Virus record (IMG/VR): IMGVR_UViG_3300034683_000348
Location: 1 to 36,729 of that record
Length of the DNA: 36,729 nt
Direction: 5' to 3' (one strand)
DNA from: a virus
Shown here: one piece after another, positions 1 through 36,729 of the stretch
Layout of the letters: each line of letters opens with the position of its first letter
How positions within the stretch are numbered: position 1 is the stretch's first letter
Translations under genes and position numbers: made by a program
Notes under the pieces: model-generated
Database searches by the model: none
What the model saw: the letters and a program-made list of their open reading frames with translations, nothing else
Told to the model about the DNA's origin: nothing

Positions 1-151
1 CGTGCAGTGTGCCGTTGTATGTCCGCAGGTTGTCATATGGCGGGCTTGTGACGGTCAAGTCCACCGACCCATCCGGCAACATATCGCGCATCACATCCAG
101 GCAGTCGCCGAGGTACAGCGTCGCGTTGCCAACGATGACGGGATCGGTCAC
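1..151 (-). CDS. DNA methyltransferase, N-terminal fragment (cut by window edge)
   Basis: Reading leftward from a GTG at 151, the first 50 codons begin TDPVIVGNATLYLGDCLDVM and reach TSPPYDNLRTY before the window ends. The LxxGDCLDVM opening and the SPPY tetrad (motif IV) are characteristic of amino-methyltransferases that modify cytosine-N4 or adenine-N6 using S-adenosylmethionine. SPPY is more common in N4-cytosine enzymes, but the target cannot be settled from this fragment. The GTG is preceded by GGGGAGGAGTGAGCC, a strong Shine-Dalgarno sequence, and overlaps the stop of the 20-codon ORF ahead of it. It is the last gene visible in the leftward operon and probably protects phage DNA from host restriction. 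The SAM-binding FxGxG motif should lie beyond base 1. Confidence 0.85.
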   Translation of the reverse strand, partial: MTDPVIVGNATLYLGDCLDVMRDMLPDGSVDLTVTSPPYDNLRTYNGTLH

Positions 152-210
152 GGCTCACTCCTCCCCATCGCTAGCGCGTCACGGATACGTTCGTAGCGGT
201 CATTGTTCAT
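148..210 (-). CDS. 20-codon ORF between two methyltransferase genes
   Basis: An ATG at 210 opens MNNDRYERIRDALAMGRSEP and stops at 148-150. A strong GAGGAGG lies just upstream, inside the end of the preceding frame, and the stop overlaps the GTG of the SPPY methyltransferase. The sequence resembles the N-terminus of Ead/Ea22-like phage proteins, which often begin with a YxRIRxAL-type helix followed by a TPGPW motif, but here it ends before such a motif. It could be a relic of such a gene or a short coupling peptide that feeds ribosomes into the methyltransferase. The family resemblance is from memory and weak. Confidence 0.35.
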   Translation of the reverse strand: MNNDRYERIRDALAMGRSEP

Positions 211-1006
211 TGCTCGCCTCCTCTTTTGCCGCCGCCTCGCAGCTCAGGAAAGCGCGGATGAATTCCGCCGCCTGCGGGGCGACGATGGCGTTGCCGTAGG
301 CACGGAGTCGGCCGGTTCGGGCGGGAGACCCACTGGCAAGAGGTGAGCAAGTCTCGGCATAGGCTTGGTAGGCGTCACCCCACGCCGAATGTGCATGGCG
401 TGCCAAAACTGATGACAGAACACGCACAGCGTCTGAATGTTTTCCGGCCGGTTGTCCTTCCAGTCCGTATTTATGTGGTGAGCGTGAAGCTCTGTCGTCT
501 GCCCGCAGCATTCGCACTCGCTCCCTATCAACTTCCGCGCTCGGTACAGGTATGCGTTGCGCGACTCGCCACCCTTGCTCCGCGAGTTGGCGCAGGAAAG
601 CGAGCAGAAACGGCGCCTCATGAAGTCCCGGTAGCCTTCCAGCCGCCCAGAGTCGTGGCGCCTCCGCTGCAAGAGCGTTCCACACGTTTCGCAGTAGCGC
701 GGCTGGCTCGATTTCTGCTTCCATTGCTGCCGCATTTACTTCTTCCTCGACTTCGGCAACGGTTTCGGGGCACACTCGTCCCAGGCTCTCGGCAGACCCA
801 TCAGCCAGCGGCTGTGGGCTGGGCTGAGTTGGCCGCCACTTTCCATCCCTGCAGAGCAGCCAGTCAGCATCTCGCCAGAAGCCGTTAGTCGGGCCGGGCC
901 GGCCTTGGGCGAGGGTCCACTTGTGGGTAGTCAGGTTTTTTCTGGATGGGGCAAGAAAAAAATGAGGTTGGTGGAGGAGATTGTTGGTCCCAGACTCCTC
1001 CACCAT
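200..1006 (-). pseudogene. C-terminal remnant of a cytosine-C5 DNA methyltransferase, interrupted by an HNH-coding segment
   Basis: This 268-codon frame carries [19 protein letters not shown] near residues 40-60 and GRLRAYGNAIVAPQAAEF near the C-terminus. Both match the end of phage cytosine-C5 methyltransferases, where the second string is conserved motif X. The catalytic half (FxGxG, PCQ and ENV motifs) is absent: the upstream DNA is the nuclease gene, whose stop lies 7 bases before this ATG. The two conserved blocks, normally nearly adjacent, are separated by about 150 residues, and that stretch coincides with the HNH gene read in another frame. The frame nevertheless stays open throughout. 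PLADGS and PLASGS flank the extra segment like a repeated junction. The ATG at 1006 has TGAGGA upstream. A stand-alone methyltransferase is not possible from this piece, so I call it a remnant that may still be translated. Confidence 0.6.
244..735 (-). CDS. HNH endonuclease nested in the C5-methyltransferase frame
   Basis: A 163-residue protein with a textbook HNH/beta-beta-alpha-metal core. It has paired cysteines CETC and CSLSC in the first 50 residues, then CECCGQ at about 74-79, HAHHINTDWKDNRPENIQTL at about 84-103, and CVFCHQFWH at about 104-112. The His pair near 86-87, the Asn near 99 and the downstream His are the expected metal-binding and catalytic residues. The cysteines should form structural zinc sites. 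The ATG at 735 follows GAGGAAGAAGTAA, a usable ribosome binding site. The last 40 or so residues are Pro/Ser/Arg-rich and overlap methyltransferase motif X, so they look like read-through rather than a domain. It may act as a free-standing homing endonuclease or take part in packaging-type nicking. The location inside a methyltransferase gene favours the first. Confidence 0.8.
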   Translation of the reverse strand: MRQQWKQKSSQPRYCETCGTLLQRRRHDSGRLEGYRDFMRRRFCSLSCANSRSKGGESRNAYLYRARKLIGSECECCGQTTELHAHHINTDWKDNRPENIQTLCVFCHQFWHAMHIRRGVTPTKPMPRLAHLLPVGLPPEPADSVPTATPSSPRRRRNSSALS

Positions 1007-1012
1007 GTGTCC

Positions 1013-1894
1013 TCATTGAAATTCCACGCAGGCTTCGGCTGGGACCCGCTCTTTCCGGCCGGCCTTCTCGCGCGGATCTTTAGCATCAAATCGGCTCCAA
1101 TCATCACATCCGACGCCCCATTGTCTGAGCACATAGGGATGGTCAGGATGGGTGCAGCACGGTTGTAGTCCTTTCCAGGTCTGATACCAACAGGTCCCGC
1201 ACACCCTGTCTTCAGCCACGATGACAGACTCCTCCGGCATCCGGCAGTGAATCCGATAGTCGCACCACCGGCATTCCATGGTTTCAGGATCTTCAAAGGC
1301 TCTCTCAGGTATTTTGTTCGCCGTGATGATTCGATAAGCGCGTTCATGTAGGGCCTCGAAGTCCGGCTCTACGAAGTGAATCCTCTCGCTATATATCTCG
1401 GACGTGTCCTTGCAGTAGATAACCACCAGGGCCCTCTCCAGTCGGCCATAGCCCATATAACATTGCACCTGGCAGTAATATGTTGGGGAGACCTGACGCA
1501 CGCCGAATTTCCGGAAGGAATCGAACCGCTTTCGGTTGGCGCTTTTGCATTCCAGGATATGCGGCCTCTTGGTGATGCCATGGATCACGCCGTCGCAATG
1601 GCCGCGAAAGAATCCCTCGTGGGCCTCGAATTCCAACTGTTCTCCATCCACTCGATAGCCGGCTTCGCGAAGGCGCCGAATCAGAATCTCCTCGATGCAG
1701 TCTCCAAGCTCGAATATGAGCTTGGCTCTTCCATCGACCGGAACAGACGTGAACCCTCGAAACCCGTACCACAGGGCCCGGTCGCATGGCCCACCGATGG
1801 CGCTCATCCCAAGATAACGACGGCGTGCTCCGTTTCGCGACGCAGCCTCGTAGATCTCCGCAGCGATTTTGTCCATCATTGGAAGTCGCGCCAT
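1013..1894 (-). CDS. PD-(D/E)XK nuclease with probable Fe-S cluster (Cas4/AddB-like)
   Basis: About 293 residues. The nuclease core is seen as GHCDG (near 98-102), LECKSAN (near 114-120) and YYCQVQCYM (near 139-147), matching the GxxD, ExK and QxxxY motifs of RecB-family exonucleases. A cysteine in GGPCDRALWY near 37 plus CRWCDYRIHC near 208-217 gives the four-cysteine layout that holds a 4Fe-4S cluster in Cas4 and AddB. A second cysteine-rich tail (CGTCWYQ, PCCTHPDHP) follows. The ATG at 1894 overlaps the helicase stop (TGATG) and has GGTGG at good spacing; an ATG at 1900 is the alternative. In this operon it probably makes 3' overhangs for the Sak4/DUF669 recombination proteins. The exact polarity is inference. 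Confidence 0.85.
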   Translation of the reverse strand: MARLPMMDKIAAEIYEAASRNGARRRYLGMSAIGGPCDRALWYGFRGFTSVPVDGRAKLIFELGDCIEEILIRRLREAGYRVDGEQLEFEAHEGFFRGHCDGVIHGITKRPHILECKSANRKRFDSFRKFGVRQVSPTYYCQVQCYMGYGRLERALVVIYCKDTSEIYSERIHFVEPDFEALHERAYRIITANKIPERAFEDPETMECRWCDYRIHCRMPEESVIVAEDRVCGTCWYQTWKGLQPCCTHPDHPYVLRQWGVGCDDWSRFDAKDPREKAGRKERVPAEACVEFQ

Positions 1895-3504
1895 CACCAT
1901 TCCACCACGTTGAGATATTTTCCATTTTGTTTGACCCTGACATCAGTCGGGAACGCGAGCTCATCGAAACGCTGGATCGCCTCCTGAATCGTTTCCGGCA
2001 CCGGATTCAGACCTCCGAATCGCCGCCACGCCGCCATGGCTTTTTGTCGGCCATAATTTGAAGCGTTCCCTTCGATGTCCCAGAAGTGATAGAAGACCTT
2101 CGGGAGAAAACCGCCGTTTTTGTCCCTTGCCGATATGATGAGCTTCAACATGGCGTTCCCGGCTCGACTGATGTGGTAGCGCGGCGTCACGGACAGCACA
2201 TCCATGGACCACGGACCGAAGTTGATCTCCCGCATCTTCACAGGGGCATTGATCTCGTTCTCAGGTTCAGGTTCCCACAAGTGGCCGCAGTTGGGGCATT
2301 CCATCGTCCCTGGCGGGACAATCTCTCTGCATACCTGGCACGCCTTCATGGGCGGCGTCCTCTGGACGCCGGAGACATTCGGCACCGTCACAGCCGGAGA
2401 ATCTAGATCTCCGTGGCGCCTCATGTTTCCGGAGAGGTCCAGCACCAGCAGATCTTTTTTCCCGGGGTGCGGCCTGAGTCCGCGGCCGACGATCTGGACG
2501 TGCAACCCTGAGCTCTTGGTGGGGCGGCAAAGAAGAATACAGTCCACGCAGGTACAGTCCCATCCTTCCGTCAGGACTCCCACATTGCAAAGGACCTGGA
2601 TTTTCCCGGCGTTGAAATCGGCCAGGATCCGCTCTCGATCTTCCATGGGCATCCGACTGTGGACGCATTCACTCACGAAGCCGGCCTCCAGGAAGGCGTC
2701 CCGCACCCTCTCCGCATGAGAGATGGTGACGCAAAACACCACTACATGGCGTCGTCCTTCGCCATATTCCTGATAGGCATGGACGGCGGAACCCACGTGG
2801 CGGTCCCGGCTCATCAGTTCTGAAAGATCGCCCAGGTTCCAATCTCCTCCACTGGTGCGGACGGCTTTCAATTCGTTGTCGATGTTCTCCGCTTCTTTCG
2901 CTCGAATGGGAACGAGCCATCCATCGGACTGAAGCATGGACATGGGAGCCGAATAGTGGAGCTTGCCGAACCAGTTCTCCGCTCCCTTCCTGCACTTGTT
3001 CCCATAGATGTAGCCATGGCCGAGCCGATATGGCGTGGCCGTCACTCCGAGCACACGCAATTGCTCGTAGTAGGACTCCATCTTCAAAAGAAGCGTTCGG
3101 TATTGAGACTTGACGTTCCTGGGAGGCATCCTGTGTGCTTCATCAATGATCACGAGATGGAACGGTGGGCACTCATTCAGCCGATTCACGACGGTCTGGA
3201 CGCTCCCTATGACCACAGGCTGCATGAGGTCTGCCTTTGCGTCCACGCTGGCGCATGCGACCCCGATGGGAGCTTTCGGCCAAACCCGGCGGAGCTTGTC
3301 CGCGGCTTGCTCGATGAGCTCTTTTCGGTGGGCCAGGACCAGAATCCGCATGCGAAACTCCTCAAGCCACCTCCGGATGAGATGGCTGAAGATGATGGTT
3401 TTTCCGGCTCCCGTGCTCAATTGAAGCAGGATGTAGCGGTCAACCATGGAGGCGGCAACGATGGTCTCGATGGCCGCCTCCTGGTAGGGTCTAAGAACGA
3501 TCAT
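1894..3504 (-). CDS. Superfamily II DEAH-type helicase with C-terminal zinc finger
   Basis: A 536-residue ATP-dependent helicase or translocase of the RecG/UvrB/Hef-like DEXD class. The motifs appear in order: RPYQ at the N-terminus (Q-motif-like), STGAGKT at 30-36 (Walker A), DEAH at 121-124 (Walker B), TATP at 155-158 and QIVGRGLRP at 337-345 (motif VI, arginine fingers). A CxxC-CxxC finger (389, 392, 403, 406) follows the helicase core, and a roughly 120-residue tail of unknown fold ends the protein. I chose the ATG at 3504 because it overlaps the DUF669 stop as ATGA. Extending the frame further upstream only reads through DUF669 out of frame. It probably unwinds DNA during phage replication or recombination with the adjacent nuclease and ssDNA-binding proteins. 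Confidence 0.93.
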   Translation of the reverse strand: MIVLRPYQEAAIETIVAASMVDRYILLQLSTGAGKTIIFSHLIRRWLEEFRMRILVLAHRKELIEQAADKLRRVWPKAPIGVACASVDAKADLMQPVVIGSVQTVVNRLNECPPFHLVIIDEAHRMPPRNVKSQYRTLLLKMESYYEQLRVLGVTATPYRLGHGYIYGNKCRKGAENWFGKLHYSAPMSMLQSDGWLVPIRAKEAENIDNELKAVRTSGGDWNLGDLSELMSRDRHVGSAVHAYQEYGEGRRHVVVFCVTISHAERVRDAFLEAGFVSECVHSRMPMEDRERILADFNAGKIQVLCNVGVLTEGWDCTCVDCILLCRPTKSSGLHVQIVGRGLRPHPGKKDLLVLDLSGNMRRHGDLDSPAVTVPNVSGVQRTPPMKACQVCREIVPPGTMECPNCGHLWEPEPENEINAPVKMREINFGPWSMDVLSVTPRYHISRAGNAMLKLIISARDKNGGFLPKVFYHFWDIEGNASNYGRQKAMAAWRRFGGLNPVPETIQEAIQRFDELAFPTDVRVKQNGKYLNVVEW

Positions 3505-3983
3505 TGTGCGGCTTCCCAAGGCGGAACAGACTTTCTGGCGGCACTCTGAACCGGCTTCGGCGGAGGCGCAGCATTGACTCTTGCCTGGGCCGGTCTCACC
3601 TCTGCGAACCTCTTGTAGGACGTGATCTTGTTCTTCGGCGAATAGCCTTCCTGCTCTTCGATGGAAACACGGACCGAACACTGGAGACCATGTAGGTCTT
3701 CAGTGTCTCTTATGAAATTTGGGTTTGGGTATCCAACCGCCTCGGCTAACCCCTTGAACCGTTTCAGCGCCACCTCGTTGTTCAGGACGAAATAGTCCCA
3801 GAGCTTTCGGCCGGCGTGAGTCGGTCCGAGCACCTCGTAAGTGAATATGGCCATGGGGTTTCCGGCCTTGGAATGGGTTACTTCCGAGTCCAGCACCCTG
3901 ATGGTGTACTCTCCAGGGGGAATCGGCTCATAGTCGCTACCCTGCGCATCGTAGCTCGACAGGTCAAGATCCACTCGTGCCAT
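3501..3983 (-). CDS. DUF669 family phage protein (ssDNA-binding-like)
   Basis: A 160-residue protein with the DUF669 signature: a DLSxYDA start, PPGEYTIRVLDSEVTHSKAGNPM near 22-44, and LWDYFVLNNEVALKRFKGLAEAVG near 60-83. The C-terminus is disordered and Ala/Pro-rich and ends in WEAAQ. DUF669 proteins usually sit beside phage recombinases and behave like or replace single-strand-binding proteins. An OB-like beta fold plus a short terminal tail fits that view, which is family knowledge rather than something shown here. The ATG has AAGGAGGAAGACC upstream and lies within the end of the Sak4-like gene, so the two are translationally coupled, as is the helicase downstream. Confidence 0.87.
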   Translation of the reverse strand: MARVDLDLSSYDAQGSDYEPIPPGEYTIRVLDSEVTHSKAGNPMAIFTYEVLGPTHAGRKLWDYFVLNNEVALKRFKGLAEAVGYPNPNFIRDTEDLHGLQCSVRVSIEEQEGYSPKNKITSYKRFAEVRPAQARVNAAPPPKPVQSAARKSVPPWEAAQ

Positions 3984-4749
3984 GGTCTTCCTCCTTGCCT
4001 AGAATCTTCCTGTGAATATGGAGCAGGTTGGGCGGCTCAAACAGAGCCAGCTTCCCGCTCCGGTCCTTTCCGGGAAATCGCTCATAGGGGCCCGTGATGA
4101 ACGTCCGGAACTCCATACCGTCGTCGGCTTGGATGTTGGTGAAGTAGAAAACCTCATCGAAAAAACTGGTGAGGAGCTGCCGTAGGCTATTCCCTGTGAC
4201 GTTTGGGCCGACAAAGCGCCGGTTGTTCTCATCCTTGTCCACCAGAGGGAGACATGTGAAGACGACGTTGAAGGCGGTTGCGTCTCGAAATCCCTTGATA
4301 AGTGTCGTCATGAGCGCCTGGTAATCGTCCCAACGGTCAAAAGTTTTCTCTTTCTGTGGATACTTGGCCTTGAAGTGTTTGTTGCAGCGGTCCGAAATCT
4401 CCGTCAGGGAATCAATGAAGACCCACCCGCCGCCATATCTGGTTTGAGCTTCCGGATTTGCGGTCAGATATTCATAAACATCCCGGAAATCATCCAAGCT
4501 CGTGACTTCAAAGCCCTCAACCTTGCCTTCAATCACGAGATCTTGGACGCTCAGGAGTCCCGCTTCGGCGCTCACGACACAGACCGGCGGCTGCTCGGCC
4601 TCCTCGGGTGTGCGCCATGCGCCGGCTTCCAGGTCCCAGGTGTAGCCGAAAAGCGTCTTGATAAGACTCGTCTTGCCGATCCCAGGCGGCCCGATCACAA
4701 GAGCGCAGAACCGATTGACGCTTTCCTTGGAAATGGGTTTGAGCGGCAT
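3964..4749 (-). CDS. Sak4-like RecA-fold ATPase (AAA_24), single-strand annealing/recombination
   Basis: About 261 residues with a Walker A P-loop, GPPGIGKTS, near 20-28 and a Walker B-like WVFIDSLTEI near 107-116. The rest matches the RecA-core-only ATPases annotated as AAA_24 or phage nucleotide-binding protein and typified by Sak4. These promote strand annealing together with an SSB-type partner. Here DUF669 overlaps its end, which fits that partnership. The coding frame begins with ATG at 4755, but GGAGG is only a base or two from that codon and correctly spaced for the ATG at 4749, so I prefer 4749. The preceding gene stops at 4752, giving coupled translation. Confidence 0.85.
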   Translation of the reverse strand: MPLKPISKESVNRFCALVIGPPGIGKTSLIKTLFGYTWDLEAGAWRTPEEAEQPPVCVVSAEAGLLSVQDLVIEGKVEGFEVTSLDDFRDVYEYLTANPEAQTRYGGGWVFIDSLTEISDRCNKHFKAKYPQKEKTFDRWDDYQALMTTLIKGFRDATAFNVVFTCLPLVDKDENNRRFVGPNVTGNSLRQLLTSFFDEVFYFTNIQADDGMEFRTFITGPYERFPGKDRSGKLALFEPPNLLHIHRKILGKEEDHGTSGS

Positions 4750-4751
4750 TG

Positions 4752-5147
4752 TCATTCCTCCAGTGGTTCATAGCTCACCGATGGGGCCCCGTCCTTGACG
4801 GTCATGGCCCATCGCAAGGCGTCTCCCATCTCCGGATCCAGGAGGGCGGCGTTGATGGTCTTCATGCCGTGGGGCTTATATTCAATCTTGAAGATGCCGT
4901 TGAACTTTTGCTCGCCGATATGGGCCCGTATTTGTTCCAGCTTCTCTTGATCCCAACTAACATATTCTCGCCGTTGGATCTTCACCCGATAGCCGGCGGC
5001 CACCAGGTGGGCTGTCTTCGATCCCGGTTCAAAGCTGGCTATCTCTGCCAATCGAGCATTAATCTCTTTCAGTTTCGCCTCCGCCGTGGAGATCTGCGCC
5101 TTCAGTCTGGCACCCTCACGCACCAAATTTTCTACAGGACCATTCAT
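4752..5147 (-). CDS. Conserved phage protein with N-terminal coiled coil
   Basis: A 131-residue protein of unknown function. Residues 8-38 (LVREGARLKAQISTAEAKLK and following) have heptad spacing typical of a coiled coil. The remainder is a compact alpha/beta segment containing AGYRVKIQRREYVSWD and a C-terminal DALRWAMTV. I chose the ATG at 5147 because AAAGGAGCT lies 6-7 bases upstream; a longer frame from 5195 has no ribosome site. It lies between the zinc-ribbon genes and the Sak4-like ATPase, so it may be an accessory factor of the recombination cassette. It has the small size and coiled-coil start seen in Gp157-like accessory proteins, but I do not claim that family. Confidence 0.7.
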   Translation of the reverse strand: MNGPVENLVREGARLKAQISTAEAKLKEINARLAEIASFEPGSKTAHLVAAGYRVKIQRREYVSWDQEKLEQIRAHIGEQKFNGIFKIEYKPHGMKTINAALLDPEMGDALRWAMTVKDGAPSVSYEPLEE

Positions 5148-5169
5148 TGAAGCTCCTTTCATCTGCACC

Positions 5170-5391
5170 TCACGCAGCACCCGCAGCCCGGGCACCGTGG
5201 TCCGGACTCAGCACGAACTTCTCGGAAACACCTCGGACAGTGCTCCTGGTCAGAATCCGGCTGAACGGATTTCCGCAGTGGGGACAATCGATCACGTTCC
5301 AGATCGTGACCCCGTTCTTCTTGGTTCCGAAGACCATGGAACTCTTGATGACTGGATTCTTTATGGACTCGAAGCAGGTCGGGCATACCAT
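5170..5391 (-). CDS. Small zinc-ribbon protein 2
   Basis: A 73-residue protein with CPTC at its start (residues 3-6) and CPHCGNP near 36-42, a four-cysteine zinc ribbon. The middle contains SSMVFGTKKNGVTIWNVIDC, a short beta segment between the knuckles. AAAGGAGACATC immediately precedes the ATG at 5391, which sets the start; an in-frame ATG at 5406 overlaps the ribosome site itself and is unlikely. The C-terminus is Ala/Gly-rich (GARAAGAA). Function unknown. Such mini-ribbons in early phage operons often bind nucleic acid or act as small transcription or host-takeover factors, which is inference. Confidence 0.65.
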   Translation of the reverse strand: MVCPTCFESIKNPVIKSSMVFGTKKNGVTIWNVIDCPHCGNPFSRILTRSTVRGVSEKFVLSPDHGARAAGAA

Positions 5392-5402
5392 GATGTCTCC
5401 TT

Positions 5403-5627
5403 TCACATTGTGCCGGCCGAGGCCCGGTGCATGAGGTTCGAGACGTGGCCGTCTGGGAATTCATCCGGACCCGGAATCGACGGCGTCCGATCCCAGATCA
5501 CCCTTCCGTATTCGTCCCACCTGTAACCGCAGACGTGGCAGGTCATCACCCGGGGCCGGACGGACCGGTTCACCTCCGGGCTGCTCCCGCGGCACCTGGG
5601 ACATGTTCTGTAAATGAGACCGCGCAT
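5403..5627 (-). CDS. Small zinc-ribbon protein 1
   Basis: A 74-residue protein with CPRCRG near residues 9-14 and CHVCGYRWDEYGRVIW near 30-45, again a CxxC...CxxC zinc ribbon. The WDEYGRVIWDR string after the second knuckle is typical of rubredoxin-like or transposase-type ribbons. GGAGG lies 8 bases upstream of the ATG at 5627. The earlier ATG at 5642 overlaps that same ribosome site, so 5627 is preferred. Its stop overlaps the ribosome site of the next ribbon gene, and the two were probably translated as a pair. They share the ribbon layout but little other sequence. Confidence 0.65.
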   Translation of the reverse strand: MRGLIYRTCPRCRGSSPEVNRSVRPRVMTCHVCGYRWDEYGRVIWDRTPSIPGPDEFPDGHVSNLMHRASAGTM

Positions 5628-5673
5628 CTTTTTCGCCTCCATGGTCGTTGACGCAGAAAGCCGCAGCGACGAA

Positions 5674-6375
5674 TCAGTAGATGATCGGAATCTCCGGACC
5701 AGCCTCCTCTTTCAGCCACTTGCCTATATTGATCTTTGTTTGCAGAACCCATTGTTGGCTGCGGGTCATGAGAAGGAAGCACTGTGGTTCATCTCCGCCC
5801 TTCATGCGGAAGACGAAATCCAAGTGAGGTTGACTGATCTCAGGAAATGTCACATAGGGGGCCAACCGAACGGGATTCTTGATGACGGCGTCTCCGACCC
5901 TCGCGACGCCGACCTTTGTTGTCACCACGTTGGATATCCCGTCGTCCTCATAGACCCTGACCGTGCCGTCCTTCAGATTACCTAGGACCTTGATGAGATT
6001 TTCCTTGTCCGAGGTGTATTCGAAGGCGGCCTGGATGTACGGGATGAACTCGCTGACGGGCATCCACTGGCCGAAATGATGCAGTTCCTCCATTTCAGCC
6101 ACTGCGAACGTTTGTCGTTGCATGAATGGGCCGCTCACCCGGGTGGTGAGAGAGACCTTGTTGTGATGTTGGACGTGAAGGAACACTCTCACCCTTGGGA
6201 AATCAGACACGCCTTTGATGTAGTCCACCAGACCGTTCAAAGTGGTGGTTCTGACTGCATGGACCTCCGGCTCCAAAACAGGGTGGAGTTCTCGGGTCGA
6301 GTAGATGCGGCCTTCAACCTCTTTGAGCTCCCCGTTGGAGATCTCGATGATCTTCTGGATTGCTTGAGCAATCAT
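5674..6375 (-). CDS. Conserved phage protein, 233 residues, function unknown
   Basis: I recognise no catalytic motif. The N-terminus (MIAQAIQKIIEISNGELKEV) is helical. The body is alternating alpha/beta, with TLNGLVDYIKGV and VSEFIPYIQAAFEYTSDKEN as likely helices, followed by a beta-rich C-terminal half with KNPVRLAPYVTFPEISQPHL. There are no cysteines in pairs, no signal peptide and no membrane segment. The ATG at 6375 overlaps the stop of the preceding gene as ATGA, so the two are coupled. Proteins with this layout are common in early siphophage operons next to Sak4/DUF669 modules; their role is not known to me. Confidence 0.7.
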   Translation of the reverse strand: MIAQAIQKIIEISNGELKEVEGRIYSTRELHPVLEPEVHAVRTTTLNGLVDYIKGVSDFPRVRVFLHVQHHNKVSLTTRVSGPFMQRQTFAVAEMEELHHFGQWMPVSEFIPYIQAAFEYTSDKENLIKVLGNLKDGTVRVYEDDGISNVVTTKVGVARVGDAVIKNPVRLAPYVTFPEISQPHLDFVFRMKGGDEPQCFLLMTRSQQWVLQTKINIGKWLKEEAGPEIPIIY

Positions 6376-6710
6376 CTTTCTCCTCCCCTGAGCACGGTCA
6401 GTTCTCCGGTATCATCGACGGGAATGTTCTTGGTCGGCTCGACGGCCACGGCACGTCCCTTTTCCGTGCCGATATAGATATGGGTCGGCACGTGATCGTA
6501 AGGCGCCAATTTGCTGGTGGCCTGGATTTCGACGTTCGCAAAGTCCCGGTCCTCGTTGGGTTTGATCTTGACCGTCAGGGTGACGCTGCGGACCAGGTCG
6601 GGCCTCGTGTTGGGATCCAGGATGTTCTCCAACACCTTCTGGAGCTCATCGTCGAATCGCTCAACGGCCGCGCCTTTCCCAAGATTTGCCAATGACAGCC
6701 TCTCTTCCAT
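6372..6710 (-). CDS. First gene of the leftward operon, conserved phage protein
   Basis: A 112-residue protein beginning MEERLSLANLGKGAAVERFD. It has a helical first third containing FDDELQKVLENILDPNTRPD and a beta-rich centre, RSVTLTVKIKPNEDRDFANV. I chose the ATG at 6710 because GGGAGG lies 5 bases upstream; the same frame is open back to 6965 but that part is Pro/Gly/Arg-rich, starts upstream of the predicted transcript start and is unlikely to be coding. It is the first product of the leftward early promoter and is coupled by ATGA to the next gene. Function unknown. Its position suggests an early-acting replication or regulatory role, which is inference. Confidence 0.75.
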   Translation of the reverse strand: MEERLSLANLGKGAAVERFDDELQKVLENILDPNTRPDLVRSVTLTVKIKPNEDRDFANVEIQATSKLAPYDHVPTHIYIGTEKGRAVAVEPTKNIPVDDTGELTVLRGGER

Positions 6711-6943
6711 TTTTCCCTCCCTTTCCGTTGCCTGGTTCCATTCGCCGGCCATCGGCTCATTAAGCCCGCAGGCGCCTGTGCCGGGTTGATGGGTTCTCTC
6801 ATTCCGACCCGTCGGCGCCGTCTCTTCCCGCGGCCGCCGCCTTTTCCGGGCCGGGCCCCCGTTGCCGCCTCCACCCGGAGACGCCGTGCAAGGCGAGGTG
6901 CCCGCCTCCGTCCCCGTCACCAACGTCCCAGGTGGTTGGGGGT

Positions 6944-6972
6944 AGTATTGCGCATGCGCAACCAACAGTCAA
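6944..6972 (-). promoter_or_regulatory. Predicted leftward early promoter
   Basis: On the minus strand, TTGACT (6972-6967) and AATACT (6949-6944) are separated by 17 bases, a good -35/-10 pair for a housekeeping sigma factor. The predicted transcript start is near 6937. The perfect palindrome at 6948-6961 lies between and partly over the boxes, so a bound repressor would block polymerase. It should drive the recombination/replication operon that starts at 6710. Confidence 0.65.
6948..6961. promoter_or_regulatory. Operator O1, perfect 14-bp palindrome
   Basis: TTGCGCATGCGCAA reads identically on both strands. It sits between the -35 and -10 of the leftward promoter, in the same relative place as O3 in the rightward promoter. 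It is the probable highest-symmetry binding site for the adjacent XRE-family protein. Confidence 0.7.
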
Positions 6973-6992
6973 GGCAAAAGTGCGTAGCAAAG

Positions 6993-7012
6993 TTGCGTGT
7001 TCGCATGCGCAC
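6993..7012. promoter_or_regulatory. Operator O2, two overlapping imperfect sites
   Basis: TTGCGTGTTCGCAT (6993-7006) and GTTCGCATGCGCAC (6999-7012) both fit the TTGCG-N4-CGCAA pattern with mismatches and overlap by eight bases. They lie between the two promoters. A wider inverted repeat, AAAGTGCG (6977-6984) with CGCACTTT (7008-7015), encloses the second site. Confidence 0.5.
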
Positions 7013-7019
7013 TTTCTTG

Positions 7020-7048
7020 TTGACTAGGAGGTGCGCATACGCAATTAT
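7020..7048 (+). promoter_or_regulatory. Predicted rightward promoter for the Cro/cI-like gene
   Basis: TTGACT (7020-7025) and AATTAT (7043-7048) are 17 bases apart. The predicted start of transcription is at about 7054-7056, only a few bases before the ATG at 7058, so the mRNA would be leaderless or nearly so, as with lambda cI from PRM. Operator O3 lies between the boxes. AAGGG at 7051-7055 could serve as a weak ribosome site only if transcription started further upstream. Confidence 0.6.
7031..7044. promoter_or_regulatory. Operator O3 inside the rightward promoter
   Basis: GTGCGCATACGCAA matches the O1 palindrome with two or three changes. It lies between the -35 and -10 boxes of the promoter that transcribes the XRE-family gene, so binding would give autoregulation. 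Confidence 0.65.
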
Positions 7049-7057
7049 TAAAGGGCC

Positions 7058-7279
7058 ATGAAGCTGAAGATCTACATGACGAAAAAAGAGATGTCGCTCG
7101 TTGAGTTGGGGCGTTTGTCGGGGGTGTCTCCATCCATCATCTCCAGATATTTGAGAGGCCTCCGAACCATGTCTGCCGAAAACGCCGCCCGCATCAGCGC
7201 CGCTACCGGTGGAGAGGTGACGGTGGAGGAGCTTCTGTTTCCAGAGGGCCTGCCGGAGGGGGCCCGCATGGCGTCGTGA
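7058..7279 (+). CDS. XRE-family HTH regulator (Cro/cI-like)
   Basis: A 73-residue single-domain DNA-binding protein. MSLVELGRLSGVSPSIISRY (12-31) is a helix-turn-helix, with the recognition helix SPSIISRYLRG, followed by AENAARISAATGGEVTVEEL, the usual closing helices of the family. There is no C-terminal dimerisation or RecA-cleavage domain, so it resembles Cro more than a full-length cI. The gene begins a few bases after its predicted -10 box, so its transcript is probably leaderless. The flanking palindromes are the likely operators for both divergent promoters, making this the switch protein. Whether it acts as lysogenic repressor or as a lytic Cro is not decided by sequence. Confidence 0.88.
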   Translation: MKLKIYMTKKEMSLVELGRLSGVSPSIISRYLRGLRTMSAENAARISAATGGEVTVEELLFPEGLPEGARMAS

Positions 7280-7339
7280 AGTCCCCTTCTCTTACAGCAT
7301 AGGAGATCCCACCCCAAACCCAAAGTACGGAGGTGATCG

Positions 7340-7972
7340 ATGCCTGAGGCCCGTTCCCTTTCCGGATCCCACCAGCTCAAGGACTTCTTTCGGTCCGTCC
7401 GCTACCCCCAGGCGAAGCTCGGGGCGGACCTTCGCATCTCCCAGGCACTCGTCAACAAGATACTTCAGGGGCACACGGATCCGAGTCCTGCCCTGGAAGC
7501 TGGCCTCTACGCCAAGGCCCGGGAGCTGGGCTACGACGGCCCGGTTCCGGAAACCCTCAAGGAATGCCCCGTGTGCGGCAGGATCGTGGAAAACGACGGA
7601 AACGGAGCCTGCTGTAACGACTGCAAGGGTCTCCGGCAGCCGGCGGAAGGCGCCCCCAGGGTGGCCGCCCAAGAGGAACGGCCGTGCCGCCGGTGCGGAA
7701 AGCCCGTGGTCCCGTACCGCCACGGAGCCGTCCTGGTGAAGACCGTCTGCAAGGCGTGTCTCTTCAAGTCCACGGCCGCCAGGCGGACAATTCGCGGCCT
7801 ATCTCAGGACGACGTTACCATCTTGGCCGTAGATCTGAGGGAGCTTGGTCTCGAAGACCAAGCTCCTCGAATTCGTACATGGTTGGGGAAAGAAGCTCAG
7901 CGGAACCTCCGTTCCATGGAGGCCCAGATCGTATTTTGTATCCTGGAGAAGATGCGTGAAACCGATGGCTGA
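7340..7972 (+). CDS. HTH protein with two zinc-knuckle motifs
   Basis: A 210-residue protein. Residues 12-60 (LKDFFRSVRYPQAKLGADLR and SQALVNKILQG) look like an XRE-type helix-turn-helix. They are followed by CPVCGRIVENDGNGACCNDC near 76-95 and CRRCGKPV...VCKAC near 116-140, each able to bind zinc. A helical C-terminus contains LGLEDQAPRIRTWLGKEAQR. GGAGGTGATCG gives a strong ribosome site. It overlaps the start of the primase-polymerase gene, so it probably belongs to the replication operon. It may be an origin-binding or loading protein or a transcription regulator; both are inference. Confidence 0.7.
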   Translation: MPEARSLSGSHQLKDFFRSVRYPQAKLGADLRISQALVNKILQGHTDPSPALEAGLYAKARELGYDGPVPETLKECPVCGRIVENDGNGACCNDCKGLRQPAEGAPRVAAQEERPCRRCGKPVVPYRHGAVLVKTVCKACLFKSTAARRTIRGLSQDDVTILAVDLRELGLEDQAPRIRTWLGKEAQRNLRSMEAQIVFCILEKMRETDG

Positions 7973-10040
7973 ATCCGTCTCAGCAACCGCCAACGGCACA
8001 CTGGACGCCGCCCTGGAATACGTGGACAGGGACTTTTCGGTTATTCCAGTAGATAGGAACACGAAACGCCCCTTCTTTCCGTGGGCCGAGTTCCAGAAGC
8101 GGCGACCGACCAGGAGCGAAGTGGAGGCATGGTGGGCCAAACACCAAGACGCCAACGTGGCCATCGTCTGCGGGGCGATATCCGGGATCTACTGCGTGGA
8201 CGGCGACGGAGAAGCCGGCAAGCGATGGATCCAGGACCACCTTCCGCCAACCACCGTCTATTCCATCACGTCCCGCGGCATCCACGCCATCTATCGCGTC
8301 CCACAAAACGCGATGATCCGAAACCGCGTCCGGCTGGCTCCCGAGGTGGATATTCGCGGCGAGGGAGGATACTTCGTGGCGCCTCCTTCCATCCACCAAT
8401 CGGGCCATCGGTACGAATGGCGATTCCTCGGAGGCGGATGGGACGACATCCCGGAATACGCGCCTCCGGATCTCACGGGAAACCTCAATCTTGATCTTTC
8501 TAATGTCCAAGTCACTCCCCTTTCGAGGTTCCAGGGAGTGGCCGAGGGAGAACGAAACGACACCCTGGCGCGGCTCGTCGGAAGATGGTGCGGCAAGGGA
8601 CTCGATCCGGACGAGATATTCGAGCTGGCACTCGCATGGAACGACAAGAACCGGCCGCCGCTCCCACAGTTCGAAGTGCGCCGGACCGTACAGTCAATCC
8701 TCAGAACCCACCAGCGCAATCACTCGGCGGTAGAAATCCGCATCCCAGGTCCACACGAGCAGTCGATCCCGAAGGAGATCCTCACACCAGGAGGGCTCAT
8801 TCAAGCCATGGGGGATTATATCGAGGCATCCAGCCCGGTGTCCCATCCCGCCTTCAACGTCCTGGCCTCCACCATTACCCTGGGAGCCGTGGCCGGTCAG
8901 AAGATCCAGTCTGAAAGTGGGCTTCGGACCAACATCTATGGAATCGGTCTCGCCTATTCGGGCGTCGGAAAGAACGGTCCGCACGGGACAATCCCGAGCA
9001 TGCTGATGCGGTCCAGGGCCCACGAAATCCTGGGCCCCAACACGCTCACGAGCGAAGCAGCCCTCCTCAAACGCCTGTCACAGAAGACGCGAGAAAACCA
9101 ACTGTGCTTCCTGGATGAAATCGCGTCCATCACGAAAGCCCTCAAGAACCCAAACAGCCCGCTCGTCGGGATTCCGGCGCTTCTCATGCAGTTGTGGTCC
9201 GGGACGGACAGAAGCTTTCTAAAGACATACGCCTCCGGCGACGAAATCGTGGTGCGGTGGCACCACCTGGCATTCTACGGCACTAGCGCGCCGGAGGCCT
9301 TCTGGGGATCCATCACCCACAGCGAGGTTGCTGACGGTTTCCTAGCGAGAGTCATCATCTTTGACATCCGCGATGACGCTCCCAAACCCAAGATGCGCGT
9401 CGGATTCAGCGTCCCGCAAAGCCTCGTGGACGCGATCGACGAGATCTACACCATGCCCGTCGAAACCACGGGGGGAAACCTCGAGGCCGTGCCACGGCCT
9501 CACGTCGTTCGCCTGACCGACGATGCCGCGAGGATCCTGGAAGAGTTCGCGGATCACTACCACCAGGAGAAAAACCGCCACAAGACGTCTCCGGACGGAC
9601 GGGCCGCCATCTACGGCCGCGCCGCTGAAAACGCCTGGAAACTGGCGATGGTGCACGCGCTCTCCATATACGGGCCCAAGGTCGTGGGCGCCGGAATCGG
9701 CCGTGAGTCCATGGAATGGGCAACCAAGATCATCCAATGGAGCGTAGAAAACACCGTCCGGAGCGTCCAGCTCAACGTGGCGGTCAATGAATGGCACGCA
9801 TGGGAGCAGAAGATCCTCCGCCTGCTGGAGGAGAAGGTCAAGAACAAGAAGAAGCCGGGATTGACCAGGAGGGAGATCCTAAAGTCCATCTGGGGACTAT
9901 CGGCCCGGGTCTTCGACCAGTTAATCGAAACCATGCTCTTGTCCGGGCGCCTGGCCAAGGTTGTCCATCAGCCCAAGAGCGGACCCGCGACCACCTTGTA
10001 CTGTCTCCGGAAGGAGGAGGAACCCGCCGATGAACCATGA
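7956..10040 (+). CDS. Bifunctional primase-polymerase / DUF3987-type helicase-like protein
   Basis: About 694 residues. The N-terminal AEP (prim-pol) domain shows VDGDG (81-85, metal-binding acidic pair), TSRGIHAIYR (105-114) and DIRGEGGYFVAPPS (132-145), the catalytic motif order of this family. A helical primase C-terminal segment with GERNDTLARLVGRW follows. The second half resembles DUF3987 or superfamily-3-like ATPases, with SGVGKNGPH (335-343) at the Walker A position and FLDE (385-388) as Walker B. The P-loop has Asn where Ser/Thr is usual. I chose the GTG at 7956 because GGAGA is ideally spaced; ATG at 7965 is the alternative. It should prime and possibly unwind phage DNA at the repeat cluster that starts inside its last codons. 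Confidence 0.9.
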   Translation: MKPMAESVSATANGTLDAALEYVDRDFSVIPVDRNTKRPFFPWAEFQKRRPTRSEVEAWWAKHQDANVAIVCGAISGIYCVDGDGEAGKRWIQDHLPPTTVYSITSRGIHAIYRVPQNAMIRNRVRLAPEVDIRGEGGYFVAPPSIHQSGHRYEWRFLGGGWDDIPEYAPPDLTGNLNLDLSNVQVTPLSRFQGVAEGERNDTLARLVGRWCGKGLDPDEIFELALAWNDKNRPPLPQFEVRRTVQSILRTHQRNHSAVEIRIPGPHEQSIPKEILTPGGLIQAMGDYIEASSPVSHPAFNVLASTITLGAVAGQKIQSESGLRTNIYGIGLAYSGVGKNGPHGTIPSMLMRSRAHEILGPNTLTSEAALLKRLSQKTRENQLCFLDEIASITKALKNPNSPLVGIPALLMQLWSGTDRSFLKTYASGDEIVVRWHHLAFYGTSAPEAFWGSITHSEVADGFLARVIIFDIRDDAPKPKMRVGFSVPQSLVDAIDEIYTMPVETTGGNLEAVPRPHVVRLTDDAARILEEFADHYHQEKNRHKTSPDGRAAIYGRAAENAWKLAMVHALSIYGPKVVGAGIGRESMEWATKIIQWSVENTVRSVQLNVAVNEWHAWEQKILRLLEEKVKNKKKPGLTRREILKSIWGLSARVFDQLIETMLLSGRLAKVVHQPKSGPATTLYCLRKEEEPADEP

Positions 10041-10052
10041 GAACCTGCCGAG

Positions 10053-10082
10053 AACCTGCCGAGGTTTTCATCGGCGGGTTTT
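10053..10082 (+). terminator. Possible Rho-independent terminator after the primase gene
   Basis: Iterons at 10053-10062 and 10071-10080 pair to form a 10-base stem (one G-U pair) with an 8-base loop, followed by TTTT (10079-10082). It lies 12 bases past the primase stop. The same bases belong to the iteron array, so termination may be a secondary effect. Confidence 0.4.
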
Positions 10083-10137
10083 CTCGATGAAATCATTACG
10101 AAAAACAGAAGAAGGCAACCCGCCGATGGGGGGTAGA

Positions 10138-10168
10138 CACAAAATTTTGTGGATTTTTGGGTATACCC
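10138..10168. repeat. Two perfect palindromes inside the candidate origin
   Basis: CACAAAATTTTGTG (10138-10151) and GGGTATACCC (10159-10168) are both exact palindromes, seven bases apart. They sit between the two widely spaced opposed iterons at 10117 and 10173. They may be separate protein-binding sites or extrudable elements of the origin core. Confidence 0.6.
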
Positions 10169-10275
10169 TACATCGGCAGGTTGTTTTTTTATTTTTTTAT
10201 AAGTAATTTCAAATAGAAAACCCGCCGAGGATTCTATCGGCACGTTCTCGGCAAGTTCCCCTTGGAGATTCTTAC

Positions 10276-10291
10276 GGCGTAACGCATAGCG
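10276..10291 (+). repeat. 16-bp upstream repeat, copy 1
   Basis: GGCGTAACGCATAGCG lies 11 bases before the ATG at 10303. It matches the copy at 10772-10787 at 14 of 16 positions. A shorter match, GCGTAACGC, is at 11509-11517, ahead of the methyltransferase gene. All three lie just upstream of genes, so a shared regulatory site is possible. Confidence 0.5.
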
Positions 10292-10302
10292 AAAGAGTGC
10301 CC

Positions 10303-10695
10303 ATGACACCAACGCAACGTACCATGCAGGAACTCCGACGACTCGGAAGACGCTGTGCCGTAGTCGAAAAGTGGAACAGCTTCGCTCGGCGTGAAGGCGA
10401 TGGTCCTCCAGGAATCCGCCAGGATCTCTTCGGGATCATCGACGTCCTAGCCCTGGACCCGGAGCGTGGTGTCGTCGGCGTCCAATGCTGCGGCGGCTCA
10501 GGCTTCCAAGACCATTGGCGCAAACTCACGGAAGAACATGCTCAGGAAACCATGGACTGGCTCTCCACGCCGGGAACAGTCCTGGAGCTCTGGGCCTGGC
10601 GGAAGGTTAAAGCCAAGCGCGGCGGCAAGGCCATGGTCTGGCGGCCTCGCATCGTCGAGGTCACACTGAAAGATGTGGTGGGAGCTGGGGTGTAG
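10303..10695 (+). CDS. Nuclease-like phage protein (PD-(D/E)XK/resolvase-like)
   Basis: About 130 residues. The stretch GIRQDLFGIIDVLALDPERG near 37-56 followed by VVGVQCC resembles a phage family related to Holliday-junction resolvase or VRR-type nucleases, in which an Asp in DLFGxxD is a metal ligand. The second-strand motif here is VQC rather than the ExK of active nucleases, so activity is uncertain. AAAGAG five bases upstream supports ATG at 10303; a GTG at 10297 is also possible. It directly follows the candidate origin, so it may process replication or recombination intermediates. The family call is moderate. Confidence 0.6.
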   Translation: MTPTQRTMQELRRLGRRCAVVEKWNSFARREGDGPPGIRQDLFGIIDVLALDPERGVVGVQCCGGSGFQDHWRKLTEEHAQETMDWLSTPGTVLELWAWRKVKAKRGGKAMVWRPRIVEVTLKDVVGAGV

Positions 10696-10725
10696 GGCGG
10701 GACACGCCCGAATGGTCCGTAACTC

Positions 10726-10763
10726 GCAGCGTAGATGAGAAACATCTACGCTGCTCTACGCTG
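10726..10763 (+). repeat. Perfect 12-bp inverted repeat plus direct repeat
   Basis: GCAGCGTAGATG (10726-10737) and CATCTACGCTGC (10743-10754) form an exact 12-base stem with a 5-base AGAAA loop. TCTACGCTG then recurs at 10755-10763, exactly 10 bases after its first occurrence (10745). No T-tract follows, so it is not a typical terminator. It may be a protein-binding site or an RNA hairpin ahead of the lysis genes. Confidence 0.6.
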
Positions 10764-10771
10764 ACCTTGTT

Positions 10772-10787
10772 GGCGTAATGCAGAGCG
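10772..10787 (+). repeat. 16-bp upstream repeat, copy 2
   Basis: GGCGTAATGCAGAGCG matches copy 1 (10276-10291) at 14 of 16 positions and lies 18 bases before the ATG of the small membrane protein gene at 10806. Confidence 0.5.
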
Positions 10788-10805
10788 TTCTTGGGAGGTG
10801 GAGAA

Positions 10806-10970
10806 ATGATGAGTGTCTTCTTTCAAGTCCTTCTTTCCCCCCTTGAGCTTCTCGCCGGCCTTGTCCTGTGGCTCGGCATTCTGGGGGTGAGTGGTTTTCT
10901 ATTCCGATGTCTCAAACGCGTTTGGAGCGATGTGCGCCGGTCCGAACCGAAAGGAGAAAAGGATGGCTGA
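10806..10970 (+). CDS. Small single-pass membrane protein (holin- or spanin-like)
   Basis: A 54-residue protein, MMSVFFQVLLSPLELLAGLV and onward, with one hydrophobic segment at about 11-34 (PLELLAGLVLWLGILGVSGF) and a basic cytoplasmic tail (RCLKRVWSDVRRSEPKGEKD). GGGAGGTGGAGAA provides a ribosome site. It overlaps the start of the GH108 lysozyme by eight bases, the classical place for a holin or pinholin. One membrane span and a charged tail suit a class III holin or an accessory membrane factor. The assignment rests on context and topology, not on a family match. Confidence 0.65.
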   Translation: MMSVFFQVLLSPLELLAGLVLWLGILGVSGFLFRCLKRVWSDVRRSEPKGEKDG

Positions 10971-11439
10971 TTTTGACCAAGCATTTGAGGTCCTCATGAT
11001 CCACGAAGGTGGCTATGTGAACCACCCCAAAGACCCTGGCGGAGAAACCGCTTACGGCATCAGCAAGCGTGCCTATCCGGATTTGGATATCAAGATGCTT
11101 ACGAGAGAGGATGCCAAAGAAATCTACCGCCGAGACTGGTGGGTCCCGAACAGGTACGGTGAGATCCAACACCAGGCCCTTGCCGAGAAAGTGTTCAGCC
11201 TCGCCGTCAACATGGGCGCAAGACGGGCCAACAAGCTGCTGCAACGTGCCGTCAACAAGGTTGAGAAGACTGATCTGCTCGTAGATGGCGTCATGGGCGT
11301 CAAGACTTTGACGGTTCTGAATAACGCCGAAAACCCAGACCACATCTTGGCTGAACTCAAATTGCTCGCCGTCCAGTATTACCTCGACCTCGGTACCAGA
11401 GATTTCCTCAAGGGATGGATCCGGAGGGCCATTGCATGA
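10963..11439 (+). CDS. GH108 family lysozyme (endolysin)
   Basis: A 158-residue muramidase. Residues 4-27 (FDQAFEVLMIHEGGYVNHPK and following) contain the HEGGY motif whose Glu15 is the catalytic acid of glycoside hydrolase family 108. They are followed by DPGGETAYGISKRAYP, typical of the family. The C-terminal half, from about 75, contains NMGARRANKLLQRAVN and LLVDGVMGVKTLTVLN, the predicted peptidoglycan-binding part that accompanies GH108. No signal peptide is seen, so release needs a holin, consistent with the overlapping membrane-protein gene. AAAGGAGAAAAGG lies upstream of the ATG at 10963. The full-length domain suggests an active endolysin. Confidence 0.93.
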   Translation: MADFDQAFEVLMIHEGGYVNHPKDPGGETAYGISKRAYPDLDIKMLTREDAKEIYRRDWWVPNRYGEIQHQALAEKVFSLAVNMGARRANKLLQRAVNKVEKTDLLVDGVMGVKTLTVLNNAENPDHILAELKLLAVQYYLDLGTRDFLKGWIRRAIA

Positions 11440-11555
11440 GTCGTGCCAGTCGCGGGTCCTTCCTGGGGGAAAAATCTGCAGGGGTCAAAAGGGGCGCGTT
11501 TTGCCTCCGCGTAACGCTCAAAAATCAGGATTCGTTTTTCGATGTCATCGGCTAA
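11436..11555 (+). CDS. Possible 39-residue ORF coupled to the lysozyme stop
   Basis: An ATG at 11436 overlaps the lysozyme stop as ATGA and reads MSRASRGSFLGEKSAGVKRG, ending at 11555 just inside the start of the methyltransferase gene. The protein is basic at first and shows no motif I recognise. The coupling arrangement and the lack of any other content in this gap are the only support. The region also holds GCGTAACGC (11509-11517), the core of the 16-base repeats upstream of 10303 and 10806. Confidence 0.3.
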   Translation: MSRASRGSFLGEKSAGVKRGAFCLRVTLKNQDSFFDVIG

Positions 11556-12789
11556 CGATATGAAAACACATCACTTACAGTTGAAGTGGATGGACCCGAA
11601 GGAGCTTAATCCGAATCCGCTCAATTGGCGCAAGCATCCGCGAGCACAAAAGCAGGTCTTGAGTGCGGTTCTCGAAGATGTGGGGTGGGCCGGAGTCGCT
11701 CTCTACAACGAGAAAACAGGCAACCTCATCGACGGGCACGCAAGGCGCGAATGGGCCATCGAGCGTGGATGTTTGATGCCGGTGCTCGTTGGCGAATGGA
11801 ATGAGGACGAGGAACGAAAGATCCTTGCCACGCTTGACCCCATTGCATCATTGGCGAAGCAGTCTGACGATATTTATCGCCAGCTCTTGGAAACGGTTCA
11901 GACAGAGCAAGAGGACCTCTCCCAATGGTTGAAGGAACAGATCTCGAAAATCAAGATCCCCACTGCCGCTAAAGAGGATCCCGGGCCGAAGGTCGAAAAG
12001 GCGGATGAACTGCGGGCCAAGTGGAAGACAGAGACAGGCCAGATTTGGGAATTCGGTCCGCATAGGCTCGTTTGTGGAGATTGCACAGATAGCAAGATTC
12101 TTGGCTTCTTAATGCAGGGAGAAAAGGCGGTCTGTTGTTTTACGGATCCGCCTTATGGGGTCGACTACTCAAGCAAGAATGAATTCTTAAACCTACAGGA
12201 CAAGGGCAATAGGGTCCAGAAGCCCATCAAAGGGGATGATCTGAGCCTCACTGATATGTATCGGCTATGGCTCTCTGCTTTCCGGTCCGTGAGGGCATGG
12301 CTTGCGGATGGGGCAACGTACTATGTCACAGGGCCACAGGGAGGCGAGCTCCTTTTCTATTTGATGAAGGCACTAACAGAAGCTGAATTCCCACTTCGGC
12401 ACATGCTGATTTGGTCCAAGAACAATCACGTCCTCGGCCGATGCGATTACCATTACAAACACGAGCCGATTCTCTATGGTTGGCTTGGTGGGGCAGGGCA
12501 CCGTTTTTATGCGGACTTTGATGTTTCCGTTTGGGAAATAGCACGGCCACAAAAGTCTGAACTGCACCCGACCATGAAGCCGGTGGAACTATATGAGCGA
12601 GGCATAAAGAACAGCACGGTGATAGGAGATCTGGTGATTGATCCATTTTCTGGCAGTGGGACTTGCGCTGTTGCGTGCATCAAAACGGAGCGAGTGTTTC
12701 GCGGAGTCGAGTTGGCCCCGGAATACTGCGCTGTCATCCTGGAGCGAGTTTTGGAAATGGGTTTTGAGCCTCGACTCGTTAGGGAATAA
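11542..12789 (+). CDS. ParB-domain fused DNA methyltransferase
   Basis: A 415-residue protein. Residues 12-100 are a ParB/Srx-like domain (LNPNPLNWRKHP, then IDGHARRE at 63-70 and LDPIASLAKQ). The methyltransferase part follows, with HRLVCGD (174-180), TDPPYGVDYSS (201-211, catalytic motif IV), HPTMKPVEL (342-350) and DPFSGSGT (367-374, SAM-binding motif I). Motif IV before motif I is the beta-class order, and DPPY suggests N6-adenine methylation. ParB fusions of this type are common just ahead of phage terminases and may mark DNA for protection. No ribosome site is evident for ATG 11542 or ATG 11560. This gene and the next are visibly less GC-rich than the terminase large-subunit gene. Confidence 0.9.
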   Translation: MSSANDMKTHHLQLKWMDPKELNPNPLNWRKHPRAQKQVLSAVLEDVGWAGVALYNEKTGNLIDGHARREWAIERGCLMPVLVGEWNEDEERKILATLDPIASLAKQSDDIYRQLLETVQTEQEDLSQWLKEQISKIKIPTAAKEDPGPKVEKADELRAKWKTETGQIWEFGPHRLVCGDCTDSKILGFLMQGEKAVCCFTDPPYGVDYSSKNEFLNLQDKGNRVQKPIKGDDLSLTDMYRLWLSAFRSVRAWLADGATYYVTGPQGGELLFYLMKALTEAEFPLRHMLIWSKNNHVLGRCDYHYKHEPILYGWLGGAGHRFYADFDVSVWEIARPQKSELHPTMKPVELYERGIKNSTVIGDLVIDPFSGSGTCAVACIKTERVFRGVELAPEYCAVILERVLEMGFEPRLVRE

Positions 12790-12795
12790 TGCGGG

Positions 12796-13431
12796 ATGTT
12801 AGACATCAAAGAAGTGCAACAGCGGCTCATAGATCTTACCGAAGAGTTTAGAGAGTATGTAGATCTTCAACAAAAGCCGAAATCTAAACTTAGCAAAACA
12901 GCGAGACATCGTCTTGAACGCATAGAAGCGGACTTGAAAACGCTTCTTGTTCCAGAGCAGCGCTCGGATTTCATCTATGATGCCGCCAACATCGGAAAAT
13001 TTTTTGATGTCACTCCAAGATCAGTGCAGAAGTGGGCCAAGGAGAAAGGATGTCCGAAGCTCCGGCATGGCTTCTATGATCTCAAGGCAGTCCACGAATG
13101 GTGGCTGGAGAATATCCGTGGTGACGGAAGTTCTCCGGACATTGATAAGGCAAGGCAGGAATACTGGAGATGGAAGGCTGAGCGCGAAAGAATATCTGTC
13201 CATCAACTGCAGGGGCAACTTATCGAGCGATCAAGAGTAGAGGAAGTCCTCATGAATTTTGCGGCTTACATCAAACGCCATGTTTTTCTCCTCGCCAAAC
13301 GCCTCCCTGGAAGGCTGAGTGGCAAGAAGGAGCCGGAAATCCGGAGCATCATCGAAGACGAACTTTGTCATGTCTTTGAGACAGCCGCAGAGCAACTTTC
13401 AAGGCAGAGCGAATTCGTTCAGCATGGTTAA
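12796..13431 (+). CDS. Terminase small subunit (Nu1-like)
   Basis: A 211-residue protein. A helix-turn-helix is visible in the middle: FIYDAANIGKFFDVTPRSVQ near 57-76, then KLRHGFYDLKAVHEWWLE near 86-103. This is the winged-helix layout of lambda Nu1-type subunits, which recognise the packaging site. The C-terminal half is strongly helical (WRWKAERERISVHQLQGQLI) and probably oligomerises and contacts the large subunit. Its position immediately before a GpA-type large subunit, overlapping it by eight bases, supports the call. The first 40 residues are a charged coiled-coil-like stretch. Confidence 0.85.
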   Translation: MLDIKEVQQRLIDLTEEFREYVDLQQKPKSKLSKTARHRLERIEADLKTLLVPEQRSDFIYDAANIGKFFDVTPRSVQKWAKEKGCPKLRHGFYDLKAVHEWWLENIRGDGSSPDIDKARQEYWRWKAERERISVHQLQGQLIERSRVEEVLMNFAAYIKRHVFLLAKRLPGRLSGKKEPEIRSIIEDELCHVFETAAEQLSRQSEFVQHG

Positions 13432-15205
13432 GTTCAATTCCAAAAAGCTGCAGATGATACTGAGCCCTCCCGAGCGGCTGACGGTGTCGGAGTGGGCGGA
13501 CAGGCACAGGACGTTGGACGCGGCGACGAGCGCGGAGCCCGGGCCCTGGCGGACGGACCGCACGCCGTACCTTCGGGCCATCATGGACGCCTTCAATGCC
13601 CCGGAGGTGGAGACGGTGGTCTTTCAGGCGCCGACCCAAGTGGGAAAGACGGAGTGCCTGCTGAACATCCTGGGTTATGTGATCGACCAGCGCCCGGGGC
13701 CCACAATGGTGGTCTATCCCACAGTGGAGACGGCCGAAGATATCAGTCGCACGCGTATTCAGCCCCTAATCAACGCGCATCGGCAGCTAAAGTCCAAGAA
13801 ACTCGGAGACCGTCATTTGTTTACCACGTTGCGGATGCAGTTTGTTGGTATGGACCTGTTTTTGTCAGGAGCGAATAGCGCGGCGTCCCTGGCAAGCAAG
13901 CCCTGTGAGTACGTGCTCTTGGACGAGGTGAACAAGTACCCCATCCAGCTCAAGGACGAGGCGGATCCCATCAGCTTGGCGGTGGAACGGACCAAGACAT
14001 TCCCGTGGTCCAGGAAGATCTTCATCGTGTCCACGCCCACCACGCAGTTCGGTAGGATCACCACGGAGCTGGAAGACAGCGACATGGTGTTCGACTATTG
14101 GGTGCCGTGTCCCCATTGCGGTGAGTTCCAGGTGCTCAAGTGGTCCCAGGTGAAGTGGCCGAAGGTTCGGAAGGAGGATCCGGACCGGCTCAAGATCATC
14201 GAGGAGGCGGCCCACTACGAGTGCGAGGCGTGCGAAGGCGTCATCGAGGACCATCACAAGGCGGATATGTTGGCGGCGGGAGAGTGGCGCCAGGTCGAGG
14301 ATGGAACCAGACGGAGAAAGATCGGCTTTCGACTCAGCAGTCTCTACAGCCCTTGGGTGAAGTTCGGCCGGATGGCCGTGGAGTTCCTGAAATGCAAGGA
14401 CTTCACCGAGAGATTGCAGAACTTTGTGAACGGCTGGCTCGGGGAGCCGTTCGAGGTTCGTGACTGGCGGGCCAAGAACGATACCTCCGTTATTCTGGCA
14501 AGATCGGATGGGAGAAAACGCGGGGAGGTGCCCGAAAAGACGGCTGTGATCTATGGTGCCGTGGACGTCCAAGAGGGGCATTTTTTCTACTTGCTTCGAG
14601 CCCTGCTGGAAGATGGATCTTCGGCGCTGATCGATGAGGGGAGCGTGCAAACATGGGACGCCCTGGAATGGATCTTCTGGGGGCATGATTACGACGGCCA
14701 CTATGTTCAAGCCGTTGCCTTGGACACCGGATTCCGGACGGCTGAATGCTACCAGTGGGCTGTGGCTCATCGGGGGAAGGTGGTGGCCTTCAAGGGTGCG
14801 ACGCATCCACTCAAGGCGCCACACAAGATCAGTCGGATCGACACGGACGCCGGCCGTTTGGATCTTTGGCTCATCGATACGTCCTACTACAAGCAGCTCC
14901 TCCTCGATCTTATCCGGGCTCCTGATAAATGGTGGGTGCACAGTGAGGTGACTCAGGATTATTGCGAACAGATGGTGTCCGAGCACCTGGTGGAACGCGT
15001 GAACAAGAGAACCGGGGCGAGGACCTTGGAATGGTTCCTGCCTTCCGGAGTGGCGAACCACTATTGGGATGCCGAAGTGTATTGGCTGGCATTGAGTCGG
15101 ATTGTCGGCGTGATGAAGGCCTCGAGGCCACGAAGGCCCAAAGTAAACGTGGCGCCTCAACAGAGTAAGCGTCAATGGATAGAGCCAAGAGCGGGGTGGC
15201 TATGA
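13424..15205 (+). CDS. Terminase large subunit, GpA family
   Basis: A 593-residue packaging motor with nuclease. The ATPase shows APTQVGKT (69-76, Walker A), YVLLDEVNKYP (163-173, Walker B with catalytic Glu) and STPT (203-206, motif III). A CPHC/CEAC zinc-like pair (229-232 and about 273-276) follows, as in GpA proteins. The nuclease half contains GAVDVQEGHFFY and VANHYWDAEVYWLAL with plausible acidic ligands. I chose the ATG at 13424, after which the GpA-type sequence (SPPERLTVSEWADRHR) starts directly; earlier codons in this frame overlap the small subunit gene. Lambda-type GpA terminases usually cut cos sites, so cohesive ends are likely but not shown. Confidence 0.95.
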   Translation: MVKFNSKKLQMILSPPERLTVSEWADRHRTLDAATSAEPGPWRTDRTPYLRAIMDAFNAPEVETVVFQAPTQVGKTECLLNILGYVIDQRPGPTMVVYPTVETAEDISRTRIQPLINAHRQLKSKKLGDRHLFTTLRMQFVGMDLFLSGANSAASLASKPCEYVLLDEVNKYPIQLKDEADPISLAVERTKTFPWSRKIFIVSTPTTQFGRITTELEDSDMVFDYWVPCPHCGEFQVLKWSQVKWPKVRKEDPDRLKIIEEAAHYECEACEGVIEDHHKADMLAAGEWRQVEDGTRRRKIGFRLSSLYSPWVKFGRMAVEFLKCKDFTERLQNFVNGWLGEPFEVRDWRAKNDTSVILARSDGRKRGEVPEKTAVIYGAVDVQEGHFFYLLRALLEDGSSALIDEGSVQTWDALEWIFWGHDYDGHYVQAVALDTGFRTAECYQWAVAHRGKVVAFKGATHPLKAPHKISRIDTDAGRLDLWLIDTSYYKQLLLDLIRAPDKWWVHSEVTQDYCEQMVSEHLVERVNKRTGARTLEWFLPSGVANHYWDAEVYWLALSRIVGVMKASRPRRPKVNVAPQQSKRQWIEPRAGWL

Positions 15206-15417
15206 CGAAAGAGCTTCTCGTTGGTCGTAAAGCAATATGCACATTTCTCGGAAGATCATGGGACACGGTCCACAGGTGGATTGAGGAAGATGGTCTTCCG
15301 GCCGCCAAGATTGACGGATGCTGGGAAGCCATGGTGTCGGATCTGATCTCATGGAAGCGGGAAATGATTCGCCGTCAGACCTGTCAAGAGCAAAAAATGG
15401 GGGATATGCGTCGATAG
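15202..15417 (+). CDS. Small HTH protein between terminase and head genes
   Basis: A 71-residue protein beginning MTKELLVGRKAICTFLGRSW, followed by DTVHRWIEEDGLPAAKIDGC. This is the MerR/excisionase-type (HTH_17) winged helix in which the wing carries GLPxxKIxG. The ATG overlaps the terminase stop as ATGA, so it is translationally coupled. Three 10-base tandem repeats start at its stop codon and could be its own binding site. It resembles DNA-packaging accessory HTH proteins as well as Xis-type architectural proteins. In this position a packaging or late-gene regulatory role is likelier than excision. Confidence 0.75.
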   Translation: MTKELLVGRKAICTFLGRSWDTVHRWIEEDGLPAAKIDGCWEAMVSDLISWKREMIRRQTCQEQKMGDMRR

Positions 15418-15441
15418 ACGACGATAGACGACGATATACGA
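15412..15441 (+). repeat. Three 10-bp tandem repeats
   Basis: CGATAGACGA, CGATAGACGA and CGATATACGA follow without a gap, one helical turn apart. They overlap the stop of the HTH gene and precede an inverted repeat. Helically phased direct repeats are typical binding sites for small HTH proteins or cos-type recognition elements. Confidence 0.6.
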
Positions 15442-15459
15442 AAACGGCCGAAATTGGGG

Positions 15460-15495
15460 GTTATCCTGTTTGCTGAGGATAACACCTTTTCTTTT
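15460..15495 (+). terminator. Inverted repeat with T-rich tail, possible weak terminator
   Basis: GTTATCCT (15460-15467) pairs exactly with AGGATAAC (15476-15483) around an 8-base loop, followed by ACACC and TTTTCTTTT (15487-15495). The stem is AT-rich and the tail interrupted, so termination would be partial. It could instead be an operator or an RNA processing site between the packaging and head genes. Confidence 0.4.
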
Positions 15496-15511
15496 GGTTC
15501 TGGAGGAATCC

Positions 15512-15718
15512 ATGGGAGTCCTGGAAGACAAGCTGGCGGAACTCGAGGAGGTGAAAGCCGCGGTGGCGGCGGCCAGGAAAGCCGTCTCCGTTCGCGTCGG
15601 AGACGTAGAGGTGCGGCGTCACCTGGCCGAGTTGGAGCGCCGGCAAAAGGAACTTGAGCAGCAGATCGCCTTCTTGCAGTGCGGATGCGGGCGTTTGGCC
15701 GTCTATTACACGAGGTGA
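15512..15718 (+). CDS. gpW-like head-to-tail joining protein
   Basis: A 68-residue protein of MGVLEDKLAELEEVKAAVAA, then a short beta hairpin VSVRVGDVEVRRH, and a second helix LAELERRQKELEQQI. This helix-hairpin-helix layout and size match lambda gpW, which seals the portal and prepares it for tail joining. GGAGGAATCC lies upstream of the ATG at 15512. It sits between the terminase and portal genes, as in lambda. The end, CGCGRLAVYYTR, is not clearly conserved. Confidence 0.75.
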   Translation: MGVLEDKLAELEEVKAAVAAARKAVSVRVGDVEVRRHLAELERRQKELEQQIAFLQCGCGRLAVYYTR

Positions 15719-15720
15719 GA

Positions 15721-17121
15721 ATGGTCGGTAAGGTGCTGGAATGGATAGCGCCCAGGTGGACGCTCAGACGAAAGCTGGCACAACAGGCGATCCGCACGCT
15801 CAAGGCGGCTGAGACGGGCCCCTCGCAGAGCTCCTGGGTCCGTGTGGGTGACGGGCCCAATGCGCCTCCGTTCGAGCGAAAGGTGATCGTTGCCCGGGCA
15901 AACCGGCTGTATTTGGACGACCCCTATGTTCACGGCCTGGTGAATCTCATGGTCAATCGGATTGTCGGGCCAGGATCCAGGCTGAGGGCCACCACGAGCG
16001 ATTCGAGCTTCAATGCTTATGCCGAGCGGGCGTTTGTTGCTTGGATGGACGATTGCGATCTCTACCAGGAGATGACATTCGCGGAGATCGAGCGCCTTCT
16101 CGTCATCAAGCGGATGCTGGACGGCGGAGTCTTTATCCGAAAGCGCGTGGAGAAAGACGGCCGCCGTGGAGTTCCGAAGATCGAGATTCTGGAGTATTCC
16201 AGGCTGCAAGAGATCGGGGCGGTATCGTCCGGCAACAGTGTTTATGACGGCGTGGAAGTGGACGCCACCGGGCGCGTGATTGCTTATCACTTCAGCCGTC
16301 CTTCCGCCGGCATGACGAGCTTTGCCACGGTGCGGGTGCCGGCGTCGGAAATCCTGCACATCTCATCGTTTCGGCGCCCAGGGCAATACCTGGGGCTTCC
16401 TGAGATCACGCCGATCATTCCCTACTGCATGCATCTATCCGAAATCATCGAGGCGGAGCTCATCAACAAGAAGGTCGAGGCCTGCCTTGGTGTGGCAATC
16501 AAACAAAGCGACCTCTTCACCCGGGCGGCCGTGGCGGAACAGGTGGAAGGGGAAACGACCCGGGCCATCTCTCTATCTCCGGGCGGCGTCTATCACCTGC
16601 TCCCTGGAGAGGAAATCCAGGTGATCGACCCCAAGAGACCCGGATCCCAGTTCATGGATTTCGCTGGGGCCATCCTGCAGGCATTCGGCCGGCCGTTTGG
16701 GGTCTCGCGAGAGATGATCACCGGGAACAAGAGCGAGGTGAATTATTCCAGCGCCAGGCACTCAGAGCTGGAATTTCGGCAATTCATCGAGCCTTACCGG
16801 CGTCAGATCCGAAATGGTTTCCTGCGTCCCATTTACCGGTGGGCCATGGAAGTGATGGCTGATTTTGGGGAACTTCGTGTGCCGGCGAACCTCAGGGACT
16901 CCTTGGCTTATCTCTCTCACACGTGGATCCACCGGGGCGCTGAATGGGTGGATCCTCAAAAGGAGGCTGAGGCCAAGCAAAAGAAGCTCGATATGTGCCT
17001 CACCACACTGGAGAGAGAGGCATCTGAACTTGGACTGGATTGGCGGGAACTGGCCCGGCAGCGCGCGGCCGAAATTCGGTTCCTGGGGGGGCTTGGAATA
17101 GGAGGAGGCGATGCCGAATAG
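15721..17121 (+). CDS. Portal protein, lambda gpB family
   Basis: A 466-residue lambda-type portal. Family hallmarks include ARANRLYLDDPYVHGLVNLM near 60-80, a GGVFIRKR segment, and PVEFRP-like text FRRPGQYLGLPEITPII. The C-terminal part contains FMDFAGAILQAFGRPFGVSR and NYSSARHSELEFRQF. The portal is the dodecameric ring through which DNA enters the capsid and onto which gpW and connectors assemble. The ATG at 15721 is preceded by GAGGTGAGA; codons upstream in the same frame lie inside the gpW-like gene. Its stop overlaps the protease-capsid gene. Confidence 0.93.
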   Translation: MVGKVLEWIAPRWTLRRKLAQQAIRTLKAAETGPSQSSWVRVGDGPNAPPFERKVIVARANRLYLDDPYVHGLVNLMVNRIVGPGSRLRATTSDSSFNAYAERAFVAWMDDCDLYQEMTFAEIERLLVIKRMLDGGVFIRKRVEKDGRRGVPKIEILEYSRLQEIGAVSSGNSVYDGVEVDATGRVIAYHFSRPSAGMTSFATVRVPASEILHISSFRRPGQYLGLPEITPIIPYCMHLSEIIEAELINKKVEACLGVAIKQSDLFTRAAVAEQVEGETTRAISLSPGGVYHLLPGEEIQVIDPKRPGSQFMDFAGAILQAFGRPFGVSREMITGNKSEVNYSSARHSELEFRQFIEPYRRQIRNGFLRPIYRWAMEVMADFGELRVPANLRDSLAYLSHTWIHRGAEWVDPQKEAEAKQKKLDMCLTTLEREASELGLDWRELARQRAAEIRFLGGLGIGGGDAE

Positions 17122-18994
17122 ACGAGACATGGATCTGGACCAACGGCGCACCATCGGGCTGGAGGTCCGCAGAGTGGAAGACGACGAAAACCTGCTGGAG
17201 CTTTCGTTCAGTAGCGAGGCGCCGGTTCCAAGATGGTACACCAACGCCGAAATCCTGCTTCATGATCGAAGCGCCGTGGATCTTGGGCCGCTCACGGAAG
17301 TGGGCGCGGTCTTGGTCAACCACAATCCGGACCGAGCCGTTGCCGTCCCGGAAAAGGTCTGGGTGGACGAGGAATCTCGCAAGGGAAAGGCTCTGATCCG
17401 ATTCGTGGACACTCCGGCGAGCCAGGAGGCCAAAACGGAAGTGCTGGCCGGGCTGCTCCGGGGTGTCAGCGTGGGGTATACGGTCAACGAGCGCAAGATC
17501 CTGGGCGACAAGGACGAATGGAGGGGTTTTCGTGGGCCGGCGCATATCGTCACGAAATGGCGGATTCACGAAATCAGCCTCACGCCGATCCCGGCGGACG
17601 CCACTGTCGGCGTGGGGAGGACGGTCGAGGATGCGCCAGAACAAAGGAGGGAAGATGCGATGAAGGACAAGGAGAAGGTGCAGAACGTTGAGCCTCAGGT
17701 GGAAGTGACCAACGGGCCTCCGCCCAATCGGGACGACCGGGATGCAGAGGTGGAGCAAGAGCGGGTCCGGGTTGCCGGCATCCTGGAGCTGGCAACGCGC
17801 CACGGTTTTGTGGAGCAGGCCGGGAAGTGGGTGGCCGATGGTCTTTCCGTGGACCAGGTTCGGGCCGCGATCCTGGATGAAATCGTGAACCGTCAGTCTC
17901 CTGCCATCGAACGGCCGCGAGTGGAAGTGGTGGAGGATGCTTCTGACAAGTTTGCTCGTGGCGCCGAGTTGGCCCTGTTGGCCAGGACCGGTCTTGGCCA
18001 GGAAGAAGCCGGGAACGAGCTGAATGGTCTGACGCTGCTGGAGCTGGCCCGGATGGCGCTTAGGGCCAGAAACCAGCCCTACACCGGCAATCCCATGGAC
18101 GTGGTGGGCCGCGCGCTGACCACCAGTGACCTTCCCAACGTGCTGGGGAATGTGGCCAACAAGGCCCTCCTCAGCGGGTATGAGCAGGCGGCCGAAACGT
18201 GGCAGCTCTGGTGTAGCACCGGAGAAGTCAGCGACTTCAAGCAGCTTTCGATTCCGAGGGTCTCCGAGCTGGACGACCTGGATCTCATTCCGGAGCTTGG
18301 CGAGTATAAAGAAACCGGGCGCGTGGATGCCGTTGAGACCGTGGCCCTGGCCACCTACGGCAAGATCTATGGGCTTTCCCGCCAGGCCATCATCAACGAT
18401 GACCTCGGCGCCTTGACGGACGCTCCGCGAGCCCACGGCGAGGCGGTGGCTCGGAAGATCGGAGACGTGGCCTACGCTCAACTCACCAGCAACCCGGTGA
18501 TGGGTGACGGAGTGCAGCTATTCCATTCGAGCCACGCGAACATCTGTTCCACCCCCGGGGCTCCCGGGATCTCCACCATCGCCGAAGCGATCAAGCTCAT
18601 GAAGAAGCAGAAGGGCTTGAAGGGGAAACAACGCCTCAACTTGGTGCCACAATTCTTCATCGCTCCTGTGGCCCTGGAAGGAGTGGCGGAAGTCTTCTTC
18701 CGGTCCGAGCGTTTCGATGACACGGACAAGGGCGCCACGACGGTCAATCCCTATGCCGGAACTCGGTTCACCAGGGTTTATGACCCGAGGCTGGATGATA
18801 CCTCGGAGACGGCATGGTATTTGGCCGGGCCTTCGGACAAGACCGTCAGGGTGTTCTTCTTGCGCGGTCAGCGGGCCCCGTACCTGGAGGCTCGTGAAGG
18901 ATGGACCGTTGACGCTGTCCAGTGGAAAGTGCGGATCGACTGCGCGGCGAAGGCTGTGGACTGGAAAGCCTTGGTCTACAACGCCGGCGCCTAA
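17111..18994 (+). CDS. Fused prohead protease, scaffold and major capsid protein
   Basis: A 627-residue polyprotein. Residues about 12-170 are an S78-type prohead protease with a catalytic-type His71 (VNHNPDRA), Ser120 (LRGVSVGYTV) and HEISLTPIPAD near 153-163. Residues about 184-280 are a charged helical linker resembling a scaffold. From about 300 the sequence is a HK97-fold major capsid protein of the Mu gpT type, with EQAAETWQLWCSTGEVSDFK, LSIPRVSELDD and GLSRQAIINDDLGAL. The protease should cut itself and the scaffold away during maturation. GGAGG upstream of ATG 17111 sets the start. An internal ribosome site at the linker suggests a second, shorter product. Confidence 0.93.
   Translation: MPNRRDMDLDQRRTIGLEVRRVEDDENLLELSFSSEAPVPRWYTNAEILLHDRSAVDLGPLTEVGAVLVNHNPDRAVAVPEKVWVDEESRKGKALIRFVDTPASQEAKTEVLAGLLRGVSVGYTVNERKILGDKDEWRGFRGPAHIVTKWRIHEISLTPIPADATVGVGRTVEDAPEQRREDAMKDKEKVQNVEPQVEVTNGPPPNRDDRDAEVEQERVRVAGILELATRHGFVEQAGKWVADGLSVDQVRAAILDEIVNRQSPAIERPRVEVVEDASDKFARGAELALLARTGLGQEEAGNELNGLTLLELARMALRARNQPYTGNPMDVVGRALTTSDLPNVLGNVANKALLSGYEQAAETWQLWCSTGEVSDFKQLSIPRVSELDDLDLIPELGEYKETGRVDAVETVALATYGKIYGLSRQAIINDDLGALTDAPRAHGEAVARKIGDVAYAQLTSNPVMGDGVQLFHSSHANICSTPGAPGISTIAEAIKLMKKQKGLKGKQRLNLVPQFFIAPVALEGVAEVFFRSERFDDTDKGATTVNPYAGTRFTRVYDPRLDDTSETAWYLAGPSDKTVRVFFLRGQRAPYLEAREGWTVDAVQWKVRIDCAAKAVDWKALVYNAGA
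17644..17662 (+). promoter_or_regulatory. Internal ribosome binding site within the protease-capsid gene
   Basis: AAGGAGG (17644-17650) is followed nine bases later by an in-frame ATG (17660), codon 184. Translation from here would give a 444-residue scaffold plus capsid protein without the protease. Lambda uses the same strategy for Nu3 inside gene C, which is established knowledge. Use of this site is inference. Confidence 0.6.
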
Positions 18995-19013
18995 CGAATG
19001 AGGAGGTGACACA

Positions 19014-19361
19014 ATGGCAAATAACTATGTCGGACCTGGAAACATGATCAACATTGTGGGGCCTTCCGGCGGGCTTTCTTCCGGGGACCCGTACGTGGTG
19101 GGGCAGATCCCTGTCGTGGCAGCGGCCGACATCCCGGAAAGCGCCACCGGTGCCGCCTACCGTCGAGGGATCTTCACGCTTTCTGTGAAGGGGATTGATG
19201 GGGCCGAGAACTCGGCGGTGGCTCTGGGAGACCAGCTCTACTACGTGGCCGGAGACGTTCCGAAACTCAGCAAGAAAAACACCGGGGTGCCGTTCGGGAA
19301 GGCGCTGGGAACGGTCTCGGCCGGAGCCACCGCAACCATCGAGGTGATCCTGGATGAATGA
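19014..19361 (+). CDS. DUF2190 capsid-associated protein
   Basis: A 115-residue beta-rich protein beginning MANNYVGPGNMINIVGPSGG, with DPYVVGQIPVVAAADI, RRGIFTLSVKG and QLYYVAGDVPKLSKKNTGVP. This is the DUF2190 pattern of small proteins encoded next to Mu- and lambda-like capsid genes, widely taken as capsid cement or decoration proteins. AGGAGGTGACACA precedes the ATG. Its stop overlaps the start of the next small gene. Decoration function is family inference. Confidence 0.88.
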   Translation: MANNYVGPGNMINIVGPSGGLSSGDPYVVGQIPVVAAADIPESATGAAYRRGIFTLSVKGIDGAENSAVALGDQLYYVAGDVPKLSKKNTGVPFGKALGTVSAGATATIEVILDE

Positions 19362-19512
19362 CATCCTGGCAGCAGCACATGACGCTATCGCGGCGACGCT
19401 CTTCGACGTCGAGGTGGGCGTTTCGGTCCAGGTGACTTACGTGCCGGCGGACGGGTCTCCCCCTGTGGAAATCCAGGGGATCGTGGAATACGGCGAGAAC
19501 CTGGACGAATGA
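19354..19512 (+). CDS. 52-residue head-tail junction protein (putative)
   Basis: Begins MNDILAAAHDAIAATLFDVE and ends IVEYGENLDE. The ATG overlaps the DUF2190 stop by eight bases and the stop precedes the next gene's start by 12 bases. A single N-terminal helix is followed by beta strands containing VSVQVTYVPADGSP. Its length and position recall lambda FI/FII-type accessory or connector proteins, but sequence similarity is not demonstrable by eye. The ribosome site GAGGTGATCCTGG lies inside the upstream gene. Confidence 0.65.
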   Translation: MNDILAAAHDAIAATLFDVEVGVSVQVTYVPADGSPPVEIQGIVEYGENLDE

Positions 19513-19524
19513 GAGGTGGTGAGA

Positions 19525-20145
19525 GTGCTCCACGTGCAGATTGACCGATACCAATTGCAGTCCGTGACGCAGGCCCTGGCCGGGCTGCCCGGGATGTTTG
19601 CCCGGGCGCGGCGCTCGGCCTTGAGCAGTCTGGGGTATCACATCCGGATGGATCTTATCCGCGAGCCGGTGGAACCCAGACTGAGCCCATATACCGGCAC
19701 ATTGGCCAGGCGACACGGTCCGCAAGGGTCGACCCGGCACGTGGACCCTCTCACCCACCCAAGATATAAGACCGGCACCAGGAAGGGCCTGATCAAGGTC
19801 CGGCGGTCGACACGGTCCATGCCCTTTGTCAAGCTGAAAAACATGGTGCGATATCGAATTGATGACGGTGCCGGCGAGGTCGCCATTGGGCTCCTGAAAT
19901 CGTCGGATGTGTTCGGGGACCTGATGGCACAGCACGCCAGAGGGTTCCGGCTCAAGGTTACGCCCAAGATGCGGCGCATGTTTTTTGCTCTCGGACTCCC
20001 CTTGGCACGGCGTACCACGACACTTGCCGTGCCACCTCGTCCATGGATCGACAAAGTGCGTGACCGATGGACTCACCGAGCCGGGCCGTTCTTCGAGGAG
20101 CGGTTCGCCTCGGCCTTGTTCCGGTATCAGAGGCGACGACGATGA
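19525..20145 (+). CDS. Minor tail / tail-completion protein (gpZ- or gpG-like)
   Basis: About 206 residues, very basic (RRSALSSLGYHIRMDLIREP; LARRHGPQGSTRH; MRRMFFALGLPLARRTTTLA). The end is PPRPWIDKVRDRWTHRAGPF, the RP(W/F)-type motif near the C-terminus of phage virion morphogenesis proteins such as Mu gpG and lambda gpZ. These attach to the tail end of the head or finish the tail. I chose the GTG at 19525 because GAGGTG is 6 bases upstream; GTG codons at 19516 and 19519 overlap that site. The family call rests on position and general pattern. Confidence 0.6.
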   Translation: MLHVQIDRYQLQSVTQALAGLPGMFARARRSALSSLGYHIRMDLIREPVEPRLSPYTGTLARRHGPQGSTRHVDPLTHPRYKTGTRKGLIKVRRSTRSMPFVKLKNMVRYRIDDGAGEVAIGLLKSSDVFGDLMAQHARGFRLKVTPKMRRMFFALGLPLARRTTTLAVPPRPWIDKVRDRWTHRAGPFFEERFASALFRYQRRRR

Positions 20146-20342
20146 CGCAGGAACAAAGACATCGCATTTTGAATGGAGCTATTTGTATCCAGACCCTGGT
20201 GCGGCTCTTAAGACGCTCGGTCGGGAGACATGATCAACATGATCTTATCGAGGAAATCCGCTTGCAGGCGGAGCGGATCGAACAGGCTGTCAAGACGGAT
20301 GATATGCAATGGCCAATGATATCGAGCTCCGGGACGTGCTAA
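20142..20342 (+). CDS. 66-residue helical protein, unknown
   Basis: Starts MTQEQRHRILNGAICIQTLV with ATG overlapping the previous stop (ATGA). It is mostly charged helix (RRSVGRHDQHDLIEEIRLQA) and ends in MISSSGTC, overlapping the next gene by 34 bases. No motif recognised. It lies among head-tail connector genes. A small scaffold or chaperone-like role is possible but unsupported. Confidence 0.55.
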   Translation: MTQEQRHRILNGAICIQTLVRLLRRSVGRHDQHDLIEEIRLQAERIEQAVKTDDMQWPMISSSGTC

Positions 20343-20626
20343 GGACGACGATCTTCGACACGGTTGGTTACCCCATACGCTACGTGCCGAAAGACGGGGT
20401 GGCTAGTGATATCACGGCTCTCATTGAGTTTCGGGGCGATGCCATCGAGGGAGGGCTGGTTGCTGCAGTTCAGGAAACCGCCGTGGTCCACGTCATGACT
20501 GAGGACGTGCCGGCACCGAGGTATCAGGATGTGGTGGAGTTCGATGACCGGTCCTGGGTGGTCGTCGAACGCAATCGGTCAGGCCCCGTGACGTGGGCCT
20601 TGACCGTCCAGGCGATGATGGGGTGA
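20309..20626 (+). CDS. Head-tail connector protein (gpFII-like)
   Basis: A 105-residue protein: MANDIELRDVLRTTIFDTVG, then a beta barrel with VPKDGVASDITALIEFRGDA, VVHVMTEDVPAPRYQDVVEF and DRSWVVVERNRSGPVTWALT. The beta layout and the closing VVVERNRSGP motif are typical of head-tail joining proteins of the lambda FII / HK97 gp10 class. These dock onto the gpW ring to receive the tail. It overlaps its neighbours on both sides, as connector genes do. Ribosome site is weak (GGATGATATGCA), so coupling is probable. Confidence 0.7.
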   Translation: MANDIELRDVLRTTIFDTVGYPIRYVPKDGVASDITALIEFRGDAIEGGLVAAVQETAVVHVMTEDVPAPRYQDVVEFDDRSWVVVERNRSGPVTWALTVQAMMG

Positions 20627-21069
20627 TGATGCTCGACGATTTCTTGGCCCTTGAAAACATTCTGGTGACGCGGCTGCAAGACGGTATCCCCGAGTTGGCC
20701 GCGTGCGGATCATATCTCACGCTGACGACCCTCCAACACACAGCTCTTGTGTTCCCGTCCGTGTGGGTCGGCTACGGTGGGTATCAAATGGAGGGCGATC
20801 CCTTGGCTCAAGGGACCGTCCAGCAGATTAGGCAGATATGGCACGTCTCCGTACTGGTTAGGGTGGGGACGGATCCCGGCAGCGGCTCCGATGTGCGCGC
20901 TGCAGCCGGCCCGCTAATAACCAAGGTTTTGAAACTGCTTATGGGATGGAAACCGGGAGACCGTATGCGGCCCCTGGAGTTGATTGCGGCACCGGACCCC
21001 GAATATGGCGACGGTGTCGGGATGTTCCACTTGAGTTTCGCGTGTAGCATACCACTATCCAATAGATAG
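20626..21069 (+). CDS. Tail terminator / gp37-type protein
   Basis: A 147-residue protein beginning MMLDDFLALENILVTRLQDG, followed by TTLQHTALVFPSVWVGYGGY, QIRQIWHVSVLVRVG and a C-terminal LSFACSIPLSNR. Mixed alpha/beta proteins of this size between the connector and the tail-tube gene correspond to lambda gpU or Mu gp37 tail terminators, which cap the tube and join it to the head. The ATG overlaps the previous stop (TGATG). Family assignment relies mainly on gene order. Confidence 0.65.
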   Translation: MMLDDFLALENILVTRLQDGIPELAACGSYLTLTTLQHTALVFPSVWVGYGGYQMEGDPLAQGTVQQIRQIWHVSVLVRVGTDPGSGSDVRAAAGPLITKVLKLLMGWKPGDRMRPLELIAAPDPEYGDGVGMFHLSFACSIPLSNR

Positions 21070-21084
21070 TAGGAGGTGAGGGAA

Positions 21085-21816
21085 ATGGCAGATTATTCCT
21101 ACATCGGAAGCGGCAAGATCTACATGAGGGACCTTTCCGGATCCGGCGGGCTCATCGAGGTGGGAAACGTCTCGAAGCTCGACATAGGAACCGAGGAGGA
21201 AACCAAGGAACTCCGGGACTACCGGAGCCCGGGAGGCGGGGTCATCAACGAGGTGCGTCGCATCACCGGCGTGACCTTGGCCATGACCTTGCACGATTTG
21301 TCCCCCGAAAATCTCGCGATGGCCCTCTACGGCACCACCGAGGCCGTGGCGGCCGGATCCGTAACGGACGAGACGGTGACTGCGCAGGTTGGGGCCCTCG
21401 TGCGGTTGGCACACACAGGGATCAGCAACGTGGTGGTCCAGGACGAGACGGACACCACCACCTACACGGCCGGGACGGACTACGAGGTGCGACCGGGCGG
21501 AATCTTCATTCTCAGCACCGGCGCCATCACGGATGGCGAAACCCTGCATGTGGCCTACGACTACGGGGCCCAGGACGTGGTGCAGGCCCTGGACGGAGCC
21601 CAGGGCACCTATGAGCTGGTCTTCGAGGGGCTCAACGAGGCGCGGAGCGGAAAGCCGGTGATCGTGGATGTGTGGCGGGCTCGATTCGGGGCGGCCGGCA
21701 CCATCAGCTTCATCGGAGACGACTACGCCGGGCTGGAGATCAGCGGGAAGGCGCTCAAAGACACCAGCAAGCCGTCCGGAACGAGCCAATACTTCCGTGT
21801 GACGCTGGTTGAGTAA
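21085..21816 (+). CDS. Major tail tube protein
   Basis: A 243-residue beta-rich protein starting MADYSYIGSGKIYMRDLSGS, with GNVSKLDIGTEEETKELRDY and a long loop, and ending GTSQYFRVTLVE. Tube subunits of siphophages form stacked hexamers around the tape measure. The middle, TTYTAGTDYEVRPGGIFILS, has the TTYxxGTDYEV pattern found in Mu-like siphophage tube proteins. AGGAGGTGAGGGAA gives ideal spacing to ATG 21085; a GTG at 21076 lies within that site and is unlikely. It precedes the tape measure directly, and no tail assembly chaperone gene separates them. Confidence 0.82.
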   Translation: MADYSYIGSGKIYMRDLSGSGGLIEVGNVSKLDIGTEEETKELRDYRSPGGGVINEVRRITGVTLAMTLHDLSPENLAMALYGTTEAVAAGSVTDETVTAQVGALVRLAHTGISNVVVQDETDTTTYTAGTDYEVRPGGIFILSTGAITDGETLHVAYDYGAQDVVQALDGAQGTYELVFEGLNEARSGKPVIVDVWRARFGAAGTISFIGDDYAGLEISGKALKDTSKPSGTSQYFRVTLVE

Positions 21817-21919
21817 TTTGGGCCTCCGTCCGACTCCGGGGTGCCGCCGGGATTCGAGAGGGCCGCGAGTCCTGTGGTCACCCGGTTGCACCCCCTTTCT
21901 TTTTATATAGGATCAGGCG

Positions 21920-24900
21920 ATGGCGAATCCTTACAAGCTGCAGATCACTATCTCCGCCGATACCCGAGAGGCAACCAGCAACGTTGACCGGCTCAACGAG
22001 GAATTCGGTGAGTTGCTGAAATCTCTCGGAAAAACGCCCGAAGATATAAGGACGTTTTCCAAGCTCGCCCAGGATTTCATCGCCACGGGGCAGGCGGCGG
22101 ACTATGTCGACAAAGAAACCCACGAATTGCTGGTCTCCTACCGGGATCTGGTCAATGTCGCCAAGAGCCGGGACATCCTGGGCCTGGTACCGCACCAGGA
22201 AATCGCCCGCCAGATCGGGGAGGTGGAGCAGGCCTTCGAGACGCTGAAGCGGTCCGGGGTGCTCAGCCAGCAGGAAATCGCCCAGGCCGCCGTCGCCACC
22301 CAACGCCGCATCGCCGATCTCAAGCGCCAGACCAACGATTTTGCCGGAGCTCTCCAGGCGGCCAAGGCGGAATTGGCCGGCCTGGCCGCCGCCGGAGGTG
22401 GGCTCACCTTGGCCATCCGGCAGGCGATGGATTTCGAATCCGCGATGGCCGAAGTGGCCAAGGTCACCGGCGCAACGGACCAGCAGATCCAGCGGCTCGG
22501 GGACGAAATCAAGGATCTCACGCGCACCATCCCCATGTCCGCCGACGAGCTGGCACGGCTGGCCGCGGCCGGGGGGCAGCTCGGCATCCCCATCCAACAC
22601 CTCCGTGAATTCACCGAGCTGGCTGCCCAGATGGCCACGGCGTTCAACATGGGCGCCGACGAGGCCGGCCAGGCCATCGCCAGGCTCATGAACGTCTTCA
22701 ACCTCACTCTGGAGCAGGTGCAGTCCGTCGGGGACGCGGTGAACACCCTCGGAAACAACATGGCCACCACCGAGCGGGACATCGTGGAGGTCATGTCCCG
22801 CATCGGAGGACAGAGCCGGCAGTTCGGGCTTGCGGCGGACCAGGCGGCGGCTCTCGGCGCCGCCATACTGAGCCTGGGCAAGACCCCGGAGGTGGCCGCC
22901 ACCGGCATCAACGCCCTGCTTGCCAAGCTCCAGACGGCCAAGGTCGCCGGCAAGGACTTCCAGGAGGCGCTGCAGCGGATCGGCATCGACGCCGAACAAC
23001 TCGCTGCGTCCATCCGCGAGAACCCCCAACAGGCCCTGGTGGAATTCCTCCGCACGCTGCAGCGGATCGAGCCGATGGCACGGTCCGAGGTCCTGGTGAA
23101 GCTCTTCGGGCTGGAATACCAGGACGACATCAGCGCTCTCATCGCGAGCCTGGGCCAGTACGAACGGGCCCTGGGGCTCGTCTCCGACCGGCAGCGCACC
23201 GCCGGCGCCATGCAGGATGAATTCAAGCGGCGTCTGCAGACCACAGAGGCACAAATCCAGCTGCTCGCGAATTCCGTTGAGGCCATCGCCATCAACATCG
23301 GGTCCACTTTTCTCCCGGCGGTGAACAAGATCGCCGGAGGGCTGTCGGACGCCTCCCGGGCCATAGCGGATTTCGCCGAGCGGTTTCCCTTGATCACCCA
23401 GCTGGCCACCACGTTGGCCACCGTGGCGGCTGCCGCAGGAGCCCTGAAGGCCGCTTTATTGGCAGCCAGGCTGGCGGGGATCTCCCTGGGCATGGATGCC
23501 GGAAAGGCCATCGCCTCCATGAATCTCCCCATCGGGCAAGCCATCGGGGCCCTGGGTCGTCTGAATTCCGCTTTCGCCGTCATCAGCGCCTTCCTGGTGG
23601 GTTGGGACATCGGGAAGTGGCTGTCCGATGAGTTCGAGATCGCGCGAAAAGCCGGCGTCTTCTTGGTTGAGTCGCTGGTGAAGGGCTTTGAGTATCTTCG
23701 CTATGCATGGGAGGTGACCAAGGCCGCCTTCACCGACGACACCATCGACGAAGCCACGCGGCGCCACGAGGAGCGCCTGCGGCAGATGTCCACCATCTTC
23801 GATGAGATGTACCGGGAGGTGGAAGACGGAAGCTGGAAGGCGTCTCAGAGTGCCGCGCAGGCGGCCCAGGCCTCGGCCGATTCGGCTAAGCAGACCGTCC
23901 AAGAGACGGCCCGGGCCATGCAAGAGATCATGGCCCAGGCCGGCGGCGCGGTGCAGTCCCAAGCCGCGGACGTCAAGGCCCAGTTGGAATCCGTCGTAGC
24001 GAGCGGTAAGGCGGCGGCGGAAGAGATCGACAAGGCCCTGCAGGCCGCCCTGGCCGAACGGGACTACACCCAGATCGAGGCCCTGGTGCTCGGGCTCGAC
24101 AAGGTGCGGATGCTCGGCGAAGAGGCCGCAGCCACCGTGGACCAGCGGCTGGCCGCAGCCCTGCAGAAGCTGTCGGCACAAGACCTGGCCGACTTCCAGA
24201 CGAAGGCCGAGATCGCCTTCCAGTCGGCCGGCAGAGATGCGGCGGATTTCGCCTGGGTCCTGGAGGCCGGGGTATCCGCATCGCTTGCGAAACTCGGCGT
24301 GGACGTGGAACGGTTCCGGTCCGGCATGACCGGCGCCGAAAAGGATGCCGTGACCCTCTTCGATTCCGTGGCGTCGAGCGCCACGGCGTCATCCGACATG
24401 ATCCTGGCCGCCTTCGAGGCGATCATAGGCAAGGTGCAGAGCATGGCGGCCATCGACGCCCTGAGGGCGCAGCTCCAGGACCTCGGGGCCTCGGGGGCCC
24501 TGTCCGTCGATCAGGTGGCCCAGGCCATGAGGCGATTGGACCAGGCGGCAGGCGATGCGGCCCGTGCCCTGGATCCCGTATCCCAGGCAATGGAACGCCT
24601 GGGGGTGGAAAGCGCTGCGGAGCTGGATCGTCTGGCGGAGCAGGCCCGCCGTGATTTCGAGACCATTCGCGATTCCGGGAAAGCCACGGCCGGCGAGATC
24701 GCCCAGGCCTTCGAGGCCTATGCCCGCGCCGCCATGAAGGCGGCTCAGGCCCACGGACAGGCCCAGGCCGTGGCCACCGCCGAGACCTTGGAATCCCAGC
24801 GGGCCGTGTATGGGCTCCGCGAAGAGCTGGAAAAGACGGGCCGGGTGGGAGAGGAGGCCACGCAAAAAATTGCGGACGGCATGAAGGACGTCTCCGCATC

Positions 24901-25555
24901 GGCCAAGCAGGCGGCGGAGGCCGTGAAGGATGCCGGCAAGGCCACCCGGGAAGAAGCTGAAAAGTCCAAGGAGGTCACCCATGTCACCCGCATGGCCGAC
25001 GTGGTGAGGGGGTGGGAGGCTCTATCGGACGTCGGAAAGCGGGAGATGGAACGCCTTTCCGACGCCGTGATCCAGGAAAGCTACAAGATTCTTGCCAGCG
25101 GAGGTTGGGCGTTCAAGAACTACTCCCTGGAGCGGTTCCGACAGACGGCCAAGGAAGTCTCCGATGCCGTGGCCGAGTTGGACCGGCTGCAAATGCAATT
25201 CGACGCCACGGGGATCAACGAGCTCATCTCCAAACAGGTTCAGCAGATCGTTTCGGAATTCGGCGGATTCATCGATCTTTCCAAGTATTCCGTGGTGGAC
25301 GCCGTCAAGAAGGCCCGTGCCCCTCAAACCGGCGCTCAGACGGCGGCCGTGCCTACAGCCGCAGGCGCACCTGTTCCTTCCGCACCGGCGCCATCACAAG
25401 CCTTTGCGGACACTCGGAACATGGAGCGTCTGCTTGCGGAGATCGCTGGATACGTGGAGGCCATCGCCCGGCGCGTCTCCGGCGCCTCGCTATCGCCGGA
25501 ACAGCTGGCGGCCGCCGTTGTGAGCGGCCTGAGCACGGCCGGGGCGGCGTCCTAA
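21920..25555 (+). CDS. Tail tape measure protein
   Basis: A 1211-residue protein, the longest here. The N-terminal third contains the conserved phage_tail_TP901 core: MDFESAMAEVAKVTGATDQQ near 170-190, LTRTIPMSADELARLAAAGG, AFNMGADEAGQAIARLMNVF and RIGGQSRQFGLAADQAAALG. A hydrophobic segment near 491-520 (LITQLATTLATVAAAAGALK) may insert into the host membrane during ejection. The rest is Ala/Gln-rich coiled coil (SAAQAAQASADSAKQTVQET). Tape length usually sets tail length, and 1211 residues imply a tail of about 180 nm under the usual rule of roughly 0.15 nm per residue. AGGA lies upstream. No lysozyme or peptidase domain is apparent. Confidence 0.95.
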   Translation: MANPYKLQITISADTREATSNVDRLNEEFGELLKSLGKTPEDIRTFSKLAQDFIATGQAADYVDKETHELLVSYRDLVNVAKSRDILGLVPHQEIARQIGEVEQAFETLKRSGVLSQQEIAQAAVATQRRIADLKRQTNDFAGALQAAKAELAGLAAAGGGLTLAIRQAMDFESAMAEVAKVTGATDQQIQRLGDEIKDLTRTIPMSADELARLAAAGGQLGIPIQHLREFTELAAQMATAFNMGADEAGQAIARLMNVFNLTLEQVQSVGDAVNTLGNNMATTERDIVEVMSRIGGQSRQFGLAADQAAALGAAILSLGKTPEVAATGINALLAKLQTAKVAGKDFQEALQRIGIDAEQLAASIRENPQQALVEFLRTLQRIEPMARSEVLVKLFGLEYQDDISALIASLGQYERALGLVSDRQRTAGAMQDEFKRRLQTTEAQIQLLANSVEAIAINIGSTFLPAVNKIAGGLSDASRAIADFAERFPLITQLATTLATVAAAAGALKAALLAARLAGISLGMDAGKAIASMNLPIGQAIGALGRLNSAFAVISAFLVGWDIGKWLSDEFEIARKAGVFLVESLVKGFEYLRYAWEVTKAAFTDDTIDEATRRHEERLRQMSTIFDEMYREVEDGSWKASQSAAQAAQASADSAKQTVQETARAMQEIMAQAGGAVQSQAADVKAQLESVVASGKAAAEEIDKALQAALAERDYTQIEALVLGLDKVRMLGEEAAATVDQRLAAALQKLSAQDLADFQTKAEIAFQSAGRDAADFAWVLEAGVSASLAKLGVDVERFRSGMTGAEKDAVTLFDSVASSATASSDMILAAFEAIIGKVQSMAAIDALRAQLQDLGASGALSVDQVAQAMRRLDQAAGDAARALDPVSQAMERLGVESAAELDRLAEQARRDFETIRDSGKATAGEIAQAFEAYARAAMKAAQAHGQAQAVATAETLESQRAVYGLREELEKTGRVGEEATQKIADGMKDVSASAKQAAEAVKDAGKATREEAEKSKEVTHVTRMADVVRGWEALSDVGKREMERLSDAVIQESYKILASGGWAFKNYSLERFRQTAKEVSDAVAELDRLQMQFDATGINELISKQVQQIVSEFGGFIDLSKYSVVDAVKKARAPQTGAQTAAVPTAAGAPVPSAPAPSQAFADTRNMERLLAEIAGYVEAIARRVSGASLSPEQLAAAVVSGLSTAGAAS

Positions 25556-25571
25556 CCTGAAAGGTGTCGCA

Positions 25572-25955
25572 ATGACATTGGACGGCATCACTCTTCCAGA
25601 AGGACTCACCTGGTCGGACCGCTACGACTGGACGCCCGTGGTGCAGACCGTCTCCGTGAGCGTCACCGGGACGGTCATCGTCCAGGAGGGGGCCCAAACG
25701 GCCGGCCGGCCCATCACGCTCACGGCGGCGGGCGGCGAACACTGCTGGATTTCCAAAGCCGACCTGGATCAGCTCTACGGGCTCACGTCCGATGCCGGAC
25801 GCACCATGACCCTGGAGCTGGCTCCAGGGGACGTGCGGCAGGTGATCTGGCGCCGAGATAAGCAACCCATCGAGGCCAGGCCGGTCCTGGAAGTGACGGA
25901 CCCGGCGGACGATACCTGGTATGTGCTCGCAGCGCTCAGGATGTTGGAGGTGTAG
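25572..25955 (+). CDS. Minor tail protein downstream of the tape measure
   Basis: A 127-residue beta-rich protein: MTLDGITLPEGLTWSDRYDW, VQTVSVSVTGTVIVQEGAQT, PITLTAAGGEHCWISKADLD, and TWYVLAALRMLEV at the end. The pattern, in which a WISKADLDQLY helix sits between two sheets, is seen in small tail-tip proteins located directly after tape measures in Mu-like and lambda-like siphophages. It probably belongs to the tail tip complex. GAAAGGTGTCGCA lies upstream of the ATG. Confidence 0.7.
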   Translation: MTLDGITLPEGLTWSDRYDWTPVVQTVSVSVTGTVIVQEGAQTAGRPITLTAAGGEHCWISKADLDQLYGLTSDAGRTMTLELAPGDVRQVIWRRDKQPIEARPVLEVTDPADDTWYVLAALRMLEV

Positions 25956-25957
25956 GA

Positions 25958-28900
25958 ATGGCGATCACCGAAGCCGATATCAAGCTCCTCAAGTCGGAAC
26001 GGATGCAGGACACGGACGACGGCGGCGGGCGCATGACCGGCCAGGAGGTAGTGGACGGCGAGTCCAACAACATCTTTCCGGACATTTCCGAGCTGGACCG
26101 GACCTATGGGCGCGTGAGCCTGAGGAAGCTGTTCCCTGCCGTGCTTACGTCGGACACGTCCGTCTATTACGGGGCCAACGTGATCGTGGCCGAACCTCCC
26201 GAAGACGAGTTCGTCCACGCGTCCATCTTCCGCATCGCAACGGACGACATGTTTTTCAATGAGCGTGAAGAGGCCAGGAACAAGCTGGAAAGCTACCTGG
26301 CCATAGGGCCGGTGGCCCCGATGCGCCTGGTGGGCAATCACTACGAGGGCCAGCGGTCCATCCTGTGCTACCAGCTGCAGTCGGATCCATTGCCGGGTGC
26401 CGGGGAAGTGTACGTCCTCAAGGACGACACCCACGAGCAGTACGTGCGGGTGTTGTCCGTGGAGAGCCGGGTCGCCACCTACTATGACGACAAGGGGGCG
26501 TTCGAACGCCTGGAACTCACGCTGGAGATCAGCGATCCGCTACGCTACGATTTCGAGGCCGGCTCTGTGTCCCGCTACACCTACTATGACCCTCCCACCA
26601 AGATCCACCGCACCAACGTGGTGGAAGCCGTGAGCTATTACGGGGTATCGCCGTTGGCCCAGGCTACGGACCTGGGCGCGATGACCATCCGGGTGGACCG
26701 CTACAAGACGCCCCTGGTGCCGAGCACGCAGGCGGAATCAGCCATGTTGGACATTCCGGCCGGGTCCGTGCGGACCGTAGATGTGTCCGGTGGCACCCGG
26801 TCGGACACCGTGAACCAGGTGAGCTACACTTACAGCTACGCCATCGAAGATGCCAACCGCCAGTACAACTACGTCTTTCAGCTCACACCCAAACCGGCTC
26901 CAGGCACCCTGGAAGTCAGCTACCGATCCCGGGACAAGTGGTACGTGATCTTCGATGAAGCCAGCGATGGAAGCCTCACGGGCGAGGGATCCGGAACGGT
27001 CAACTACGCGACCGGGTCCGTTTCCGTCACCCTCCGGGATCTCCCAGACACGGGCACGGCCATCATGCTGGGCTGGGGTACGGGGGACAAGTACATCCAG
27101 GGTTCCTCCATCGACGTGGATCTGCCTCAGTATCGGCACACCGTGGCGCATCCGCCCATCGCGCCGAGTTCCGTTTCCATCACCTGGGATGCCGGCGGAT
27201 CGCCGAAGACCATTACGGACGACGGGGCCGGGAACCTGACCGGGGACGGCACGGGGTACGTGCTGTACGGCGACGGCCTGGTGGTCTTCAGGCCCACGGA
27301 ACTTCCCGATCCCGACACGTCTCCTCTCTTGTCGTACCAGGGCTATTTCGAGCCGGTGCAAGAGGATTTTCAGGACGTGCCAGTCGTTAACGACGAAGCC
27401 ACGGTGACCTTGCAGGCACAGCCGGACGCCGGGTCCGTGCGGGTGAAATACACGGTCCGCGCCTTTACGGCCAATGTGGACACCCCGGGATTCAAGGTGA
27501 TCTGCCAGGGCGTGACGGTGGCCACGGGGCAAGGTCCGGTACAGATGCCCAACGGGTCCACGCTGGAAGTGGTGGCGGAAAGCAATACGCGGCTCCGGAT
27601 CGGCATGACGGCGAGCGCATCAGGCGACCTGCCGTTCGGGAGCTTGGACCTGGTGAATAAGACAGTGACCGTGCCCACTGAAATCCAGTACTACGCCCAG
27701 CATGCGGTCTACGACACGGTCTGCCGGGCAAATCCCTGCGGCAATGATCCCCAGACTGGCCTTCAGATGTACTGCACTTCGTGCGGCCCCGAATTTCAGG
27801 GCTACGATTGGAACACCACCACCTCGGCCACCACATCCATCGACGGAACGGTGGACATCAATGTGGACTACATCGCCCAGGGGACACAGCTGGAGTCGTA
27901 CGATGAGAATGTGCCAGGCCAGTCCATGTTGGTGCGACTCCAGCCCGCGAGCAACGCGGCCGTGGTGCCCGGCACGGTCCAATTCCGCCTATCCGGACAT
28001 ACATTCATCGACATCGAGGGCGAAATTCACATGGATCCGGACCCCGGCACGGGCGTCGGAACTCCGGCCGGCACCATCGACTATCAGACCGGGGACGTCA
28101 CACTGACCTACTGGGCTACCGGGACGTTTTCCTTTGCCTTGGACTCCCTGCTCCTGGAAGTGTCGCCCAGGCTGACCACCGAGCTCACCTGGCGCACGGC
28201 ATCCGCTCCGTGCCGGCCTGCGAGCCTGACGCTTGCGGTGATGGCCGAGGACGGGGAACTGCTCACGGCATCGGCGGATCTGGACGGAAATGTGACCGGG
28301 GATTGGGTGGACGGCGGGATCGACGTGCAGACCGGCGTCGTGGGCGTGCGGTTCGGCCAATATCGGCAGGCATCCACTCTGACCGAGGAAGAGAAGGCCG
28401 GGTGGTACCGAGAGGAGGACGTTTTGCCGGACGGGACCATCTGGATGCCCCGGAAGGTCATCCCCAACACGGCCCGGTATAACGTCGTGGTGTACGTCTA
28501 CATGCCCCTATCCGCGGATATCCTGGGCCTGGACCCGGTTCGCCTCCCGATGGACGGCCAGGTGCCCATCTTCCGGGTGGGGGACGTCATCGTCGTCCAC
28601 CACACGCAGACCACCACCATCGCCAGCCCCAGTAACGGGCAAGTGATCGACACCGGACGGGTCCGTCTCTCCTATGCCAAGCTGTTCGACGGGAACGGGG
28701 ATCCGGTGCCTACCGATCGCTACACGGTGGACCTGGACGCCGGCACGGTGACCCTGATGGACGTGAGCGGCCTGGTAACGCCCCTGTCCCTGGAAGACCG
28801 CATCGAGGACATGGCTCTGGTGAGCGACCTGGAGATCAACGGCACGCTCCAGCTCACACGAGCTCTCTCCCATGCGTATCCTGCAGGGAGCTATGTTTCC

Positions 28901-29368
28901 AGCGCTCTTGTCATCGGAGACATGTGGGCCCGGGTGGGGGGGTTCTTCAGTCAGGCGACATGGACCGGCGAGTGGAGCGACGAGCGGATAGGCAGCGACA
29001 CCACCGGAAAATACAACAGAACGGCCTACCCCATCGAGGTCACCAACGAGGGTACCATCACCGAGCGGTGGGCCATCATCTTTACGTCGTCCACGACATT
29101 CAAGCTTGTGGGCGAGTACGTGGGGCAGATCGCCCTGGGAGACATCACGAGCGATTTCGCCCCCCTGAATCCAGAGACCGGGGAGCCGTATTTCGTGGTC
29201 CGCGCCGGCGGCTGGGGGTCCGGTTGGGCCACGGGAAACGTGCTCCGCATGAACACGATCGGAGCGAACTATCCGATCTGGGTGGCCCGCACGGTGCTGC
29301 AGAGCGAGGCGGCATCGGGATCGGACCGTTTCAGGATCTGCATCCGTGGCGATGTGGATACGCCCTAG
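25958..29368 (+). CDS. Large repeat-containing tail protein (1136 residues)
   Basis: The protein has an N-terminal 230-residue domain (MAITEADIKLLKSERMQDTD; VSLRKLFPAVLTSDTSVYYG) followed by a chain of beta-sandwich-like repeats of about 45 residues. Copies at about 317-375, 404-460, 668-735 and 753-800 share the pattern DGxLTGDGxGxVxYxTGxVxV; a diverged fifth lies near 896-945. A Cys-rich patch near 589-612 (CRANPC and YCTSCGP) may bind metal or form disulfides. The final third has WATGNVLRMNTIGANYP. The size and position suit a tail-tip or tail-fibre shaft protein. GGAGGTGTAGGA precedes the ATG. I do not recognise a named family. Confidence 0.75.
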   Translation: MAITEADIKLLKSERMQDTDDGGGRMTGQEVVDGESNNIFPDISELDRTYGRVSLRKLFPAVLTSDTSVYYGANVIVAEPPEDEFVHASIFRIATDDMFFNEREEARNKLESYLAIGPVAPMRLVGNHYEGQRSILCYQLQSDPLPGAGEVYVLKDDTHEQYVRVLSVESRVATYYDDKGAFERLELTLEISDPLRYDFEAGSVSRYTYYDPPTKIHRTNVVEAVSYYGVSPLAQATDLGAMTIRVDRYKTPLVPSTQAESAMLDIPAGSVRTVDVSGGTRSDTVNQVSYTYSYAIEDANRQYNYVFQLTPKPAPGTLEVSYRSRDKWYVIFDEASDGSLTGEGSGTVNYATGSVSVTLRDLPDTGTAIMLGWGTGDKYIQGSSIDVDLPQYRHTVAHPPIAPSSVSITWDAGGSPKTITDDGAGNLTGDGTGYVLYGDGLVVFRPTELPDPDTSPLLSYQGYFEPVQEDFQDVPVVNDEATVTLQAQPDAGSVRVKYTVRAFTANVDTPGFKVICQGVTVATGQGPVQMPNGSTLEVVAESNTRLRIGMTASASGDLPFGSLDLVNKTVTVPTEIQYYAQHAVYDTVCRANPCGNDPQTGLQMYCTSCGPEFQGYDWNTTTSATTSIDGTVDINVDYIAQGTQLESYDENVPGQSMLVRLQPASNAAVVPGTVQFRLSGHTFIDIEGEIHMDPDPGTGVGTPAGTIDYQTGDVTLTYWATGTFSFALDSLLLEVSPRLTTELTWRTASAPCRPASLTLAVMAEDGELLTASADLDGNVTGDWVDGGIDVQTGVVGVRFGQYRQASTLTEEEKAGWYREEDVLPDGTIWMPRKVIPNTARYNVVVYVYMPLSADILGLDPVRLPMDGQVPIFRVGDVIVVHHTQTTTIASPSNGQVIDTGRVRLSYAKLFDGNGDPVPTDRYTVDLDAGTVTLMDVSGLVTPLSLEDRIEDMALVSDLEINGTLQLTRALSHAYPAGSYVSSALVIGDMWARVGGFFSQATWTGEWSDERIGSDTTGKYNRTAYPIEVTNEGTITERWAIIFTSSTTFKLVGEYVGQIALGDITSDFAPLNPETGEPYFVVRAGGWGSGWATGNVLRMNTIGANYPIWVARTVLQSEAASGSDRFRICIRGDVDTP

Positions 29369-29381
29369 CAAGGAGTGATGG

Positions 29382-30605
29382 ATGGCCAGATTTCCGACTG
29401 ATGTAAAGGTCTACCGCTATACAGACCAGGGCGCACCGCAGCTTACCGGGGCCGCCGGGTCCCTGGTGGCTCTCCTGAAAGCAACCCTCGTGGACGGTTA
29501 CGGGTCCGAGGTGGTTACGACGATGGAACGCTCCGGCCAGGAAGTGACCGTGACCATCCAGGGCGGGCATGCGTTCCCTAAGTATGCCGTCGTGGAAATC
29601 AGCGGCGCCAACGAAACGGATTACAACGGCCAGCACCGGATCGAATCCGTGACGTCCACCACGTTCACCTTCACGCTTCCGGACGGCGTCACGCCCGCGA
29701 GCCCGGCCACGGGAACCATCTCCGTCAAGATGGCCCCTGCCGGCTGGGCGAGGCCTTTCGCCTCCGGCGATAACCTCCGTGCAGCCTTCAGGCCGACGCC
29801 ACCGGAAGCCACGGGCTTTTATCTCTACGTGGACGACACCAACGCCTGGACGCGACGCGCGGGAGCCAAGGGCTACGAACTGATGACGGACATCGACACG
29901 CGCTCCGTCCCATTTCCTTACTCTGAAGCCGACGACCAATGGGTGTGGTGGTACAAGTCAGACGACGACGCGAAAGCGCGTCCGTGGGCGTTGGTGGCGG
30001 ATGCTCGGATGTTTTATCTGTGGGTAAATTTCAATTCAAATAACGGCCAACGTATCTATGCGTTTGGAGATATCGTCCCGCTCTTTTCTGCTGACCAGTG
30101 GTGTTGTGTTGTCCAAGGTCATTCCAGTTCTTCGGATAACAATTACTGCGGCGGCATGTTTACACTGACGCACGCCGAAACAACAGGCGTAGGTGGGTGC
30201 GTGATTCATAGGAATCACATTGGAACAGTCGTGGGGAGGCAACTTCTACCTTTGTGGCCCTTTGCTCCGCAAAGAGTTGTTTACAACACTCACGACCTCT
30301 TCCCTGCCGCCATTGGCGGAGTGCAGAATATCCCATTCCCTCATCCAACCAACATGGGGACCCTGACTGCGCCAGTCTATATGTTTGAGAGCGCTTTGGG
30401 TGATCAGGTCGTGCGCGGCCGTCTGCCAGGCGTCGTTGGACCGACACACGTCATCCCCTATAATGATCTCGAAGTCATTGGGACGGGAGGGAATCAATAC
30501 ATCGCCTTCAAGGTGTGGGCGAGCAGGGGTGCATACAGCTCCACTACCAGTGGTCCGCGTCAGGGCCAGGTTTTGATCGACATCATCGGACCCTGGAGGG
30601 AGTGA
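29382..30605 (+). CDS. Tail-tip or adhesin-like structural protein with mosaic composition
   Basis: A 407-residue protein. The first half, beginning MARFPTDVKVYRYTDQGAPQ and with FYLYVDDTNAWTRRAGAKGY, matches a common phage tail-adjacent pattern. The second half, from about residue 210 (MFYLWVNFNSNNGQRIYAFG onward), is visibly less GC-rich than the first and than the genes upstream, while the reading frame continues. The C-terminus ends GPRQGQVLIDIIGPWRE. I read this as a conserved attachment domain joined to a variable, exchanged distal domain. AAGGAGTGATGG is a strong ribosome site. Likely part of host recognition, by position and mosaicism. Confidence 0.7.
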   Translation: MARFPTDVKVYRYTDQGAPQLTGAAGSLVALLKATLVDGYGSEVVTTMERSGQEVTVTIQGGHAFPKYAVVEISGANETDYNGQHRIESVTSTTFTFTLPDGVTPASPATGTISVKMAPAGWARPFASGDNLRAAFRPTPPEATGFYLYVDDTNAWTRRAGAKGYELMTDIDTRSVPFPYSEADDQWVWWYKSDDDAKARPWALVADARMFYLWVNFNSNNGQRIYAFGDIVPLFSADQWCCVVQGHSSSSDNNYCGGMFTLTHAETTGVGGCVIHRNHIGTVVGRQLLPLWPFAPQRVVYNTHDLFPAAIGGVQNIPFPHPTNMGTLTAPVYMFESALGDQVVRGRLPGVVGPTHVIPYNDLEVIGTGGNQYIAFKVWASRGAYSSTTSGPRQGQVLIDIIGPWRE

Positions 30606-30606
30606 T

Positions 30607-31914
30607 ATGGGCTGGCTGACTGGGTGGACGTGTAGACGACAAATCACAGTGCGAGCTGTGCCGGGGGCTGGCACGGATTATCAAATATGCCTGCGAATCG
30701 CGGAGAATCTTACTACGGAAGCGGCTCATTTATCCTTGCTAGGACAGAGCGCCCTCTTTCCTACGGATAAGAACGATTCCGGGGATATTCGATTTACGAC
30801 ATCTGACGGACAAACATTGTGTCCGCTATGGGTAGAAAGGGTAACCGGGACGTCCCCAAACCGCGTTGCCACCGTTTGGGTCAAGGTGCCGGTAAGCCTC
30901 GAAACGGATCAGGTGTTGTATTGTTATTTCGGGAATGCTGGCGCATCGAATGTGAGCAGCGGCACTGACGTGTTTTTGGTATTTGACGATTTCGATGGGG
31001 GTTCACTGGACACAAATTTATGGGACGCATGGGGTTTCGGCTCTGCTAACTGGAGTGTTTCGGTTTCTGGGGGTGAGGCCGTCGTAGCTTCAAATGACTC
31101 TGGCACAGGGGCGTCCCTTCAGTTCAAGACGGGATTAACCTTGCCGATCCGATACGGCGGGGCCTTTCGTGGGGTGTTTAATTCATCTTATGGAGAATTC
31201 TATGCCAGCAACATATATTCTAATCCACCATCGGTGAGCGACTTTGTACGGCATGGATATGTGTATTCGTCAGGGGTTTCGTTTTACTATACAAAGCGCA
31301 CGGGCGGAACATTATATAACTACCAGAAATTTTCAAGATCGCAGCCGTCGGTAACCACTCCCTTCCTGGTCTATTATGGGGTGGGAAAGTCGTTGTATTA
31401 TGAAAACGGCGTCCAGGTAAATACCATAACAACACAAGATAGGTACACAACCGAAACGCTTTTCGCGTTGCTTCAGTCTTACAATAATGCTGTCATATAT
31501 GCAGACTATCTGTATTTGTGCAAAGCCGTTGAGACTGATGTGGCGGAAACCTTCTGGTGTCCGTCATGTATCGAAACATCTGACGTTGCGCCGTTGCAAC
31601 CGCAAGCGTTTTCGGTCCTGGGCGAGATCTCGACGTTGCGCAACACCCATCGGGCCGATATGGGGATATTTCATGGCACCGGAGTAATTACCGGGTCTGT
31701 ATCAGTCCAGGGAACTCCTGCGAGACGTCGGGTGTTGTTGCTAGACCGAAAGACGCTCCGTGTGTTGGGCATTGCGTGGTCCGATCCCGTGACTGGCGGT
31801 TACGAGTTCCAGGGATTGAATACGGCACGAGATTACATGGTGGTGTGTGACGATTACACACGTTCCTACAATGCAGCAGTGGCGGATTGGGTCCGCCCGG
31901 AGGAGGTGAGCTGA
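30607..31914 (+). CDS. Putative receptor-binding protein with DUF2341-like domain
   Basis: A 435-residue protein. Residues 8-120 (CRRQITVRAVPGAGTDYQIC, IRFTTSDGQTLCPLWVERVT, WVKVPVSLETDQVLYCYFGN) fit DUF2341, a domain often followed by lectin-like sandwiches. Residues about 125-320 (FDDFDGGSLDTNLWDAWGFG and beyond) look like a concanavalin-type sandwich. The C-terminus, GVITGSVSVQGTPARRRVLL to VVCDDYTRSYNAAV, resembles a carboxypeptidase-regulatory-like or Ig-type fold. Codons are markedly AT-richer than flanking tail genes except at the C-terminal end. The domain set points to carbohydrate binding at the host surface; this is inference. Confidence 0.75.
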   Translation: MGWLTGWTCRRQITVRAVPGAGTDYQICLRIAENLTTEAAHLSLLGQSALFPTDKNDSGDIRFTTSDGQTLCPLWVERVTGTSPNRVATVWVKVPVSLETDQVLYCYFGNAGASNVSSGTDVFLVFDDFDGGSLDTNLWDAWGFGSANWSVSVSGGEAVVASNDSGTGASLQFKTGLTLPIRYGGAFRGVFNSSYGEFYASNIYSNPPSVSDFVRHGYVYSSGVSFYYTKRTGGTLYNYQKFSRSQPSVTTPFLVYYGVGKSLYYENGVQVNTITTQDRYTTETLFALLQSYNNAVIYADYLYLCKAVETDVAETFWCPSCIETSDVAPLQPQAFSVLGEISTLRNTHRADMGIFHGTGVITGSVSVQGTPARRRVLLLDRKTLRVLGIAWSDPVTGGYEFQGLNTARDYMVVCDDYTRSYNAAVADWVRPEEVS

Positions 31915-32315
31915 TGATTTCCCTGAACACGGATCTCAAGAACGCCCGGCTCACGGCCATTAAGGACGCCATCGACGCTGATGCCAGCCCCGGCGTCCTG
32001 AGAATCTACACCGACCCGGTGCCGAGCCCTGGAGACGCCGTAACCACCCAGACCCTCTTGGCTGAATTGACGTTCTCGAAGCCGTGCGGCTCCGTCTCCA
32101 ATGGGGTTCTGACGTTCGATCCCATCACCGAGGAAGACCTTGCCCCGGCCACAGGTACGGCCACGTGGGGGCGCATCCTGGACGGAGCGGGCACGTGGGT
32201 GGGCGATGTGGACGTAGGTGTGCCTGGGTCTGGAGCCGCCATAGAGCTCAACACTACGTCCATCTATGAGGGAGGCATCGTTCGCATCACCTCCGGGCAA
32301 ATTTCGGAGGCCTGA
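31914..32315 (+). CDS. Small structural protein downstream of the adhesin genes
   Basis: A 133-residue protein, MMISLNTDLKNARLTAIKDA in frame from ATG 31914, overlapping the previous stop (TGATG) with GGAGGTGAGCTG upstream. It contains ARLTAIKDAIDADASPGVLR, a short helix, then beta strands with TLLAELTFSKPCGSVSNGVL and WGRILDGAGTWVGDVDVG. Small proteins of this pattern are found beside phage fibres and are sometimes annotated as fibre assembly or tail-associated. GC content returns to the level of the structural genes here. No enzymatic motif seen. Confidence 0.65.
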   Translation: MISLNTDLKNARLTAIKDAIDADASPGVLRIYTDPVPSPGDAVTTQTLLAELTFSKPCGSVSNGVLTFDPITEEDLAPATGTATWGRILDGAGTWVGDVDVGVPGSGAAIELNTTSIYEGGIVRITSGQISEA

Positions 32316-32403
32316 CGCTGGCCGCCTGACGGTGCCCGCCATGTCCAGCCGAAAACGATCGGCCGCCTAGTTCACTCCGGGGCGGCTCAATTTGTAGGAG
32401 CCG

Positions 32404-34662
32404 ATGGAGACGCAACGCCCCCCCATTGATCTGGACCTGCACCAACCCCTGCCGGCATCGCTGGATTTCCGGTTTGGCGTATCGGTGCCGCTCTCGTCAG
32501 GAGCGCTGTCGGCCGCCTTGCAGCCCGTTATGGCGTCACAAGCCGCGGTCGGGGTGTCCGGAACGGTGGTCGGGGACGCCTCTCCGGTCATGTCGTGGGA
32601 CGCAGCTGAAGGCGCGCAGGGATCATGGGATGCACGGACGACCCAGGCCGTGGCGGACATGACCGGCACCTTTTCGTTTTACGTGACCGGGCTGCTGGAC
32701 GTGGATGCGTCTCCCAGTGGCTGGATCCAGGGTTTTTATGGGCCCGCCGGCACTCTGGCGGCCAAAGCAGAGAGCATCGCTCAGTTCCAGGGGCGCTCGA
32801 TCCAGGTGGTGATTGGTTCTGCTGCTCAGGACATGATGGCGCATCCCATGATGGTCGGAAAACAGGGATGCGTTTCGGTGTTTCAAGCAGAAGTTGAGGC
32901 TGCCCCAAGCTGGACCGGCCGGCAGGGAGCCGGTGGATTCTGGGCGTCCGGCCTGCCGGCTCTGGCAGGAATGCACGCTGACGGCGAGTGGGACGCCAAC
33001 GCGTTCCGGGGCCCCGTGGCCGCACCCTGTGTCCCGTTCGCGGGTCCTCGGAGGGTGGTGGCACAACCCGGAATCCCCTGGGATTACGGAGCGCGTTTGC
33101 GGCCTGATACCGTGGAGCGATGGGCAGAAGCCGGATGCGCCGTAAACGATATGGTAGCACGGCACAGGAGCCTGGAACGTTATCCGGTTCGAACTGCGGC
33201 GGTGCACACGGAGGCGTCTCCTGTTTCCGTCGTCGTGGGCGGCCCGTACGTGGCCACGTACCGACGCCATCAGCAGCGTGCGTCTGGCTGGACAGAGGGA
33301 ATCTCTCTGGAAACGGCCCTCCTGGGCCCGTGGGTGCGATTGTGGCGGCGCCGTGCCGTTCCCCGGTTCCCGTGGGACCGCGCGGCCACGGCGGTCGAGA
33401 GGTGCCTTGAAGGCCCGTGGCTGCTCCTGTCCAGGCTGAACCATATCCCTCACCAGTGTCGGCGATCGCTGTGGGAGGACGCACGCCGGGCTCCCTGGAT
33501 ATGGCCTTGGCCTCCGCCGGCTCCCCCGGAGCAGCCGGAACCGGAGCCCTTCATTCCGAACTTGGATTTCGACCTGGGCTGCGTGCTCCCGTCTCCCGTC
33601 TGGACCGGAGCGGATTTTTTCCTGGACATCGAGACTTGCGACCGGGTCAAGCCCCACGGTTGGCTCCCCCCGGTTGCCCCGAGGGTCATTATCGTGATTC
33701 ACACCTTATCCATCGTGACGCTTCCCGACGGAACGCCCATTCCTTGCGACGAGGTGCAGGTGGTGACGGACCTCGACAGCTGGGCGTGGAGATGGTCCGC
33801 GTCCGTGAGGGGGGCGGCTGAGGAACTGGCCCAGACACAGAAGGAAATCGAGCTCACCGTGGACTCCCTGATCTGGCGGGGCATCACGGAATCCTACGAC
33901 GCGGAGCGCCTGTTCGGAGCCGTGGCCGCTCGGGTCGGCGGTCGATCTCTCTCCGCCTATCTTGCCGAGCCGTTCACGGACCCGAGGGCCCGAATCGAAT
34001 CCACGAACCGCACGGCGAACCAGCTGGCTGAAGACGAGCTCTACAACACAGGATGGGCTCTGGACTGGAACACGGTGGATTGGCTGGTACCGGCCGGGGC
34101 CTTTGCCTACGACGCCTTGACCCCCATCGGGGCCGTGAAGCAGATCGCCGAGGCCTGCGGCGCCGTGGTGCAGTCCCATCCCTGGGACACCAGGATCATC
34201 GTCTTGCCGCGGTATCCGGTCTCGGCCTGGGAACTGGACGCCGCCCAGCCGGACGTGACGATCCCGGCGGGAGTCATCACGCGCATGAGCACCCGGTGGC
34301 AGCCAAACGCCCTTTATCGAGGCGTTTGGGTCTTCGGTCGGTCCCAGGGGGTCGGGGTTCGAGTGTATCGGACCGGCACGGACGGGGACCCATACGCCCA
34401 GATGGTGGTGGACCCGCTCGTCACCCACGTGGACGCCGGCAGGGAGCGCGGGCGAAACATCCTTTCCGGATCCGGCAAGCGGGCCGTCATAACGGCCACC
34501 ATGCCCCTGCTTCCCGAAGTGGGACTGATCGTTCCGGGCTCCATCGTGGAGGTGTCAGACACGCCGTCCTGGAAGGCTTACGCCGTGGGCGTCTCCATAT
34601 CGGCCTCCCTCGGCAAGGTCATCCAGACGGTCACACTTGAGCGCCCCTATGAGGTGGCATGA
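32404..34662 (+). CDS. Baseplate hub-like tail protein (752 residues)
   Basis: The N-terminal half (METQRPPIDLDLHQPLPASL and a long stretch with few motifs, rich in Ala, Val, Trp) is unusual. A Pro-rich hinge (WPPPAPPEQPEPEPF, near 375-390) separates it from the C-terminal half, which has VVTDLDSWAWRWSASVRG near 460, QIAEACGAVVQSHPWDTRII and RYPVSAWELDAAQPDVTIPA. This resembles gpP/gp44-like tail hub proteins of Mu-type siphophages, which form the distal tube end. TAGGAG lies upstream. The N-terminal half may be a variable insertion. Confidence 0.7.
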   Translation: METQRPPIDLDLHQPLPASLDFRFGVSVPLSSGALSAALQPVMASQAAVGVSGTVVGDASPVMSWDAAEGAQGSWDARTTQAVADMTGTFSFYVTGLLDVDASPSGWIQGFYGPAGTLAAKAESIAQFQGRSIQVVIGSAAQDMMAHPMMVGKQGCVSVFQAEVEAAPSWTGRQGAGGFWASGLPALAGMHADGEWDANAFRGPVAAPCVPFAGPRRVVAQPGIPWDYGARLRPDTVERWAEAGCAVNDMVARHRSLERYPVRTAAVHTEASPVSVVVGGPYVATYRRHQQRASGWTEGISLETALLGPWVRLWRRRAVPRFPWDRAATAVERCLEGPWLLLSRLNHIPHQCRRSLWEDARRAPWIWPWPPPAPPEQPEPEPFIPNLDFDLGCVLPSPVWTGADFFLDIETCDRVKPHGWLPPVAPRVIIVIHTLSIVTLPDGTPIPCDEVQVVTDLDSWAWRWSASVRGAAEELAQTQKEIELTVDSLIWRGITESYDAERLFGAVAARVGGRSLSAYLAEPFTDPRARIESTNRTANQLAEDELYNTGWALDWNTVDWLVPAGAFAYDALTPIGAVKQIAEACGAVVQSHPWDTRIIVLPRYPVSAWELDAAQPDVTIPAGVITRMSTRWQPNALYRGVWVFGRSQGVGVRVYRTGTDGDPYAQMVVDPLVTHVDAGRERGRNILSGSGKRAVITATMPLLPEVGLIVPGSIVEVSDTPSWKAYAVGVSISASLGKVIQTVTLERPYEVA

Positions 34663-34676
34663 GAAGGAGGAATGCC

Positions 34677-35018
34677 ATGAAGAAGATCATCTTGGCACTG
34701 ATTCTGGCCCTTGTGTTCGCGGGAGCCGCAACAGCCCAGGACGAATCCCAGCCGCAAACTCTTCCGGGCCCGATCCAGGTGGATCTTGGCGAGGGCAACG
34801 GGGCCGTCATTGTCGTTGGCGACGGCAACAGCATCTATCTGCCGCCAACAGATGAACAAGCCTGTGAGCCATCCACTGCCTTCGCGCAGTCTGGCGGTTT
34901 TGTCCTGGTCGTGAACGATCTTGTGATTGAGTCCGAAGGCTTGCAGGTGCCCTTCAGTCGGGTGGTGCTATGGATTGCGGATGATGGGCAAGTGTCCGTC
35001 GTCAGCGCCCGGCAATAA
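34677..35018 (+). CDS. Exported small protein in the tail operon
   Basis: A 113-residue protein with a clear Sec signal peptide: MKKIILALILALVFAGAATA, a basic start, a 15-residue hydrophobic core and an ATA/AxA cleavage site before QDES. The mature part is acidic and beta-rich (IQVDLGEGNGAVIVVGDGNS). GGAGG is 8 bases from ATG 34677, which I prefer over ATG 34659 lying on the previous stop. An exported protein between structural genes is typical of a moron that alters the host envelope, for example superinfection exclusion. That function is not shown here. Confidence 0.7.
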   Translation: MKKIILALILALVFAGAATAQDESQPQTLPGPIQVDLGEGNGAVIVVGDGNSIYLPPTDEQACEPSTAFAQSGGFVLVVNDLVIESEGLQVPFSRVVLWIADDGQVSVVSARQ

Positions 35019-35031
35019 ATGGGGGACCTTC

Positions 35032-35259
35032 ATGACCAACGTGTGGACGCAATTCAGGAAGCTGCTGCCGTCTCAGGCGGTTCTTTCCGGCACAGTGGAA
35101 GCCCAGCACTCCGACGGCACCAGCACGGTGACCCTTCCGGACGGTGCCCAGGTGCGCGTCCTCGGCACCCAGGTGGCCGTCGGAAACCGGGCCTTGATTC
35201 GCGGCGGGGAAATCATCTCGGAAGCCCCCACGCTGCCGACCTACGACGCGGAGGTCTGA
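35032..35259 (+). CDS. 75-residue protein, possible tail-spike or OB-like module
   Basis: Begins MTNVWTQFRKLLPSQAVLSG and continues TVEAQHSDGTSTVTLPDGAQ and VRVLGTQVAVGNRALIRGGE, ending LPTYDAEV. The repeated short beta strands and the G-T-x-V pattern look like a small OB-type or gpV-like cap domain. GGGGGACCTTC lies upstream of ATG 35032; the longer frame from 34927 runs inside the exported-protein gene. The family is not certain. Confidence 0.6.
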   Translation: MTNVWTQFRKLLPSQAVLSGTVEAQHSDGTSTVTLPDGAQVRVLGTQVAVGNRALIRGGEIISEAPTLPTYDAEV

Positions 35260-35265
35260 GAAACA

Positions 35266-35637
35266 ATGGGTTTTCTCGCACCACTGAGAGTAGAGCTCAT
35301 CGGCCACAACACATGGCGTCTTACGGGCCCCTTGAAATACAAGGACAAGGACGGCCGCATCATCTCGGTCCCGAGCGGATTCGTCACGGACTTTGCGAGT
35401 GTTCCTCGTATTCCGATCGCGTGGTTGCTGGCGGGGGACACCGGGCATCGCGCGGCCGTCATTCATGATTGGCTCTATCAATCGCACGAGAGATCAAGGG
35501 CTGAGGCAGACGCGATATTTTACCGAATTCTCAGAGAAGACGGCGAGCCCCTGTGGCGGGCGGCCTCGATGTATGTGGCCGTGCGTCTTTTCGGAGGCCC
35601 GGCGTACTATCGCCACGACGTGGCTTCGATAACATAG
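35266..35637 (+). CDS. DUF1353 family phage protein
   Basis: A 123-residue protein with the DUF1353 landmarks: VPSGFVTDFASVPR (39-52), AAVIHDWLYQS near 64-74 and AEADAIFYRIL near 80-90. DUF1353 proteins are common in tail-end regions of phages and their function is unknown. The conserved His-Asp in IHDWLY suggests a metal site. The gene starts 6 bases after the preceding stop with a GAGGTCTGAGAAACA-type ribosome site. Confidence 0.9.
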   Translation: MGFLAPLRVELIGHNTWRLTGPLKYKDKDGRIISVPSGFVTDFASVPRIPIAWLLAGDTGHRAAVIHDWLYQSHERSRAEADAIFYRILREDGEPLWRAASMYVAVRLFGGPAYYRHDVASIT

Positions 35638-35652
35638 CAACGTGAGGAAACC

Positions 35653-36165
35653 ATGGAACAGAAAGAGCCCATGAACCTCTTGGTGGTGGATGACGACGAG
35701 ACAATTCGGGCGTTCATTCGCGAGGCCATTCAGCCCCTCGGGATGGTTGATCGCATATATGAGGCGGACTGCGTGGAAGACGCTATTCGCCTCATCGAAA
35801 GCGGATCCCATCAAATTGTAATTCTAGACCTCTTGCTGGATCGCGACGCCAGCTCGGGACGTTGTTTGGCCACGCGTGTGAGGGAACGCAATAGTGACGC
35901 CGTCATCATTGTCATCACCGGATTTCCGCATGAGCTCTACAAACGTGAACTTTTGGAAGTGCCCATAGACGATTTTCTTATCAAACCGTTCAGCGTGGAA
36001 AAACTTCGTGAGGCCATGGTCCGGGCCCAAACGAGATACCGCCGCCGGGTTTTGTTGACGAGGTGCTTCGAGGAGCGAGAGCGGATGTTCATGCAAGAGC
36101 TGGAAAAACTCAAGCAGCTTGAAGATCTGGCCAGGAAACAGCTCGATGACTCAGGACGCCTTTAA
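35653..36165 (+). CDS. Stand-alone response-regulator receiver domain protein
   Basis: A 170-residue CheY-like protein. LLVVDDDE (9-16) supplies the metal-binding Asp13/Asp14. IVILDLLLD (55-63) supplies the phospho-acceptor Asp59. VIVITGF (84-91) carries Thr89, and FLIKPF (108-113) the conserved Lys111. All active-site residues are intact, so phosphorylation by a host histidine kinase is plausible. There is no DNA-binding or enzymatic output domain: residues 115-170 are basic, then a charged helix (FMQELEKLKQLEDLARKQLD). GAGGAAACC precedes the ATG. It overlaps the next gene by 20 bases. A receiver domain in a phage late region is unusual and suggests interference with or use of host two-component signalling. 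Confidence 0.93.
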   Translation: MEQKEPMNLLVVDDDETIRAFIREAIQPLGMVDRIYEADCVEDAIRLIESGSHQIVILDLLLDRDASSGRCLATRVRERNSDAVIIVITGFPHELYKRELLEVPIDDFLIKPFSVEKLREAMVRAQTRYRRRVLLTRCFEERERMFMQELEKLKQLEDLARKQLDDSGRL

Positions 36166-36577
36166 GACGATTCTTGACCACCAGGGGCAATTGAGGAAGC
36201 TCATCGAGGAAATGATCCTCGAGCTACGGCTCTTGCAGGATCTTTCCAGGCAGGTGGCAGTACTGGACACGCGGGTTTCCTCTGTCGAACGCTTTCAGGC
36301 TCAGATACTGGAAGACTGCAAAGAATGTAGGGCCTCCATGAATGGAAAAATTTCCACCGTCCAATCCCAATTCAGAGAGGACTCCAAGGAGAGTGTTCAA
36401 ATCCACCAATCGATCAGGAAAGACGTGCAGGCCGAGGTCAAATCCCTGGATAAGCGGTTGGACCAACTGGAAAAGAAAGCAGCGGAGCTGGGCGGCCGGT
36501 ATGGGGTTATCGGGTCGGTGCTTACGTTGTTGATGATCGAGGCGATCAGATGGTTCATTCACGTGGCGAAACAATGA
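36146..36577 (+). CDS. Coiled-coil protein with C-terminal membrane anchor
   Basis: A 143-residue protein beginning MTQDAFKTILDHQGQLRKLI. Helical heptads run through about residue 110 (LRLLQDLSRQVAVLDTRVSS; RKDVQAEVKSLDKRLDQLEK), followed by a hydrophobic stretch GVIGSVLTLLMIEAIRWFIH that ends four residues from the C-terminus. A cytoplasmic coiled coil anchored by one C-terminal span resembles XhlA-type or holin-accessory proteins. It starts inside the receiver gene (ATG 36146; weak AGGA upstream), so the two are probably translated together. A physical partnership with the receiver protein is suggested by coupling only. Confidence 0.7.
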   Translation: MTQDAFKTILDHQGQLRKLIEEMILELRLLQDLSRQVAVLDTRVSSVERFQAQILEDCKECRASMNGKISTVQSQFREDSKESVQIHQSIRKDVQAEVKSLDKRLDQLEKKAAELGGRYGVIGSVLTLLMIEAIRWFIHVAKQ

Positions 36578-36677
36578 GGGTACGCTCAGGTCTTTCTGGT
36601 GTCTGGTGCCGCACTTCATCATCCTCGCGGGCCTCTGCCGGGCCAATGCCTTGTTGTATCAGGTCTGCACGTTCCAT
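36555..36677 (-). CDS. Short minus-strand ORF converging on the late operon
   Basis: An ATG at 36677 with GGAGGT five bases upstream opens a 40-residue ORF, MERADLIQQGIGPAEAREDD onward, ending at 36555 within the last codons of the coiled-coil gene. Its ribosome site is better than that of most nearby frames and its composition is not low-complexity. The plus-strand reading of the same bases is Ser/Cys-rich and looks like a shadow. Upstream, from 36729 down, a minus frame is also open (AECLSELIDLLAAAGG) and overlaps it. I recognise no family. It may be part of a leftward gene cluster beyond the window. Confidence 0.4.
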   Translation of the reverse strand: MERADLIQQGIGPAEAREDDEVRHQTPERPERTLIVSPRE

Positions 36678-36729
36678 AAGTACCTCCAGCAGCGGCTAAC
36701 AAATCAATCAACTCGGACAGGCATTCCGC

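Follow-up and report, generated by a model that had tools for sequence, protein, structure and literature searches.

A 218-bp mirrored array of the 10-bp word AACYYGCCGA begins at the stop codon of the primase-polymerase (prim-pol) gene in a 36,729-nucleotide viral sequence (IMG/VR record IMGVR_UViG_3300034683_000348, hereafter the window). The segment is very probably the phage's replication origin, bound by the winged helix of the prim-pol protein itself and used to load two opposed helicase rings. A first-pass annotation had already placed a candidate origin beside this gene; the proposal gains support from the corresponding site of a homologous locus (L016), from the arrays of distant relatives and from the position of the origin of Streptococcus phage Sfi21. 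The assignment draws on the position of the segment, its repeats, its dyad, its A+T tract and the conserved homologous site, together with modeled protein folds, and we infer from these that binding, double-ring loading, melting, priming and bidirectional replication would take place there.

Architecture of the array and its neighboring genes

A pattern scan of the whole 36.7-kb window for AACYYGCCGA returned eight exact matches, all within 10021-10257 and none elsewhere in the window (shuffles, mean 0.39, maximum 2), and no second cluster was present in the window. Nine copies had originally been counted; eight of these are exact, and the ninth, at 10237 on the minus strand (AACGTGCCGA), is a near copy with one mismatch. 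The copies run ++- in a left block and +-- in a right block, with an inner pair in addition (Table 1). The 11-bp spacing and the 8-base loops between opposed copies were as first described, and an 18-bp spacing recurs as well. In keeping with the initial failure to recognize the iteron among described phage origins, a published description of the word was not found, and a literature search on prim-pol proteins with iterons likewise found nothing.

The outer repeat pairs had been noted as inverted near-copies of each other, which understates the symmetry, as the entire segment 10041-10258 is a gapless imperfect palindrome. Across it, 79 of 109 pairs are complementary, with arms of 104 nt each that are 75% complementary, and its score is 52, while none of 40 dinucleotide shuffles exceeded 11. 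Four mirror pairs account for eight of the nine repeats, the copy at 10021 being the sole iteron not within the palindrome. Pairing across the dyad amounts to 37/40 in the repeats and 42/69 in the spacers, the latter against a chance level of 19.3 ± 3.5 (maximum 34) in 20,000 spacer shuffles. Because the spacers are symmetric as well, the dyad points to an old inverted duplication, since which the spacers would have been kept less well than the repeats. As a single strand, the palindrome segment folds with a z of -10.7 relative to shuffles. The two exact palindromes noted inside the array lie close to the dyad centre, and Moraxella phage Mcat11 and L095 have a GGGTATA...ACCC element close to theirs.

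The T/A-rich tract reported inside the array contains the 34-bp stretch with the highest A+T content in the window, and its location adjacent to the repeats is that of the A+T-rich tract of an iteron origin, making it a candidate DNA-unwinding element. No DnaA boxes were found in 9951-10320, which sets the segment apart from DnaA-dependent iteron plasmid origins, and no GATC sites were found in the segment. The cumulative GC-skew minimum that the first-pass annotation had suggested looking for does lie near the array, at 9635, but third-position skew has no clean switch; GC skew is weakly consistent with an origin here.

Table 1 Features of the candidate origin and neighboring genes in the window
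Feature	Position	Strand	Remarks
HTH_3 protein	7058-7279		
Weak HTH/zinc-ribbon protein	7340-7972		
Prim-Pol/PriCT-1/DUF3987 primase-polymerase-helicase gene, presumed initiator	7944-10040	+	Pfam; frame open up to 7845
C-terminal winged-helix domain, presumed iteron-binding	9753-10037	+	AlphaFold H-E-H-H-E-E, mean pLDDT 75
Iteron AACCCGCCGA	10021-10030	+	exact; outside palindrome, within last codons of prim-pol gene
Imperfect palindrome (218 bp, gapless), candidate origin core	10041-10258		dyad centre ~10149.5
Iteron AACCTGCCGA	10042-10051	+	exact; mirror partner 10248-10257
Iteron AACCTGCCGA	10053-10062	+	exact; mirror partner 10237-10246
Iteron AACCCGCCGA	10071-10080	-	exact; mirror partner 10219-10228
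Iteron AACCCGCCGA	10117-10126	+	exact; mirror partner 10173-10182
Palindrome CACAAAATTTTGTG	10138-10151		near dyad centre; read from sequence
Palindrome GGGTATACCC	10159-10168		near centre; read from sequence
Iteron AACCTGCCGA	10173-10182	-	exact; mirror partner 10117-10126
A+T-rich tract, candidate DNA-unwinding element	10181-10217		31/34 A+T
Iteron AACCCGCCGA	10219-10228	+	exact; mirror partner 10071-10080
Iteron AACGTGCCGA	10237-10246	-	one mismatch; mirror partner 10053-10062
Iteron AACTTGCCGA	10248-10257	-	exact; mirror partner 10042-10051
Next gene, 132 aa	10297-10695	+	position of VRR-NUC gene in relatives

The prim-pol product matches three Pfam families (PF09250, E = 3.6e-31; PF08708, E = 9.1e-17; PF13148, E = 5e-11), and its sequence profile also retrieves pRN1 ORF904. 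The predicted fold of the N-terminal part matches the Prim-Pol domains of pRN1 and NrS-1, while many of the best matches to the rest of the protein are MCM-type AAA+ helicases. For the DUF3987 part of the 7845-10040 frame, the fold matches include SsoPfMCM, MCM2-7 and also PriRep1. A published prediction assigns DUF3987 to the helicases of mobile elements (PMC5862659), and judged from the modeled fold it may be an MCM-like motor. The last ~95 residues were modeled by AlphaFold as a winged helix, and Foldseek paired this domain with winged helices of the MarR, ROK, DnaD and PefI types at a probability of ~1, each match being weak by E value (about 1e-2 to 2e-2). It is this predicted winged helix that would give the presumed initiator a DNA-binding domain at its C terminus.

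Downstream of the array, no Pfam domain was found in the product of 10297-10695. It contains motif-like residues (IDVLALD...GVQCC) and may be a diverged VRR-NUC-type nuclease. The genes for the DEAD helicase, DUF669 and AAA_24 proteins form a minus-strand block at 1894-6965 of the window (compare L150, 29257-33014).

The site in relatives and across Prim-Pol loci

A contig 99% identical to the window carries an identical site, and because its 321 bp are invariant it is uninformative about conservation. Scans that used L011 or L016 as a single protein added no viral relatives. The informative comparison is with L016, a 52-kb contig labeled Nitrospinota, whose prim-pol is 42% identical to that of the window and whose C-terminal domain is the closest among those aligned (32%). 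Within 400 bp that span and follow the stop of its prim-pol gene, L016 has seven copies of AACYYGCCGA with at most one mismatch (AATTCGCCGA/AATCCGCCGA), compared to a mean of 0.10 and a maximum of 1 in shuffles. Its outer blocks (6070+/6081+/6099- and 6302+/6320-/6331-, the copy at 6320- being degenerate with two mismatches) mirror the 11-bp and 18-bp spacings of the window. The L016 palindrome reaches a score of 32 (shuffle maximum, 14), with an A+T tract in its right half. Absence of the iterons beside a conserved primase gene had been named as grounds for abandoning the origin assignment; the opposite was found in L016, where both the repeat and its spacing are kept.

More distant relatives have other words at the same place. 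Palindromes exceeding their shuffle maxima accompany GCAGACA in Moraxella phage Mcat11 (32 versus 16), TTCTAATG in Sphingomonas phage Birtae (23 versus 13), TTCACATG in a Spartinivicinus plasmid (16 versus 14) and AGTGTCG in L095 (25 versus 14). Rhizobium and Sinorhizobium phages have GGAATT at the corresponding place, TGTCGCAT is common to L014 and L095, and the words at the prim-pol 3' end of other relatives are GCAGACA, TTCCAAA, TGTGAAA or TATGACA. Several relatives have a comparable A+T tract in the right half of the array, and the segments of several relatives also fold better than shuffles. L014 and L015 carry repeats on both strands without a significant single palindrome. In L017, L097, L099, L100 and L112, no array was found and the next gene follows directly; the arrangement is therefore common but not universal. 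Judging from the sequences of few pairs, the repeat word appears to change together with the prim-pol protein.

In an unbiased scan, the position of the strongest repeat cluster relative to the Prim-Pol stop was scored, locus by locus, in 123 Prim-Pol loci. This cluster starts at -150 to +75 of the stop in 30 of the 123 loci compared to 3.9 expected, and although the loci are partly non-independent (L140 and L141 look close, as do L135 and L144, both with CCGGACA), kinship among them does not explain the excess. Repeat clusters directly 3' of the initiator gene are more frequent than chance allows, and the majority of the 30 stop-adjacent clusters have repeats on both strands. Among the strongest clusters of the survey is that of L107, at the 3' end of the gene, with 11 GGGTCAC repeats (six in one orientation and five in the other) that start at about -36 relative to the prim-pol stop. 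Synechococcus phage Ssp-JY40 (L005, 4600-4900) has nine AACCGAC repeats on both strands ~380-680 bp past the prim-pol stop, from which two short annotated ORFs separate them, and this cluster is perhaps a displaced origin.

Proposed mechanism and alternative readings

In the mechanism that we propose, the C-terminal winged helix of the prim-pol protein would bind the 10-bp iterons, and their mirror order (++- and +-- with the inner pair) would load two MCM-like (DUF3987) AAA+ oligomers head to head. The opposed rings would melt the DNA over the A+T-rich tract; priming of both strands by the Prim-Pol domain would make replication bidirectional.

The segment could instead be an origin read by its structure, as an extruded cruciform or a single-strand stem-loop of the kind proposed for pRN1, with the repeats a by-product of symmetry. 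Such a site would still be an origin and would differ from the iteron-bound one in how it is recognized. We consider this unlikely. It would account for the strong single-strand fold of the segment and the better-than-shuffled folding of several relatives' sites, and an intact stem is required in pRN1 (PMC4234260), but pairing in the window is far more complete in the repeats than in the spacers, the repeats of L014 and L015 lie on both strands without a significant palindrome and a plain stem has no need of direct copies within each arm. As the stem of the window is largely made of iterons, recognition of the repeats and recognition of the structure are separable by mutation.

That the repeats are instead operator sites, at which a regulator acts on the downstream genes and not on replication, seems to us quite improbable. 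Two candidate regulators are encoded nearby (the HTH_3 protein at 7058 and the weak HTH/zinc-ribbon protein at 7340), and dyad sites suit dimeric repressors. Across relatives, however, the array goes with the prim-pol gene; 9700-10700 yielded no sigma-70-like promoter, and the divergent gap at 6965-7058, where a regulator would be expected to act, has no exact copy. The 7340 protein had also been put forward as a possible binder of the array; on the modeled fold, the C-terminal winged helix of the prim-pol is the likelier one.

A reading of the G+C-rich inverted repeats, with the T that trails them, as intrinsic terminators after the prim-pol gene is very improbable. Both inner hairpins are followed by GGCGGGTTTTC, on opposite strands; a terminator-like match is present on the minus strand at 10242-10223, and in P4 too alpha and crr are separated by a terminator. 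Yet two terminator-like matches compare to 0.9 expected, the one in the segment runs against the direction of the flanking genes, nine repeats and 218 bp of mirror order would be left unexplained, and the terminator of pRN1 is dispensable (PMC4234260). A MITE-like mobile inverted-repeat element that landed 3' of the prim-pol gene by chance would fit an inverted duplication that is gapless overall, but is scarcely credible given that L016, at 42% protein identity, keeps repeats and spacing at the same place and that the near-identical contig is the sole member of the viral collection with the exact 21-mer AACCTGCCGAGAACCTGCCGA.

Comparison with known origins

An origin of this kind is already described in P4, SaPI, Sfi21 and pRN1; what is new, as far as we found, is the AACYYGCCGA repeat sequence and the DUF3987 setting. 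The annotated origin of Sfi21 (AF115103) is a 302-bp noncoding element (34487-34784) reported to be active as a replication origin upon infection (PMC6356513). It overlaps the end of the primase gene and follows it, the same position as that of the array in the window, and its GTAACTA repeats form a dyad that encloses an A+T tract (score 27 versus a shuffle maximum of 13; fold z -8.3). The window parallels it in having a noncoding 3' dyad around an A+T tract in the same replication module, as both modules contain Prim-Pol/PriCT-1, DUF669, AAA_24 and DEAD-helicase genes. The gene after the Sfi21 origin has no Pfam match. In Sfi21, the DEAD helicase, DUF669 and AAA_24 genes precede the primase and share its strand; the block in the window is inverted relative to the prim-pol. 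The two differ in their words (GTAACTA and AACYYGCCGA) and in their helicases, which is D5/DUF5906 in a separate annotated frame in Sfi21 and DUF3987 in the window, placing the latter outside the SF3/D5 type.

In P4, the alpha protein is a multifunctional initiator with a C-terminal winged helix (PMC4234260), like the one predicted in the window, and crr, directly 3' of the alpha gene, has short iterons in both orientations (++--+). Unlike the window with its single cluster, P4 has two iteron regions, ori being separate from crr, which itself is built of two direct repeats of 120 bp. The P4 primase is of the Toprim/zinc-ribbon type and not an AEP Prim-Pol. The C-terminal domain of SaPI Rep recognizes repeats directly downstream of its own gene, and that of SCCmec Cch2 binds a putative origin downstream of the operon (PMC7581432). 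As in the window, the short repeats come just after the helicase gene in SaPI and just after the operon in SCCmec, but in SCCmec the primase and helicase are separate proteins and Cch2 binding needed direct, not inverted, repeats. The NrS-1 primase-polymerase has the Prim-Pol fold, as in the window; its 8-nt recognition site occurs just twice, at the genome centre (PMC7102993), and an array of the window's kind is not described there.

In pRN1, a stem-loop of ~100 nt 3' of the prim-pol gene (orf904) is needed for replication and, together with the replication operon, is sufficient for it, provided that the stem is intact; its authors extended the stem-loop origin to Bordetella phages (PMC4234260). 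The element is poorly conserved in sequence but conserved in position. Like pRN1, the window combines an AEP Prim-Pol gene ending in a winged helix (predicted in the window) with a self-complementary noncoding element just 3', whereas pRN1 has an SF3 helicase and, according to its authors, no iteron structure, and the window has DUF3987 and clear iterons.

The pRN-type 'stem-loop' origins and the 'iteron' origins of P4, SaPI and Sfi21 might then be one thing, namely blocks of iterons duplicated in mirror image, onto which two MCM-like (DUF3987) or SF3 helicase rings are loaded head to head, with a word that drifts along with the C-terminal winged helix. We hold this only tentatively; if true, it would be seen most clearly in the pair formed by the window and L016. 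The segment provides a concrete candidate origin for uncultured phages with Prim-Pol/DUF3987 replication proteins, and the suggested placement rule, mirrored short repeats directly 3' of the prim-pol gene, could be used to predict origins in many phages and plasmids. For pRN1, the authors described a stem-loop without iterons and identified no binding motif (PMC4234260), and it is this contrast with the window that makes the mode of recognition testable.
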